This document shows positions 1-64,000 of a stretch of 64,000 nucleotides of DNA, piece after piece. Location of the stretch: NCBI RefSeq assembly GCF_023093535.1, contig NZ_CP095757.1:186001-250000 (forward strand), read 5' to 3'. The notes beneath the pieces were generated by a model, which saw only the letters and a list, made by a program, of their open reading frames with translations, searched no databases and was not told the DNA's origin. Source of the stretch: Halovivax limisalsi. Its GTDB lineage: Archaea; Halobacteriota; Halobacteria; Halobacteriales; Natrialbaceae. The translations under genes and the position numbers were made by a program. Position 1 is the first letter of the stretch. Each line of letters begins with the position of its first letter.

Positions 1-606
1 GGCGAAGCCGGCCGCGGTCACCGGGCCCGTACTGAACATCGTGCTCCCCGCCCAGAGCCCGAACTCCTTGGGCGTGAGCGCGAGAACTTGACCGACGAAC
101 GGGTACGTCAGCAAGGTGAGGCCGTCGAAGACGAGGATCGTCGCGACGGCGTAGGCCAGCTGGCGCTCGTGGGCGTCGATGCTGCCGGCGACCGCGACGG
201 CCGCCGAGACCCCGCAGATGCTCGAGCCGGCCGCGAGCAGCGTTCCGGTCTTGCGGTCGATGCCGAAGACGGTCCGCGAGAGGAGTTCGACCAGCACCAG
301 TCCGAGGACGATGACGCCGACGGCGAGGACGACGACGAAGACCCCGGTCGACGCGACGTCCGACAGCGAGAGGCGAACGCCGAGGAGGACGATCCCGACC
401 TCCAGGAACAGCTTGTGCAAACCGACGCCGCGCCGGATGACGGCCGGAACGCCGACCGTGTTCGCGATGACGAATCCGATGGCGACGGAGAGCAACAGCG
501 CGCTCCCGCCGACGGAGACCGCCAGCGCGTGCGCGACCGCCGCGATGGCGACCAGGGTGAGGAAGCCGAGAGCGAAGCCGATCGACCGGCGCGATCTGTC
601 GTCCAT
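1..606 (-). CDS. YeiH-family (UPF0324) integral membrane protein, 3' part missing
   Basis: The reading frame is open from ATG at 606 to the left edge, so about 202 residues are visible and the C-terminus lies outside the window. The protein is a run of hydrophobic helices. It carries the family-typical stretch LLAAGSSICGVSA at about residues 125-137, followed by a loop with ELAYAVAT-like sequence (RQLAYAVATI). Members of this family are annotated as putative sulfate exporters, but the substrate is poorly established. The start is 3 nt after the stop of the 51-codon gene upstream, so the two are probably cotranscribed and translationally coupled. Family assignment is by motif recognition; transport direction is inference. 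Confidence 0.8.
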   Translation of the reverse strand, partial: MDDRSRRSIGFALGFLTLVAIAAVAHALAVSVGGSALLLSVAIGFVIANTVGVPAVIRRGVGLHKLFLEVGIVLLGVRLSLSDVASTGVFVVVLAVGVIVLGLVLVELLSRTVFGIDRKTGTLLAAGSSICGVSAAVAVAGSIDAHERQLAYAVATILVFDGLTLLTYPFVGQVLALTPKEFGLWAGSTMFSTGPVTAAGFA

Positions 607-609
607 CGG

Positions 610-765
610 TCAAATCGGGGCGTAGATGATCGTGACGAGCAGGGTCACGCTCAGGACGGTCGCTTTCCAGCCTCTGTCGAGTTCGAGCCATTGGCGGCCC
701 AGCTCCCGACGGACGGCCCGCACGCCGGGCAGTAACTGTGCGATCGCTCTCCGTGCGACACTCAT
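610..765 (-). CDS. 51-residue single-helix membrane microprotein upstream of the YeiH-like gene
   Basis: ATG at 765 begins a 51-codon frame ending in TGA at 610-612. The N-terminal two thirds is basic (RR pairs and several Arg); the last 17 residues form one membrane helix ending in YAPI. It has a good archaeal promoter (AGCTTTATAGT on the minus strand at 788-798), placing ATG about 28 nt downstream as in a leaderless transcript. The YeiH-like gene starts 3 nt after its stop. I do not recognise the family. The promoter spacing and tight coupling are the reasons for calling it real; it could be a small partner of the transporter. Confidence 0.55.
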   Translation of the reverse strand: MSVARRAIAQLLPGVRAVRRELGRQWLELDRGWKATVLSVTLLVTIIYAPI

Positions 766-787
766 CACCCGAGGTCTTGCCCACCAC

Positions 788-798
788 GACTATAAAGC
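788..798 (-). promoter_or_regulatory. TATA element for the microprotein / YeiH-like operon
   Basis: AGCTTTATAGT read on the minus strand, centred about 28 nt upstream of ATG 765, which fits a leaderless haloarchaeal transcript. Confidence 0.6.
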
Positions 799-849
799 TT
801 CCAGTTGGCTCGTCCGTCGAAGCGGCGATCGGCACCCGGGGACAATAGT

Positions 850-857
850 TTTAATAT
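850..857 (+). promoter_or_regulatory. TATA element for the cupin gene
   Basis: TTTAATAT in an otherwise GC-rich context, centred about 29 nt before ATG 883. It supports 883 rather than any earlier in-frame codon as the start. Confidence 0.6.
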
Positions 858-882
858 TCTCCGCCGAGCCATTCCAGTCGAG

Positions 883-1467
883 ATGAGTCAGCAAGAGACC
901 GGTAGTGCTAACGAACACGTCAGAGAAGTATACGAAGAACTAGGAGAGCTCCTCGAACAGGGCGACGACGTCTTCGTCGAGGAGGGCCCGGCGCTGCTCG
1001 AAGACGCCATCGAGCGACCCGGCTTCCTGGACGGACTCGAAACCGAACACGCCGAACCCGGCGAGTACACCCGGAAGAAGGTCATCGGCGACCCCGGACG
1101 GCACGTGATCCGGTACATGGAGTGGCCGCCGGAGTACGCGCTGATGCCACACGAACACCACGGGCGTCCCTGTTTCGAGGTCCTCGTCGAGGGACACCTC
1201 GCGCTCTCGGACCTCGAACCGACTCAGGTCGGGGAGAACGAATACACCTTCGAGGTGCTCGGGACCACGGTCACCGAACCCGGCGAGTCCGCCGTCGTCG
1301 ACCCCCGGGAGAACGAGATCCACGCGGTGTACAGTCCGGTTCGCAGCCGGTCGCTCCACGTCTACCCCGACGATAGCTACAAGTCCTACGGCTACGTCTA
1401 CGACGAGGACGCGGACGGTGACGTCTACGAGCGCAAGGAGTTCCAGCTTCGCGAAGACGACGACTAA
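883..1467 (+). CDS. Cupin-domain protein, cysteine-dioxygenase-like
   Basis: This 194-residue acidic protein has a helical N-terminal part (about 1-60) followed by a cupin barrel. Cupin motif 1 is recognisable as PHEHHGRPCFEVLVEG, giving metal-ligand candidates His90, His92 and Glu99. Motif 2 is NEIHAV with His147. The layout resembles cysteine dioxygenase and related metal-dependent thiol dioxygenases, which oxidise small thiols to sulfinates in the cytoplasm. An adjacent, divergent YeiH-type putative sulfate/sulfite exporter would fit sulfur amino-acid catabolism, but that link is inference. The start is chosen from the TATA element 29 nt upstream. A generic cupin with another substrate cannot be excluded. 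Confidence 0.7.
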   Translation: MSQQETGSANEHVREVYEELGELLEQGDDVFVEEGPALLEDAIERPGFLDGLETEHAEPGEYTRKKVIGDPGRHVIRYMEWPPEYALMPHEHHGRPCFEVLVEGHLALSDLEPTQVGENEYTFEVLGTTVTEPGESAVVDPRENEIHAVYSPVRSRSLHVYPDDSYKSYGYVYDEDADGDVYERKEFQLREDDD

Positions 1468-1834
1468 CTGACGACGTACCGCGGGAGAGCCCACCGACGG
1501 AGCGACGCGTGTCGCTGGCGACGGAATTTTGACGGCAACGTAACGGGCAACTGCGCCCGGGCGTAGAACCGACCGAGTGAGTGACGAGTGTTCGTCGCGT
1601 TATAACGCCAGGCGTTGATCCGCTCAACCGGCAGGGCTCGCGCTCCTGGCACGCCAGCGTGCGCGCGTTCGATCGTGCGCGCCAGGTCGGCCGCGCGGTC
1701 CGCGACGGTCGCCCGTTCTCCGATCGGCGACTGGCCGCTTCCGGCGCCAGCGGGGCCGCGTCCGGACCGTTCGTCGACCGCTGCGCTACGCGCGCTGTCA
1801 CCCACCGAATGCAGAAAGAGAACGCGGAGGCCGG
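1468..1834 (+). other. Intergenic region, no gene recognised
   Basis: This convergent gap lies between the cupin gene and the opine-dehydrogenase-like gene. Frames on both strands give arginine/proline-rich translations typical of shadow reading in GC-rich DNA. The only AT-rich feature is a short palindrome around CGTTATAACG near 1598-1607. I see no RNA gene or repeat. Confidence 0.5.
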
Positions 1835-2968
1835 TTATTCGCCGCCGACGAGCGCCTGCATCTCCTCGCTGGAGAGCCCGTCGAGGCCGAGTTCCTCGGC
1901 CGTCAGGCCCTCCGCCTCGAAGTCGGTGCCCGTCGCGACCGACAGCAGGTGGATCATCGAATCGAGCGTCGGACACGCGATCCCGAGTTCGTCACAGATC
2001 GACGCCATCGGGACGAGCCCGTAGGGGACGTCCTCCGTGATGTACCGGAATTCGAGGCTCGTCGGGCCGAGTCCGGACTTGTGAATCGGGCTCTCGCCGA
2101 GCAGCTCCATGATCGTCTCGCCCTCGCACACCTCGTACATGTCGTCGACGAGGTCCGGGAGCGACGGGATGTCGAGGTCGAGTCCGTCGCCCAGCGCCAG
2201 GCGCTCGCCGTCGAGCGACGTGATCAGGCGTTCGACGGCGGGCGTGAGGCCGTCGCCGTAGAAGCGGTATTCGTCGCCGCGATCGATGTGGGTGAGGTTG
2301 AACAGCGAGATCGTCGTGTGCATCGGGACGTTGAGGTTGGTCAGGTTGACCTCGAAGATGTCCCGCGCCGGGTTGAACTGCACGTCCGGATTGAACGCCG
2401 AATTGAGCTGGTCGGCGACGCGGTCGGTCTCGGTGGCGGGCACCGCCGCGATCGGGACGTTCGCCTTCACGCCGTGAATGTCGACCGTCGCCGGGTCGTG
2501 GCTCCGGCCGGGGAACGGCGAGATCGAGGCGCCGGCGATGGTGACGTCGGCCGTCACGCCGGCTTCCTCGAAGATCTGGCGCATCCGGAGGCTACCGAAG
2601 TTGTCGGTTCCGACGACGATCGTCTGGCCGTCCTCGACGGCGTCGGTGAGTTCGTGCGCGAAGTGTTCGTGACCGTAGGCCGGGACGACGAGGAAGATGA
2701 CGTCTCGGCCGGCGATTCCCTCGGCCACGCTCGTCGTCGCCGCGTCGGGGTCGATCTCGGCGAAGCCGGTCGCGGATCCCTCGACCTCGATCCCGCCCGC
2801 GTCGGCGATCTCGTCGACCTTGTCGCCGCTGCGCCCGACGATCGAAACGTCACATCCCTGCAGGCCGAGGAACCCGGCGAAGGCGTGTCCCTGGCTCCCC
2901 GCACCGAGCACCGCGACGCTGAGGGGGTCCGTCTCCGTGTCTTCACTCTCATCGGCTGTTGCTGCCAT
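1835..2968 (-). CDS. NAD/NADP octopine/nopaline (opine) dehydrogenase family protein
   Basis: The 377-residue protein has an N-terminal Rossmann domain with the dinucleotide motif LGAGSQGHAF (Gly22, Gly24, Gly27). Residues about 200-340 form the helical C-terminal octopine-dehydrogenase domain, with the NVPMH segment carrying the probable catalytic His217 and later HKSGLGP. Family members reductively condense an amino acid with a 2-oxo acid, or run the reverse reaction, in the cytoplasm. The TATA element CTATTAATGG (minus strand, 2989-2998) lies about 25 nt from ATG 2968. The divergent neighbour is an MFS carrier, and amino-acid enzymes follow. Ketopantoate-reductase-like proteins share the fold, but the C-terminal domain favours opine dehydrogenase. 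The substrate is unknown. Confidence 0.8.
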   Translation of the reverse strand: MAATADESEDTETDPLSVAVLGAGSQGHAFAGFLGLQGCDVSIVGRSGDKVDEIADAGGIEVEGSATGFAEIDPDAATTSVAEGIAGRDVIFLVVPAYGHEHFAHELTDAVEDGQTIVVGTDNFGSLRMRQIFEEAGVTADVTIAGASISPFPGRSHDPATVDIHGVKANVPIAAVPATETDRVADQLNSAFNPDVQFNPARDIFEVNLTNLNVPMHTTISLFNLTHIDRGDEYRFYGDGLTPAVERLITSLDGERLALGDGLDLDIPSLPDLVDDMYEVCEGETIMELLGESPIHKSGLGPTSLEFRYITEDVPYGLVPMASICDELGIACPTLDSMIHLLSVATGTDFEAEGLTAEELGLDGLSSEEMQALVGGE

Positions 2969-2988
2969 ACCGGTTGCTCACGTGCGGA

Positions 2989-2998
2989 CCATTAATAG
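2989..2998 (-). promoter_or_regulatory. TATA element for the opine-dehydrogenase-like gene
   Basis: CTATTAATGG on the minus strand, centred about 25 nt upstream of ATG 2968. Confidence 0.5.
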
Positions 2999-3210
2999 AT
3001 TGTGGATTTTAGAGTGGGAAGCATTACTTTTCACCAGCATAATCCGCGAATATCTAATGATTGCAATCGAAGCGGCGCACCACTGCGGGGGCTGCCGAAC
3101 GCCGGTTCGGCGAACCCGGTTTCGAGCGGCCGTCGCCAGCGCGCCGTTACACCGCGCCGGTTCGCGGGGCGCCCCCGGATCGGTCGCGGTCGCCGGCGGT
3201 CGGGAGACGG

Positions 3211-3220
3211 TATACATATA
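3211..3220 (+). promoter_or_regulatory. TATA element deciding the MFS start
   Basis: TATACATATA is a near-ideal archaeal TATA box. Transcription should begin about 3240, which points to GTG 3245 as a near-leaderless start and rules out the much earlier in-frame codons. Confidence 0.7.
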
Positions 3221-3244
3221 CGTGTCATCTCGGTACGTCCGGAC

Positions 3245-4411
3245 GTGCTGGACCGCATCGGACGACTCGGGGATCGATCGACCCGATTGATCGTCGTCCT
3301 CTCGTTCGGCTGGTTCCTCACCCAGCTCGGCCGCCAGGCGCTGCCGCCGCTCCTGCCCACGATCATCGAGCAGTTTTCGGTCTCGCCCGGCGCCGCGGGG
3401 TTCGTGCTGACGGCGCTGTCGGTGCTCTACGCCGCCGCGCACTACCCGGGCGGTCGACTGTCGGATCAGCTCTCGCGCAAGCCGGTGCTGGCGGCGGGGA
3501 TCGGGCTGATGGTCGCGGGATTCGTCGCGCTCGGATTTGCGCGGACGTACGCGGCGTTGCTCCTCTCGGTCGTCAGCGTCGGAATCGGTGCCGGCCTCTA
3601 CTTCATCACGATGCGCGTGGTCGTCTTCGACCTGGCGCCGTCGAATCAGGGGTGGGCGATCGGCGTGAACATGGCCGCGGGTAACGTGGGAGCGATCCTC
3701 GCCGCCGGCCTCGTCGCGTTCGTGCTCACGGGCGACACCTGGCAGTCGGTGTTCGTCGCCATCGCGGCCGGCCTGGTGGTGACGCTCCTCTGTCTCCACC
3801 GCATGCTCTCCGAACCGGTCAGCCTCGGCCGCGTCGAACTACACGCCCTCGAGACGATCCGGCGCGTGTTCGGAACGGCGCGCATTCGCCGGCTCGTCGT
3901 CGCGTACTCGCTCGTCGTCTTCGTCTGGCAGGGCGGCATCGGCTTCCTGCCGACGTTCCTCCAGGCGACCAAGGGGTTCTCCCCGGCGCTGGCCAGCGGC
4001 GGGTTCGCCTTCGTCTGGTTCGTCGGCATCGTGTTCATGCCGATCTCCGGGACCCTGAGCGACCGGTTCTCCCGCATGTCCGTCACCGTCAGCGCGATTT
4101 TCGCCTGCGGGGTCGGGGTGCTCTGGCTGGTCGTCGCCGGCAGCGCGCCGGCGGTCTTCGCCGCGATCGCGGTGTTCGGAGCCGGGTTGATGTCCTTCCC
4201 GTCCGCGATGCAGGCGTACCTGCTCGACATCTTCCCGTCCGGCAACGTCGGCGGCGACTTCGGCGTGTTCAAGACGATCTACACGGGCGTGGGCGCGTTC
4301 GGGCCGACGTCGGTCGGCGTGCTCGCGGGTCGCGTCGGCTACTCGATCGCCTACCTGACGCTCCTGGCCTGTCTCGCCGTCGCGCTCGTCATCCTCTACC
4401 GGACGGGCTGA
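3245..4411 (+). CDS. Major facilitator superfamily transporter
   Basis: This 388-residue protein has about twelve hydrophobic helices in two halves. The MFS signature loop between helices 2 and 3 is present (GGRLSDQLSRKP), with an equivalent in the second half (GTLSDRFSRMS). It is a cytoplasmic-membrane secondary carrier whose substrate cannot be read from the sequence. GTG 3245 is chosen because of the strong TATA element 26-34 nt upstream and because hydrophobic sequence begins soon after; the open frame upstream encodes arginine-rich shadow sequence. It diverges from the opine-dehydrogenase-like gene, so export or import of its product or substrate is a reasonable guess but only that. Confidence 0.88.
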   Translation: MLDRIGRLGDRSTRLIVVLSFGWFLTQLGRQALPPLLPTIIEQFSVSPGAAGFVLTALSVLYAAAHYPGGRLSDQLSRKPVLAAGIGLMVAGFVALGFARTYAALLLSVVSVGIGAGLYFITMRVVVFDLAPSNQGWAIGVNMAAGNVGAILAAGLVAFVLTGDTWQSVFVAIAAGLVVTLLCLHRMLSEPVSLGRVELHALETIRRVFGTARIRRLVVAYSLVVFVWQGGIGFLPTFLQATKGFSPALASGGFAFVWFVGIVFMPISGTLSDRFSRMSVTVSAIFACGVGVLWLVVAGSAPAVFAAIAVFGAGLMSFPSAMQAYLLDIFPSGNVGGDFGVFKTIYTGVGAFGPTSVGVLAGRVGYSIAYLTLLACLAVALVILYRTG

Positions 4412-4431
4412 GCCGAGTGTGGATCCGGCCC

Positions 4432-5325
4432 TTAGCTGTCGCGAAGGGTGACGCCGGCCAGTTCCTCGAGCACCTTGACGACCGCCGTGTTCGCCTCGCG
4501 ACCGTAGCCCATCGCGACGGCGGCCTTGAAGTGCTCCTGGGCCGTCTTCGTCGCGGGCATCGGGGCCTCGTAGGCGTCGCCGGCGTCGGTCGCCAGGCAC
4601 AGGTCCTTGTACTGGTACTCGGCGAAGAACCCGGGGTCGAACTCGCCCGCGATCATGTCCGCGGCGCGATTGTCGAGCATCCAGCACGAGGCGGTCCCGT
4701 CGCGGACGGCGCCGAGGACGGCCTCGAGATCGGCGTCGGCCGTCGCCGCGAACACCAGCGCCTCGCAGATGCCCTGCATCGTCACCGAGACGATGATCTG
4801 GTTGCACACCTTGGTCACCTGGCCCGAGCCGGGGCCGCCGCAGTAGGTAATCGTCTCGCCCAGCGTCTCGAGGATCGGCCGGCAGGTCTCGAACACCGCC
4901 TCGTCGCCGCCGACCATGATCGAGAGCGTCCCCGCCGCGGCGCCCTCCGTCCCGCCGCTGACCGGCGCGTCGAGCATCGCGGCGCCGACCTCCTCCAGCG
5001 CCGACGCGACGCGCCGGCTCGCCACGGGCGAGATCGTCGACGTGTCGACGAGGACCGTCCCCGAATCGAACCCGTCGACGAGCCCCGATTCGCCGAGGGC
5101 GACCGCCTCGAGCGCGTCCGAGTCCGGCAGGCAGGTGACGACGACGTCCGACCGGTCGGCGACGGCGCGTGGCGAGGCGGCCGCCGTCGCGCCGTAGGCC
5201 TCCACGGCCTCGACCGGTTCCGGCGAGCGGTTGTGGACGACGACGTCGTACCCCGCGTCGACGAGATTCTCCGCCATCGGTTTCCCCATGTTCCCGAGCC
5301 CGACCACACCGATAGTTGGTGGCAT
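4432..5325 (-). CDS. NAD(P)-dependent 3-hydroxyisobutyrate dehydrogenase-like oxidoreductase
   Basis: The 297-residue protein is full length for the beta-hydroxyacid dehydrogenase family. The N-terminal Rossmann motif is VVGLGNMGKPM (Gly9, Gly11, Gly14), followed by the substrate loop DAPVSGGTEGAAAGTL (Ser123-Gly125). The catalytic-lysine segment is GSGQVTKVCNQI with Lys172. Such enzymes oxidise 3-hydroxyisobutyrate or reduce tartronate semialdehyde and related 3-hydroxyacids. It ends only 20 nt from the convergent MFS gene. A TATA-like CTATTTTA (minus strand, 5351-5358) is about 29 nt before ATG 5325. Exact substrate unknown. Confidence 0.85.
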   Translation of the reverse strand: MPPTIGVVGLGNMGKPMAENLVDAGYDVVVHNRSPEPVEAVEAYGATAAASPRAVADRSDVVVTCLPDSDALEAVALGESGLVDGFDSGTVLVDTSTISPVASRRVASALEEVGAAMLDAPVSGGTEGAAAGTLSIMVGGDEAVFETCRPILETLGETITYCGGPGSGQVTKVCNQIIVSVTMQGICEALVFAATADADLEAVLGAVRDGTASCWMLDNRAADMIAGEFDPGFFAEYQYKDLCLATDAGDAYEAPMPATKTAQEHFKAAVAMGYGREANTAVVKVLEELAGVTLRDS

Positions 5326-5436
5326 GGCTCACGCGTTCAGCCCCGGTCGGTAAAATAGTAGCGTCCGTTCGATCGTCGCGTCCTTCGACGGACCGGTCGA
5401 CGGATGGTCCGTTCGGTCGAATCGTCGGTCGCCCGC

Positions 5437-5883
5437 TCACTCCCCGCGCATGACCGTCACCACCGGTCGGTCGGCGTGCAGCAGGAGCGATTGGGTGGTG
5501 CTTCCGAACAGCGCCTTCCCGACGGGGGTCCGCTTCCGGCCACCGATGACGATGAAGCGGGCGTCGTGGTCGTCGGCGAGCGCGAGGACCATCTCGGTCG
5601 GGTCGCCGACCTCGCCGGTCGGCGTCACGCGCGCCTCGTCGTAGTCGCCGAGCGTCGCCTCGACGACGTCCGCCGCGAGCTCCTCGGCGTCGGTGATGGC
5701 GTTGTCGAGGTAGTACGACGGGTTGTCGTCGGATCCGCCGCCGGACTGGCGCTCCTGGAACTCCTCGTCGGGAATCACGTGGAGGACGTGGAGGTCCTCG
5801 TCGTACGTCTCCGCGAGGTCGTAGGCCGTTTCCACGACGGGATCTACCTCTCGGGTCCCGGAGACCGCGGCGATGATAACCAT
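5437..5883 (-). CDS. Universal stress protein (UspA family)
   Basis: This 148-residue protein is a single UspA domain. The N-terminal strand MVIIAAVSG and the C-terminal nucleotide-binding loop G-x2-G-x9-G-S/T (IGGRKRTPVGKALFGST) are present. Between strands 2 and 3 it has a glycine/serine-rich insertion (about 65-75) that the other two UspA genes here lack. Such proteins bind ATP or AMP and modulate stress responses. The start ATG 5883 is supported by CTTTTAAG on the minus strand at 5909-5916, about 29 nt upstream, and by the Arg/His-rich nature of any N-terminal extension. Confidence 0.85.
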   Translation of the reverse strand: MVIIAAVSGTREVDPVVETAYDLAETYDEDLHVLHVIPDEEFQERQSGGGSDDNPSYYLDNAITDAEELAADVVEATLGDYDEARVTPTGEVGDPTEMVLALADDHDARFIVIGGRKRTPVGKALFGSTTQSLLLHADRPVVTVMRGE

Positions 5884-6047
5884 GCGGCCGAGAATGTGAG
5901 CAGGGAGTCTTAAAAGTTCGTGTCGGCCGAGCCCGCGATCGCGACGGTGGCGGCGGTGACGGCCGACTGCGGTCCCGGCCGGCACCGAGCGCGTCGGCGC
6001 GGCCCGACTCCGAACCCTTAATGCGGTGGATTAGAGACTGCGTGGCA

Positions 6048-7214
6048 ATGCCTTCGGACGTTGACGTGGCGATCGTCGGTGGCGGCGTCGTCGGGACGAG
6101 CATCGCGTACCACCTCGCCGATCGCGACGCGATCGACGTCGCCCTCTTCGAGCGGGACCAGCTCGGGAGCGGCACCACGAGCAAAGCGGCGGGCGGCGTC
6201 CGGAACGTCTTCTCGCACCCGATGCAGATCGCGGCCGGCACGCGCAACCTCGCGTTCTACCGGCGGTTCGGCGAGGAGACGGGCGTCGAACTCGACGTGG
6301 CGGAGACGGGCTACCTCTATCTCGTGCACGACGAGGCGGAGCGACGGGAGTGGGCCGACCGCCGGGATCAGCTTCGAACGCACGACGTGGAGACCCGACT
6401 GATCGACGCCGACGCGGTCGCCGAGCGGTTCCCGCCGATCGACCCCGAGGCGGTCGAGGGCGGCTTCTTCGCCCCGGAGTGCCTCCACCTCGATCCGTAC
6501 ACCGCCACGCAGGGATTCGCCACCGCCGCCCGCGAGCGCGGGGCGACCATCGAGACGGGGACGCCGGTGGAGTCGGTGACCGTCGACGACGGCTCGGTGA
6601 CGTCGGTCACCACGAGCCGGGGGACGGTCGAGGCCGAGTACGTGATCAACGCGGCGGGGCCGTGGGGCGTCGAACTGGCCGCGTCGGTGGGACTCGACCT
6701 GCCGATCACGCGCTCGGCGCGCCGGATCGCGGTCACGGAGTCGGTGACGGACGCGGCGAGCCCGCTGGTCATCGATCGCGACAGTCGGTGTTACTTTCGA
6801 ACCGAGGCCAACGGGTCGATGCTGTGTTGCGACCTCGACGGGGACGTCGAGGACGTCGACGATCCGACGGCGGTCCAGGGCAGCGGCGTCGACCTCGACT
6901 ACCAGTTCGACGCGCTCTCGAAGGTGAGCGAACTCGTCCCCGCCGTGGAGGACGTGGGCGTGGTCAACGGCTGGACCGGCGTCCAGACCCACACGCCGGA
7001 CGGCCACCCGATCCTGGGGCCGACCGAGATCGACGGGTTCGTGCTCGCGTCGGGCTTCAACGGCCTCGGCGTCATGCTCGCGCCGACGATCGGCCGCGCG
7101 TTCGCCGAGCGAATCGTCGACGGATCGACCGACGCGATCGACCTCGATCGCCTCGGTCCGGATCGATTCGACCGGCCGCCGGCGGATCGGATCGAACCGG
7201 AACGGCTCGCCTGA
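6048..7214 (+). CDS. FAD-dependent oxidoreductase (DAO family, sarcosine/opine-oxidase beta-like)
   Basis: The 388-residue protein begins with an FAD Rossmann motif, VAIVGGGVVGTS (Gly11-Gly16), and then GSGTTSKAAGGVR, a loop typical of the DAO superfamily (sarcosine oxidase, glycine oxidase, D-amino-acid dehydrogenase, opine-oxidase subunit B). The C-terminal FAD-contacting segments GVQTHTPDGHPILGP and SGFNGLGVMLAP are intact. The enzyme would oxidise an amino acid or secondary amine at a flavin in the cytoplasm. Start ATG 6048 is preferred over ATG 6021 because a CTTAATG element sits about 28 nt upstream of 6048. An opine-dehydrogenase relative nearby makes an N-substituted amino acid an attractive substrate; this is inference. 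Confidence 0.82.
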   Translation: MPSDVDVAIVGGGVVGTSIAYHLADRDAIDVALFERDQLGSGTTSKAAGGVRNVFSHPMQIAAGTRNLAFYRRFGEETGVELDVAETGYLYLVHDEAERREWADRRDQLRTHDVETRLIDADAVAERFPPIDPEAVEGGFFAPECLHLDPYTATQGFATAARERGATIETGTPVESVTVDDGSVTSVTTSRGTVEAEYVINAAGPWGVELAASVGLDLPITRSARRIAVTESVTDAASPLVIDRDSRCYFRTEANGSMLCCDLDGDVEDVDDPTAVQGSGVDLDYQFDALSKVSELVPAVEDVGVVNGWTGVQTHTPDGHPILGPTEIDGFVLASGFNGLGVMLAPTIGRAFAERIVDGSTDAIDLDRLGPDRFDRPPADRIEPERLA

Positions 7215-7355
7215 GCGGTGGCCAGTCGGACCGACCGGTGATCGAAGCGTTGCGTGCGATCGGGCCCGGCGGTGATCGATCCGTTCCGGCCGGGAAACTG
7301 GAAGACGGTCAACGGAAGGACAGATGCAGTCTGGAGCGACGACCGGTGACGACGC

Positions 7356-8345
7356 TCACTCGGCGAGGATCGACGCGAGTTTCGACGCCGAGAGGTTCCG
7401 GCCGCTGATCGGGAGCACGACCGTCCGGTCCGCGAGCCGGTCGCGGCGGGCGTAGGCGCCGGCGACGCTCGCCGCGCCCGCCGCCTCCGCCAAGACGTGT
7501 TCGTCACACACGAGTCGCCGGACGGCGTCGCGGAGGTCGGCGTCGGAGACGCGGACGAGATCCGTCAGGTGGTCCCGCAGCACGGACATGGTCAGTTCGA
7601 ACGGCGTGCCGACGGCGATCCCCTCGGCGAACGTCGTCACGTCGTCGATCGGGTCCATGCCACCGTCGTGCCAGGCGCGGTAGGCGGCGTCGGCGCCCTC
7701 GCTCTGGACGCCGATCACGTCAGCGCCGGCGAGTTCGCCGGCCGTCAGGCAGTACCCCGAGGCGTAGCTCCCGCTCCCGACGGGCGAGAAGACGACGTCG
7801 ACGTCCGGCAGCTCCTCGACGACTTCGAGCCCGGCGGTCGCCACGCCGGCGACGATCTGGGTCTCGTTCGCCGGGTGGACGAACCGAAACCCCTCCTCGT
7901 CCGCCCGCCGGTTCGCCCACGCGAACGCCTCGTCCATCGAGTCGCCGTGGTGGCGGACCGTCGCCCCGAGGGCCTCCATCGCGCGCACTTTCGACTCGTT
8001 TGCCTCGTTCGGGACGACGATTTCGACGGGGACGCCGAGCTCCCGCCCGGCGTAGGAGATCGACTGACCGTGGTTGCCCGTACTCGCCGTGATCAGCTTC
8101 GAGACGGATTCCCGTCGGGCGAGGTGGGCGGCGAGCACCAGTCCGCCGCGGAGTTTGAACGCCCCCGTGGGCAGGGTGTCGTCCCGCTTGAGGTAGACGT
8201 CCGCGTCGAGTTCCGCGGAGAGGAAGTCGCTGTAGACCAGCGGCGTCTTCGGAACGTGCTCGCGGATCGTCTGGCGAGCGCGAAAGATGTCCGCGGTGGT
8301 CGGACGATCGGGGATCGTCGACGGTACGTCGGCGGTCGAGTCCAT
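7356..8345 (-). CDS. Threonine/serine dehydratase-like PLP enzyme (type II fold)
   Basis: This 329-residue protein shows the catalytic-lysine segment TGAFKLRGG (Lys64), the substrate loop STGNHGQSI and a glycine-rich phosphate cradle (SPVGSGSY). There is no C-terminal ACT domain, as in catabolic threonine dehydratases, serine/threonine racemases and ectoine-utilisation EutB enzymes. It would convert a hydroxy amino acid to a 2-oxo acid and ammonia. Two ATGs are possible (8369 and 8345); CTCTATACG on the minus strand (8371-8379) lies about 30 nt from 8345, so that start is used. It sits between the FAD oxidoreductase and the aminotransferase. Exact substrate open. Confidence 0.82.
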   Translation of the reverse strand: MDSTADVPSTIPDRPTTADIFRARQTIREHVPKTPLVYSDFLSAELDADVYLKRDDTLPTGAFKLRGGLVLAAHLARRESVSKLITASTGNHGQSISYAGRELGVPVEIVVPNEANESKVRAMEALGATVRHHGDSMDEAFAWANRRADEEGFRFVHPANETQIVAGVATAGLEVVEELPDVDVVFSPVGSGSYASGYCLTAGELAGADVIGVQSEGADAAYRAWHDGGMDPIDDVTTFAEGIAVGTPFELTMSVLRDHLTDLVRVSDADLRDAVRRLVCDEHVLAEAAGAASVAGAYARRDRLADRTVVLPISGRNLSASKLASILAE

Positions 8346-9023
8346 AAGCGTCGCGCTGTTGTCGCTCATTCGTATAGAGGGCGCCAACGGCGGACAATCA
8401 ATCTTCCCCCGAACGCCGTCGGCCGGGAACCGGGGCCGACGATCGGACTGCTTCGAACGGGAACGTCGACCGCCGGCGGGTGTGCCGGGCTGGGCTGGCA
8501 TCCGCCCCAGCGCCGTATCCGGTCGCCGGTCCGTCCCCGGTCGAGGGACGTGCCGCGGCCGTGACCGATGAGTTAGGTCGTCGAGCGGGCCGGCGCGGTT
8601 GGCACCGGGCCGAGCGACCGACTCGCAATCACGCCCGTTGAACTGCTGCTCGACGCCGTCAGTCCGCGCCAGTGAACACAATCGCGGTGTGTTCAACCAT
8701 CCGTCCGTGGGCGAAACCCGATCGCCGGGATCGGCCACGGGATGGGCTCCCTGTCCGGGCCGAATCGGGTTCGAAGAAACGCCCGACGGATTTGAACGGG
8801 CGCGGGCGAGGCGGCAGGCACGCCCGGTGGTAGCAGGGACCGAGTCCTTTATCATACTCTTCGCGAAACAGGTCGGTCGGACGGTGCGATCGGTCGGACT
8901 GCGCGACGGTGGCCCGACCGGTTCGGATCGGTCGTCGGGACCGGCTCGGCGACCAAGGCCCCGGCCGGCGTCCACCCGATCCGGTCACGCGCGGCGACGC
9001 CGATCGCGCGCCCGCAATCAGCC
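8346..9023 (+). other. Intergenic region upstream of two divergent genes, no gene recognised
   Basis: Apart from the dehydratase TATA element (8371-8379) I see nothing with coding character; translations on both strands are Arg/Pro/Ser-rich shadows. An AT-rich spot TTTATCATAC near 8850 could be a distal promoter for the aminotransferase gene, which would then have a leader of roughly 150 nt. No tRNA-like fold was seen. Confidence 0.45.
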
Positions 9024-10166
9024 ATGCAAGCCACACTGAGAACCCGACGGACGGCGCCGAGCGCGACGCTTTCGATCAGCGAACTGGCCGCGACGGTCGA
9101 GGCCGACGGTCACGACGTAATCGACCTCAGCCTCGGCCAGCCCGACTTCCCGACCCCCGAGCACATCGTCGCCGCGGGGAAGGCGGCGATGGACGACGGC
9201 CACACCGGCTACCCGCCGGCCCAGGGGATCGAACCGCTCCGCGACGCGATCGCCGACCGGTTGCGCGAGGACGGCATCGCCCGCGACCCCGACGAGATCA
9301 TCGTCACGCCGGGGGCCAAACAGGCCGTCTTCGAGGCCGTACAGACGCTCGTCGATCCGGGCGACGAGGTCGTCCTCCTCGATCCGGCGTGGGTGAGCTA
9401 CGAGCCGATGGTCTCGCTGGCCGGCGGGTCGACCACGCACGTGGATCTGACGGGCCACGACTTCCAGCTCGAGCCGGCGCTCGAAGCGCTCGGCGACGCG
9501 GTATCCGACGAAACCGCCGTCATCATCCTCAACTCGCCGTGCAATCCGAGCGGGGCGGTCTTCTCCCGGCGCGCGCTGTCGGGGGTGCGAGACCTCGCCG
9601 TCGACCACGACGTCTCGATCATCTCCGACGAGATCTACGACCGCATCACGTACGACGTCGAGCCCGTCAGCCCGGCGTCGCTGGACGGACTGGCCGATCG
9701 AACCGTGACCGTCAACGGATTCTCGAAGTCGTACTCGATGACCGGGTGGCGACTCGGCTACCTGTGCGCCCCGGACTCGATCGTGACGGAGGCCATGAAA
9801 GTCCAGGCGCACTCGGTCTCCTGCGCCCCCAACTTCGTCCAACACGCGGGCGTCGAAGCGCTCCGAGGGGACGACGACGCGATCGCAGAGATGCGCGCGA
9901 CGCTCCGCGAGCGCCGGAACGTGATCGTCGACGCGTTCGCCGAGCACGGCGTCGACATCGCGGCCCCGGACGGCGCGTTCTACCTGCTCGTACCGACCCA
10001 GGGCCACGACGAGTGGGCCGAGACGGCCCTTCGAGAGGCCCACGTCGCGACCGTGCCCGGTTCGGCGTTCGGCACGCCCGAGTACGCTCGCCTCTCCTAC
10101 GCCAACAGCGCGGATCGACTCGCCGAAGCCGTCGATCGACTCGCGGGCGCCGGGTTGCTCGACTGA
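9024..10166 (+). CDS. Class I/II pyridoxal-phosphate aminotransferase
   Basis: The 380-residue protein is a complete aspartate-aminotransferase-fold enzyme. Visible motifs are YPPAQGIEPLR in the N-terminal part, the substrate/PLP loop NSPCNPSG, SDEIYDRITYD, and the Schiff-base segment GFSKSYSMTGWRLGY with Lys235. It would exchange an amino group between an amino acid and 2-oxoglutarate. ATG 9024 is the first in-frame start before the conserved N-terminus. A perfect hairpin follows 43 nt after the stop. Placed between the dehydratase and the ABC operon it fits amino-acid catabolism; specificity cannot be read from sequence. Confidence 0.88.
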   Translation: MQATLRTRRTAPSATLSISELAATVEADGHDVIDLSLGQPDFPTPEHIVAAGKAAMDDGHTGYPPAQGIEPLRDAIADRLREDGIARDPDEIIVTPGAKQAVFEAVQTLVDPGDEVVLLDPAWVSYEPMVSLAGGSTTHVDLTGHDFQLEPALEALGDAVSDETAVIILNSPCNPSGAVFSRRALSGVRDLAVDHDVSIISDEIYDRITYDVEPVSPASLDGLADRTVTVNGFSKSYSMTGWRLGYLCAPDSIVTEAMKVQAHSVSCAPNFVQHAGVEALRGDDDAIAEMRATLRERRNVIVDAFAEHGVDIAAPDGAFYLLVPTQGHDEWAETALREAHVATVPGSAFGTPEYARLSYANSADRLAEAVDRLAGAGLLD

Positions 10167-10208
10167 GAGGGGCGACTCGCGCTCCCTCACCCGAACGGAA
10201 CCGTCGAT

Positions 10209-10231
10209 CCGCCCGGCAGTTTGCCGGGCGG
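10209..10231 (+). terminator. Perfect 10-bp stem, 3-nt loop after the aminotransferase gene
   Basis: CCGCCCGGCA (10209-10218) pairs perfectly with TGCCGGGCGG (10222-10231) around a GTT loop. There is no U-run, so it may act as a 3'-end processing or stability element rather than a classical terminator. Confidence 0.5.
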
Positions 10232-10385
10232 CGTCAGTACCGCGAGATGAAGCCCCGAGTCGGGCCGTCGTCGTAGCGCGTGGATCCCGCCCGCCCGAAC
10301 TCAGCAGCCGGCGAACACCGCCTCACGAATATATTAAATCTCTGCCCGTAAATACAATGGAAAACCTCAGTTAGGGCGGGAGAAG

Positions 10386-10394
10386 GTTTAAGTG
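10386..10394 (+). promoter_or_regulatory. Candidate TATA element for the ABC transporter operon
   Basis: GTTTAAGTG in the AT-richer leader upstream of the binding-protein gene. It would give a leader of roughly 50 nt. A second AT-rich stretch at 10328-10339 (contains ATATATTAAAT) is an alternative or an upstream element. Confidence 0.35.
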
Positions 10395-10464
10395 ATGAGG
10401 CTACTCTCTAACGGATGCGCTAGAAGTTAGCAACCAAGACAATGATGTGGCAACCACCGGTATA

Positions 10465-12366
10465 ATGACGATGGAGGACATTCCCAAAAAGATCGACAGG
10501 CGCGACGTATTACAAATGATCGGCGTCTCTTCAGGTGCCGCCGTCGCCGGCTGCCTCGGCGGTGACGGCGCGGACGAGAGCTGTGAGATCCCGGACGGCG
10601 TCGAGGGATCCGTCGAGACCAAGTACTACAACGAGTGGGAAGGCGGTCGACACGAGAACGATATGGGGTACAAGATGACCGCCGAACCCTGCGCGACGGT
10701 CGGCGAGTTCCCGGTCGAGTTTACCCCGGAGCGAACGTCGTGGATGGGCGAGTACGCCCGCATGATCGCCCGCGGTGCCAGCGACCTCGGGCTCAACGGC
10801 GAAACCGTCAGTAACCCGTTCTCGCTGCTCGTGGAAGGGTGGGTCAACAAGGGCCTGAATTACCCGGTGGTGATGATCGCACAGGCGCCCGAACCCCAGC
10901 GTGCGGCCGACCCGCACGCGTTCCTCGGCCGGAAGATCTGCGGCCGGTCGAACAACTTCCAGAACTACTGCAACCCCGAGATGACCGAGCTGGTCCAGAA
11001 ACAGCTCGCCGAGACGGATCAGGAAGCCCGGATGGAACTCGTCCACGAGGGCCAGAAGCTGTGGGCCGAAGACGAAGTGCAGGGCTGGACGTACTTCCCG
11101 CCCGTCCTGAGCCCGGTCAACACGGCCGATTTCGAGGGGTTCTACCCGATGCCGGGCGCCGGCGTCACGAACGATTACTACCCATGGAGCTTCGTGACGA
11201 TCCAGCCGACGGGCGATCGCACGACGTTCATCAAGGGCACCCAGCGCGAGATGAATCGACCGAACTTCATGTGGTCGACCTCCGACGCCGCGTCCATCTG
11301 GATGACGCTCGTCTGGGACAGCCTGTACGACATCGGCCCGAACCTCGAGGTCATCCCCGGACTGGCTACCAGCGCCGAGTTCACCGACGACACGACGGTC
11401 AGGGTGGAGCTGCGCGACGGCGTCACCTGGCACGACGGCGAGCCGTTCAGCGCGGAGGACGTCGTCTGGACGACGGAGGCGTTCATGGATCCGCCCGCGT
11501 CGAACGTTGCCGCCTATTGGGACAACCTGGACGAGGAGAACCCGGTCGAGATCGTCGACGACTCGGGCGCGGGAACCGTCGAATACAATCTGAAATCGAC
11601 GGACGCCCGCTTCCTCACCCAGGGGATGGTCCGCAACGTCATGCTCCCCAAGCACCGGTGGGAGGACGCGTCGAATCCGGCCGACTTCTCGCCGGATCCG
11701 CCGATCGGGACGGGGCCGTTCAAGTGGGAGAGCTGGGATCCCGGCACGCGCCTCGAGTTCTCGTCGTACAAGGACAACTGGTTCTGGAGCGACGACTTCC
11801 AGCAGGAACACCTCGGCGACGACTACACCGAGGGGCCCGGCATCGACAACCTGGTGTTCGTCAACACCGGCAACATCGACTCGACCATCGGCGCGATGGA
11901 GCAGGGCGACATCGACGCGATCTCGGGCACGCTCTCGGTCTCGCAGGCCGAGCGGGCGTCCGAGGGCGAGGGTCGCGGCCTGGTCGAGGCCGAGAACTTC
12001 GTCGGCGTCAACACTTCCGTCGACCACACCATTCCCCTCCTGCGCGACAAGGAGTTCCGCATCGCCTTCTGTCGGCACTCCTGGAGCGTCGAGCAGTTCG
12101 TCGAGGACGTCATGCAGGGGTACGGAACCGTCTCGAAGTCGAACAACCCCATCGTCGACAGCTCGCCGTGGTACACCGACGACACCGTCCCGCGCGAGTA
12201 CGACATCGAGAAGGGCAAGGAGATCCTCCGGAAGGCCGGCTACACCTGGAATAACGGAGATCTGCAGTATCCGGGCGGCGAGGCCTGGGAGGCGTTCGTC
12301 GAGCGGGTCCAGCCCGAAAACACGAACATGCGCCGCGAGGAACTCGGTCAGCCGGACTTCTCCTAA
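10465..12366 (+). CDS. Peptide-type ABC transporter substrate-binding lipoprotein (SBP_bac_5) with permuted domain order
   Basis: This 633-residue protein starts with a Tat lipoprotein signal: DRRDVLQMIG (Arg12-Arg13), then AVAGC with Cys30 as lipobox. Residues about 45-228 resemble the normally C-terminal lobe of OppA/DppA proteins (ARMIARGASDLGL, then DPHAFLG, YCNPEMTEL, ETDQEARMEL, GQKLWAED). After a linker (about 228-262), residues 263-633 resemble the N-terminal and middle parts: WDSLYDIGPNLEVIPGLA, then LRDGVTWHDGEPFSAEDVVW, IGTGPFKWESW, and GKEILRKAGYTW near the end. The full lobe complement is present in swapped order. It would capture a peptide or similar solute outside the membrane for the permeases downstream. 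ATG 10465 is preferred to GTG 10447; the start is uncertain by a few codons. Confidence 0.85.
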   Translation: MTMEDIPKKIDRRDVLQMIGVSSGAAVAGCLGGDGADESCEIPDGVEGSVETKYYNEWEGGRHENDMGYKMTAEPCATVGEFPVEFTPERTSWMGEYARMIARGASDLGLNGETVSNPFSLLVEGWVNKGLNYPVVMIAQAPEPQRAADPHAFLGRKICGRSNNFQNYCNPEMTELVQKQLAETDQEARMELVHEGQKLWAEDEVQGWTYFPPVLSPVNTADFEGFYPMPGAGVTNDYYPWSFVTIQPTGDRTTFIKGTQREMNRPNFMWSTSDAASIWMTLVWDSLYDIGPNLEVIPGLATSAEFTDDTTVRVELRDGVTWHDGEPFSAEDVVWTTEAFMDPPASNVAAYWDNLDEENPVEIVDDSGAGTVEYNLKSTDARFLTQGMVRNVMLPKHRWEDASNPADFSPDPPIGTGPFKWESWDPGTRLEFSSYKDNWFWSDDFQQEHLGDDYTEGPGIDNLVFVNTGNIDSTIGAMEQGDIDAISGTLSVSQAERASEGEGRGLVEAENFVGVNTSVDHTIPLLRDKEFRIAFCRHSWSVEQFVEDVMQGYGTVSKSNNPIVDSSPWYTDDTVPREYDIEKGKEILRKAGYTWNNGDLQYPGGEAWEAFVERVQPENTNMRREELGQPDFS

Positions 12367-12392
12367 CGACCGAGATCCACACTTCGAACACA

Positions 12393-13382
12393 ATGAACAA
12401 GTTACAGAGATTTATACTAAAGCGCGTCACCGTCTCGATAGCGCTGGCGGTCGTCGCCGTGTCGATCATCTTCTTCATCCTTCGAGCGCTGCCCGGATCG
12501 CCGTACACGAGCATGTTGCTGAGCAACCAGCTCAGCCCGGAGCAGGTCGAAGCGCTGAGAGCACAGTACGGGCTGGACGAGCCGATCCACGTTCAGTACC
12601 TGAGATACGTCTCGTCGCTGCTCACCGGGGAATTCGGCTACTCGATACAGTCCGGGGCGCCGGTCTGGGAGGTCATCAGGCCGAAGCTCGTCAATTCGCT
12701 CGTGTTGCTCATCCCGTCGCTGGTCTTCACCGCGATCGTCAGTTCCCTCATCGGCATGTACGCCGGCTGGAAGCGAGGGTCGCGCCTCGAGCGCGCGAGC
12801 ATCCTGCTCGGGACCACCTTCCGGTCGACGCCGATCTTCATCACGGGCATCTTCCTGCTGATGATCTTCTCGTACCAGCTCGGGTGGTTCCCCACGTTCG
12901 GCATGCGCGATCCGATCGCCAATCCGGACGGATGGCAAGAGACGTTCCTCTCGATGGACTTCGCACACCACTACGTGCTGCCGTTCGTGACGGCGGCGCT
13001 GGTCTACAGCGGCGACTTCCTGCTGCTCGCACGAAACGGCGTCGTGGAGCGACAGGGGTCGGCGTTCCTGAAGCTCCACCGCGCGAAGGGGCTCTCCGAG
13101 GGCGAACAGCTCCTTCGGGCCGGGCGGAACTCGATGCTCCCCCTGATCACGTACTTCGCGATCCGGATGGGGATGATCTTCCAGGGGATGATCCTGCTGG
13201 AGGTCGTCTTCGCCTGGCCGGGCATCGGCCGCCAGCTCGTCATCGCGATCATCGACCAGGACTATCCGACGGTCCAGGCGGCGGTGTTCCTGATGGCGCT
13301 GGCCGTGATCATCGCGAACCTGATCGCGGACCTGCTGTACGGCTACTTCGACCCGACGATCAACATGGGTGATACCGAATGA
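12393..13382 (+). CDS. Peptide-type ABC transporter permease (DppB/OppB family)
   Basis: This 329-residue protein has about six membrane helices. An N-terminal helix is followed by an extracytoplasmic loop with GLDEPIHVQYLRY, typical of DppB-type permeases. The C-terminal half carries the coupling-helix region (EAA motif) around HRAKGLSEGEQLLRAGRNS. It forms the translocation channel with the next permease. Its stop overlaps the start of the DppC-like gene (ATGA), so translation is coupled. The 26-nt gap from the binding-protein gene indicates one operon. Confidence 0.9.
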   Translation: MNKLQRFILKRVTVSIALAVVAVSIIFFILRALPGSPYTSMLLSNQLSPEQVEALRAQYGLDEPIHVQYLRYVSSLLTGEFGYSIQSGAPVWEVIRPKLVNSLVLLIPSLVFTAIVSSLIGMYAGWKRGSRLERASILLGTTFRSTPIFITGIFLLMIFSYQLGWFPTFGMRDPIANPDGWQETFLSMDFAHHYVLPFVTAALVYSGDFLLLARNGVVERQGSAFLKLHRAKGLSEGEQLLRAGRNSMLPLITYFAIRMGMIFQGMILLEVVFAWPGIGRQLVIAIIDQDYPTVQAAVFLMALAVIIANLIADLLYGYFDPTINMGDTE

Positions 13383-14290
13383 GCACGATGGACGCGATGG
13401 AGAATCCGCTTCGGTCGGTCAAAGAGCGCAGCAGCTGGGTCCTGAAGCAGTTGAAGATACTGTCGCAGGACCGCGGCGCGTTCATCAGCATGATCATCCT
13501 GGGCGTCTTCGTCTTCCTCGGCCTCTTCGGCCCGCACATCGCCCCGCACCACCCGATCGAACACACGATGCGGCAAGGCGCGTCCGTGATGCGCCTCGAA
13601 TCGCCGAGCCTCGCCGCGCCCTTCGGGACGACCCAGTACGGCAAGGACGTCTTCAGTCAGTTCCTGACCGGGGCGCGTCCGACGCTGATCGCGGGCGTCG
13701 TCGGCGGGCTGTTCGCGGCCGCGTTCGGGTTCCTCGTCGGGCTGACGGCGGGCTACTTCGGCGGCTGGGTCGACGAAGTGCTGATGCGCTTTACCGACCT
13801 CGCGTTCGCGCTACCGGGGCTGCCGCTGGTGATCCTGATCCTCTCGTTCGTCGAGCCCAGCGTCTGGCTGATCTCGGTCGCGTACCTGGCCATCATCTGG
13901 AAGCAGACGGCGCGCGTCCTGCGCTCCGAGGTGATCACGGTGAAAGAGCGGACGTTCGTGAAAGGCGCCCGCGCCAGCGGCGCCGGACACCTGCGAACGA
14001 TGTTCGTCCACGTCGCGCCGAACGTCCTGCCGATCGGCTTCCTCTACGGCGCCTACAGCGTCGGGTGGGCCATCTACGGGCAGGCCGGCATCGCGTTCCT
14101 CGGCTTCGGCGACCCGTCGACGACCAGCTGGGGTCGGATGCTCCGCCAGGCGTTCGACTCGGGGTCGATGCGCGAGGCCTGGTGGTGGGTCATCCCGCCG
14201 GCGCTCGGCATCGCGCTCGTCTGCGTCGCCGTCTTCTTCATCGGCCGGGCGTACGAAGAGATAGTCAATCCGGAGATCAGTGAGGCATAA
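13379..14290 (+). CDS. Peptide-type ABC transporter permease (DppC/OppC family)
   Basis: The 303-residue protein has an N-terminal cytoplasmic segment, one helix, the extracytoplasmic motif PFGTTQYGKDVFSQ characteristic of DppC-type permeases, and five further helices. The coupling-helix region is KGARASGAGHLRTMFVHVAPN. It partners the DppB-like permease. The start ATG 13379 overlaps the upstream stop. The stop TAA directly abuts the ATG of the ATPase gene, so the four transporter genes form a tight operon. Confidence 0.9.
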   Translation: MSTMDAMENPLRSVKERSSWVLKQLKILSQDRGAFISMIILGVFVFLGLFGPHIAPHHPIEHTMRQGASVMRLESPSLAAPFGTTQYGKDVFSQFLTGARPTLIAGVVGGLFAAAFGFLVGLTAGYFGGWVDEVLMRFTDLAFALPGLPLVILILSFVEPSVWLISVAYLAIIWKQTARVLRSEVITVKERTFVKGARASGAGHLRTMFVHVAPNVLPIGFLYGAYSVGWAIYGQAGIAFLGFGDPSTTSWGRMLRQAFDSGSMREAWWWVIPPALGIALVCVAVFFIGRAYEEIVNPEISEA

Positions 14291-16357
14291 ATGACGCTAC
14301 TCGACATCGACAATCTATCGGTCCGATATCGCACCGGCGACGACTACATCCACGCCGTCAGCGACGTCTCGCTCTCCATCGACGAGGGAACGAACTACGG
14401 CCTCGTCGGCGAGAGCGGCAGCGGGAAGTCCACCATCGCCGACGCGATCTTGCAACTCCTCCCGTCGTCGGCCAAGGTGGACAGCGACGGCGTCCTGTTC
14501 GACGGCGTCGATCTCATCGACGCGGACTCGAAGACGAAACAGAAGCTGCTCTGGGAGGATATCGCCTTCATCCCGCAGGACGCGATGGACGCGCTCGACC
14601 CGGTGATGTCCTGTGGCGACCAGATCGTCCAGGCCATCCGAAAGCACCGGGACGTCTCCCGCGAGGACGCCCGCGAGCGGACCAGGGAGGTGTTCGACAT
14701 CGTGGGGATCGATCCGGACCGCATCGACGAGTACCCCCACCAGTTCAGCGGCGGGATGCGCCAGCGCGTCACGATCGCGATGGCGATGGCGCTCGACCCG
14801 AAGCTCATCATCGCGGACGAGCCGACGACCGGCCTCGACGTCATCGTCCAGGACAAGATCCTCGACAAGATCGACGAGGTCCAGCAGCGAACGGGCAGTT
14901 CGCTCCTGATGATCACCCACGACATCGGGGTCGTCTCAGAGCTCTGCGACGAGCTGACCGTCCTCTACGGCGGGAAGACGATGGAGCAGGGCCGGACGGA
15001 CGACGTGCTCGACAAGCCGACGAACCCGTACACGATGGGGCTGAAGAACTCGTTCCCGGACATCGGCTCGCACGACGAGAGTCTGGTCTCCATCCCGGGA
15101 TCGCCGCCCGAACGCCGCGGCGAGCTGGACGGCTGCGTCTTCCGCGCCCGGTGCCCGTTCGCGACCGAGGAGTGCGAAGCCGCCCACCCGCCGCTGCACG
15201 AGGACGCGGAGACGGGACAGCGTTCGGCGTGTCACTATCAGTCCGACGCGGCGGACCTCCGCGAGCAGGCGACCGATCCGACGGTCTGGGGCATCGAGTC
15301 CGCAGACGAGTACGCCGAGTTCGACGCGACGTCGGAGCCGGTCATCGAGACTCGAGACCTACAGAAGTGGTTCTCGACCGGGCAGTCGCTCATGGATCAG
15401 ATCCGCGGTCGGGAACCGAACTACGTCAAGGCGGTCGACGGGGTCGACCTGACGGTCTCGAAGTCGGAAATCGTCGGGCTCGCCGGGGAGAGCGGCTGCG
15501 GAAAGAGTACCCTCGGCATGACGATGGTCCGCCTCGAGGAGCCGACGGGCGGCACCATCGAGTTCAACGGCGAGGAACTCGAGGCGCTGCGCGGCGGCGA
15601 ACTCAAGGAGTTCCGACGACAGGCACAGATCATCTTCCAGGACCCCTTCGACTCGCTCAACCCGCGCCAGACCGTCCGCCAGATCGTCAAAGAGCCCCTC
15701 GATATCCACGACATCGAGAGCGACCGCGACGGCAGCCGCGAGCGGGAGGTCATCCAGACGCTCGAAGACGTCGGGCTCACGCCGCCGGAGCGCTTCCTGT
15801 CGAAGCGACCCCACGAGCTCTCGGGCGGGGAGCGCCAGCGCGTCGCGGTCGCCCGGGGGCTCGTCCTCCGGCCGGACCTGCTCATCTGCGACGAGCCGGC
15901 CTCGATGCTCGACGTCTCGCTGCGCGTCGGATTGTTGAACCTGATGCGAAAACTCGCGCGCGAGAACGACATCGGGATCCTCTACATCTCCCACGACCTC
16001 TCGAGCCTGGCGTACGTCGCCGATCGGCTCGCGATCATGTACCTCGGCAACATCGTCGAGATCGGCGAGACGGGCGACGTGCTCGAGCACGCCTACCACC
16101 CGTACACGTCCGCGCTACTCGCCGCCTGGCCGCAGAAAGATCCGCTGAAAAAACGGAATCGCGTGCTGCTGCCGGGCGAACCGCCGGATCCCATCGACCT
16201 GGAAGCGGGGTGTAACTTCGCCCCCCGCTGCCCGCACGCCCAGGACGACTGCTGGGAGAACGATCCGGCGTTGACGGACACGTCGAGCGACGGCGATCAC
16301 CGGAAGGCGTGTCACCACCCGATGGAACTGGGCGAGGACGTGACCGACCTGCTATGA
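14291..16357 (+). CDS. Fused double ABC ATPase (DppD-DppF type) for peptide-type transporter
   Basis: This 688-residue protein contains two complete ABC ATPase domains in one chain. Domain 1 has Walker A GESGSGKST (about residue 40), signature FSGGMRQRV and Walker B LIIADEPTTGLD. Domain 2 has Walker A GESGCGKST (about 399), signature LSGGERQRV and Walker B LLICDEPASMLD. Each domain ends in the oligopeptide-transporter C-terminal motif with a four-cysteine pattern (CVFRARCPFATEEC and CNFAPRCPHAQDDC), which often binds a cluster or metal. In most bacteria these are two genes. It energises import through the permeases encoded upstream. Confidence 0.92.
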   Translation: MTLLDIDNLSVRYRTGDDYIHAVSDVSLSIDEGTNYGLVGESGSGKSTIADAILQLLPSSAKVDSDGVLFDGVDLIDADSKTKQKLLWEDIAFIPQDAMDALDPVMSCGDQIVQAIRKHRDVSREDARERTREVFDIVGIDPDRIDEYPHQFSGGMRQRVTIAMAMALDPKLIIADEPTTGLDVIVQDKILDKIDEVQQRTGSSLLMITHDIGVVSELCDELTVLYGGKTMEQGRTDDVLDKPTNPYTMGLKNSFPDIGSHDESLVSIPGSPPERRGELDGCVFRARCPFATEECEAAHPPLHEDAETGQRSACHYQSDAADLREQATDPTVWGIESADEYAEFDATSEPVIETRDLQKWFSTGQSLMDQIRGREPNYVKAVDGVDLTVSKSEIVGLAGESGCGKSTLGMTMVRLEEPTGGTIEFNGEELEALRGGELKEFRRQAQIIFQDPFDSLNPRQTVRQIVKEPLDIHDIESDRDGSREREVIQTLEDVGLTPPERFLSKRPHELSGGERQRVAVARGLVLRPDLLICDEPASMLDVSLRVGLLNLMRKLARENDIGILYISHDLSSLAYVADRLAIMYLGNIVEIGETGDVLEHAYHPYTSALLAAWPQKDPLKKRNRVLLPGEPPDPIDLEAGCNFAPRCPHAQDDCWENDPALTDTSSDGDHRKACHHPMELGEDVTDLL

Positions 16358-16368
16358 GCCCGTAGCGC

Positions 16369-17631
16369 ATGGGCCGGGTACCGTTCTCGGAGTGGCTAGC
16401 GGTCGCCAATCCCCGCCGCGTCGGGCTGATCAGCGGCGCGCACGCGATGAACGAGTTCTTCAGCGTCGCGCTGCCGCCGATACTGCCGCTGCTCGTCGCG
16501 GAGTTCCAGTTCGATTACGCGGCCGCGGGCTTCCTGCTAACCGTCTTCTTCGCCGCCTACTCCATCTGCCAGCTGCCGGTCGGCATCGTCGCCGATCGGG
16601 TGGGAAAACGGCCGCTGATCGCCGTCAGCACGATCGGACTCGTCGTCGGCGTCCTGATCGCCAGCCAGGCGGACTCCTACGCGCAACTCGTCGTCGCACA
16701 GCTCGTCTCGGGCGTGAGCGGCAGCGCGTACCACCCCGCCGGGATGGCCCTCATCAGCGACATCGAATCGGGCGACACGGAGGGGCGCGCGATGGGGATC
16801 CACGGCCTCGGCGGCATCGTCGGGGTCGCGCTCGCGCCCGTCGTCATCGGCGGCGTCAGCGAACTCTCGACCTGGCGGACGGCCCTGATCGCGGCGGGCG
16901 GGCTCGGCGTGGTCTTTACGGCCGTCTTCCTCCTCTGGTATCCGGACCGGGAGGACGCGGAAGCGGCCGAGGAGCGCTCGGATTCGGGCGATCGGGTGGA
17001 ACCCGACGGGGCCGGCGGCGTCGAGACCCGTTCGTGGGTCGCGCTCCTCGGGCAGCCGGCGACGCTGAAGTTCGTCATCCTCCTGTTCGCGATGCACGCG
17101 CTCGTCTCGGCGGAGATACGCGCCTTGCACAGCTTCACGACGGCCTTCGCCTACGGGCGCACCAGCGACTCGACGCTCGCTGCGAACGTCGTCTTCCTCG
17201 CGCTGCTCCTCGGGAGCGGGGTCGCCTCGCTCCTGGCCGGGTCGCTGTCCGACGTCGTCGACCGGCGGACCCTCGGCGCGTCCGCCGGCGTCGCCGCGGC
17301 GGTCCTCTTCTCGTTCGTCGCGATCGTACCCGCGACCCTTGGCGCGCTCTCGGCGTTCTTCTTCGCGATCGGGCTTGTGCTGTACATGAAAACGCCGGCC
17401 ATGAACGCGATCACCGCCCAGTTCTCGGACCCGGCCTCGAGCGGGAGCCTGTTCGGCGTCATGACGACGGCCAGCGCACTGGGCGGCGCCGCGGCTCCGA
17501 CCGTCTTCGGCGTCATCGCCACCGAAGCGAACGACGAGGTCGCGTTCGCCTCGATCGGCGCGGTCAGCGTCGTCACCGTGATCGTGTTCCTCCTGGTTCG
17601 GCGCGTGGACCCCGACCCGGCCGCTCGATAG
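16369..17631 (+). CDS. Major facilitator superfamily transporter, last gene of the ABC operon
   Basis: This 420-residue protein has about twelve helices, MFS loops GIVADRVGKRP and GSLSDVVDRRT, and a charged central cytoplasmic loop (about 195-220). It starts 11 nt after the ATPase stop, so it is very probably in the operon. An MFS carrier after a peptide/nickel-type ABC importer is reminiscent of opine-metallophore loci, where such a carrier exports the compound the ABC system re-imports. That parallel is speculative, because no nicotianamine-synthase-like gene is present here. Confidence 0.85.
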   Translation: MGRVPFSEWLAVANPRRVGLISGAHAMNEFFSVALPPILPLLVAEFQFDYAAAGFLLTVFFAAYSICQLPVGIVADRVGKRPLIAVSTIGLVVGVLIASQADSYAQLVVAQLVSGVSGSAYHPAGMALISDIESGDTEGRAMGIHGLGGIVGVALAPVVIGGVSELSTWRTALIAAGGLGVVFTAVFLLWYPDREDAEAAEERSDSGDRVEPDGAGGVETRSWVALLGQPATLKFVILLFAMHALVSAEIRALHSFTTAFAYGRTSDSTLAANVVFLALLLGSGVASLLAGSLSDVVDRRTLGASAGVAAAVLFSFVAIVPATLGALSAFFFAIGLVLYMKTPAMNAITAQFSDPASSGSLFGVMTTASALGGAAAPTVFGVIATEANDEVAFASIGAVSVVTVIVFLLVRRVDPDPAAR

Positions 17632-18192
17632 CGGCCACGGCGGAGAGCGAGGGCGTTGTCCTCGGTTCCCTGCGACGCGCGTTCGTTCTCGATCGGTGCG
17701 AGGAGTCGAAATCGAAGAAGGCCGATAGTATTGTTTAATTCTATCAATAGTGTCGGTGGGCGGTCGATCCCGTCGCCGGCGACTCCTGCCGACGGTCGAA
17801 ACGTCCGTAAATCATCGAATCAGACGATTGAAATCGGATTTTACGGATACCCCGGTGTGAAAGGCGGGATCACTGTACTAACCGCCGGTATGATTTCGAG
17901 ACGGGCCGTCGCAGCCGGTTATCGTCCGGAGAGTACTGATATCGGAATCGATCAGTCGGAGTCGGAGCCGACCCGCCGGCCGACCGTGACGGTGGTCCGA
18001 GGCCAGCACCTAAAATGTATATTTTTCACAATATAATACGCCGATATCCCGATCGATCGGTCGCGACGCGGTCGACACCGCGGTTTCAGGAGCAACGGGC
18101 CAGATCGGTCGGTGACTGATACGCACGACAACCAGCCGGTTCGGCGGTCGAACCGCCCCGCGTACCGAATCTGTCGGACGGTGTGCGCGGCG
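17632..18192 (+). other. Convergent intergenic region with an AT-rich core, no gene recognised
   Basis: The stretch 17725-18060 is clearly more AT-rich than its surroundings. It contains an imperfect long inverted repeat (CCGTAAA near 17804, TTTACGG near 17840) and a TATA-like CAATATAATAC near 18030-18040 that leads into no recognisable plus-strand gene. Translations show no coding character. A small untranslated RNA is possible but unsupported. Confidence 0.4.
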
Positions 18193-18579
18193 TTACTCGT
18201 CCGCCGTGACGAGGCCCTCGATCGATCCCGTCAGCACGGGTTCGCCGGCCGCGTTCTCACAGACGACGTCCGTGGTGAACTCGCACCGATCGCCGTGATC
18301 CGCGACCGACTCGACGGTCAGCGAACACGTGATCCGTTCGCCCGTGTAGACCGGCCGGTGAAAGTCGAACGCGACGGACCGGCCCAGCGCTTGAAGGTCG
18401 CCGCCGATCTTCGTGGGCAGGGTCGCCGTCAGCAAGCCGTGGACCATCACGCGCCCGTCGTCGTCCGGCTCGGTGTGGCGAGGTTGGGCGTCGCCGGAGA
18501 GGTCGGCGAACGCCCGCACCTCCTCGACCGTGAACGTCCGCTCGAATACGCGCGTCTCGCCCTCGGCGATCCGGTCCAT
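18193..18579 (-). CDS. MaoC-like hot-dog dehydratase domain protein
   Basis: This 128-residue protein matches the length of single-domain MaoC/(R)-specific enoyl-CoA hydratases. It has FTVEEVRAFADLSGD near the N-terminus (the hydratase-motif Asp/Ser region), then a conserved VMVHGLLTATL segment with the catalytic-histidine position, and FHRPVYTGERITCSLTV. Such enzymes hydrate trans-enoyl-CoA thioesters in lipid or polyester metabolism. ATG 18579 is chosen because the extension upstream is Arg-rich shadow sequence and the family starts here. No operon partner is evident. Confidence 0.8.
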   Translation of the reverse strand: MDRIAEGETRVFERTFTVEEVRAFADLSGDAQPRHTEPDDDGRVMVHGLLTATLPTKIGGDLQALGRSVAFDFHRPVYTGERITCSLTVESVADHGDRCEFTTDVVCENAAGEPVLTGSIEGLVTADE

Positions 18580-18653
18580 CGTGGCTCTCGTACGGCTCCG
18601 ACGGCCGAACCAATAAGAATAGTGGCAGAGTCGGCGGCGTGGCATGGATACCG

Positions 18654-18992
18654 TTATTTCCGCACGGTACGATTCAGATGGGTCCCCGTTACGAGATCGA
18701 TCTGGTACTCCATCCCCTTCCAGTCGGCGGCCCACAGCTCGCCGTTTCGTTCCGCGATCCGGACGTACGGATTCTCGTCGCCGGCGGGCCCGGTCGTCGA
18801 CTCGATCGTCCAGCGGAGGGTGCCGTCCGACTCGAACGCCCGAACGTTGCACGACTCGTAAGCGGGGTCGTCGCTATCGAAGCGGACGACGATCAACTCG
18901 TCGACCACCCTGACGGCCTCGATCGGGCCAGGAAGGTCTCGCTCGAGGGCCCCGATTCGGACTGTTCGGCCGTCGTAATCGACGTCAATCAT
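18654..18992 (-). CDS. Small uncharacterised acidic protein (112 residues)
   Basis: ATG 18992 begins an acidic reading frame that I do not recognise. It is predicted to be mostly beta: short alternating strands, GDENPYVRIAERNGELWAAD, and a final ID-hinge before TVRK. The style resembles a single beta-propeller-like blade or small beta-barrel. The frame stays open upstream through a non-coding-looking stretch into the broken gene at 19166-19931, but composition changes at 18992, so I treat them as separate genes. Confidence 0.55.
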   Translation of the reverse strand: MIDVDYDGRTVRIGALERDLPGPIEAVRVVDELIVVRFDSDDPAYESCNVRAFESDGTLRWTIESTTGPAGDENPYVRIAERNGELWAADWKGMEYQIDLVTGTHLNRTVRK

Positions 18993-19165
18993 CGTGATAG
19001 CGCTCGCTGGTTCTGGATGGTCGCGTTCGAGAGTCGATCTCGCAGTTCGAACTCCGGGACGTAACCCCTCATCTCTACACCGTGGCCACGGACGGTCCTC
19101 AGCAGCCCGTACAGTAAGTGGGATCGAGCGGATGGACAAAATAGTTCCCCTCCCTAGATACCTTT

Positions 19166-19931
19166 TTACTCGATCTCGCCATCGGCCCAGGTTCCGTTCG
19201 TCGTCGACCCGGACGCGCACGAGTTCGACGTCCTCGTTGCGAAACGCCGGCCCGATCATCTCGCGAGGAACGCAGAGATCGGTCCCGATCTCACCAGCGT
19301 CGAGTGACGCGAACGGATCCTCGAAGGCAGATTCCAGCTGATCCGCGCGCTCGTCGGGGTCGACGGACGCAGCCGACTCGTGAAAGTCGGCCTCGGTCGG
19401 CGGCGCCCAGCCGACCTCGTCCCAGGGGCGCTCGCTCTCGACGACGAACCAGAAGAAGTAGCCCTGGTACCAGCCCCGACGAAAATCGGCGTAGTACTGG
19501 TCACCCTCCTCGTGCGGGTTATGTAGCTTCTGTTGCTCCTCGATCGAAGCCGGTAACACCTCGATAACCTCGTCGAAGTTCCCGACGACTTCCGGGACCG
19601 CCTCGATCGGTTCGAGGATCACGCCCGGGTCGTCGTACACCGCGAGAATCCCGCCGAGCGTTTCACCGGCACCGGTCGTCATCCCCTCGAGGACGCCCAG
19701 GCCCGCCTCGACCCGGGCGTGGGAGAACCCGGCCGTGCGCAACTCCTTCGAGACCTGGTTGAAGACACCGCCGACCTCGATCGCCTCCGCTTCGGCCGTC
19801 CCGACGCCGTCGACGATCTCGTGGCGATCGTCGGCCTGGACGGTGACGGAGGTTCCCTTGAAGATGTCCGCGAACGTTGTGGAAGCGTTAGTTGGAAGCT
19901 CCCGTTCGGTCAGGAGAAACGACTCTATCGG
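19166..19931 (-). pseudogene. 5'-truncated, frameshifted remnant of an unrecognised acidic protein
   Basis: Coding-like sequence runs on the minus strand from just after an in-frame TGA (19932-19934) to about 19190. No ATG or GTG occurs in the first 60 codons; the first usable codon is TTG 19742, inside what looks like a conserved helix. Near the end the frame should shift by one base to reach TAA at 19166-19168 (ADGEIE stop); without the shift it runs through arginine-rich non-coding sequence. The product (about 250 residues) has Tyr/Trp-rich segments such as GWYQGYFFWFVV. The missing N-terminus may have been a signal peptide. Family not recognised. Confidence 0.6.
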
Positions 19932-19950
19932 TCAGAAATCGACTGACCGC

Positions 19951-20367
19951 CTACCGAACGACGGTGACGGGCATGGGCGCCCGCCGCACGACCTGTTCGG
20001 CCACGCTGCCGAGCAGGACGCGGGCCATCCCGTCGCGGCCGTGATTGCCGACCACGACGTGGTCGACGTCGTGCTCCTCCGCGTACTCGACGATCTCGCG
20101 GGCGGGTTCGCCGACGGCGACCTCGGTCCGGAGGTCGACCTCGCCCGGGTCGAGGACGGCCTCGACCTCCGCCGAAAGGTCCGTCCGGGTCTCCTCGCGC
20201 AGCTCTTTGAGTTTCTCGCGGGTGAACTCGACGCCCGCGTCGATCAGGCCGTCGGGGCGGTCGAGCACGCGCAAGAGGACGATCTCCTCGTCCTCGAAGG
20301 TTCGGACCGCGTGTTCGAGGGCTTTCTGGGCGGGATCGGAGCCGTCGAAGGCGACGAGTACCGTCAT
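19951..20367 (-). CDS. Universal stress protein (UspA family)
   Basis: This 138-residue protein is a single UspA domain with the start strand MTVLVAFDGSD, EVAVGEPAREIVEYAEEH in the middle, and the nucleotide loop VVGNHGRDGMARVLLGSVAEQV matching G-x2-G-x9-G-S. It is a cytoplasmic ATP-binding stress protein. The start 20367 is at the conserved MTVLV. It ends 20 nt before the broken gene at 19166-19931. Confidence 0.9.
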   Translation of the reverse strand: MTVLVAFDGSDPAQKALEHAVRTFEDEEIVLLRVLDRPDGLIDAGVEFTREKLKELREETRTDLSAEVEAVLDPGEVDLRTEVAVGEPAREIVEYAEEHDVDHVVVGNHGRDGMARVLLGSVAEQVVRRAPMPVTVVR

Positions 20368-20535
20368 GGCTCGCCATTTGCCGGCCGGGGCCATAGCGGT
20401 TCGGTTCGAGCGGCGACGGGTGAGCCGGGTCGGCAGCGCGAGACCCGCCGACGGTCGACCGCGTCGCAAGCGCCCGGCCGCCGGCGTTGCGATGGCCGGC
20501 ACGCCGCTTTTGCGCCGTTCCGGGCTAACGGGCCC

Positions 20536-21363
20536 GTGACGCCGCAACTGCTGGAGGAACGCGTCCGGACGCTCACCCGTCCGTCCCTGGCGGCCGCCGA
20601 AGACGCGATCACCGACGCCATCGAACGCGGGGCGCTCCTGACCGCCGTCGGTCGCTGTACCGTCGAGTACGATGGACGCGCCGCGAGCACCCTCGGCGCA
20701 GGCGACCGGCACCTGATGATCAAACCCGACGGGACGGTGATGGTCCACACCGACGAGGGGCGCCAGCCCGTCAACTGGCAGCCGCCCGGCTGTACCTGCG
20801 CGGTCGAGCGAGACGGGGACGGCGGGCCGAACGATCGACGGACTGGCGACGGTCGGATCGAGGACGGACGAAGCGAGACCGGGGGAGCCGACGACCGACT
20901 GGTCATCCGCTCGACGCGCTCCTCGCCGGACGAAGCGCTGTCCGTCTCGTTCGAACGCGTCTTCCAGGTGTCGGCGTTCGACCTCACGGACGAGGCGGAA
21001 CTCGCCCTCACCGGCACGCACGAGGACCTGAGACGGCGCGTCCTCGCCGACCCTGATCTCGTCGAACCGGGCGTTTCCCCGATCGCGACCGAGCGCGACA
21101 CCGCCGCCGGCGCCGTCGACATCTACGGCGAGGACGCCGACGGGAACCCGGTCGTCCTCGAACTCAAGCGCAGCCGGGCCGGCCCCGACGCGGTCGGCCA
21201 GCTCGACCGCTACGTCGCGGCCGTCGACCGCGAGCCCGATGTCGATGGGCCGGTCAGAGGCGTCCTCGTCGCGCCGTCGGCGACCGACCGCGCCCGCCGG
21301 ATGCTCGAGGAGCGACGACTGGAGTTCGTCGCGCTGGAACCCGAGGCGGACGGACGGCGCTGA
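20536..21363 (+). CDS. nucS: Endonuclease NucS (EndoMS), mismatch-directed
   Basis: The 275-residue protein has the NucS layout: an N-terminal DNA-binding/dimerisation half (GRCTVEYDGRA, then RHLMIKPDGTVMVH and QPVNWQPPG) and a C-terminal RecB-like nuclease. The catalytic residues are Asp195 in GAVDIYGED and Glu209/Lys211 in VLELKRSRAGPDAVGQL. A charged insertion at about 95-120 separates the halves. NucS cuts both strands at mismatches and is the non-canonical mismatch-repair nuclease of many archaea and actinobacteria. GTG 20536 is chosen because the conserved N-terminus follows at once and the sequence upstream is shadow-like. Confidence 0.88.
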   Translation: MTPQLLEERVRTLTRPSLAAAEDAITDAIERGALLTAVGRCTVEYDGRAASTLGAGDRHLMIKPDGTVMVHTDEGRQPVNWQPPGCTCAVERDGDGGPNDRRTGDGRIEDGRSETGGADDRLVIRSTRSSPDEALSVSFERVFQVSAFDLTDEAELALTGTHEDLRRRVLADPDLVEPGVSPIATERDTAAGAVDIYGEDADGNPVVLELKRSRAGPDAVGQLDRYVAAVDREPDVDGPVRGVLVAPSATDRARRMLEERRLEFVALEPEADGRR

Positions 21364-21441
21364 CCGCCTTCACTCGGGCGGAAACGACGGTACTCAGAGC
21401 GGAGCCATCACTCCGGAGAATCCCTCACCCCGGAGAAGCTC

Positions 21442-22053
21442 TCAGTCGGGCAAGAACGCCATCGTCTCCTCGATCACGCGCTCGTGGTCGCGGCGGAAGG
21501 AGTGGTCTTCACCGGGTAGTTCGACCAGTTCCCCCCGCGGGAGTCCCTCGACGATCTGTGCCGCATCCTCGACCGAGAGGCCTCTATCCTCGTCGCCCTG
21601 GAGGAGTCGTACCGGGATCGTGATCGCGGCGAGTTCGGCTTCCGAGATGGACGGCTCGTCGTCGTGCTCGCCCGCCAGAACCGCCGGCGCCCACAGGACG
21701 AGCCGATCCACGGTATCTGGGAGGTGCTGGAGCGCGATCCGGCCGCCGAAGCTCTTCGCGACCACCGCGATCGTCTCGCAGCCTCGATCCCGGAGGAAAT
21801 CGACCGCCGCCTCGAGTTCCGCCTCGAACTCGGCGTCGGTCTTTTCCTCCAGATCGGCCGGGAACGGCCACGTCTCGAAGCGAGCGACATGGTACCCCGC
21901 CTCCGCGGCCGTCCGAGAAAAGCGGAGGAACACGTCGCCGAACGGGCCGTGACCGGCGCCCGGGACCAGCAGGACCCCGCGATCGGTCTCCTCGTTCGGG
22001 ACGTTCAATCGACCCGGATACCGCTCGTCGCCGACCTCGAGTGTCACGTCCAT
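21442..22053 (-). CDS. Alpha/beta hydrolase (dienelactone-hydrolase-like)
   Basis: The 203-residue protein has an oxyanion-hole region VPGAGHGPFGDVF, a nucleophile elbow AKSFGGRIA with Ser101, an acid in LLQGDEDRGL, and a terminal histidine in GEDHSFRRDHE, so the triad appears complete. Its substrate is unknown; proteins like this are cytoplasmic esterases or KAT/YdeN-type hydrolases. Starts at 22053 and 22062 are equally plausible. It is not tightly linked to neighbours. Confidence 0.8.
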   Translation of the reverse strand: MDVTLEVGDERYPGRLNVPNEETDRGVLLVPGAGHGPFGDVFLRFSRTAAEAGYHVARFETWPFPADLEEKTDAEFEAELEAAVDFLRDRGCETIAVVAKSFGGRIALQHLPDTVDRLVLWAPAVLAGEHDDEPSISEAELAAITIPVRLLQGDEDRGLSVEDAAQIVEGLPRGELVELPGEDHSFRRDHERVIEETMAFLPD

Positions 22054-22156
22054 CGCACACATAGGCGAACCGACAGTCACGGGACGGTCCGATAAAACTG
22101 TCGGAAAAACGACGGTCGAACCGGAGCGCTTCCCGGATCAGACCCGTCCAGAACCG

Positions 22157-22678
22157 CTACTTCAGCATATCGGCCGCCTCCTCGACGTCCACGACGCCCT
22201 GTTCGACGGCGGTGAGCACGCGGACGACCTCGGGATCGGGGTTGGTGCCGACGTCCTCGTCCACCTCGTCGAGCGTGATCTTCTCGCTGTGGCCGACGAA
22301 CTCCTCGAAGTCGGTTCCCTCGGATATCGCGGTCTCCTTCTTCACGCGGTAGTTGCCGCCGTCGGTGTGGTGGAGATCGCCGGGGTGGAAGAAGTACCAC
22401 GACTCGCGGTCGAAGCGAGCGCCGATTCGGGGTTTCGCGCCGAAGTTCCGCGCGAAGTAGATGAGGGCCTCGACCTCCTCGCCGGTGAGGTAGATGGGGT
22501 CGCCGGAGCTGGACTTGGCCTCGATGGCGTAGAAGGTCTCGCCGTCGCCGGCAAGCACGTCCGGCAGTTCGCGCTCGGTCGCCGAGCCGCTCGCGGGTGC
22601 GCGCATGACGGCGAACCCGGCCTCGTCGAGCCGGTTGACGAGTTCGCGCTCGCGCCGGTCACCCTTCGCCTGTGACAT
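22157..22678 (-). CDS. hjc: Holliday junction resolvase Hjc
   Basis: The 173-residue protein begins [20 protein letters not shown] and continues [20 protein letters not shown], then [20 protein letters not shown]. These supply the catalytic Glu, Asp and Glu-x-Lys of archaeal Hjc. The C-terminal extension (about 125-173) is acidic and typical of haloarchaeal members. It resolves four-way junctions made in recombination and fork repair. ATG 22678 directly precedes the conserved start. Confidence 0.92.
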
Positions 22679-22797
22679 GGGGCTATCTCGCGGACGGGCG
22701 CACATAAACGAGACGGGAGCGGGCCGGAGGTGAAAATCGGGCCCCCGCGGACGGTCACACGGAGTGACCGGACGAGACGCTCTCCTCAGCCGCCGAT

Positions 22798-23634
22798 TCA
22801 CCACGGGAGGACGGCCAGCAGTTCGAGGACGGACGCGGGCTCGGCTTCGAGTTCCTCCGGCGCGTAGCGCAGGACGAGGTAGAGGAGGCCGAACTGGACG
22901 GCGTTGAACGTCGCGTGGGCGATCGTGGGGACGAGGAGGTTGTCCGACTTCGCGTAGAGGTAGCCGAAGATGAGCGCGCCGCCGAAGACGCTGGCGATCG
23001 AGGTCGCGATCGCGCCGGCGGGGGCGACCGTGCCGTCCGAGAGCAGCGCGTAGGAGGGCACGTGGATGACGGCGAAGACGAGACTCGCGATGACGACGGC
23101 GGTCAGGCGGTCGAACGACGCGTAGAGGCGCTTTTGCACCACGTTCCGGAAGAGGAACTCCTCGGCCGGGGCGTTGAACAGAAAGACGATCCCGATCATG
23201 ATCAGGACCATGTTCGGATCGTCGCCGATGAAGCGCATCACGTCGTTCTGCGACCCGGAGAGGCCGAGGACCGTCGTGACGACACTGAGGAGGATGTAAA
23301 AGCCGATCGCGCCGACGACGCCGAAGCCGACGTACTTCCAGCCGCGACGGGTCGGCCACGAGATGTCGAGCCAGGCCCACCCGCGCCCGGTCCACCAGAG
23401 GTAGATCGCACCTGCGACGATGAATCCGAGAAAGTTGAACACGAGCAGCGCGGTCGTACTCGCCATCGAGGCGTCGGCCGGTGAATTGGCCAGGAGCGGG
23501 TCGAGCAGGATCAGCGGCGTCGTCACCACGCTCGAGACGAGGATCCCGAAGACCGCGAGCGACACCGCGGCGACGACCGCACGAACGGGCCCGCCGGGCG
23601 CCTGAACGGTCGAACCGGACTGGTGCGAGGCCAT
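22798..23634 (-). CDS. CPBP-family intramembrane metalloprotease (CAAX protease/Abi)
   Basis: This 278-residue protein is a multi-helix membrane protein with the CPBP motifs in order: PAEEFLFR (Glu158, Glu159, Arg163), FAVIHVPSY (His191) and a C-terminal HATFNAVQF histidine. These form the glutamate/histidine active site in the membrane. Family members process prenylated proteins or bacteriocin-like peptides, or act as self-immunity factors. No peptide precursor is obvious next to it. The divergent gene encodes a DNA-binding regulator. Confidence 0.88.
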
Positions 23635-23741
23635 CGGTCACAGTTCCAGAGCGAGCGTCTTGGATGTTCCTCTTCGCGACTCCAATCGGGGTCACGTCCC
23701 CGGCGACCGGCGGGACCGCCTCGGCGACCCGGTTCGTCGTC

Positions 23742-23751
23742 GATATTTTAT
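23742..23751 (+). promoter_or_regulatory. TATA element for the HTH/zinc-ribbon regulator gene
   Basis: GATATTTTAT, centred about 29 nt before ATG 23776; it fixes the start and implies a leaderless message. Confidence 0.6.
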
Positions 23752-23775
23752 GGGTCGGCCGGCGAGAGAGTCGAT

Positions 23776-24687
23776 ATGGACGACTCGCCGATCACCGACG
23801 TGCAGGAACCGGAAGCCGCCTTCTCCATCCTGGCCGACGAGATCCGGATCGACATCCTCCGGGCGCTCTGGCAGGCCGACGAGACGACGTGTTCCTTCGC
23901 CGACCTGCGCGAGGCCGTCGGCGTCCGCGACTCCGGGCAGTTCAACTACCACCTGGGAAAGCTCACCGACGCGTTCGTCCGCAAGACCGACGACGGCTAC
24001 GAGTTGCGCTCGGCGGGTCGCCACGTCGTCGGCGCGCTCCTGTCGGGCACCTACACGATGGACGGCACGGTCGAGGAGCTCGAGCTCGACGATCCCTGCC
24101 CGCTCTGTGGCGATTCGCTCGCGTTCTCCTACGCGGACGACCGCGCCACGGTCGCCTGCGAGTCGTGTCCCTTCGGGGCGGCCTTTCCGATCCCGCCGGG
24201 CGCGTTCGCGGGGTACGAGCCCGCGGCGTTTCCGGCGGTGGCCGACCGCTACGTTCGCACGCTGTTGAGTCGAGCGCGAAACCGATTCTGCGAGATGTGT
24301 GCGGCCCGCGTGGCGCCCGCGCTCTCGGCGGAACCCCTCGAGGCGCTCTCCGACGAGGGGGACGCCGAAATCGATCCGCAGGTGCCGGGCCAGCTCGTGA
24401 TGGTCACCTACGACTGCGACCGCTGCGGGTCGACGACGCAGATAAACCTGGGAACGGTCCTGCTCGACCACCCGGCCGTCGTCACCTTTCACGACGAGCA
24501 CGGAATCGACGTCCGCGCCATCCGCCTCTGGAAACTGGGGGCGGGCACCGCCATCCCGGAGTCGACGCTCGTCGAGGACGAACCACACCGTGCGACGGTC
24601 ACGTACCGGATCGAGGACGAGACGCTGACGCTGTTCGTCGACGACGAGCTGACGGTTCGTGACACGGTTCGACGCGAGCAGGCCTGA
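23776..24687 (+). CDS. ArsR-like winged-helix regulator with zinc-ribbon-like C-terminal region
   Basis: This 303-residue protein starts with a winged helix (about 12-75: [16 protein letters not shown], then [15 protein letters not shown]), as in haloarchaeal ArsR-type regulators. The rest contains paired cysteines suggesting metal-stabilised modules: CPLCG near 112, CESCPFG, CEMC near 175, and CDRCG near 215. It probably binds DNA in the cytoplasm and regulates an unknown set of genes; many close relatives are of unknown function. The TATA element supports ATG 23776. The divergent CPBP protease gene or the following MFS gene may be targets. Confidence 0.78.
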
Positions 24688-24798
24688 GCGGACGCGACGA
24701 CTCGACGCCGCCTCGCAGTCGGAACGTGCCGCCTCGAAGTGGCAATGGACGTACAGAACGCGCCTTCTGTCCCGTGCGTTACAGAAATGTCGTTCTGA

Positions 24799-24807
24799 TT
24801 ATAATTA
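24799..24807 (+). promoter_or_regulatory. TATA element deciding the start of the MFS gene
   Basis: TTATAATTA, centred about 31 nt before ATG 24834. The in-frame ATG at 24807 lies inside this element and is therefore unlikely to be the start. Confidence 0.55.
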
Positions 24808-24833
24808 TGGTGTCGGCGGCGGTGATCTCGTCC

Positions 24834-26198
24834 ATGCGAGGACCCTTCGCAAATCGGACGTTCCGACGGCTGTTCGCCGGCCGCGTGATCACCAACGTCG
24901 GCGACAGTCTCTACTTCGTCGGGGCGATGTGGCTCGTGTACAGTCTGACCGGCGATCCGTTCTACACCGGCGTCGCGGGCTTCCTGACCCAGGGGCCGGC
25001 GGCGTTCCAGTTTCTCGCCGGGCCGATCGTCGACCGCTACTCGATCCGCCGGTTGCTCGTCGGCACGCAGCTGTTCCAGGCCGTCGTGGTCGCGACGATT
25101 CCGCTCGCTCACGCGATGGACGCCCTCTCGGTCTGGCACGTCCTGGCCGTGATGCCCGTGCTCTCGGCCGCGAACCAGGTGGTCTACCCGGCCCAGACGA
25201 CCGCGCTCCCGCGGATCCTGGACGATTCGGAGCTCGTGGCGGCGAACTCGGCGTTCTCCGTCGCCTACCAGGGGTTCGACATGGTCGCCAACGGCGCCGG
25301 CGGCGCCATCATCGGGCTCGTCGGCGCCGTATCGCTGTTCGCCATCGACGCAGTCACGTTCGGGCTGGCCGCGATCGTCTTCGCCACGCTGTCCATCCCG
25401 CCCGCCAGGGACCGAACCGAGACCGCCGACGAGCGAGCGGGCGAGACGCCAGAGCGGGCCGACAACCCGGGTGAGGGGACGGCCGCGGCGACCGATGGTG
25501 GGCAAGTTTCCGCTGACGACGGCGATAGTTCGGGAGAGACCGCCGACGAGCCCGACACCTACCGCGAGCGCCTTCGCGAGGGGGCCGCGGTCGTCCGGGG
25601 AACCTTCCTGCTGCCGCTCGTCGTCGCCGCGGCGATCCTCAACGCCACCAGCGGGATGACCCTTGCGGCGATTCCGGCCTACGCGGATACGCTGGCAGTG
25701 CCAGCGGCGATGTCCGCGATCGGCGCCGCGGGCGCCTACGGCATCCTGATGGCGGCGTTCGCCGGCGGTACGTTCCTCGGGGCGCTCTCGGCCTCGATGA
25801 TCGAGGACCGGCCGTTCGGCACCGTCTTCCTCGCCGCCAGTCTCACCGCCGGGGCCTGCTGGACGGCCGCATTGCTGGCAGACTGGTTGCCGCTGACGGC
25901 GGCGCTGTTCGCGCTCGCGCTCGTCCCCATCGGCGCCGTCAACGTCCAGATCGCCACCATCGTTCAGACCGCGCCGCCCGAGGCGCTGGTCGGCCGGGTG
26001 AGCAGCCTCCTCGGCTCGGCCTCGACGGCCGTCGTCCCGGTCGGCGCCCTGCTGGGCGGGGTCGTCGCCGGCGCGTTCGGGCCGCGAGTGGCCATGGCCG
26101 GCATCGGTGCGGCGGCCATCGCCCAGGCCGCCTACGTCCTCGCGAACGGGCGATTGCGGTCGTTGCCGCCGGCCGCCGAGACGAGCCTGGAGGCGTAG
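24834..26198 (+). CDS. MFS transporter of the macrolide-efflux (DHA3) type
   Basis: This 454-residue protein begins MRGPFANRTFRRLFAGR, the usual opening of the MefA/DHA3 subgroup, followed by about twelve helices. A long charged central loop (about 195-240), rich in Glu, Asp and Gly, separates the halves. The subgroup exports hydrophobic compounds or drugs. The start is chosen from the TATA element and the conserved N-terminus. The gene follows the regulator at 23776-24687, which might control it. Confidence 0.85.
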   Translation: MRGPFANRTFRRLFAGRVITNVGDSLYFVGAMWLVYSLTGDPFYTGVAGFLTQGPAAFQFLAGPIVDRYSIRRLLVGTQLFQAVVVATIPLAHAMDALSVWHVLAVMPVLSAANQVVYPAQTTALPRILDDSELVAANSAFSVAYQGFDMVANGAGGAIIGLVGAVSLFAIDAVTFGLAAIVFATLSIPPARDRTETADERAGETPERADNPGEGTAAATDGGQVSADDGDSSGETADEPDTYRERLREGAAVVRGTFLLPLVVAAAILNATSGMTLAAIPAYADTLAVPAAMSAIGAAGAYGILMAAFAGGTFLGALSASMIEDRPFGTVFLAASLTAGACWTAALLADWLPLTAALFALALVPIGAVNVQIATIVQTAPPEALVGRVSSLLGSASTAVVPVGALLGGVVAGAFGPRVAMAGIGAAAIAQAAYVLANGRLRSLPPAAETSLEA

Positions 26199-26206
26199 GT
26201 GAGCGT

Positions 26207-26434
26207 TCACGAGCCCTGTCGTAGTCGCTCCACCGCGTTGGCCAGGGCGGCGAGGAGGTAGACCACGGTCACGGCGATGCCGATCCAAAACCACTGCAGA
26301 ATGGGTCCAAGGTCGTTCGTGACGAACACGGCTACGAAAAATCCGAAAAAGATGGCGAGAACGAGGATAAACGCCGCTTTACTGCCGTACTGAGGTCCTG
26401 GGCCGGACGACGCGTCGTCTCCTTCTGTAGCCAT
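26207..26434 (-). CDS. Small membrane protein (75 residues, two helices)
   Basis: An acidic N-terminal tail (about 20 residues) is followed by two membrane helices (FILVLAIFFGFFVAVFV and WFWIGIAVTVVYLLAAL) and a short charged tail. I do not recognise the family. ATG 26434 gives a compact protein; earlier in-frame GTG-like starts would add basic residues only. The gene is convergent with the MFS gene, 8 nt apart. Confidence 0.6.
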   Translation of the reverse strand: MATEGDDASSGPGPQYGSKAAFILVLAIFFGFFVAVFVTNDLGPILQWFWIGIAVTVVYLLAALANAVERLRQGS

Positions 26435-26497
26435 TAGGTTCCGTACAGCCTCGCGCAATTATTACGGTGTCGATGTTGTCAGATTCTTTCCGCGTAC

Positions 26498-27331
26498 TTA
26501 CCGACTGAGAGACTGACTGTCGACGAATCGGCCGCCGTCCCACCCGAACAGGCGCGAGCGGACGAGCCACTCGATCACGGCGACGATCGCGAACACGACC
26601 GCCATGAACCCGAGAAAGACGATGGCCAGTCCATCGGGACTCGAGAAGGCTTCGGCCCGAGCGTGGGTCGTGATGACCAGACTGTACAGCAGAACTGGAG
26701 AGACGAGGCCCCGTGCGAGTAACGCCGCGAAGGGAACGGCCGTCGCGACGGCAGCGGCCCCAAAGCCGACGACGTAGCCGGGGACGGTATCCCACAGGGT
26801 GCCGTCGATTAGCAATACCATCGTCCCTGTCCCGACCACGATGCTACAGGCGGCGACCACCGTCCACTGTCTGGATCGGACGAGCGAGAATTCCGGGAGG
26901 TGTCGAAGTCGATCGTCACCGATGGCGTACCCGCGCCGAATCGCGAATTCGGCGAGGCCGGCGACGAGCAGGATCGAGAGCCAGAGATACCACGAATCGG
27001 CGTACCGCAGGGCGTGAAACGAGCCGTCGATGATCGCGTGCCCGCCCAATTCGACGACTTTCTGCGGAGCGGGCGTCGTCACCTCGACGACCGTGACGCT
27101 CGCGGCGAGTGCGAGCAAGCCACCGCTGGGGAGGAGAAGACGCGTGTACGCAGAGACCGCAAGCGGGAGCGCCCCGAGGATGAAGACACCGATCGAGAGG
27201 AAGACCAGACCAGTCGACGTCACGAACGGGGAGTAATCGAAATACGATAGGAGCGTGACGACAAGGAGGACGTGAGTGAGGCCGCCGACGGCACCGATCG
27301 CCGCCGACGGTCTGTCGAGTCGGAGTTCCAT
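26498..27331 (-). CDS. Uncharacterised integral membrane protein (277 residues)
   Basis: About eight membrane helices alternate with short loops. A periplasmic-like loop contains HAIIDGSFHALRYADSWYLW. No enzyme or transporter motif is recognised. It may share a transcript with the 75-residue membrane protein downstream (63-nt gap). The region upstream ends at the duplicated ahcY tail, so this gene lies at the boundary of the inserted HicAB segment. Confidence 0.6.
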   Translation of the reverse strand: MELRLDRPSAAIGAVGGLTHVLLVVTLLSYFDYSPFVTSTGLVFLSIGVFILGALPLAVSAYTRLLLPSGGLLALAASVTVVEVTTPAPQKVVELGGHAIIDGSFHALRYADSWYLWLSILLVAGLAEFAIRRGYAIGDDRLRHLPEFSLVRSRQWTVVAACSIVVGTGTMVLLIDGTLWDTVPGYVVGFGAAAVATAVPFAALLARGLVSPVLLYSLVITTHARAEAFSSPDGLAIVFLGFMAVVFAIVAVIEWLVRSRLFGWDGGRFVDSQSLSR

Positions 27332-27405
27332 AGCAGAGTCTGACGGACAGTCGTCGCTGTGGAGTAATTATTCCTCCTAGTTGTCTGGGTAGAAAGTCGG
27401 CCCGA

Positions 27406-27433
27406 TCTAGGTCCCGTGATCCCAGCTGTCGAC
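27406..27433 (-). repeat. Direct repeat copy 1 (28 bp) flanking the HicAB module
   Basis: These 28 bp are identical to 28135-28162, which is the 3' end of the S-adenosylhomocysteine hydrolase gene including its stop codon. Similarity continues at reduced identity on both sides: about 7 bp beyond the stop codon and about 25 bp into the coding side. Confidence 0.9.
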
Positions 27434-27461
27434 GGAGTCTCGTTGGGACCAGTAGCTCATA
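27409..27461 (-). pseudogene. Orphan 3' tail of an S-adenosylhomocysteine hydrolase gene
   Basis: Read on the minus strand this encodes QRDSVDSWDHGT and a TAG stop. The intact ahcY gene ends QRDYVDSWDHGT and TAG. Upstream of QRD the relic diverges and homology is soon lost. The tail is in the same orientation as ahcY and separated from it by the hicBA genes. It looks like the displaced end of a different ahcY allele, left behind when the module arrived. Confidence 0.75.
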
Positions 27462-27501
27462 CGTCCTGTCTCCGCCGGTGCGGACAACCCCTCACCAGCC
27501 A

Positions 27502-27552
27502 CACATATGTGAAGATATAAACGTGTTAGGCTGTTCTATTCAGGTGACAGCC
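27502..27552 (+). promoter_or_regulatory. HicBA promoter with palindrome and inverted repeat
   Basis: The palindrome CACATATGTG (27502-27511) lies just upstream of a TATA element GATATAAAC (27514-27522). An inverted repeat GGCTGT (27529-27534) / ACAGCC (27547-27552) spans the expected transcription start. This is a good layout for autoregulation by the HicB antitoxin. Confidence 0.55.
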
Positions 27553-27553
27553 C

Positions 27554-27823
27554 ATGAGTACCGATATCGGTTCGAACGACGCCACCAGCGTCGAGGCGCG
27601 GATTACGCTCACGAAGGAAGACGAGTGGTGGGTCGCAACCGACGAGCACACGGACGTGACTAGTCAGGGGAAGACTCGTGAATCAGCGCTCGATAACCTC
27701 GACGAGGCCGTAGCCGGGTACGAAGGTGAGGGCCGGCCACCGACGCAGAAAGAACTCGACGCGGTCGGTATCGATCCGGACGAGAACGAATCAGGGGACT
27801 CGATCCCTGACGTGCTCGAGTAG
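27554..27823 (+). CDS. HicB-family antitoxin
   Basis: This 89-residue protein shows the degraded-RNase-H HicB fold: a first strand VEARITLTKEDEWWVATDE, then SQGKTRESALDNLDEAVAGYEG, the helix typical of HicB. The tail is acidic and may wrap the toxin. It would neutralise the HicA toxin encoded 9 nt downstream and probably bind the inverted repeat at its own promoter. Antitoxin-first order is common in archaea. The module is bracketed by duplicated ahcY ends. Confidence 0.88.
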   Translation: MSTDIGSNDATSVEARITLTKEDEWWVATDEHTDVTSQGKTRESALDNLDEAVAGYEGEGRPPTQKELDAVGIDPDENESGDSIPDVLE

Positions 27824-27832
27824 GACGGACGG

Positions 27833-28087
27833 ATGTCGAGGCGGACCTATTCTGGCGACGACGTGATGCGCGTACTGGTCAATTGCGGACCGTTCTACGT
27901 CGACCGGGTGAACGGCGACCACTTCATCCTCCGGTGGGAGCCGCCCGCCGAACATGATTCACACGCACGAACCGTCCCCGTTCCGCGTCACGACGAACTC
28001 TCGACGGGAACGCTCAGGAAGATCGGCGAACAGGCTGGAATGAAGGACTTCCAGCGATTTTTGGACTGGCTGGATCGAAATCTGTAG
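27833..28087 (+). CDS. HicA-family mRNA interferase toxin
   Basis: This 84-residue protein is a double-stranded-RNA-binding-fold toxin. The core reads FYVDRVNGDHFILRWEPP with the catalytic His30, followed by TVPVPRHDELSTGTLRKI and GMKDFQRFLDWL, all typical of HicA. It would cleave mRNA and arrest growth unless bound by HicB. The gene appears intact, starts 9 nt after hicB and ends 48 nt from the convergent ahcY stop. Confidence 0.9.
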   Translation: MSRRTYSGDDVMRVLVNCGPFYVDRVNGDHFILRWEPPAEHDSHARTVPVPRHDELSTGTLRKIGEQAGMKDFQRFLDWLDRNL

Positions 28088-28134
28088 GCCGGGGGCAAAT
28101 CCGACAGGAGAGTCGGTGTCGTGGTCCGACCCGC

Positions 28135-28162
28135 TCTAGGTCCCGTGATCCCAGCTGTCGAC
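28135..28162 (-). repeat. Direct repeat copy 2 (28 bp), 3' end of ahcY
   Basis: Identical to 27406-27433; it lies within the last codons and stop of the intact ahcY gene. Confidence 0.9.
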
Positions 28163-29425
28163 GTAGTCGCGCTGGGCGTCGGTCATCGAGTCGAAGTCGA
28201 CGCCTTCGGCCGCCAGCTTGATCTCGGCGATCTCGCGGTCGAGCGCGTCGGGGACGTCGTGGACGCCGGGCTCGTACGCCTCCGCGTACTCGCGTTCTAA
28301 GAGTTCGCGAACCGCCACGGCCTGGACGCCGAAGCTCTGGTCCATGACCTCGACCGGGTGGCCCAGGGAGACGGGCGCGGCGAGGTTGACCAGCCGGCCC
28401 TCCGCGACGACGTTGAGGCGGCGGCCGTCGTCCAGTTCGAAGGCCTCGACGCCGTCTCGGGCCTCGTAGCGATCCGCGGCGAGGTCGTCGAGCGCGTCGA
28501 GGTCGATCTCGACGTCGAAGTGGCCCGCGTTGGCGAGCAGGACGCCGTCCTGCATGCGCTCGAAGTGCTCGCGAACGATGACGTCCCGGTTGCCCGTCGT
28601 GGTGAGGAAGACGTCGCCCACTTCTGCGGCCTCGGCCATCGGCATGACGTCGTAGCCCTCCATGTGGGCCTCCAAGGCGCGGCGGGGCTCGACCTCGGTG
28701 ACGATGACGTTCGCGTTCTGGCCGCTGGCCTTCTTCGCGACGCCCTTCCCGCAGTAGCCGTAGCCCGCGACGACGACGTCTTTGCCGGCCCACGAGAGGT
28801 TCGTCGTCATGGCCAGCGAGGCCAGCGAGGACTCGCCGGTGCCGTGGACGTTGTCGAACAGGCGCTTCATCGGCGTGTCGTTGACCGCGAAGACGGGGTA
28901 CTCCAGGGCGCCGTCGGCGGCCATCGCGCGCAGGCGGTGGACGCCGGTCGTCGTCTCCTCGCAGCCGCCGACGATCGAATCGATCAGGTCGGGGCGGTCC
29001 TCGTGGATCGCGGCGACGAGGTCCATCCCGTCGTCGACGGTGATCGTGGGCTCGACGTCGAGCGTCGCCTCGATCGCGGCGTAGTACGCCTCGTCGTCGA
29101 CCTCGCGTTTGGCGTAGCTGGTGATGTTGTCGACGTCGTCCAGCGCGGCGGAGACGTCGTCGTGGGTCGACAGCGGGTTGCAACCCGTGACGGCGACCTC
29201 CGCGCCGCCCTTGGCCAGCGTCTCGACGAGAATGGCCGTCTTCGCCTCGACGTGCATCGCCATCGCGATGCGCTCGCCAGCCAGGGGCTGGTCGGCCTCG
29301 AAGTCCTCCCTGACGGCCTCCATGATCGGCATGTGCTGGCGCGCCCACTCCATCTTCCGGCGGCCCTCCTCGACGGCGTCGGCGACGTCGTCGAGCTGGT
29401 CGGATATCCGCGGATACGTACTCAT
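28136..29425 (-). CDS. ahcY: S-adenosylhomocysteine hydrolase
   Basis: This 429-residue protein is full length. Conserved elements include TGCNPLSTHDDV, GGCEETTTGVHRL, the NDTPMKRLFDNVHGTG segment, the NAD motif VAGYGYCGKG at about 215-225, and GHFDVEID. It cleaves S-adenosylhomocysteine to adenosine and homocysteine, keeping methylation going. ATG 29425 (MSTYPRISDQ) fits the archaeal family start. Its last 12 codons are duplicated at 27409-27461, and the TAG stop is inside the 28-bp repeat, so the current 3' end may be a recombinant one. Confidence 0.95.
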   Translation of the reverse strand: MSTYPRISDQLDDVADAVEEGRRKMEWARQHMPIMEAVREDFEADQPLAGERIAMAMHVEAKTAILVETLAKGGAEVAVTGCNPLSTHDDVSAALDDVDNITSYAKREVDDEAYYAAIEATLDVEPTITVDDGMDLVAAIHEDRPDLIDSIVGGCEETTTGVHRLRAMAADGALEYPVFAVNDTPMKRLFDNVHGTGESSLASLAMTTNLSWAGKDVVVAGYGYCGKGVAKKASGQNANVIVTEVEPRRALEAHMEGYDVMPMAEAAEVGDVFLTTTGNRDVIVREHFERMQDGVLLANAGHFDVEIDLDALDDLAADRYEARDGVEAFELDDGRRLNVVAEGRLVNLAAPVSLGHPVEVMDQSFGVQAVAVRELLEREYAEAYEPGVHDVPDALDREIAEIKLAAEGVDFDSMTDAQRDYVDSWDHGT

Positions 29426-29536
29426 ACCCGAACCGAATGGGACCGCAGCCAAAACCCTACCGACAGCGGACGACGGGGACGTGCTCGAAACCGAACCGGC
29501 AGTCGACGGAATGGAATGTCACGTCACAATCGGCCA

Positions 29537-31150
29537 TCAGTCGAGTTCGTAGGTTCGATAGCGCTCGCACGCGAGGCCGGTCGCCACCCGCGTGACTGCG
29601 GCGCCGAGCGCGATCGTCACGACGAGCGAAGCGTAACCGACTAGCGCGGACGGGATCCCGGTTGCCGCGAGCGACTCGGTGACCCACGAGGCGTTGCCCA
29701 GCGAGGCTGGCAGTACGACGAGCAACGTCGTCAGGAGCGTCACGCCCAGGTGGCGAAAGCCGCCCAAGCCCGATTCGCCGTGGGTAACGACGTCGCTGAA
29801 CAGCGACGGCGCGGGGCCGATGTCGGCGGGCGAGACGCCGAGCTGGCGCCAGCACGTGACCGATGCGGTCGTGGTCGCGACGGAGAGACCCACGAATACC
29901 AGCAAGAGCGCTTCCAGCGGGCCGATAGCCGTCGCCAGTCCGATCAGGACGACCAGCGGCACCACGAGCACGCTGGCGACGGCGGTCGTGGCGACGATCG
30001 GTGCGAGGACGAACGAGCGCGCATCGGCGCTGAGCAGGAGGACTGGAAGCGCGCGGTAGGAGCGACCGATCGGATCGCCGGCGAAGACGAGGCCGACCGA
30101 TTGCCCGAGTGCGAGAACGAGCAAGAGCGTGACCGGAAGCTCCGCTAACGCGAAGATCGGCGCGCCAACGAACGAGGCGAACGTGATGGCGTAGCCAGGG
30201 TACAGCACCGTCCGCGGATTGCGCCGTTCGAGGCGCATCGTCATCCGGATCACGGCCAGCGTCCGCGAGGAGACGAGGTGACCGAACGCGCGGTCCAGAC
30301 GACCCGGCGGGAGCACCGACCGCGAATCGACGGACCGAGCCGAGTCGACCGGATCGCTCAACCAGATTCGACGGACGACCGCCGTCGTCACCGCCGTACA
30401 AGCCAGAATCGAGGCGGCGAAGACGAGAAGCCCCATCGCGACCGGGGCGAATGGATCGGCGATCGGATCGTCGAGGCCGATCAGCGACGAGAGAAGACCC
30501 GGAGCGCGGGCAGCGGGCCCGGTCGATTCGAACAGCGGATCGCCGAACGTGGACAGGAGGCCGACGAGGACGAACGGGAGCAACACTACACCGACGAGGC
30601 GAAGTGAGCCGACCAGTCCCCGGCCGCCGATCACGCGCTTGCCGACGTGGTGAGCGAGAAGCCGCCCCGCAGTGCCGACCGAGACGGCGACGGCAAGAGT
30701 CGGCAGGACGGCGGCGAGGATCCAGAGCGCGAGAATCGGCGACTCGAGGCCCAATCCGACGCCGACGGCCACCCCGACCGCAAACGGGGCGACGGATGTC
30801 AGGTACCGGACATAGACGAATGCGATGAGACCGATGGCCACTGCTGTCGCACTGGAGAGTTGCAATTGCAGGGCCGGTTCCAGTCGCTGGAACCGACGGT
30901 GGGCGAGTTGACCGCTCCCGACGATGACCCATCCGAACGCGGCGACGGCGAGGACCGGAACGTTGACGGGGAGTGGCCGCCGACCCGCGGCGTACTCGCT
31001 CGCGATCGGCCGGCTAAACCAGGCGACGATCGCGGCGAGGGCCAGTGCGAACGCCGGGCCGGAGACGAACCGGGTGAACGCACGCCCGTCGCGACGCCAC
31101 TCGGTCCGGCCGATCAGGTGACTTTGTCGAAGTAACTGTTTCAGGGGCAT
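29537..31150 (-). CDS. Uncharacterised multi-spanning membrane protein, ABC-2-permease-like
   Basis: This 537-residue protein has about twelve to fourteen helices. A basic N-terminus (RQSHLIGRTEWRRDGRAFTR) resembles ABC-2-type permease starts, and a central cytoplasmic segment (about 265-315) is charged. I recognise no specific family. No ATPase gene is adjacent; the nearest upstream gene is the aldo/keto reductase. Start ATG 31150 is the only good one. Confidence 0.6.
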   Translation of the reverse strand: MPLKQLLRQSHLIGRTEWRRDGRAFTRFVSGPAFALALAAIVAWFSRPIASEYAAGRRPLPVNVPVLAVAAFGWVIVGSGQLAHRRFQRLEPALQLQLSSATAVAIGLIAFVYVRYLTSVAPFAVGVAVGVGLGLESPILALWILAAVLPTLAVAVSVGTAGRLLAHHVGKRVIGGRGLVGSLRLVGVVLLPFVLVGLLSTFGDPLFESTGPAARAPGLLSSLIGLDDPIADPFAPVAMGLLVFAASILACTAVTTAVVRRIWLSDPVDSARSVDSRSVLPPGRLDRAFGHLVSSRTLAVIRMTMRLERRNPRTVLYPGYAITFASFVGAPIFALAELPVTLLLVLALGQSVGLVFAGDPIGRSYRALPVLLLSADARSFVLAPIVATTAVASVLVVPLVVLIGLATAIGPLEALLLVFVGLSVATTTASVTCWRQLGVSPADIGPAPSLFSDVVTHGESGLGGFRHLGVTLLTTLLVVLPASLGNASWVTESLAATGIPSALVGYASLVVTIALGAAVTRVATGLACERYRTYELD

Positions 31151-31286
31151 CGAACGAGTAAAGCGGATACGTCAGTCGACCGTTTTCGAGACGCGAGGAG
31201 GACCGTGAGTGGGTCTGGCGGGAGACGGCGGGCGCAGTCGAAAGCGGACGGCATCCGGTATCGTATCCAACTGAAACGGGGCGTAA

Positions 31287-34475
<3,189 letters not shown>

Positions 34476-34538
34476 ATCGAGATCGCAGGGGCCAGGGTCG
34501 AGGTCGCGAGGGAGGCCGGTTTCATCGCCCTCCGAAAA

Positions 34539-34613
34539 CGTGGCGGCGAAGCCGCCACGCAGTGGGGTTCGACGGAGCGGCGTCGAAGGAAGGCTCACCG
34601 ACGAAGCGGTGAG
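34539..34613 (+). repeat. Three consecutive hairpins with GA-rich loops
   Basis: Hairpin 1: CGTGGCGGC (34539-34547) with GCCGCCACG (34551-34559), loop GAA. Hairpin 2: TTCGACG (34568-34574) with CGTCGAA (34581-34587), loop GAGCGG. Hairpin 3: CTCACCG (34594-34600) with CGGTGAG (34607-34613), loop ACGAAG. All stems are perfect. They lie between the ligase stop and the convergent broken gene, and could end transcription or form a small structured RNA. Confidence 0.7.
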
Positions 34614-34664
34614 AACGGCGTCGAATGGGGGGACGAGATATCGATATCACTCTGAACGTATCGC

Positions 34665-34992
34665 TCACGGCGGATCGTCTACGGCGTTACATTCCTCGAA
34701 GTCGCCGCGGTCGTACGCCTGTCGCCAGCAGGTGAGGACCGCTCTGGCGACGGGAAAGACTTCGGACACCTCGATACAGGACGGTTCCACGCCCTCGGGT
34801 GCGTCCGATGCAGCCGGCGGCGGGTGGAAGTGACGGTCGTCCGTCGGTCTAGGAACCCGGCGGATGGACGTCCCATCGGAGATTTCGCCCGTCGGCGTCC
34901 GTGTAGTGGACGTTGAAGTCACCGACCGTGGTCCACCTGACGTCCAACCGGGCCGACTCGGCCGTGCCATGCCTCGGCGAACGGTTCGTCAC
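34665..34992 (-). pseudogene. Frameshifted small protein translationally coupled to the HTH-10 regulator
   Basis: GTG 34992 overlaps the regulator stop (GTGA). The first frame encodes LDVRWTTVGDFNVHYTDADG and LRWDVHPPGS, then TAG at 34849-34851. The next frame resumes at once with DDRHFHPPPAASDAPEG and SCIEVSEVFPV, and stops at 34665. Both halves look like one protein of about 108 residues with its middle joined by a single-base shift in the GC-rich run near 34855. Either one base is extra (mutation) or there is a sequencing error. Family unrecognised; the coupling implies a job with the regulator. Confidence 0.6.
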
Positions 34993-35630
34993 GGACCCAT
35001 GTGTTCCTCGGCGAACCAGTGGATAACGTGGTCCTCTGCGCGGTGGAGCACGTCGCTGGCCGTCGAGTTCGCCACTCCGAGTCGGTCGGCGACGTCGCCC
35101 AGCGTCGCCTCGCGCGGCGTCCGGTAGTAGCCCGCCTCGATCGCCTCCCGGAGCACCGCCCGCTGGCGGTCGGTGAGCAACCGATCGGCCTGGCTCGCGT
35201 CGATCTCGCGGACGTGCTCGATGGAGAACCCGATGCCGAGGTCCTCCAGCTGCGTTCGGAGGGCCGAGAGCCGGCTCCGCGAGGTCGTCACCTCCCACGT
35301 CGCCCACCCGTCCTGGATGTCGAACGGCATCTCGAGCGGCACGCCGGCGCGCCAGGCGGGCACGAGGGGAAGCGGATTCGTCGTCTCGATCTGGAGGAGC
35401 GCCTCGTCGTCGTGCGTCCAGAGGAGTTCGAGCCGTTCGACGTTCTCGCGGGCCTGAATGTCGGTGATGATCGGAAGTGGGTCGCTCGCGACGAGGCGGA
35501 CGAGGCCGATCCCGACGTCGTCACCCGGCGTTCCGGTGACGACCTGGAAGACCGCCGCCGGGTGCTGTCTCGAGAGTTCGCCGATCCAGGTCTGGGCGGG
35601 AAGGTCGATCGCCAGTTTCGCGTGGGGCAT
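34989..35630 (-). CDS. HTH-10 (bacterio-opsin-activator type) transcriptional regulator
   Basis: This 213-residue protein has an N-terminal sensing region (about 1-145, unrecognised) and the C-terminal helix-turn-helix of the bat/HTH-10 type: LTDRQRAVLREAIEAGYY, TPREATLGDVADRLGVANSTASDVLHRAE. Such haloarchaeal regulators control varied genes, often adjacent ones. ATG 35630 is favoured by CGTTATTC on the minus strand (35658-35665), about 31 nt upstream; a stronger palindromic GAATATATTC lies at 35675-35684. The downstream small gene overlaps its stop. Confidence 0.82.
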   Translation of the reverse strand: MPHAKLAIDLPAQTWIGELSRQHPAAVFQVVTGTPGDDVGIGLVRLVASDPLPIITDIQARENVERLELLWTHDDEALLQIETTNPLPLVPAWRAGVPLEMPFDIQDGWATWEVTTSRSRLSALRTQLEDLGIGFSIEHVREIDASQADRLLTDRQRAVLREAIEAGYYRTPREATLGDVADRLGVANSTASDVLHRAEDHVIHWFAEEHMGP

Positions 35631-35943
35631 CGCGTGTGCGATCTGACGGTCCGGCGAAGAATAACGCCACCTTCGAATATATTCGTCCCTTCCTCGAGCG
35701 TTCGCCCGTTCGGCTACCCGGACGCCAACCGTACGTGCCAGTAATGAGAGGGCTCGGTTCATATCCGGACGCCAGGGCGCTGAGATCGGGACTGGACGAC
35801 GGGGCCGATCGGTCAGAGCCGAAAGACCGTACCGAACGGTCGGGACTGACGGACGGAGGCAATCGGTGGCGGCTGGAAGACGGGACCGAACGGTCGAGAC
35901 CGTTGCGGCGTGACTCGGTCACCGCTCGCCGGGTGACCGTCGG
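35631..35943 (+). other. Promoter region with degenerate GC-rich repeats
   Basis: Divergent intergenic region. 35792-35818 and 35872-35898 are similar about 27-bp units (pattern CTGGANGACGGGNCCGANCG), with a third partial unit around 35830-35855 sharing ACCGAACGGTCG. There is no coding character. The HTH-10 promoter lies at its left end. Confidence 0.4.
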
Positions 35944-38517
35944 ATGACGACGGGGATTGCGGGGTTCCTCGCCGACAACGCGCGCCTCGTCGTCGCGATC
36001 ATGCTGGTCGCGTCGGCCGTCGTCGGCGCCGGCGTGCCGATGGTCGAGCGCTCGACGTCGCTCGATCAGTTCCAGGCGGACGCGGCGGCGACCGATGCCG
36101 CGGACTACGTCGACGCGAACTTCTCCGCCGACGGCTCGAAAACGACGATGGCGCAGATCGTCGTGCAGGACGAGAACGTCCTGGATCGAGAGACGCTCGT
36201 CGCCACGCTCGAGTACGAACGCGCCCTGCGGGACGACGAAACGGTCGTCGAGACCCGGAGCGTGGCGACCCTGGTCGCGACCGCGGCGATCCGCGACGAG
36301 CGCGACCGGGCGAACGCGACGCGAGACGGGACCACATCGTCAGACGGGGGCACAATGCGGGACTGGACGGCGCCCTCCGATGCGAGCGCGAAACCGTCGG
36401 ACGGCGAGCGAACGCCCGGCATCGACGCCCAGCTCGACGCGCTCCGGTCGCTCTCCGACGACGACGTCGAACGGCTCGTGGGTGACGTCCTCGCCGGCGA
36501 CGGTGACCGCTCTTCGCGGGCGCTCTCACTCGTGCCCGACTACTACGAACCGGGATCGACCGAGACCAACGCGACCTTGCTGGCGGTCACGCAGGAGTCG
36601 CCCGGCGCCTCGTTCGCCCCGGGCGATGCGCCGGACGAGATCGAAGCGTCCCAGACGGCCATGCAGGACCTCGCTCCGGACGACGACTCGATGTCCGTGC
36701 TCGTCTACGGCGACGGGATCGTCTCCACGGAGATCACCGACTCGATGGTCGACAGCGTAACGCTCGTGGGGCCCCTCGCCATCGCCTTCGTCCTGGTCGT
36801 CCTCGTGGTGGTCTACCGGGATCGCCTCGACATCCTGCTCGGGCTCGCCGGGGTCGCGCTCGTCCTCGTCTGGACGTTCGGCGCGATGGGCTGGTTCGGT
36901 ATCCCGTTCAGTCAGCCGTTCGTCGTCGTGCTCGTCCTGCTGATCGGGCTCTCGATCGACTACGGCCTCCACGTCGTCATGCGCTACCGCGAGGCCCGGG
37001 CCGCCGGCGAGTCCGCGCCCGGTCGCGCGATGGCCGTCGCGCTCGGCAGCGTCGGCGTCGCGCTCGTCTACGTGACGGTCACCACCGTCATCGGGTTCCT
37101 CTCGAACCTGACGAGTCCGCTGGGGATCTTCCGGAATCTCGGCATCGTCAGCGCGATCGGCATCGCGGCCACGCTAGCGGTCTTCGGCCTCCTCGTCCCC
37201 GCGCTGAAGGTCGAACTCGACGAGTTCCTGGAGGCCCGCGGCGTCGATCGCGCGCAGCCGGCGGTCGGCACGGGGCGCGGACCGATCAATCGCCTCCTCG
37301 GCGCCGGGGCGACGCTCGCCGCGCGGGCGCCCGCGGCCGTCATCGTCGTCGCGCTCGTCGTCAGCGGCGTCGGCGCCTACGGCGCGACGACGGTCGACGC
37401 CAGCTTCGAGCAATCCGGCTTTCTGGCCGAAGATCCAGACGACTGGCTGAAGGACCTGCCCGAACCCGTCGCGCCCGGCACGTACACGGCCGAGCGGGCG
37501 ATCGACACGCTCGAGGCGGACTTCGTCAGGCAGGACACGACCGCCTCGATCCTGGTCAGGGGCGACGTCACCGATCCGACGACGCTGGATCGACTCGATG
37601 CGGCCCGGGCCACCGCCGGCAACATGAGCGCGACCGAGACCTACGCCGACGGCGAGCCAGCGGTCACCGACCCGATCACGGTGCTGGATCGAGTGGCGGC
37701 CGAGAACCCCTCGTTCGCGGCGACGCTCGCGTCGGCCGACGCGGACGGCGACGGCGTTCCGGATCGGAACGTGACCGGCGTCTACGACGATCTCTACCGG
37801 ATCGCGCCCGAAGACGCGTCGAACGTCCTCCACCGCGAGGACGGGTCCTACGAGGCGCTCCGGATGATCGTGACCGTCGACGGGAGCGTCGACGACGGGA
37901 CCGTGCAGGACCAGCTGGAATCGGTCGCCGCCGACGCGGACGGCGACGGCGTCGCCGCGATCGCGACGGGCGACGTCGTGGTCAACCGGATCACGGCCGA
38001 CCAGCTCGCGGAGACGGCGATCACGAGCCTGCTCGTCGCGCTGGCGGCCGTCCTGGTCGTCCTCGCGGTCGCCTACCGCCTCACCGAGGGGAGCGCCTCG
38101 CTCGGCGTCGTCACCATCCTCCCCGTCGCGGCCACCCTGACGTGGGTGCTCGGGACGATGGCGCTGCTCGACATCCCCTTCAACATCGTCACCGGCATGA
38201 TCACCGGCCTCACGATCGGCCTCGGCGTCGACTACAGCCTCCACGTCAGCGAACGGTTCGTCCGGGAACTCGCGATCGCGGACGCGACCGCCGCGGCGCT
38301 TCGGGAAACCGTCACCGGAACCGGCGGCGCCTTGCTCTCGAGCGCGGCGACGACCGCGAGCGGGTTCGCCGTCCTGCTCGTCGCCATCCTGCCCTTCCTC
38401 CAGTCGTTCGGGCTCATCACCGCGCTGACGATCGTGTACGCCTTTCTCGCCAGCGTGTTCGTCCTGCCGAGTCTACTGGTCGTCTGGGCGCGGTCCGGGA
38501 GTCGAACCGTCCCGTGA
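35944..38517 (+). CDS. MMPL/RND-superfamily exporter
   Basis: This 857-residue protein has two repeats, each of one N-terminal helix, a large extracytoplasmic domain and five to six helices. The conserved helix-4-like segments read LIGLSIDYGLHVVMRYRE and GLTIGLGVDYSLHVSERF, the proton-relay Asp-Tyr-Leu-His motif of MMPL and Patched-type proteins. It exports hydrophobic or lipid-like molecules with proton (here perhaps sodium) exchange. No partner genes are tightly linked; the HTH-10 regulator is divergent. Confidence 0.88.
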   Translation: MTTGIAGFLADNARLVVAIMLVASAVVGAGVPMVERSTSLDQFQADAAATDAADYVDANFSADGSKTTMAQIVVQDENVLDRETLVATLEYERALRDDETVVETRSVATLVATAAIRDERDRANATRDGTTSSDGGTMRDWTAPSDASAKPSDGERTPGIDAQLDALRSLSDDDVERLVGDVLAGDGDRSSRALSLVPDYYEPGSTETNATLLAVTQESPGASFAPGDAPDEIEASQTAMQDLAPDDDSMSVLVYGDGIVSTEITDSMVDSVTLVGPLAIAFVLVVLVVVYRDRLDILLGLAGVALVLVWTFGAMGWFGIPFSQPFVVVLVLLIGLSIDYGLHVVMRYREARAAGESAPGRAMAVALGSVGVALVYVTVTTVIGFLSNLTSPLGIFRNLGIVSAIGIAATLAVFGLLVPALKVELDEFLEARGVDRAQPAVGTGRGPINRLLGAGATLAARAPAAVIVVALVVSGVGAYGATTVDASFEQSGFLAEDPDDWLKDLPEPVAPGTYTAERAIDTLEADFVRQDTTASILVRGDVTDPTTLDRLDAARATAGNMSATETYADGEPAVTDPITVLDRVAAENPSFAATLASADADGDGVPDRNVTGVYDDLYRIAPEDASNVLHREDGSYEALRMIVTVDGSVDDGTVQDQLESVAADADGDGVAAIATGDVVVNRITADQLAETAITSLLVALAAVLVVLAVAYRLTEGSASLGVVTILPVAATLTWVLGTMALLDIPFNIVTGMITGLTIGLGVDYSLHVSERFVRELAIADATAAALRETVTGTGGALLSSAATTASGFAVLLVAILPFLQSFGLITALTIVYAFLASVFVLPSLLVVWARSGSRTVP

Positions 38518-38588
38518 TCGTCGCGCGACGGACCGACTCGGCGCACGGGAGAACGAGTCGAAGCGCCCGTTCGCGTGGTCCCGGCCGC

Positions 38589-39473
38589 TCAGAGATCGGT
38601 CCGCTGGAAGCGCCAGTAGCCGATCGCTATCGGGACGGCGACCCAGAGCGCGAGGATGACGAACGCGAACCAGTGCTGCAGGTAGAACGGCTGCTCGAGC
38701 GCCTGGTACTGCTGTGGATTCTCGATTACCCGCTGCCCGTACCCGACCATCGACGTGTTGGGGATGACGTCGTAGCGCAACGAGAGTAGCGCCAGCAGCG
38801 TATCCTGGAAGACGGTGAAGAGGTCGAATCGGAGGATGAACAGCTCGGCCTCGCCGCTGAACAGTCCGAGTCGGCTGTTGACGTAGTTGAAAATGCTCTT
38901 CCACGCGTAAAACAGGATAAAGACCGCGACGCCGACGATCGTCGCCCGCGTCTCCGTGCTGACGAGCGCCGAAACGCCGATCCCGACGGCGACGAACGCG
39001 ACGCCGAAGAGAACCGTCATCAGGGTCACGACGGCGAGTTCGAGCACCGGGAACGCGTCGAACTGCGTCATCAGCAGGGCCGCGCTCGGGACGAAGCTGA
39101 CGAGGATCGCAACGGTCAGCAGCGCCGAGCGGCCGATCAGCTTGCCGCCGAGGACCTCCAGCCGGCTGTGGGGCAGCGAGAGGAGGATCTTGATGCTGCC
39201 GAGTTCGCGCTCGCGAACGATGGACTTGATACTGACGACGAGGCCGGTCAGCGGGACCAGGAAGGCGATCGCCGGCAGCGCCGAGATGGTAAAGAGGAAG
39301 GCTACGGCGAGCTGGCGCTCGACGCCGCTGCCGAAGTCCGTCGTACCGGCCGTGTCGACGAAGAGGTAGGTGATTCCGCCGACGCCGAGCAGGAACAGCG
39401 CCATCAGGCCCCAGAGCATCTTCGAGCGGATGCCGTCCGAGAAGTCCTTCCGGGCGACGGCCGCGTAACTCAT
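38589..39473 (-). CDS. ABC-2-type transporter permease
   Basis: This 294-residue protein has six helices and the ABC-2 N-terminal signature (AVARKDFSDGIRSKMLWGL), and SIVRERELGSIKILLSLP, the conserved cytoplasmic loop of NosY-like permeases. Its ATG 39473 overlaps the stop of the ATPase gene (ATGA), so the two form an operon and probably an exporter. Substrate unknown. Confidence 0.88.
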   Translation of the reverse strand: MSYAAVARKDFSDGIRSKMLWGLMALFLLGVGGITYLFVDTAGTTDFGSGVERQLAVAFLFTISALPAIAFLVPLTGLVVSIKSIVRERELGSIKILLSLPHSRLEVLGGKLIGRSALLTVAILVSFVPSAALLMTQFDAFPVLELAVVTLMTVLFGVAFVAVGIGVSALVSTETRATIVGVAVFILFYAWKSIFNYVNSRLGLFSGEAELFILRFDLFTVFQDTLLALLSLRYDVIPNTSMVGYGQRVIENPQQYQALEQPFYLQHWFAFVILALWVAVPIAIGYWRFQRTDL

Positions 39474-40402
39474 GCCGTCACCTCCGCTCCGTCGGTGGTG
39501 TAGGCGCGGAAGACCTCCTCCAGGGAGGCCTCCTCGGTCGCGAAGTCCTCGACGACGAAGCCCTCGTCCTCGAGCGCGGAGAGGACGGCCGTCTTCGAAC
39601 CGCCGGTCGAAACGACGATCGTGGGATCCGAGGCGTCCCGATCGATCGAGGCCGACGTCACGCCGTCGACCCACTGGACCGCCTGGACCGCCTCGTCCGT
39701 GGCGCGGTCGAGTTCGATCCGAAGCGTCTCCCCGCCGCCGACCGAGTCGCGCAGCCCCTCGATGGTGTCTTCGGCGACCAGCCGGCCCTCGCGGACGATG
39801 CCGACGCGGTCACAGACCGCCTCGACCTGTCCGAGGATGTGACTCGAGAAGAAGACCGTCGCGCCGCGACTCGCTTCGTCGCGGACGAGTTCGCGCATCT
39901 CGCGGGCGCCGTTGGGGTCGAGCCCGGTCGTCGGCTCGTCGAGGATCAGCAGGTCCGGCTCGCCCACCAGCGCCATGGCGAGCAGGAGCCGCTGGGCCAT
40001 CCCCTTCGAGTAGCCGCCGGCCTTGCGCTCGGCGTCCACCGGATCGAGCCCGACGCGCTCGAGCAGGGCGTCCGGGTCGTCGGTCGCACCCTTCGAGCTG
40101 ATCGCGAATTCGAGGTGCTGGTAGCCGGTCAGGCGGTCGTAGGTGTGATAGCCCTCCGGCAGGACGCCGATGCGCTGGCGGATCTGCTTGCTCTCGCGCT
40201 GGGCGTCCATCCCGAGGACGGAGATCGAGCCGCTGGTCGGCTTGACGAAGTCGAGGATCATGTTGATCGTCGTCGACTTTCCTGCGCCGTTGGGCCCCAG
40301 GAAGCCGAATATCTCCCCTTCGTCGATCGAGAGGGAGAGGGAGTCGACGGCGACCACGTCGCCGAAGTGCTTCGACACCCCATCGACGGTGACTGTTGCC
40401 AT
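39470..40402 (-). CDS. ABC transporter ATPase partner of the ABC-2 permease
   Basis: The 310-residue protein has Walker A GPNGAGKST, a Q-loop region, signature YSKGMAQRL and Walker B LLILDEPTTGLD, plus a C-terminal DrrA/NatA-like extension (about 220-310). The signature is YSKGM rather than LSGGQ, as in several ABC-2 ATPases. It energises export by the overlapping permease. ATG 40402 fits the conserved MATVTVDGVSKHFG start. Confidence 0.92.
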   Translation of the reverse strand: MATVTVDGVSKHFGDVVAVDSLSLSIDEGEIFGFLGPNGAGKSTTINMILDFVKPTSGSISVLGMDAQRESKQIRQRIGVLPEGYHTYDRLTGYQHLEFAISSKGATDDPDALLERVGLDPVDAERKAGGYSKGMAQRLLLAMALVGEPDLLILDEPTTGLDPNGAREMRELVRDEASRGATVFFSSHILGQVEAVCDRVGIVREGRLVAEDTIEGLRDSVGGGETLRIELDRATDEAVQAVQWVDGVTSASIDRDASDPTIVVSTGGSKTAVLSALEDEGFVVEDFATEEASLEEVFRAYTTDGAEVTA

Positions 40403-40507
40403 ATTCGCTCCATCCCATGACAGGGATAAAAGGATTGTCAATCTATAGCAATTCCGACGGTGATCCGACCCGGCGTCGGTCCGCGAGCGCGGTATCGGTG
40501 ACTCGGG

Positions 40508-40897
40508 TCAGATCGGATCGTCGGGGTCGTGAGCGGCTGCCACGCGAGTTGCTTCAGTCGCGTATCGCTCGCGCGTCGATCCGTCTTCGACGGGCTCCAG
40601 CGACTCGGGGTCGGCCTCGATCGCGGCCGTCGGCGCGTCCCCCGCCCGGAGGCTGGCAGCGTTCCGCTCGCGGCGGAGATATCGATCCCCCTCGGGCGTC
40701 GCGTAGACGAGCGTCACGAGGTTTCGATCGTCGAGCGTCCGCTCGACGAGCCAGCAGCGGACGCCCGTCGACTCCCCAGCCGCGTTCGATTCGCCCCCGT
40801 CCGCCGCGTCCCGGTCGGTCACACCGTCGCAGTTCGACGGGGAGGCATATCCCGCTGGCGGTGTGGCGCTCCGGGAGGCGAACTGTTGGCGGATCAC
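40508..40897 (-). CDS. Small acidic protein of unknown function (about 129 residues)
   Basis: The C-terminal two thirds looks clearly coding: WLVERTLDDRNLVTLVYA, then TPEGDRYLRRERNAASLR, and PESLEPVEDGSTRERYATEA. It is a compact haloarchaeal-type small protein. The GTG at 40897 gives a Ser/Pro-rich N-terminus of doubtful value, so the true start may be further in. No domain recognised; not linked in an operon. Confidence 0.55.
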   Translation of the reverse strand: MIRQQFASRSATPPAGYASPSNCDGVTDRDAADGGESNAAGESTGVRCWLVERTLDDRNLVTLVYATPEGDRYLRRERNAASLRAGDAPTAAIEADPESLEPVEDGSTRERYATEATRVAAAHDPDDPI

Positions 40898-41076
40898 CGC
40901 GAAGACGATGTGCGGGTGACCGCAACGGTTCAGCTCGCCCGTCGGTGCAGCTCTCAGGCGGGGTCGTCACTGCCGGACATCCGTGCCCTCGCGTCGGCGT
41001 AGGCTGGCCGTACACCCGGCCGCAGCGATCGTAGGGCCGGAATGTTATTCCACGAACCCACCGAAGAGCGGGTAAG

Positions 41077-41823
41077 ATGGTCCCGCGAGACGATCGCCGC
41101 GACGGTCGGGAGGGGGCGGGACCGCGAGGGATCGAGGTGGAGCGCCTGACCGACGGAGACGTCACTGAATCGGGCGGCCAGCGCCGCGGGGATGACGGCG
41201 TCCCGACGGACGGTCGCGGCGAATCCCAAGCCGACCGCGTCGAGGGGCTCCTGTACGGCGGCGAGTCGGTTCTGGAACGGGTCGACGCGGACGGACACGA
41301 TCTCGTCGTGACGAGTCACCGGGTCCTGCTGCTCGCGCCCGAGGGGGCCGACGGTCCACGGGTACGGCAGGTCGAACGGGCGAACGTGGCCGCGGTCCGC
41401 CTCCAGATGGTCGAATCCCTGCGACTACTCGTCTGGTCGATCGGCTTCGTCGGACTCGGTACCGGTCTGGCGCTGGCCGCGGCGACGACGGACGTCGCCG
41501 GGATGGTCCCTGCCGTGGATCCGAGCGGGGCGACGGCCGGCGTCGTCCAGGACACCCTCGACGGGATCGAATCGCTGCTCGCCGTCTTCGACCTGTTCCT
41601 GCTCGTGGCCGGCCTGCTCACGATCGCGGCCGGGCTCGGGGCCTTCGGCTGGTACCTCCGGACGCGCTCGCAGCGCCTCGTCGTGGCCGTCGACGGCGGG
41701 CCGGACCTCTCGATCCCGCGACCCGAGGCCGACGAGCGCGCCGTCGCCGCGCTCGAATCGGCGATCGAGCGGCCGCCGACCGACGACGGAAACGCGTCAC
41801 GCTCATACGGGTCGACGACCTAA
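41077..41823 (+). CDS. Uncharacterised membrane protein with a PH-like N-terminal region
   Basis: This 248-residue protein has a polar N-terminus (about 1-45), a PH-like stretch ESVLERVDADGHDLVVTSHRVLLL, two membrane helices (about 115-140 and 165-190), then another short domain. The layout resembles haloarchaeal two-helix proteins with bacterial-PH-type domains, whose role is unknown. A TGTTATTCC element near 41042-41050 lies about 31 nt upstream of ATG 41077. uvrC begins 9 nt downstream, so they may be cotranscribed. Confidence 0.6.
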   Translation: MVPRDDRRDGREGAGPRGIEVERLTDGDVTESGGQRRGDDGVPTDGRGESQADRVEGLLYGGESVLERVDADGHDLVVTSHRVLLLAPEGADGPRVRQVERANVAAVRLQMVESLRLLVWSIGFVGLGTGLALAAATTDVAGMVPAVDPSGATAGVVQDTLDGIESLLAVFDLFLLVAGLLTIAAGLGAFGWYLRTRSQRLVVAVDGGPDLSIPRPEADERAVAALESAIERPPTDDGNASRSYGSTT

Positions 41824-41832
41824 CCGGGCTCG

Positions 41833-43569
41833 ATGCAGGCCGAGCGGCTCCGCGAGCGCGCGTCGGACCTTCCCCGCGAGCCCGGCGTCTACCAGTTTCT
41901 CGACGGCGAGAGCACCCTCTACGTCGGGAAGGCCGTCGACGTCCGCTCGCGCGTGCGATCGTACGCCGACCCCCGAAGCGCGCGCATCCGGCGGATGGTC
42001 CGGGCGGCCGACGCGATCGACGTGGCCGTCACCGACACGGAGACGCAGGCGCTGTTGCTCGAGGCGAACCTCATCAAGCGCCACCAGCCGCGGTACAACG
42101 TCCGGCTGAAGGACGACAAGTCCTACCCGATGGTCCAGCTGACCGATCACCCGGTCCCGCGGATCGAAATTACGAGAGATCCCAGCGAATCCGCCGCGGT
42201 ATTCGGTCCCTACACGAAGAAGACGCGGGTCGAGACCGTCGTGAAGGCGCTGCGCGAGACGTACGGCCTCCGCGGCTGCTCGGATCACAAGTACAGCGGC
42301 CGCGATCGGCCCTGCCTGGATTACGAGATGGGCCTCTGTACGGCGCCCTGCACGGGCGAGATCGACGAGGCGGCCTACCGCAAGGCGGTCGAGCCCGTCC
42401 GCCGGTTCCTGAGCGGCGAGACGGGCATCCTCGCGGATCCGCTCGAATCCGCCATGGAAGACGCGGCCGAATCGGCGGACTTCGAGCGGGCGGCCCACCT
42501 CCGCGATCGCCTGGCCGCCGTCGAGCGCTTTCACGGCGAGGGCGGCGAGGCCGTCCAGGCCCACGGCGGCGAGGACACGGTCGACGTCCTCGGCGTCGCC
42601 ATCGAGGGCGAGGAGGCGACCGTCGCCCGGCTGCGATCGGAGGGCGGCAAACTCGTCGACCGGGATCGGTTCACCCTCGCGGCACCCTACGGCGCGGACG
42701 AGGGCGTCCCCACCGTGATCGCCGCGTTCGTCGTCCAGCACTACGCCGAGCGGGACTTGCCGGACGCACTCCTGCTCCCCCAGCGCCACGACGACGAGGA
42801 GGTCGCGGCCTGGCTCGACGCCGAAGGCGTCGCGGTCCGGGTGCCGGGCGCCGGCCGCGAGGCGAAGCTGGTCGACCTCGCCCTGAAGAACGCCCGGCGC
42901 AACGTCGGCGGCCGCGACGAGTGCGCCATGTTAGCCGACGCGCTCGAGATCGACAGTGCGCGCCGGATCGAGGGCTTCGACGTGAGCCACGCCCAGGGGA
43001 AATCGGCCGTCGGGAGCGACGTCACGTTCGTGGGCGGCAGCGCGGAGAAACCGGACTACCGCCGGAAGAAGCTCGACGACGAGAACGACGACTACGCCAA
43101 CATGCGCCGGCTGGTCGCCTGGCGCGCCCGGCGAGCGGTCGAGGATCGCGACGACCGGCCCGATCCGGACCTCCTCCTGATCGACGGCGGAAAAGGGCAA
43201 CTCGAGGCCGCCCGAGAGGCCCTGGAGGCGGAAAGGTGGGACGTGCCCGCCGTCGGCCTCGCGAAATCCGAAGAGCGCGTGATCACCCCTGATCGCGAGC
43301 ACTCGTGGCCGAGCGACGCGCCCCACCTCCACCTCCTCCAGCGCGTGCGCGACGAGGCCCACCGATTCGCCGTACAGTACCACCAGACGGTCCGCGACGA
43401 GGTGAAGACGGTGCTCGACGACGTCCCCGGAATCGGCCCCGAGACGCGAAAGCGCCTGCTGGGCCGGTTCGGCAGCGTCGAGAACGTCCGCGAGGCGAGC
43501 CTCGAGGACCTGACGAGCGTCGACGGTGTCGGCGAGAAGACCGCCCAGACGGTCAAGTCGCGGCTGTAG
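41833..43569 (+). CDS. uvrC: Excinuclease ABC subunit C
   Basis: The 578-residue protein has a GIY-YIG nuclease ([19 protein letters not shown]), a cysteine cluster ([15 protein letters not shown], then LCTAPC), a UVR motif ([14 protein letters not shown]), an RNase-H-like nuclease ([15 protein letters not shown]) and a C-terminal HhH pair ([25 protein letters not shown]). It makes the two incisions around UV and bulky lesions with UvrAB. Haloarchaea acquired this bacterial system. The uvrB gene is at 59285-61351. The gene starts 9 nt after the membrane protein gene. Confidence 0.96.
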
Positions 43570-43636
43570 CCCCGACGGCCGTCGATCGCGGCCCCATCGA
43601 TCGCGTCCGCCGCGATGGCTCCGCAGCCGATACGGC

Positions 43637-43679
43637 TGCCGGAATACGTCTGCCGCAGACCTTTGCCGCTCGGGACCGT
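43637..43679 (+). repeat. Left copy of a 43-bp direct repeat bracketing the IS-rich island
   Basis: Differs at 2 of 43 positions from 46583-46625, the region around the SUI1-like gene start. One mismatch changes ATG into TTG. This copy is cut 10 bp further on by the left end of the IS element. Confidence 0.85.
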
Positions 43680-43689
43680 CCTCCCGGCG

Positions 43690-44382
43690 GTGTTCAGATA
43701 GGAGTTTGAAGGAGTGAGATGACGGGGTTATGTGATGGTATGTCCGAAACCGACCGTCTCACTGGTTGTATCAGCCAGATCGACTTGGATGTTGTGGAGC
43801 GAGAAGCAACGCCTCGACTGTTTATGAAGCTCGGCATTCAGCTTCATCTGACTTGTCTCTCACTGGCAAAGACGGCCTCAATTCTCGATGTATTCAGCAT
43901 TCACTTCGCTCGATCGACTGTTCATAACTGGGTACACAAAGCAAAATTACAGCCAGTTTCGGGCCAACATCCGGATCACGTTGCGGTCGACGAAACGGTG
44001 ATCCAACTCGACGGGGAACGGTACTGGCTGTACGCCGCCGTCGACGTTGATACGAATGATTTGCTGCATACGAAGCTTGTATCGACCAGGAACAAGGTGT
44101 TAGCGAACTCGTTTTTCGCCGAACTTCGAGAGAAACACGACGTCGACGACGCCGGATTTCTTTTCGACGGCGATCATTCGCTCCAATACGCCTACCACCA
44201 CCACCATAGACTTACGTTCAGGTACGAAAGACAGGGAATTCAAAACAGCGCCGAGCGAGTGTTTCGAGAGGTAAAACGACGCACGTTTTCGTTTTTCAGC
44301 TCGTTCAGTCACGCGCAATTAGAAACCGCCGACCAGTGGTTAGGATCGCTCGCATTTGCCAAGAACCGGCTTATCTGAACAC
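43690..44382 (+). mobile_element. IS6-family insertion sequence (693 bp)
   Basis: Terminal inverted repeats are GTGTTCAGATAGG (43690-43702) and CTTATCTGAACAC (44370-44382), matching at 12 of 13 positions. Between them lies one intact transposase gene whose TGA stop is inside the right repeat. Flanking 8-bp sequences (TCCCGGCG left, GACCGCAA right) do not match, so no target duplication remains, consistent with an IS6-mediated deletion or rearrangement. Confidence 0.85.
43740..44378 (+). CDS. IS6-family transposase
   Basis: This 212-residue protein has an N-terminal HTH-like region (SLAKTASILDVFSIHFARSTVHNW) and a DDE catalytic core: Asp in VAVDETVIQLDGERYWLY, Asp in AGFLFDGDHS and Glu in IQNSAERVFREVKRRTFSFF. 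The length and the GIQNSAERVFREVKRRT segment match haloarchaeal IS6 (ISH-type) transposases. It catalyses replicative transposition by cointegrate formation. ATG 43740 is preferred over 43719. Codon choice is more AT-rich than flanking core genes. Appears intact. Confidence 0.9.
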   Translation: MSETDRLTGCISQIDLDVVEREATPRLFMKLGIQLHLTCLSLAKTASILDVFSIHFARSTVHNWVHKAKLQPVSGQHPDHVAVDETVIQLDGERYWLYAAVDVDTNDLLHTKLVSTRNKVLANSFFAELREKHDVDDAGFLFDGDHSLQYAYHHHHRLTFRYERQGIQNSAERVFREVKRRTFSFFSSFSHAQLETADQWLGSLAFAKNRLI

Positions 44383-44441
44383 GACCGCAAAGCGGATACA
44401 AACGTATAACCGCGAGCAGTCCGGCAGTCGACGATAGAGCC

Positions 44442-44906
44442 GTGATCAACCGTCGGACGGTGCTCGCGACAGTCGGTGGAGTCGCCACAGTCGCCACACC
44501 TGGATGCAGTCGATTTCGCTCCGCTCCATCACTCCCGTTGGGATTGATCCGAGCGGTCAACTTGATGGACGCGTCGCTGGACGTGCAACTCAGCCTCATG
44601 CCGAGAGGTGACGAGACAGAACTGCAGCTGGAAGACACACTTGTTGAGAAAGGGAGAAGTGGTGTGGGTGCGGCAGACCAGTTGGTCTATCGGCCAGATT
44701 CCAGACCGAGCGTCTCCGATTACGATTACGCACTCGCGATCGACGGCGAACTGGAACACGATATCAGCGGGACGAAAATCGTCGAGAGTATCACGAGAGA
44801 GTACGATGGCGACGCCTGTCTGGTGCTCCACTACATTATCAATGATCCTGCCGTTACTGTCGCGTACTCTCACGAACTCTACCCAGCGTGTGACCTGCCG
44901 GAGTGA
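44442..44906 (+). CDS. Tat-exported lipoprotein of unknown function (154 residues)
   Basis: GTG 44442 begins MINRRTVLATVGG, a twin-arginine signal ending in a lipobox TPGC (Cys22). The mature part is acidic and mostly beta, with QLSLMPRGDETELQLEDTL and a final cysteine near ACDLPE. It would be anchored on the outer face of the membrane. No domain recognised. It lies directly after the IS element and is convergent with the next secreted-protein gene; base composition is less GC-rich than core genes. Confidence 0.7.
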   Translation: MINRRTVLATVGGVATVATPGCSRFRSAPSLPLGLIRAVNLMDASLDVQLSLMPRGDETELQLEDTLVEKGRSGVGAADQLVYRPDSRPSVSDYDYALAIDGELEHDISGTKIVESITREYDGDACLVLHYIINDPAVTVAYSHELYPACDLPE

Positions 44907-44978
44907 CGCCGTCTCGATCGCCGTCAGGTTTGGAGGACCTGCGGTGGGACCGCGGCGCTGCGTTCGAGTCAACTCGTT

Positions 44979-46100
44979 TTAGTTGTCGTAGGATTCGTGC
45001 TGGCCAACCCGTCGTGAATGTGCCGTGGACTCGATCGCGGTCGGCGGGTTGAGTGCAACCTTGGTGACCTCACGCCCCTCGACAGAATTCGCGATCCGTT
45101 CGACTCGCCGATTCAGGCTCGCTTTCGTTCTGACGTCCTCGTCGTCCACCTTTCCATCGGAAACTGAGACGATCCCGAAGCGTTCCTTCTGCGACGTCGT
45201 CGGGTTCGACATGTCGACGAACTTGTCGTTCGAGGTGGTGTAGCCCGACGTATTCTCGTCGACGATGCCACACCCATCGCACGTACCGATGTTTACCTCG
45301 AAGGAGATTTCGGTGGACGGCAAATCGTCGAAGCTTGCATTGACGTTGACGTGTCCCTTCCACGGCGTCTCACCCATCTTCAGTGTCGCCCGCTGGTAGT
45401 GTGATAGCTTGTCCGTCGATCGCCGGACTGGGCCGAACCAACCCTCCTCCTTGTAGTGGTGTCGATACTTGAACCCGCGATCCAACTGCGTCTTCCCCTC
45501 GTCTTTCTTCAGGGATTGCAGGATATCGTCGGCAGAGAGTGCTGCTCCGGCGACGATCCCTGTCCATGGGTTGCTGGCACTCAGAGATATCATCGCCGTC
45601 ACTGTCGTATCGAAGACGGGTTCGACCCAGCCGGGAAGACCCGGTTCGCCATTGGTACTGGCACTGTCGGTGAACCCACGGAAGCCCTCGTCGGGGTCGG
45701 GGAGGTTGAAGTCGTTGGGCGCGTCCGAAGAATTGGTGAATCTGAATGTCGTCGCGCCCAACTGGTCGTCGGTGCGGATGTCACCACTCCTGTGGTCCAT
45801 GGCCCCGATGGCGGTCGACGTCAACCCGACTCGGGCCTCCCACCCGTAGATGTCGGTATGATAGATCTCGCGGATCGTCAAGGCCGACGCCTGATTGTTG
45901 AAAGGGAATGCTTTGTGTTCGTTCTCCTCATACGTAGTTACCGCGTCACTTTTACTATCTACCCCGCCTGCAGTCGTCGAGGAAGTATCTTCTAGAAGTT
46001 TTCTACCATCAATAGTCGCTCGTGACTGACCAACGATTGGTGGTGAGAGCGTGATACCTGCCGCGCCGAGTTTTCGCATAAAGTCGCGTCTTTGAACCAT
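44979..46100 (-). CDS. Tat-exported secreted protein of unknown function (373 residues)
   Basis: The N-terminus MVQRRDFMRKLGAAGITL is a Tat signal without an obvious lipobox (cleavage likely after a GQSRA-like site). The mature region has Thr/Ser/Asn-rich beta sequence, a CDGCG motif (a possible metal or disulfide site) near 275, and a charged C-terminus. I recognise no domain. It lies in the IS-rich island, flanked by transposon debris upstream, and is less GC-rich than surrounding genes. Confidence 0.7.
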   Translation of the reverse strand: MVQRRDFMRKLGAAGITLSPPIVGQSRATIDGRKLLEDTSSTTAGGVDSKSDAVTTYEENEHKAFPFNNQASALTIREIYHTDIYGWEARVGLTSTAIGAMDHRSGDIRTDDQLGATTFRFTNSSDAPNDFNLPDPDEGFRGFTDSASTNGEPGLPGWVEPVFDTTVTAMISLSASNPWTGIVAGAALSADDILQSLKKDEGKTQLDRGFKYRHHYKEEGWFGPVRRSTDKLSHYQRATLKMGETPWKGHVNVNASFDDLPSTEISFEVNIGTCDGCGIVDENTSGYTTSNDKFVDMSNPTTSQKERFGIVSVSDGKVDDEDVRTKASLNRRVERIANSVEGREVTKVALNPPTAIESTAHSRRVGQHESYDN

Positions 46101-46156
46101 TGCGCAAATAGAATTAATTACAACTGCTACTTATTTGCTTCGATAAGTATCCCCAT

Positions 46157-46255
46157 CTATAGTTCCGCTGGCGTGTGGCCGTATATCGCTTGATGCGGCC
46201 GGCGGTTGTTTACCGTTAGTCGGAAATCGGGAAACTCTCCAGAGACAAAATGTGC
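46157..46255 (-). pseudogene. C-terminal relic of an integrase-core (rve-type) transposase
   Basis: Minus-strand translation of this stretch gives AHFVSGEFPDFRLTVNNRRP followed by HQAIYGHTPAEL and TAG. The NNRRPHQ...TPAEL ending is the hallmark C-terminus of DDE integrase-core transposases. Only about 33 codons remain. Confidence 0.7.
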
Positions 46256-46268
46256 GACCAAGGAAGGG

Positions 46269-46521
46269 GACAAAGTTTCCTACCTCGCCAAGAGTCATGT
46301 CCGTAAGCAACTCGAGGACGAGACTGATCCGAAGGCGATCAAAATGCCTTATTGCTGCCTTTGAATACCTAAGGTCTTTCCCCGGTAAGATCGAAGCAAA
46401 GTTCTGCTGGGGTCGACAGATCGTGTATAACTGGCTGAATCGGTTCGAAGAATGAGGCTTTGAGGCCGCGCTCTACAACGATTCTCGGCCCGGGCGTCCG
46501 GCTGAACTCAAAGACGACCAT
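46269..46521 (+). pseudogene. N-terminal relic of an IS630-type transposase (frameshift and stop)
   Basis: Pieces read DKVSYLAKSHVRKQLEDE in one frame, then after a shift AAFEYLRSFPGKIEAKFCWG and RQIVYNWLNRFEE, a TGA stop where an Arg codon is expected, then GFEAALYNDSRPGRPAELKDDH. This is the helix-turn-helix start of an IS630-like transposase, broken by frameshift, stop codon and truncation. Confidence 0.75.
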
Positions 46522-46582
46522 TTAATTATTCGCGCGACAGACCGCATCGGGACGTCTCGCACGACCGGCGCCCGCCACCCGG

Positions 46583-46625
46583 TGCCGGAACACGTCTGCC
46601 GCAGACCTATGCCGCTCGGGACCGT
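46583..46625 (+). repeat. Right copy of the 43-bp direct repeat, at the start of the SUI1-like gene
   Basis: Differs at 2 of 43 bases from 43637-43679. It contains the ATG 46609 that could be an upstream start of the SUI1-like gene. Confidence 0.85.
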
Positions 46626-46635
46626 ACCACAGGGT

Positions 46636-46932
46636 GTGTCTAACGACGACGGCCTCGACGACCTGCTCGACGAACTCGACACGCACGGCGATCTCGACGC
46701 GGCGGAGCAAGTGTTGCGGATCCGGACGGAGAGCCGGCGGTACGACAAACCGGTGACGATCGTCGAGGGGTTCGACCTGCCCAAATCGGAGATCGAGTCC
46801 CTCGCGTCGGACTTGAAGAGCGCGATGGGGACCGGCGGCACCGTCGACGAGGGCCGGATCGAACTGCAGGGCGATCACCGGGATCGGGTGCCGGACATGC
46901 TCCGCGACCGGGGCTTCGCGGTGCGAGAATAG
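46636..46932 (+). CDS. SUI1/eIF1-like translation initiation factor
   Basis: This protein of about 98 residues is the archaeal SUI1 (eIF1/YciH) family: DLDAAEQVLRIRTESRRYDKP, VTIVEGFDLP, then LKSAMGTGGTVDEGRIELQG and DHRDRVPDML. Basic and Gly-rich loops contact the small ribosomal subunit during start-codon selection. GTG 46636 is chosen because relatives start just before DGLDDLLDEL; ATG 46609 would add nine residues that coincide with the duplicated 43-bp segment. A TATA-like TTTAATTATT lies near 46521-46530. Confidence 0.85.
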   Translation: MSNDDGLDDLLDELDTHGDLDAAEQVLRIRTESRRYDKPVTIVEGFDLPKSEIESLASDLKSAMGTGGTVDEGRIELQGDHRDRVPDMLRDRGFAVRE

Positions 46933-47009
46933 CCGTCTCCCGGGCAATCGCGCCGATGTCACTTTTGCGTTCGGTGAGACCTTAAGGATATCTTACATAT
47001 AAAATGAGT

Positions 47010-47030
47010 ACAACCTCTTCAGGTTGTTTT
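47010..47030 (+). terminator. Hairpin followed by T-run
   Basis: ACAACCT (47010-47016) pairs with AGGTTGT (47021-47027) around CTTC, followed by a T-run through 47030. It looks like an intrinsic-type terminator for transcripts from the left. Confidence 0.5.
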
Positions 47031-47145
47031 CCCCCATATTTCGTTCAATAGATCGAATATATGTGCATTACAATAAAATCTGCATAGATATCTAATAGGA
47101 AAATAGATATACAGTACAAATATTCAATATTCTAAAATAAAAAGT

Positions 47146-47155
47146 TTTATAATAT
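47146..47155 (+). promoter_or_regulatory. TATA element for the protease operon
   Basis: TTTATAATAT, centred about 29 nt before ATG 47179; it fixes the protease start as leaderless. Confidence 0.65.
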
Positions 47156-47178
47156 GCTTGGGGAGATTACTTATTGCC

Positions 47179-48519
47179 ATGTCGAACAACAATGCGGTTC
47201 GGAAGTTTTCACGGATGGGTAGGCGTCGATTCCTGAGCACTCTCGCCGGACTTGGCGTTTCTGTCAGCGCGTTACACGGCCTATCGTCGGATGTAGTGGC
47301 CGAGCTCGACCTCGATCCGAGCCGCGAGGTGGTTCGGCAAGCCGGGTACGTTCACACGAATCACGAGGCCGTCAAGCGGGGAGCTAGCCCGAAACGGACG
47401 CCCGTCTACTACAAAATACCGCGGTATCGGTGGGAACGGATCGAAGCAGCGCACGACGCTCGACGGCAACTTGAGGCCGAACTTGCCGAACGGGGTGTGA
47501 ACTGTTCTGCATGGGTGACGACGAACGAAAGCGACGAAAAGATGGTTAAAATCGAGGTAATAGACGAGGGTTCGATGTCAACGAGGGCGTTTCAGCGGGT
47601 CGAATCCCGTATTCCAACCACCGTAGATGGCGTGGCTGGAAGGAATACGAAAGCCCAGAGCAATGCACGCGAGATCCCGGTCACTGTGACGAAGGAAAAA
47701 GCGGCGAAACCGAGTCCGGAACCTGTCGATCCGGTACCGCTTCTGAACGGTCCCGACCCCGACGATTTCTACTACTGGCGAGATTGGTTCCGTGTCCCAG
47801 CCGGTGCTGCATGCATGTTCGTCGATTCGATGAACGCGGACGATTTTGAGAATGCAGGAATGGGCACCCTTTGCACTCCGGTAGACGATAACGGGACGAA
47901 GAAAATGCTCACGGCTGGTCACAACATTCTAAAAACGACCCCGAACGATGACGATGACAATACTCCGATCGGTTTATTGGAAGAACCTCCAGAGAATGGT
48001 TTCATCGATGCGGATTTTGGTACCGATCGAGCAGAATTTTCTGGATCGGGTTACGACGTCTTGGACGGAGCGTCGCTAAATCTCATCAACGCTTCGAACG
48101 TCGAGTACGAGTTCGCGACGCTCGGCGGCGGGACGAAAGGCGATATCTTCGGCAGTCTCTCGGCGGACCGACTCAAAGATATCGAAGATCACGGGACGGG
48201 CTACTACGAAATGTTGCGGCAACAGGGCGCACGAACGGGAGAAGGAGGCGGATTCGGAATCGAAGAGGTGAACGACAACTCGTTCCGAACGGATCGCGAT
48301 CACGACGAAGTTCAGACAGGGGATTCCGGCGGTCCCGTTCACCTTCTCAATGATGCTCCGATTCGAAAAATAGACGGATTTGTCCCGGCGGAGAATGTTG
48401 ATATGAACATGGGAACGTTCTCGTATATTGCCGGCATTCACAGTTGGTCCGACGTGAACAAGAATACCAACGCGACTGCTGTTCACGTAATCGAAGACAA
48501 ATTCGGGGTTGAGGTCTAA
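47179..48519 (+). CDS. Tat-exported trypsin-like serine protease
   Basis: The 446-residue protein has a Tat signal (GRRRFLSTLAGLGVSVSAL, about 14-33), a pro-like region (about 45-190) and a chymotrypsin-fold domain with a complete triad: His248 in LTAGHNI, Asp279 in IDADFGTD and Ser383 in VQTGDSGGPV. It has no lipobox, so it is probably released or wall-associated. Codon use is clearly more AT-rich than in the core genes. The PQQ-like propeller lipoprotein gene starts 5 nt after its stop, making a two-gene operon. Substrate and purpose unknown. Confidence 0.85.
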   Translation: MSNNNAVRKFSRMGRRRFLSTLAGLGVSVSALHGLSSDVVAELDLDPSREVVRQAGYVHTNHEAVKRGASPKRTPVYYKIPRYRWERIEAAHDARRQLEAELAERGVNCSAWVTTNESDEKMVKIEVIDEGSMSTRAFQRVESRIPTTVDGVAGRNTKAQSNAREIPVTVTKEKAAKPSPEPVDPVPLLNGPDPDDFYYWRDWFRVPAGAACMFVDSMNADDFENAGMGTLCTPVDDNGTKKMLTAGHNILKTTPNDDDDNTPIGLLEEPPENGFIDADFGTDRAEFSGSGYDVLDGASLNLINASNVEYEFATLGGGTKGDIFGSLSADRLKDIEDHGTGYYEMLRQQGARTGEGGGFGIEEVNDNSFRTDRDHDEVQTGDSGGPVHLLNDAPIRKIDGFVPAENVDMNMGTFSYIAGIHSWSDVNKNTNATAVHVIEDKFGVEV

Positions 48520-48524
48520 CGACG

Positions 48525-49928
48525 ATGGATGGTGGCCGATCGACCTGGGACCGACGCGAAGCGCTCCGAGTCGGGACGCTTGCGAGTCTGCTGGGAATCG
48601 CCGGCTGTACGGAATCCTCGAACAACGGCCAGAGCGGATCAGTCGACGGTTCCGAGAATGGTCCCATCGATCGGTCAGGGAACGAATCAACGGGCGACGA
48701 ATCCGAATCGGATCCCGAAGCGGACGAACCAACCCTTGAACCCGCGGATGGCTGGCAAGGCGTCGACCCGACCGGCGAGATCACGTATCGCGACGATCCG
48801 AACTGGCGATTGCTCGGTCACGATACCGGGAGCACGTTTCACAATCCCCACGCCGACGGCCCATCGGACGACCCCCAGGTGCGGTGGACGGTTCAGGGCA
48901 TAAACGATCCGCTCGCAGGATTTAATCACCATCCACTCATCGTCGACGGAACTGTGTACGTCATCCAGGAGCGAGATGGCGCTACATCGTCGTCTGGTTC
49001 GAGCGACCCGGAGAAAAATCGAGGGGCCCAGTTCGTAGCGGTCGACGCCGAGACCGGCGAGTCGGAGACGGTTTTCGAGTTAGATGGGCGGATTACGCGC
49101 CCGACGATCGTCGACGACATCGTCTACGCCGCGGTGGGTGGGGGCGTCGTGGCCTACGACCTTCAGGAGGAGCGGTTTCGGTGGCGAACGGACGACGTAC
49201 TGGTGTATCCATCGTCGATCCGTGTGGTCGGAGACGTACTCGTCGCGCTCGATCAGGAACAGATGTACTCTTATCCGGAGTGGGAACCGCTCCCGCAACT
49301 GTTCGTTCTCGACGCTGCGGATGGAACGATTCTGTGGGAGGCCGCTGGCGACGGTGGCGGCGGTTCCCAACCGAGACTCCCGATCATTGCCGACGGGTGT
49401 ACATTTTATCCCGACACCCCACTCGTTCGTTCAGTCGATGAGATGACACCGGCCGCGATGCTCCCCATGCCGATCTACTATCCCGTCCTCCGGGACGGGG
49501 AGTTGTACGGATCGAACGAAGGGGGCCTGGTGTCGATCGATTGGTCAACCCTAAAAACCCGCTGGGAATACCGGCCCGAAGATCGATCGATCGGCGGCGG
49601 GTGGGTCGCCGTATTCGACGATATCGTCGTCGTCGACGACTTCCGCGGCCCAGGGTTCGTCGGTCTCGATCGCGCAACCGGCGACCGACGCTGGGCGACG
49701 ACCATTCGTGAGAATCGTATTCCGGCGGCATACTTAGCTAGCACATCCGACCGGGTTTACGTGGCCCACCAGGGCGGCGCGGCGTCGGCAATCGATCCAG
49801 CCGATGGCACGGTCGTATGGACCCTGGACGAAGAAGGCATGGAGTGGGGACGGGCCGACGGTTGTGCACTGGCAGACGATCTGCTGGTGACGGTCGGGCG
49901 CGACGGGACGTACTTCGCCATCTCCTGA
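48525..49928 (+). CDS. Tat-exported lipoprotein with PQQ-type beta-propeller
   Basis: This 467-residue protein has a Tat signal with lipobox (WDRREALRVG, then LGIAGC with Cys28), an acidic Ser/Glu/Asp-rich linker (about 30-75) and a WD-like propeller built from repeats such as FVAVDAETGESETVFELDG, LFVLDAADGTILWEAAGDGG and AIDPADGTVVWTLDEE. It is presumably bound to the outer membrane face and presents a protein- or ligand-binding surface, as BamB-like propellers do. Its start lies 5 nt after the protease gene, suggesting joint function, for example an anchor or inhibitor; that is inference. Confidence 0.8.
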   Translation: MDGGRSTWDRREALRVGTLASLLGIAGCTESSNNGQSGSVDGSENGPIDRSGNESTGDESESDPEADEPTLEPADGWQGVDPTGEITYRDDPNWRLLGHDTGSTFHNPHADGPSDDPQVRWTVQGINDPLAGFNHHPLIVDGTVYVIQERDGATSSSGSSDPEKNRGAQFVAVDAETGESETVFELDGRITRPTIVDDIVYAAVGGGVVAYDLQEERFRWRTDDVLVYPSSIRVVGDVLVALDQEQMYSYPEWEPLPQLFVLDAADGTILWEAAGDGGGGSQPRLPIIADGCTFYPDTPLVRSVDEMTPAAMLPMPIYYPVLRDGELYGSNEGGLVSIDWSTLKTRWEYRPEDRSIGGGWVAVFDDIVVVDDFRGPGFVGLDRATGDRRWATTIRENRIPAAYLASTSDRVYVAHQGGAASAIDPADGTVVWTLDEEGMEWGRADGCALADDLLVTVGRDGTYFAIS

Positions 49929-50142
49929 GCGCACGCAGTCGGCGATTTGTTGTCGGGTCGGTGTCCGATCCAGTCATCCCCGAACCCAGCCCCCGGCATC
50001 GATCGGTGGCGAGCGGCCCCGGGCCTGCTTCGTGATCGGGTTTCGCGGTGCAGGCCTAACATAGCCAGTGCTATAGCTCGGAGAAAGATCGATAAACAGA
50101 GTCCCCCAGAGGATTATTTTCCAAATGGTCGTATCGTATACT

Positions 50143-50661
50143 ATGGAGAGCGGGAAGGACGAGGCGGTCGATAACTGGCCGTGGGGCCAGTACGAACGCC
50201 TGACAGGGATAGAAATTGCGTACGAAGACGACCATCTCGAAACGGAGCACATACCGCTAACGCGCGACTATGAATCAAGGGGCCCGGAGGCGATCAGTTA
50301 CCGCCCAAGTACCGGTCACTGGTACGTCGAACGGCGACAGGAGACCGCAAGCGGAGACGAAATCTGCCCGACGCTGGTCCCCCGTGAACGGGTCTACGTC
50401 GTCATCGGCTATCTCCGATACAGTACGCTGGAGGCCCAACGAGAATTCGGCGACTCGGAGTTCGAGCGAGTACGGTACGACGATGGGATCGAATTCAGGG
50501 AGCTACCGAACGAGAACGAGGAACTACTCACCCCGATAACGTTTCATCCGTCGACCGAACATTGGCAGTGCGTCGTGCGCGATCTGAAAAATCTCGAGAA
50601 TCGCCAACCGATCGTCACGCACAGGATACTTCCGAGAGAATCGGTGGTCTGGGTAACGTGA
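50143..50661 (+). CDS. Uncharacterised protein with an internal tandem repeat (172 residues)
   Basis: ATG 50143 is placed about 28 nt after GATTATTTT (50112-50120). Two similar halves are visible: ISYRPSTGHWYVERR ... LVPRERVYVV, and ITFHPSTEHWQCVVR ... ILPRESVVWV. No known domain. It is a soluble acidic protein with no signal. ATG 50125 is an alternative start, adding six residues. Confidence 0.55.
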   Translation: MESGKDEAVDNWPWGQYERLTGIEIAYEDDHLETEHIPLTRDYESRGPEAISYRPSTGHWYVERRQETASGDEICPTLVPRERVYVVIGYLRYSTLEAQREFGDSEFERVRYDDGIEFRELPNENEELLTPITFHPSTEHWQCVVRDLKNLENRQPIVTHRILPRESVVWVT

Positions 50662-50852
50662 TACCGTTCGACGGCGCTTCGTCGTGACGGAGACGGCTGC
50701 ATCCGGGTTGGCGTCGTACACTCATCTCCGAGGGACTGCAGTTCTATCCGGATTCGTGAAACCACGATCGACCGAATACCAGCTCCGTGTTCGGGAGGCG
50801 ACCGGTCCCGTCCAACTCCACCTGCAGCCGTCCAAATTCGCTTGATGGAACC

Positions 50853-50860
50853 ACTTTATC
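50853..50860 (+). promoter_or_regulatory. TATA element for the GNAT gene
   Basis: ACTTTATC, centred about 26 nt upstream of ATG 50883; it supports this start. Confidence 0.5.
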
Positions 50861-50882
50861 CCTCGTCGGTGAAGTCGGACCT

Positions 50883-51380
50883 ATGGGACAACGTAACATA
50901 TCAATCAGACCGGCGACGACGGCCGATCGAGAGGCGATCCGCGAGGTCGCCAGGGACACCTGGCACGACACCTACGACGAACTCGATCCTGAGACGATCG
51001 CCGAGACGGTCGCGGATTGGTACGACGACGAATCCTTCGCCGAGGCGCTCGAAACGCCTGGGACTGCGGTTCTCGTCGCCGAATCCGAGGGAGAGGTCGT
51101 CGGGTTCGCCCACGGCGTCGTGAGCGAGGACGAGGGCGATATCCTCCGGATGTACGTCCATCCGGACCACCAGCGAGAAGGCATCGGGACGGCGCTGCAC
51201 GAGCGGCTCCGGACGGCGCTGGAGGACTTCCACATGAATCGCATGCGCGCGATCGACCTCGCGACGAACGAGGGCGGTCGGCGGTTCTACGAGCAGCTCG
51301 GGTACGAACAGAGCGGCGAGGGCGAGGTCGAAATTGGCGGCGAAACCCGGAGAGAGGTCGTCTACACGCTGGAGCTGTAA
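50883..51380 (+). CDS. GNAT-family N-acetyltransferase
   Basis: This 165-residue protein begins ISIRPATTADREAIREVA and carries the acetyl-CoA pyrophosphate loop VHPDHQREGIGTALHERL (R/Q-x-x-G-x-G/A). Near the C-terminus are ATNEGGRRFYEQLGY and a final strand. It transfers an acetyl group to an unknown amine, perhaps a protein N-terminus or a small metabolite. The start follows a TATA element. A decayed cystathionine gamma-synthase gene follows on the same strand. Confidence 0.85.
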   Translation: MGQRNISIRPATTADREAIREVARDTWHDTYDELDPETIAETVADWYDDESFAEALETPGTAVLVAESEGEVVGFAHGVVSEDEGDILRMYVHPDHQREGIGTALHERLRTALEDFHMNRMRAIDLATNEGGRRFYEQLGYEQSGEGEVEIGGETRREVVYTLEL

Positions 51381-51419
51381 CTCGTTCGCCGGGCCGTCGC
51401 ATCCGATTCGACGCGTACG

Positions 51420-52151
51420 GAACGTCCACGGATGGTCCGGCGGTTGGCGTCGTCGACGCGACCGATCTCGACGCGGTCGAGGCGGCCGTCGACGACCGGA
51501 CGAAACTGGTCTGGCTCGAGACGCCGACGAGCCCGCTGATCCGGCTCTGCGACGTCTCGGCGATCGCCGACCCGCCCGCGAGCACGGCGCGCTGGTCGGC
51601 GTCGACAACGCCATCCTCAGTCCGTACTTCCAGCGACCGCTCGATCTCGGCGCGGACCTCGTCGCCCACAGCACGACGACGTACCTGAACGGCCACAGCG
51701 ACTCGATCGGCGGGGCGGTCGTCACCGACGGCGCGGCGCTGGCCGAGGAACTCGAACTGACCCAGGGGATCACCGCCGGCGGCGTCCTCGCGTTCGAACT
51801 GGCTGGCACGCAGGACGACGCGATCGCCGTCCTCGAATCGCTCGAGGAATTCACGCTCGCAGTCAGCCTCGGCGGCGTCGAGTCGCTGGTCGAACTCCCC
51901 GCGGCGATGACCCACGAACCGCTCGATCGGCCCAGCGCGAGGCCCTCGGAATTACCGACGCGTTCGTCCGGATGTTCGTCGGCGTTGAGGCCGTCGACGG
52001 CCTTCGAACCGATCTGGAACGCGGGCTCGAGCGCGTTTCAGCGGTCGAGTCGGTCGCGGGCGGGGACGATCGAGATCGCACGTTCGCGCGCGAATCGGAA
52101 AATACAGGGGTGGAAGGCGAGTCGAGCACCGGTCGGCACAGCCGTGCGTGA
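51420..52151 (+). pseudogene. Decayed cystathionine gamma-synthase/lyase gene
   Basis: Fragments of the PLP enzyme occur in three frames: VDATDLDAVEAAVDDRTKLV, WLETPTSPLIRLCDVSAIA, then (shift near 51575) LVGVDNAILSPYFQRPLDLG, ADLVAHSTTTYLNGHSDSIG, FTLAVSLGGVESLVELPAAM, then (shift near 51930) GITDAFVRMFVGVEAVDGL. The N-terminal 100 or so residues are absent. About 90 residues between ELTQGI and GGVLAFELAG are missing. The PLP lysine (STTKYLNGH in active enzymes) is threonine here (codon ACG 51679-51681). It cannot be functional. Confidence 0.85.
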
Positions 52152-52243
52152 ACGATACGCATCGGACCGGCCAGTACGGTCGATGTTCATTCGCCAGCCG
52201 ATCGCCGTCACCGATACCGTCGAAAGTTGAATAGTGGGAAACA

Positions 52244-52252
52244 CTAATATCT
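52244..52252 (+). promoter_or_regulatory. TATA element for the antiporter gene
   Basis: CTAATATCT, centred about 31 nt before ATG 52279. Confidence 0.5.
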
Positions 52253-52278
52253 AAAGACGTAGATGACAGTACGAAGCT

Positions 52279-53991
52279 ATGACGACCGACCTCGTCTCGG
52301 CATCACCGTACGGCGCACTGTCACTCGTCCCGCCGCTGCTCGCGATCGCGCTGGCGATTATCACCCGCCGAGCGCTACTGTCGCTGTTCATCGGCGTCTG
52401 GGCGGGCGGCGCGATCGTCGTCGCGGAGCGGGTCGACTCGAAATTCGAGTACCTGGCCGTCCCGTTCGACGCCGTCGTCGAATCGTTCGGGTGGATCGTC
52501 GCTTCGTTCGGGGAGAGCACGTTCCACGCCGAGATCATCACGTTCACGTTCCTGCTGGGAGCGGGCATCGCCCTGATCTGGCGGATGGGCGGCTCTGTCG
52601 CGCTCGCGAATGCGGCGGCGAGTCGCGTCGATTCCCACAGACGGGTCGGACTGGCCGCGTGGCTGTTCGGCCTCGTGTGGTTCTTCGACGACTACGCCAA
52701 CACGGCCATCGTCGGCTCGGCGGTCAAGGACCTCTCCGACGAGATGCGGATGTCCCGCGAGAAACTCGCGTACATCCTCGACTCGACGGCCGCCCCCGTC
52801 GCGACCTTCGGCATCTCGAGCTGGGTCGCCTACGAGATGAGCCTCATCAGGACGGAGTACGAGAAGATCGGCGGCGAGACGCCGTCGGTGATCGTGACGT
52901 TCCTCTGGTCGATCCCCTTCAACGTCTACTGCCTCCTGGCGCTAGTGATGGTGCTCATCATCGTCCTCACCCGCCGGGACTTCGGGGAGATGCTCGACGC
53001 GGAGACGCGCGCAAAGCGGACGGGGAACGTCATCCGCGAGGGGGCGACGCCGCTGCAGAGCATGAAGGAAGACCTCGGTGAACCGGCCGTCGACGACCCG
53101 AAGCTACGAACGTTCCTCCTGCCGATCGCCGTGCTCGTCGTGGTCGTCATCGTCGGCGCGGTGATCTCCGGGTTCAACGCAGGTGACGTGACACCGTCCG
53201 GCCTGGTTACGGACGGCGACGTGTTCTTCGATCTCATCAATCTCGACGCGCTCCTCGAACTCGTCAAAAACGTCGACTTCACCGGCGCGCTCGTCTGGGG
53301 CTCGTTCGGGATGGTCGCCACCGCGCTCCTGATGGGGCTGCGAGACGGCGTGTTCGACCTCGAAGAGGGGATGGAGACCGTCCTCGACGGCTTCGGCATC
53401 ATGCTCACCGCCGTGACGATCCTGGTGCTCGCGTGGTCGATCGGCGCCGTCGCGGGCGCCCTCCAGACCGGCGAGCACGTGACCTACCTCACCGCGGACT
53501 ACGTCACGCCGACGCTGCTACCGGTCGTCATCGTCCTCACGGCGGGCGCCGTCGCGTTCTCCATCGGCTCCTCGTGGGGGACGATGGCGATCATCACGCC
53601 GATCGCGATCCCGATGGCGTACGCGATCGGCAACGGCTCGCCGGAGTTGCTGTCGGTCGCCGTCGGTGCCGTCTTCTCCGGATCGATCTTCGGCGACCAC
53701 TGCTCGCCCATCTCCGACACGACGATCCTCTCCTCGACGTTCGCCGGGTCGGACCACATCGACCACGTCCGCACGCAGATCTACTACGCGGTGACGGTGC
53801 TGGCCGTCGCCGTCGTCGTCTACCTCGTCTACGGGTTCACCGGCGTCACGCCGTTCCTGCTCGTCCCGCTCGGCGGGGCCCTCCTCGTCGCGCTGGTCTA
53901 CCTCCTCTCGGAGCTCGACGCGGGCCGAAAGGGCGTCGCCGCCCAGCCGTTTGCGAGCGTCGGCGCTCGCGAGTCACCGAGCGACGACTGA
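52279..53991 (+). CDS. NhaC-family sodium/proton antiporter
   Basis: This 570-residue protein has about twelve helices and the NhaC-type segments WFFDDYANTAIVGSAVKDLSDE (first half) and SGSIFGDHCSPISDTTILSS (second half), with conserved acidic and polar residues for cation exchange. A central cytoplasmic loop (about 235-275) is acidic. It exports sodium, a central need of salt-in haloarchaea. The start is fixed by the TATA element. It lies just after the accessory region and appears to be a core gene. Confidence 0.92.
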   Translation: MTTDLVSASPYGALSLVPPLLAIALAIITRRALLSLFIGVWAGGAIVVAERVDSKFEYLAVPFDAVVESFGWIVASFGESTFHAEIITFTFLLGAGIALIWRMGGSVALANAAASRVDSHRRVGLAAWLFGLVWFFDDYANTAIVGSAVKDLSDEMRMSREKLAYILDSTAAPVATFGISSWVAYEMSLIRTEYEKIGGETPSVIVTFLWSIPFNVYCLLALVMVLIIVLTRRDFGEMLDAETRAKRTGNVIREGATPLQSMKEDLGEPAVDDPKLRTFLLPIAVLVVVVIVGAVISGFNAGDVTPSGLVTDGDVFFDLINLDALLELVKNVDFTGALVWGSFGMVATALLMGLRDGVFDLEEGMETVLDGFGIMLTAVTILVLAWSIGAVAGALQTGEHVTYLTADYVTPTLLPVVIVLTAGAVAFSIGSSWGTMAIITPIAIPMAYAIGNGSPELLSVAVGAVFSGSIFGDHCSPISDTTILSSTFAGSDHIDHVRTQIYYAVTVLAVAVVVYLVYGFTGVTPFLLVPLGGALLVALVYLLSELDAGRKGVAAQPFASVGARESPSDD

Positions 53992-54349
53992 CGACCGGCC
54001 CACCGGGGACGAGTGCCGAACCGTACCCCGGGCGACTGACGTACCGCCGGGCCCCGGCCGACGAAGGCCCGATCCCAACCGGACGTCGATTCGCAAACAC
54101 CGTGTCCGGTCGTCGATAGGCCGATCGTCACTCCAACCTCCCGATCGACGGGGCGCGTCTGCTCCCCGTTCGTCCCGGTTCTCGACCGCGTGGCGCCTGT
54201 GTTCGAGCGGGCAGTCCCGGTTCCTCGTTTCGAGCCGCCGCCTCGTCGTGCCGACGAAACCTATTTACCATAGTGTGCTAAATCGAAGTTTAGATGGATC
54301 TAATCCATACCAGCTCTCCGCGATTCGTCGCCGCATCGGGTCGGAGGGG
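53992..54349 (+). other. Intergenic region, no gene recognised before the promoter
   Basis: 53992-54250 gives Arg/Pro-rich shadow translations on both strands and no tRNA-like fold. 54261-54303 carries a TATA element (CTATTTACC, 54261-54269) and the two inverted repeats described separately. The leader to GTG 54350 is about 55 nt. Confidence 0.45.
54278..54303 (+). promoter_or_regulatory. Overlapping inverted repeats at the metal-transporter promoter (operator candidate)
   Basis: CTAAA-TCGAAG-TTTAG (54278-54293) and TTAGAT-GG-ATCTAA (54290-54303) overlap. With the TATA element centred near 54265, transcription should begin near 54291, inside them. A regulator bound here would block initiation. 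The style (TTAG...CTAA half-sites) resembles DtxR/MntR-type metal-repressor operators. Confidence 0.6.
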
Positions 54350-55585
54350 GTGCTCGTGACCGAGTCCGTGACGATCCTGCTCGAATCGCTGCGAGACAGT
54401 TACGTCCAGGTGAGCGTCTTCGTCGCGGTCACCGTCCTCCTGTTCGGCCTCGCCCAGTACCGGACGGACGGCGCGTTGCTCCGCAGGCTCGAGGACAACG
54501 AGCGACTGCAGCCACTCTTCGGCGGGTTACTCGGCCTGACGCCCGGCTGCGGCGGCGCGATCGTGGTCATGCCGCTGTACGTGCGGGGGTCGGTCAGCTT
54601 CGGCACCGTCGTGGCCACGCTGGGGGCGACGGCCGGCGACTCCGCGTTCGTTATCCTCGCGCTGGCGCCCGAAGCCGCCCTCTACGCCTACAGCATCGCC
54701 CTCGTCGCCTCCGTGGCCACGGGCTACCTCGTCGACACGTACGGGATCGGCGTCGGCCGGGTGGACGCGGCCGTCACCCGGATCGCACCCGGCGCAACCG
54801 CCACCGACGGCGGCACCGTCGTCAACGAGCGCATCGGGCCGAACCCCGCCCACGACTACCCGTCCGGGTCGCCGACGCACTCCCACGAGGCCGGCCCCGA
54901 CCGCTCCTCGCCGATCCTCACGCCGCTCTCGCACGCGGCCCACGTCGCCTGGTGGCTCGCGGCCGTCGCCGGGCTCGTGCTCGGGACCACCTACCTGCTT
55001 CGCGGCGGGCCCGAACTCGCCCTCTCGGTCGGCGCGAACTTCGCCGGCGCCTTCACCGTCGTCGGCCTCGCGGGCGGCGTCCTCTCGCTGTACCTCTACG
55101 CCGTGGGCCGGCACTACGTCGGGGAGGGCCAGGTCGCCCGCGCCCGCGACTCGTTCGGCTCGGTCTACGACACGCTGACCCACGCGGCGATGGAGACGAG
55201 TTTCGTCACCCTCTGGGTGATCGTCGCCCTGGCCGGCTACGAGTACGTCGTCCTCCTCTCGGGACTGGACGTCGCCGCCATCGCCGCGACGGCCGGCGTG
55301 CTCGCGCCCATCGGCGGGGTGGCGGTCGGACTGATCCCCGGTTGCGGCCCGCAGATCCTGCTCGCCAGCGTCTACGCCGAGGGCGCGCTGCCGTTCTCCG
55401 CGCTCGCGTCCAACGCGATCGCCCAGGACGGCGACGCACTGTTCCCGCTGCTCGCGATCGACCCGAAGGCCGCGATCGTGGCGACGATCTACAACGCCCT
55501 GCCGGCGCTCGTCGTCGGCGTGGCGCTGTTCGTCCTCTGGGAACCCGTCTTCGGCATGCCCGAGTTCGGCTTCGGCGTGGCGTAA
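54350..55585 (+). CDS. Putative manganese/heavy-metal transporter (PGCG-motif family)
   Basis: This 411-residue protein has two inverted halves, each with a PGCG motif: GLTPGCGGAIVVMPLYVRGSV and GLIPGCGPQILLASVYAEGAL, followed by matching helices. These fit the putative manganese transporter family with ten or eleven helices. A His-rich central loop (SPTHSHEAGP) may bind metal. GTG 54350 is chosen at the end of the regulated leader; GTG 54356 is equally possible. The gene end (59 bp) is duplicated at 56395-56453. Confidence 0.75.
   Translation: MLVTESVTILLESLRDSYVQVSVFVAVTVLLFGLAQYRTDGALLRRLEDNERLQPLFGGLLGLTPGCGGAIVVMPLYVRGSVSFGTVVATLGATAGDSAFVILALAPEAALYAYSIALVASVATGYLVDTYGIGVGRVDAAVTRIAPGATATDGGTVVNERIGPNPAHDYPSGSPTHSHEAGPDRSSPILTPLSHAAHVAWWLAAVAGLVLGTTYLLRGGPELALSVGANFAGAFTVVGLAGGVLSLYLYAVGRHYVGEGQVARARDSFGSVYDTLTHAAMETSFVTLWVIVALAGYEYVVLLSGLDVAAIAATAGVLAPIGGVAVGLIPGCGPQILLASVYAEGALPFSALASNAIAQDGDALFPLLAIDPKAAIVATIYNALPALVVGVALFVLWEPVFGMPEFGFGVA
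55502..55560 (+). repeat. 59-bp direct repeat, 3' end of the metal-transporter gene
   Basis: Identical to 56395-56453. A further 19 bp downstream match with 3 mismatches before divergence around the stop codon. Confidence 0.95.
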
Positions 55586-55638
55586 AGAGGAGCTCGTCGG
55601 TCACGCTGGAATTGTGCGTTCCGGTTCGGCCGGGACAG

Positions 55639-55647
55639 TATATTTTT
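55639..55647 (+). promoter_or_regulatory. TATA element for the DUF433 antitoxin gene
   Basis: TATATTTTT, centred about 30 nt before ATG 55673; the module has its own promoter. Confidence 0.6.
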
Positions 55648-55672
55648 GCACGAGCGGGTCCAATGGAGACGT

Positions 55673-55966
55673 ATGGCGACCAGCGAGGCCCACCGTATCG
55701 CGGACGATCTCATGGGCGAACCCCACGTTCAGGGCCGTCGCATCTCGGTCCGGCAAGTGTACGCGCTCGTCGAAGAGCGCGGTGTCGATCCGGAAACCGT
55801 CGCGGACCGGTACGACCTCGACGTCGCCGACGTGTACCACGCGCTGGCGTACTACCACGATCACCTGCGCGAAATGAACGCCGTCGAACGCGATCGATCG
55901 GAAGCGATGGACGAGTTCCGGGAATCGATCGACCGCCCGGACGGTGTGGCCCCCGACGAGGCGTGA
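55673..55966 (+). CDS. DUF433-family antitoxin
   Basis: This 97-residue protein has the DUF433 layout: GEPHVQGRRISVRQVYALVEE, then GVDPETVADRYDLDVADVYHALAYYHDH (a HTH-like core) and an acidic tail. DUF433 proteins pair with DUF5615 PIN-like toxins. The toxin frame begins 2 bp after its stop but is broken, so this antitoxin may be an orphan or may be neutralising related toxins. ATG 55673 follows the TATA element. The pair sits between the two copies of the transporter gene end. Confidence 0.85.
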   Translation: MATSEAHRIADDLMGEPHVQGRRISVRQVYALVEERGVDPETVADRYDLDVADVYHALAYYHDHLREMNAVERDRSEAMDEFRESIDRPDGVAPDEA

Positions 55967-55967
55967 G

Positions 55968-56314
55968 ATGGACGGCTGGCAGTTTCTTCTCGACGATAAT
56001 ACGGCCCCAAGGTCCGGACGTATCTGGCGAAGGAGGCCGTCGGTGCGGAACACGTCCGCGATTCCCTGTGGCAGGGCGCGGACGACGAGTCGGACGTCCT
56101 TCCGTACGCCCGAGCGCAGAACCTGATCGTCGTGACGAGCGACGTCTCGGATTTCGGCGGGCTCGCAGACGACGCCCACGCCGGCATCGTGCTCCTGTAC
56201 GACGATACGACGCCTGCATACCGGATAGCCAGTGGGCTCCTCGCGATGATCGACGCGTACGGATCGCGGGACGCCTTCGGCAATCGGGAAGAACTGGGCG
56301 CCTGGATTCGCTAG
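55968..56314 (+). pseudogene. Frameshifted DUF5615 PIN-like toxin
   Basis: ATG 55968 starts MDGWQFLLDDNTAP, the conserved opening with the first catalytic acidic residues (LLDDN). At the CCCC run near 56007-56011 the frame must shift by one base (a missing base) to continue VRTYLAKEAVGAEHVRDSLW, NLIVVTSDVSDFG and GSRDAFGNREELGAWIR to TAG at 56312. In the actual frame translation ends after about 52 codons. With the shift the protein would be about 115 residues, the family norm. The cause is mutation or a sequencing error in the homopolymer. Confidence 0.8.
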
Positions 56315-56394
56315 CCAGTGTGGAGGCGAGCCCCGCAACGCCGGCGTTCGGTTGGGTGGCGTCTGTTCCCATTCGTGCGGGCTAACTCGCCGTT

Positions 56395-56472
56395 CCGGCG
56401 CTCGTCGTCGGCGTGGCGCTGTTCGTCCTCTGGGAACCCGTCTTCGGCATGCCGGCGTTCGGCGTCGGCGTG
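56395..56472 (+). pseudogene. Orphan 3' tail of the metal-transporter gene
   Basis: 59 bp identical to the end of the gene at 54350-55585, then 19 bp with 3 changes. The relic encodes LVVGVALFVLWEPVFGMPAF and GVGV, where the intact gene has MPEFGFGV and a stop. The stop codon is not preserved. The relic has the same orientation as the intact gene and lies beyond the toxin-antitoxin genes. Confidence 0.85.
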
Positions 56473-56543
56473 CCTGATAGTGAGCGGCCTGCAGGTGTAA
56501 CCCGTACTCCGATGGACCGCCGCGTGCTGTCTGTACCGGTTCC

Positions 56544-57479
56544 ATGCCCGATCTCCATCCCCGACGCCTCCGTTCCTCGGGCGCGCTCGTCCGGAACGCG
56601 ATCGCCCTGGCGCGCGAGGATCCGCGGGCGTTCGCGATGGCCCTGGACAGACGGTGGTACCACCGGCGCTACGGCCACCTGGGCGACGAGTTCGTCGACG
56701 CCGACTGGGACACCCTCGTCATCATGGACGCGGCCCGGCCGGACATCCTTCGCGACCTGGATCCGTTCGACGCGCCGATCGAAGACCGGTACTCCCCGGG
56801 TAGCTACAGTAAACAGTTCATGGAGCGCCAATTCAACGGACGGCAACTCCACGATACGGTCTACGTCACGGCGAACCCGCACGTACACGACGTCGAAGAT
56901 GGCGTGTTCCACGCGATCGAGAACCTCCTCGAAACCCACTGGGACGAGGATCTCGAGACGGTCCCGCCGGAGGCCGTGACGAGCGCCGGGCTGGCGGCCT
57001 TCGAGACCTATCCCGACAAACGGCTCGTCGTCCACTTCATGCAGCCGCACTTCCCGTTCATCGGACCGGTCGGGCGGACGGTGCCGGCGGGGATCGGCAC
57101 GCGAATCGACGACCGGGAGAGTCCGCACCCGTGGCAGGCCCAGAGCGAGGGACGCGGCGTCGGCCGGGAGCGGCTCCGCCGGGCCTATCGCGAGAATCAC
57201 CGGGTAGTCCTCCCGAACGTGCGCGCGCTCGTCGAGCGCCTCCCGGGACGGACGGTCGTCACCGCGGATCACGCCAATCTGATCGGCGAGCGTGGGTTTC
57301 CCGTTCCGATCCGGCTGTACGGCCACCCCGTCGATTTTCCACACCCCGATCTCCTGCGAGTCCCGTGGGTCCGGTTCGACGGCGAGCCGAGAGCGGTCAC
57401 GGCCGAGGCGCCGGTCGAGCGAGCGTCGATCGAGACCGACGTCGTCCGTGATCGCCTCGAATCGCTCGGCTACGCGTGA
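56544..57479 (+). CDS. Sulfatase/alkaline-phosphatase-fold protein
   Basis: This 311-residue protein carries the fold's hallmark segments: WDTLVIMDAARPD (metal-binding Asp near 63), KRLVVHFMQPHFPF and TVVTADHANLIGERG (Asp/His metal ligands). It is shorter than classic sulfatases, and the nucleophile Cys/Ser motif CxPxR is not evident. It may be a phosphatase or phosphoglycerol/sulfate transferase. Haloarchaeal relatives occur near surface-glycan genes. A SAM-dependent methyltransferase gene follows at 57705. The start ATG 56544 gives the only complete N-terminus. Confidence 0.75.
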   Translation: MPDLHPRRLRSSGALVRNAIALAREDPRAFAMALDRRWYHRRYGHLGDEFVDADWDTLVIMDAARPDILRDLDPFDAPIEDRYSPGSYSKQFMERQFNGRQLHDTVYVTANPHVHDVEDGVFHAIENLLETHWDEDLETVPPEAVTSAGLAAFETYPDKRLVVHFMQPHFPFIGPVGRTVPAGIGTRIDDRESPHPWQAQSEGRGVGRERLRRAYRENHRVVLPNVRALVERLPGRTVVTADHANLIGERGFPVPIRLYGHPVDFPHPDLLRVPWVRFDGEPRAVTAEAPVERASIETDVVRDRLESLGYA

Positions 57480-57704
57480 CCGACTCGCGCCCCCGGAACC
57501 CACTGTAGCCGAGGATTGGGCCCGTCTGGTACGAAAAACGGACGCTCGACCCGTGCGAACGGAATCCGTCCATCCCGTACGCAACGCGGAAAGTAGTCCT
57601 GTACGGGCGGATTACTTAGGCGCTGTCGGGGTCCATACGCAGGGACCCCGGTCGGCCAGCGTCGCACGGACCCCCGCCGGACCGGCCACCGATTCCGATC
57701 CACC

Positions 57705-58412
57705 ATGGCCTCACCTCGTACCATGCTCGCGAAGGCGATCGCCAACCCGCGGAAGATACCGCCGTACCTTCACCGACGCCTGTTCCGTACCGATCCGATC
57801 GAGCGACCCGGCGTCGTCACGTTCGAGGAGGGCGGGTTCGTTTCCAGTCCGGCCGACAGACCGGAGTTCAGTTCGAAACTGTATCGCGAAGTGGCCGACA
57901 TTCGTGCGATACTGTCCGAGCACGTTCGGCCGTCGACGATCGAGCGCGCGCTCGAGATCGGCTGCGGTTACGGGCGCCTCTCGCCCTGGCTCACGGAGTT
58001 TTCGACCCGGGTCGTCGGCGTCGACGTCAACGCGGCGCCGCTGGCGAAGGCGCAGTACCTCCACCCGGAGGTCGACTTCAACGCGGCGTCGGTCGACGCG
58101 CTGCCGTTTCGCGACGATTCGTTCGGCTTCGCCCTCTCGTGGACGGTACTCATGCACGTCCCCCCGGAAACCATCGAGCGAGCGTGCGCCGAGCTATCGC
58201 GGTGTCTCGCCGACGGGGGCTATCTGCTCCTCGCGGAGAACTCGATGCGAGCAAACGACGGGCCGACGGTGTGGGGCCGAACGCCGGAGACGTACGCCTC
58301 GCTACTCGGCATGGAACTCGTCGAAATTCGCGGAAAGCCGGTCGAACGGACGTACGGGACGGACGAGGCACTCCGGACGACGGAGCAACGGCTGGCGCTT
58401 CTCAGCGCGTGA
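57705..58412 (+). CDS. Class I SAM-dependent methyltransferase
   Basis: This 235-residue protein has motif I ALEIGCGYGRLSPW (from about 84), motif II VVGVDVNAAPLAKAQ, then FRDDSFGFALSWTVLMHVPP and YLLLAENSM. It methylates an unknown acceptor; with the sulfatase-fold gene upstream, a glycan or lipid head group is possible. A basic N-terminal segment (about 1-35) precedes the fold. A strong hairpin with T-run follows at 58571-58598. Confidence 0.85.
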   Translation: MASPRTMLAKAIANPRKIPPYLHRRLFRTDPIERPGVVTFEEGGFVSSPADRPEFSSKLYREVADIRAILSEHVRPSTIERALEIGCGYGRLSPWLTEFSTRVVGVDVNAAPLAKAQYLHPEVDFNAASVDALPFRDDSFGFALSWTVLMHVPPETIERACAELSRCLADGGYLLLAENSMRANDGPTVWGRTPETYASLLGMELVEIRGKPVERTYGTDEALRTTEQRLALLSA

Positions 58413-58570
58413 GAGACGGGGCGCTCGAATACGATAATCCACTTCGATGTCGAGCCCCACTCTCCACTCGAGGGGAACTAGGATGTTGGCTGTCGTGGTC
58501 GATTCGAGAGCCGCATCCGCGAGTGGCGGTGGCGCTTACGGCATCCTCGCGAGCGAAGCGAGTGAGGGTT

Positions 58571-58598
58571 CGGAAGAGCAAGCTCTTCCGGTGTTTTT
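58571..58598 (+). terminator. 9-bp hairpin with following T-run
   Basis: CGGAAGAGC (58571-58579) pairs perfectly with GCTCTTCCG (58582-58590), followed by GTGTTTTT. A weaker CCTCGC stem (near 58545-58567) precedes it. Probable terminator of the methyltransferase transcript. Confidence 0.6.
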
Positions 58599-58668
58599 CA
58601 TCGACGGTTTTGAATAGTGTGTCAGCGCGCGGAGTACAACGTGATCGAGGCGCGTTCCGTTCGTGGAA

Positions 58669-59133
58669 TCAGTCGGAGGGGGTCGACGGAACCACCCGGC
58701 CGGAAATCGACCCGTTCGCGGTGACGCCAACATAGACGATATCGTCTTCGAGTTCGACGTACGTGTTCGGGCCAGGCTGGTCGGTCCGCGTCGGCGCGGA
58801 CCGGTCGATTAGCGACTGCAGCGCCGCGATCGTGGCGTTGTACCGGTCGTCGTCGACGGTGACCACGGTCCCGTTTTCACCGTGGCGGTACCGCTCCAGG
58901 GCGGTCTGAAGGGGTTCGGTCGACTGTATCGTCTCGTTGGTGTAGTGGACTGCGTCGGCGGGCGGATCGTCGGCTTCGTCGACGACGATCTGGCCGTGGT
59001 GAGGAAGGCCGGCTGGTGCAGGCTCGGGACCCCCATCTGACGAGGGCGTGTCGCCTATCGGGGCGCCGTTCAGGCAGCCCCCGAGGAGGACGAGCGCGAC
59101 GACTGTGAGGGCGGGAATCGATCGAGGGGACAT
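58669..59133 (-). CDS. Lipoprotein of unknown function (154 residues)
   Basis: MSPRSIPALTVVALVLLGGC is a Sec-type lipoprotein signal with lipobox Cys20. The mature region is Pro/Asp/Glu-rich then acidic, with YNATIAALQSLIDRS and NGSISGRVVPS near the C-terminus. No domain recognised. ATG 59133 is preferred because it begins the signal; an in-frame ATG 45 nt upstream would bury it. The region downstream of the stop is free of genes to the methyltransferase terminator. Confidence 0.7.
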   Translation of the reverse strand: MSPRSIPALTVVALVLLGGCLNGAPIGDTPSSDGGPEPAPAGLPHHGQIVVDEADDPPADAVHYTNETIQSTEPLQTALERYRHGENGTVVTVDDDRYNATIAALQSLIDRSAPTRTDQPGPNTYVELEDDIVYVGVTANGSISGRVVPSTPSD

Positions 59134-59284
59134 TGGTAGGTCGTTGGTTGTGTAGGGTGATGATTGTTGGTCAGACAATCACGCCAAACTCGCGTTCGAT
59201 CTCGCCAATGTACGTCGCCAGAGCGACGTTTGAATCGCCGTTGTACACTATTCTAGTTCATTTCCACTTAAGAAAATATGGCGG

Positions 59285-61351
<2,067 letters not shown>

Positions 61352-61539
61352 AGTGAGCGCCGTACGAACTGGACCACCTTGACCCGTGCGGTCTCGGATC
61401 TCGAATCGGACCGCGCTTCGAGAATCGACCGGATCGAGCTTCGGAATTCGGTCGCGGTGCACTTTCCGATTCCAATACCGGTAGCAGTGACGGCGTTCGG
61501 CCGGTACACTTTAGGATTCGGTCCAGACAGGGACAGTCG

Positions 61540-62025
61540 ATGGAAACAGGTAGCACATTCGACGGAATGGATACGGCCACGAAACTCGTCCTGGTGGGCG
61601 GCGCCGTGACGATCGTCGCGGCGTTTCTCCCCTGGATTTCGATCGAACTTGGGCCGTTCTCCGAGTCGGTGAGCGGCATCGACGGCGACGACGGACTGCT
61701 CACGCTCATCCTCGCCGCCGTGGCGATGGCGGTGGCCTACGTACGCGAGTGGAGTGCGCTCACGGCCGGTGGCGTCGTAGTGCTCGGCGGGCTCGCAGCC
61801 CTGCTCGGATTGCTGTATATTTCCGACCCGTTGATGGGGGCGGACATGTCGGACGCCGAGCGCGAAATGGCCGGGTCGATTGCCAGTCCCGAGATCGGGC
61901 TCTACGTGACCGTTCTCGGGGGTCTGATCGTCGCCGCCGGCGGCGTCACGGGCTATCAGAACCGCTCGACGGCCGAATCGACGGGCGCGGCCGTCGAGGC
62001 GACGAGTTCGGAAGCCGATAACTGA
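61540..62025 (+). CDS. Small membrane protein of unknown function (161 residues)
   Basis: Four hydrophobic helices with an acidic C-terminal tail (TSSEADN). It starts METGSTFDGMDTATKLVLVG. CACTTTAGG (61507-61515) is about 29 nt before ATG 61540 and implies a leaderless message. No family recognised. It diverges from uvrB. Confidence 0.65.
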   Translation: METGSTFDGMDTATKLVLVGGAVTIVAAFLPWISIELGPFSESVSGIDGDDGLLTLILAAVAMAVAYVREWSALTAGGVVVLGGLAALLGLLYISDPLMGADMSDAEREMAGSIASPEIGLYVTVLGGLIVAAGGVTGYQNRSTAESTGAAVEATSSEADN

Positions 62026-62132
62026 GCGCGTTCGAAGCGTCCTCCGGTGACCAAGCGGCGGCCCGATCGAACGCCCGGTCGGCGACTCGGGTCTCCCACA
62101 CCCTCTTCTACGTCCTCGTGGTACCGAGCTGT

Positions 62133-62405
62133 ATGCCCGACGACACGCACCTCCAGCAGGCTCGGCGCGAACTCGAGGGAGCCGTCGATCGAGCCGACGG
62201 CGGGAGCAGGGACGACCTGCGCAATCTGGCCGCCGAGCTCGCCGCGATCGAACGGGACGACCAGCCGGCCGACCACGCCGTCGTCGACGGCTACCTGAAC
62301 CAGTTGCGCCAGTCCAAGCAGGAGGTTGGCGACGACGTGGAGAGCGACATCGACGCGGCGATCGAGGCGCTCTCGGCGTATCGCGACGGACTGGAGAACG
62401 CCTGA
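62133..62405 (+). CDS. Small acidic helical protein (90 residues)
   Basis: MPDDTHLQQARRELEGAVDR opens a protein made almost entirely of amphipathic helices, probably a small helical bundle; it resembles the haloarchaeal DUF7553-type proteins of unknown function, though I am not certain of the name. Start ATG 62133 is preferred over the longer ATG 62118. No signal or catalytic motif. Confidence 0.6.
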   Translation: MPDDTHLQQARRELEGAVDRADGGSRDDLRNLAAELAAIERDDQPADHAVVDGYLNQLRQSKQEVGDDVESDIDAAIEALSAYRDGLENA

Positions 62406-62556
62406 AACGATCGGCACCGTGCCCGTCGATCGGGGGTCTGGCTGAGACGAGCGAGTATCAGGATTCGACGACAGCTCGAGGACGCGGACCGGCTGGTCTC
62501 CAACGCCCCGCGAAACGGGGACGACCGCCGCACCCGTTCGCCAACGGAGTTGGAAT

Positions 62557-63066
62557 TCAACCGGGAAGATAGAAATCAGATTTCGGTGACTCGTACGGAG
62601 ATTCGTCCCTGAGCGCGGCGATCTTGGCAGGCGTTCGATCTCGAACGATGACGACGTCGTAGGACGAATCCGCCGCAACGGTTCCACCGACACTGCTCAA
62701 TGCGGTGACGAGGTGACCGGCGTTTTCACTGCCGATGAAGACCATCGAAGCGTCCTCCGTCCGCGCCAGCTGCCGCAGTCGGTTCGCTATCGAGCCGGAC
62801 GACGCGTACCGATCGACGACGATGTGCCGGAAGTTCGCACTCGGACACAACCTGGTCACCTGCTGGTGTAACGTCGACACGACGGCTTCCAGCTCGAACG
62901 CATCATCCCCTTCGATCCAGCCGCGATCCCGGGCGTAGTCCGCGTTCCCCTTCGGGATCACGCTGACGGCCAACACGTCTTCCTCGAAGACGTTCCCGAA
63001 CTCGGTGGCGCGAACGAGGGCTGCTTCGGCGAGTGCAGACCCATCGAACGGAACGACCAGTGTCAT
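62557..63066 (-). CDS. Universal stress protein-like protein (UspA fold)
   Basis: This 169-residue protein starts MTLVVPFDGSALAEAALVRA, and later has IGSENAGHLVTALSSVGGTV, where the typical G-x2-G-x9-G-S nucleotide loop is altered (no G-x2-G pair), so ATP binding may be weak or absent. The tail (about 150-169) is unrelated. ATG 63066 is at the conserved strand. The third UspA-like gene of the window; not linked to the others. Confidence 0.78.
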   Translation of the reverse strand: MTLVVPFDGSALAEAALVRATEFGNVFEEDVLAVSVIPKGNADYARDRGWIEGDDAFELEAVVSTLHQQVTRLCPSANFRHIVVDRYASSGSIANRLRQLARTEDASMVFIGSENAGHLVTALSSVGGTVAADSSYDVVIVRDRTPAKIAALRDESPYESPKSDFYLPG

Positions 63067-63208
63067 AGAGCCACATTGATCAGTATAACTAAAACAGTCC
63101 GGGTTCGTTCCACGCAGGTAGTAATCGACGGTCAGCCCGACACTTTTCGTCTCGAGAATCTCCGGAACGGAGAGACAGTTATTTCAATCCTGAGTTTTGA
63201 CAGTAATT

Positions 63209-63385
63209 ATGGGTGAAAGTGATTCGGCGATGCAATCGCTCACGATCATCGGGAAAGCACTAGCGCTAATCTTGTTTGGCTTTCAGCTATCGATTATTGC
63301 AGCCACTATGGGAGGATACGCTATACTATTCGTCGGTGGGCTGCTCACCAGCTTCGTCGGAGTGGTGTTCGCGATATTCGAATGA
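63209..63385 (+). CDS. Small two-helix membrane protein (58 residues)
   Basis: MGESDSAMQSLTIIGKALAL opens two hydrophobic helices separated by a glycine turn (TMGGYAILFVGG). ATG 63209 removes a non-conserved-looking MTVI extension. Upstream is the AT-rich CAGTAATTATG. Family not recognised; similar very short membrane proteins are common in haloarchaea. Confidence 0.5.
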   Translation: MGESDSAMQSLTIIGKALALILFGFQLSIIAATMGGYAILFVGGLLTSFVGVVFAIFE

Positions 63386-63590
63386 ACGGCGGATCTGTCA
63401 CGAGGGACCCGTGGTGGACAGGTTCGACGTACGTGAGCGTCCGGCGATCCGCCTCTGGAGGACCAGTGCAGTCAGTTCGTCGCCGCCTAATCGGCGCCGT
63501 GACCGCCGTCAGAATCCGCCACCAACACCAGACGCTCCATTCGTCGGTCCGAACGGAGTAGTAGAACGGATCGATCCTACCTGGCGTACC

Positions 63591-64000
63591 TCACCCGGTC
63601 GGTTCCGGCGGTTCGGTCACGTTCGACCGCCCCGCGTGAGTCGCGAGCCACGTCTGGAAGGTATCCTGATCGACGACCGTCACGGTCGCCCGCATGGTGG
63701 CGTGGCCGGTCCCGCAGAACTCCGTGCAGCGAGCGCGGTACGCGCCGGGTTCGGTGACGTTCGTCCGCAACGCGGTCTCGCGACCGGGGTAGACCGTCCG
63801 CTTGAGGCCGAGCGCGGGTACCGAAAACGCGTGGAGCACGTCGCGACTCGTCGCGAGGAGGCGGACCTCCTCGTCGGCGGGCAGGACGAGTTCGCCGCGC
63901 GTCGTCACGTTCGCCGTCGGATACCTGAAGCGCCACTCCCACTGGGCGGCGAGGATCTCGACGTCGGCCGCGGCGGCGGTATCGTCGGGCGCCAGTCCAC
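63591..64000 (-). CDS. Cytochrome c oxidase subunit II, 5' part missing
   Basis: The frame is open at the right edge, and about 136 C-terminal residues are visible: ILAAQWEWRFRYPTANV, DVLHAFSVPALGLKRTVYPG and CTEFCGTGHATM, which supply the CuA ligands (His, two Cys, His, Met) of the heme-copper oxidase subunit II. It accepts electrons from a carrier such as halocyanin on the outer face. The C-terminal tail is short. The N-terminal membrane helices lie outside the window. Confidence 0.92.
   Translation of the reverse strand, partial: GLAPDDTAAAADVEILAAQWEWRFRYPTANVTTRGELVLPADEEVRLLATSRDVLHAFSVPALGLKRTVYPGRETALRTNVTEPGAYRARCTEFCGTGHATMRATVTVVDQDTFQTWLATHAGRSNVTEPPEPTG

Follow-up and report, generated by a model that had tools for sequence, protein, structure and literature searches.

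The dipeptide/oligopeptide/nickel-type substrate-binding proteins of ABC importers (family 5, cluster C, PF00496) are represented in Escherichia coli by DppA, OppA, NikA and GsiB. These are lipoproteins or exported proteins that contain all segments of the family, in the order A-B-C, and their operons are of the type that also encodes DppB/DppC permeases and DppD/DppF ATPases. Changes in chain order are not foreign to binding proteins. An ancient change of strand order, the domain dislocation, separates the type I and type II periplasmic binding proteins; this is a deep change of fold class, whereas the case described here is a permuted gene order within one family that has living canonical relatives. 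Closest to the present case is TpMglB-2 (Tp0684) of Treponema pallidum, a glucose-binding protein of cluster B whose chain is permuted and which still functions as a monomer; the designation "Type Ic / Cluster Bc" was proposed for it (PMC4990184). Its authors suggested membrane tethering as the cause of the permutation (PMC4990184).

The stretch of Halovivax limisalsi DNA analysed here (the window; 64,000 nucleotides) contains an intact binding-protein gene at positions 10465-12366. It shares with the E. coli systems the full set of family segments, an exported lipoprotein product and the operon type, but its segments are arranged B-C-A and its chain would both start and end inside the second lobe. 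Very probably, the product is a naturally circularly permuted substrate-binding lipoprotein of a family-5 (cluster C) ABC importer of the dipeptide/oligopeptide/nickel type. With TpMglB-2, which keeps binding and closing, it has in common the natural permutation of an ABC-importer binding protein and its wide distribution in relatives; TpMglB-2 differs in belonging to cluster B, in its type I fold, in binding sugar, in being cut in the N lobe and in its unrelated origin (PMC4990184). The protein from the window has PF00496/cluster C matches only and is not of the cluster B (MglB) type.

Segment Order of the 633-Residue Protein

The open reading frame runs from an ATG start to a TAA stop, and its coding part (10465-12363) specifies 633 residues. 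All features of the gene and its operon lie on the + strand. The Tat lipoprotein signal claimed in an earlier, sequence-only reading is borne out by twin arginines at residues 12-13 and a lipobox AGC with Cys30 (10465-10554). Behind the lipobox, residues 31-81 (10555-10707) form an N-terminal extension or linker whose VETxYWxxW motif is kept in aligned orthologues.

Canonical haloarchaeal family-5 proteins were cut into three segments, and models were built from each. Segment A extends from the N-terminus to the "..EEAGY" helix, segment B from the following strand up to the "..NxExxxLVE" helix, and segment C is the remainder. Every full-length canonical protein tested with these models stayed A-B-C. 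By contrast with a normal family member, in which the rest of the profile and ∼60 more residues would follow, the 633-residue protein has only 24 residues behind its PF00496 match, which covers residues 295-609 only and profile positions 1-288 of 368 (169.6 bits; curated cut-off, 32.4). Comparison of the orthologue profile with the canonical profile by hhalign placed residues 251-600 on columns 98-412, corresponding to segment A (E = 1.8e-46), and residues 60-250 on columns 431-575 of 587, corresponding to B-C (probability 97%, E = 4.1e-11). In pairwise BLAST against E. coli DppA, residues ∼295-633 aligned with DppA 73-401 (E = 2e-17), and a second, reversed block was weak (residues ∼161-197 with 455-491, E = 0.006).

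Pfam found nothing in residues 41-250, and the single B and C segment models likewise gave no match there. The silence of Pfam would fit the N-terminal 250 residues being an unrelated domain attached to a C-terminally truncated binding protein. We consider that reading very unlikely, given that profile-profile comparison aligns these residues with the canonical C-terminal part at E = 4.1e-11 and the runner-up placement at E = 0.35, that Pfam and BLAST detect the C-terminal part directly in relatives, and that a fold search of the N-terminal part alone leads to the same family. Because the single segment models fail, the B/C identity of this part of the permuted protein is drawn from the orthologue profile, the weak reversed blocks and the clear relatives.

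Those relatives make the order visible. In six of them (L008, L014, L017, L121, L122 and L123), PF00496 splits, the N-terminal fragments matching profile positions 284-366 (E = 4e-6 to 7e-10) and the C-terminal parts positions 1-288. The expectation that PF00496 would give two matches in reversed order thus holds for the B-C-A homologues; in the 633-residue protein itself only the A part is matched, and the B-C part is recovered by profile-profile comparison. A protein from another Halobacteriota family, L159, aligned with E. coli DppA over residues 194-519 (DppA 27-366, E = 2e-43) and, in a second, reversed block, over residues 42-175 (DppA 390-524, E = 4e-15). These blocks place the cut between residues ∼366 and 390 of the E. 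coli DppA precursor and leave about ten residues or less for the linker joining the old termini. The cut position falls in what we take to be domain II of the DppA structure, so that both new termini would lie in lobe II.

The segments of the 633-residue protein can be delimited as follows. Segment B comprises residues ∼82-183 (10708-11013), the first piece of the canonical C-terminal part, from a PVEF strand to the NYCNPEMTELVQKQ helix; its assignment is based on the hhalign match of residues 60-250 and on second domains found by phmmer against 5isu and 5u4o. Segment C, assigned by hhalign, comprises residues ∼184-243 (11014-11193) and is the canonical C-terminal end (DQEARMELVHEGQKLWAED ... 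GFYPMPGAG). A short linker, VTIQPTGDR (residues 244-252; 11194-11220), forms the junction of the old C and N termini, as judged from the spacing of the aligned blocks. Segment A, the canonical N-terminal and middle parts, occupies residues 253-595 (11221-12249), holds the PF00496 match and ends with GKEILRKAGYTW. A new C-terminal tail (residues 596-633; 12250-12363) carries the pattern GxLxxPxGxAWxAFVxRxQ..., which is kept in aligned orthologues.

The sequence-only reading had therefore been correct in placing the C-lobe part first, the N-terminal and middle part behind it, and the end of the chain where the C-lobe usually begins, but its boundaries shift: the C-lobe part spans about 82-243 instead of 45-228, the N-terminal part starts at about 253 instead of 263, and GKEILRKAGYTW lies at 584-595 rather than near 595-610. 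Its view that nothing large is missing from a full-length protein is upheld, as each family segment is present exactly once. On these alignments, the order of the family-5 segments is confirmed as B-C-A and not A-B-C, and the arrangement, with each homologous segment present once, rotated, and the old termini joined, is by sequence a natural circular permutation. The protein exceeds the PF00496 cut-off, has the C-terminal part and the export signal, and is accompanied by a BPD_transp_1 pair and oligo_HPY domains; of the family's sequence traits it lacks the canonical N-middle-C order, and this makes it a variant.

Conservation of the Gene and Its Operon

Full-length colinear homologues turned up when 60 relatives were searched. 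Scanning genome contigs with the single protein returned no orthologues, and a four-row profile then gave 27 loci. The 27 orthologues from this profile scan of GTDB genomes are 36-45% identical, have the common B-C-A order and come from Natrinema, Haloterrigena, Haloferax, Haloarcula, Halorussus, Haladaptatus, Halocatena, Halococcus and other genera; segment A is at the C-terminal end in all complete ones. Together with many remoter relatives, they answer the survey proposed in the earlier reading: these homologues have the rotated order and not the normal one.

Three importer genes follow the binding-protein gene. A DppB/OppB-type permease (12393-13382; PF00528, PF19300, with NCBIfam Opp4B as the best match) begins 26 bp downstream, a DppC/OppC-type permease (13379-14290; PF00528, PF12911) overlaps it by 4 bp, and a fused DppD-DppF type ATPase with two ABC_tran and two oligo_HPY domains is encoded at 14291-16357. 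In all 26 complete orthologue loci, dppB, dppC and dppDF lie downstream on the same strand. The dN/dS ratio in eight close pairs was 0.09-0.18 overall and similar in both halves (0.09-0.19, about 0.1 in each), indicating purifying selection on the permuted protein. The intact operon noted earlier is thus a conserved one.

These data bear on whether the gene was simply broken, as a pseudogene or assembly artefact, by a local rearrangement or fusion. Nothing beyond the odd segment order speaks for this, and the conservation of that order across the 27 orthologues, which represent many genera, refutes it; the low dN/dS in both halves, the intact operon and a similar order in independently sequenced bacteria count against it as well, and we give it practically no credence. 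Comparative sequence data instead show the rotated order to be inherited and under purifying selection, in a gene that belongs to a conserved importer operon.

An insertion of 2 kb separates the binding-protein gene from dppB in 4 of the 26 loci (L042, L049, L051 and L058). In L042 it spans 7898-9969 and consists of two genes that resemble a CaiB-type CoA transferase and a CitE-like lyase, a possible hint of an organic-acid substrate. Neighbours in the window include an aminotransferase and threonine-dehydratase-like, D-amino-acid-oxidase-type FAD and 2-hydroxy-3-oxopropionate-reductase-like enzymes, from which an amino-acid-like or small peptide substrate might be guessed for the predicted importer. 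Neighbour enzymes and the L042 insertion together hint at amino- or organic-acid use and decide nothing.

Structure Models

An AlphaFold model of the whole chain, built with a 20-row orthologue alignment, was of low confidence (pLDDT 56, pTM 0.45). In a Foldseek search, this model retrieved AppA, NikZ, DppA and other family-5 proteins first, at TM-scores of only ∼0.25, the search aligning in chain order and so giving no score for a permuted whole. When the N-terminal part was modelled alone (pLDDT 54), the top 29 matches of the PDB fold search were family-5 proteins, including OppA, DppE and MppA, with a best E of 1.3e-3. This predicted fold agrees with family-5 identity and may be counted as supportive but weak. 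Among PDB chains found by sequence, the B-C-A order was absent.

The order could be real without the protein being a single permuted monomer, if the chains formed a domain-swapped dimer or if the N-terminal part were an independent module. The low confidence of the whole-chain model would fit such an arrangement, as would the strong divergence of the N-terminal part in the orthologue group, where Pfam misses it. We nevertheless regard it as improbable because the chain is as long as one complete set of segments requires, every class has a short junction, and TpMglB-2, permuted within cluster B, functions as a monomer (PMC4990184).

Occurrence of the B-C-A Order in Archaea and Bacteria

A junction model, A3, was run on 393 Halobacteriota genomes. 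Its matches split cleanly into those starting at model position 2-31, which include the whole junction (B-C-A), and those starting at position 181 or later, which include A only (canonical). Among the matches listed, at least 51 of 81 haloarchaeal genomes encode B-C-A proteins, as do at least 4 genomes of a second Halobacteriota family (f21). The B-C-A protein L159 (G239:C2, ORF 730-2472, - strand) has no lipobox and has a hydrophobic, anchor-like C-terminal tail, PGFG...RRRR, so that a tether in that lineage would sit at the new C-terminus.

The host genome encodes ten PF00496 proteins, half of them assigned as permuted: four B-C-A, one probable C-A-B (at 1783239; see below) and five canonical. 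The B-C-A set consists of the 633-residue protein, a tandem pair at 1691283-1695628 and a protein at 1763487. In the 12-kb locus that holds the tandem pair (L031; G000:C1:1691283-1695628), no DppB-like permease was found at E = 1e-6. A 744-residue host protein (L038), initially of unclear order, was assigned from the position of segment A as canonical with an N-terminal extension.

For bacteria, plasmids were surveyed and only one-piece tblastn matches over at least 80% of the query were counted. Fetched loci on plasmids of Nitratireductor, Maritalea, Roseomonas and Neorhizobium encode B-C-A proteins in full ABC operons, and further one-piece plasmid matches were obtained in Ketogulonicigenium and Microvirga; the plasmids are alphaproteobacterial. 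The bacterial B-C-A proteins have no lipobox, which implies that tethering is not needed to keep the order. Agrobacterium/K84 plasmid matches reached 98% coverage in two pieces and were rejected, the fetched one being canonical. In Neorhizobium galegae VafX2 (L125, CP090555.1), the B-C-A gene is annotated as two pieces, a hypothetical protein and a binding protein; its intact relative L123 is a single ORF.

A Second Class and the Origin of the Orders

In a second class, C-A-B, the last segment has been shifted to the front. Residues 2-532 of L027 align with residues 12-512 of the canonical protein L098 (56%), and residues 54-110 of L027 correspond to the C-terminal residues 515-571 of L098 (49%, E = 1.4e-13). 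L027 (G001:C1:3749534-3751141) and a further C-A-B protein, L097 (G060:C1:3140116-3141660), are nested among canonical relatives that are 49-62% identical, and the position of L027 in the tree indicates that its permutation is young and independent. A widespread haloarchaeal family, comprising the host protein L037 (G000:C1:1783239-1784969) and 14 relatives (L178-L191), ends after segment B. Its front part is similar to the stretch that closes canonical chains (hhalign E = 4.7e-4), and segment B is matched at its own end (E = 2e-10). This family is probably a second C-A-B lineage, although the alignments make the assignment less certain than that of L027.

A tree of segment A with 63 rows united 27 B-C-A proteins from archaea and bacteria, the 633-residue protein among them, in one clade (98/82), with canonical proteins from other members of the Halobacteriota as its sister group (97/84). 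A further three small B-C-A groups were placed elsewhere, one outlier being a very long branch. AU tests against a single B-C-A clade gave p = 0.040 for all proteins, including the very long branch, and p = 0.109 and 0.095 for two subsets. On these values, the B-C-A order may have arisen once or several times; the C-A-B event is separate.

Discussion

In the open-access literature searched, no permuted family-5/cluster C binding protein was found. The permuted family-5 proteins are a real variant that is apparently unreported, with TpMglB-2 as the nearest precedent (PMC4990184).

By sequence, the chain runs from the C-terminal part through a short linker fusing the former termini into the N-terminal and middle part. 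In the model that we propose, the protein would be expected to retain the same two-lobed Venus-flytrap fold, since permutation keeps all spatial neighbours if the old termini are close. With both new ends in the second lobe, the lipid tether would hang from lobe II instead of lobe I. Solute would be bound in the cleft and handed to the importer of DppB-DppC-DppDF type whose genes follow.

The family thus includes a large permuted class, common in haloarchaea and present also in bacteria, whose members are described in databases just as "ABC transporter substrate-binding protein". The rotated order accounts for the apparent truncation of such proteins in profile searches. The class amounts to a natural experiment on the lobe required to bear the lipid tether and on how binding proteins dock on the permease, and its bacterial members without a lipobox put to the test the suggested role of permutation in membrane anchoring. 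In the young C-A-B case, which lies beside close canonical genes, the stepwise route of a gene permutation could be traced.
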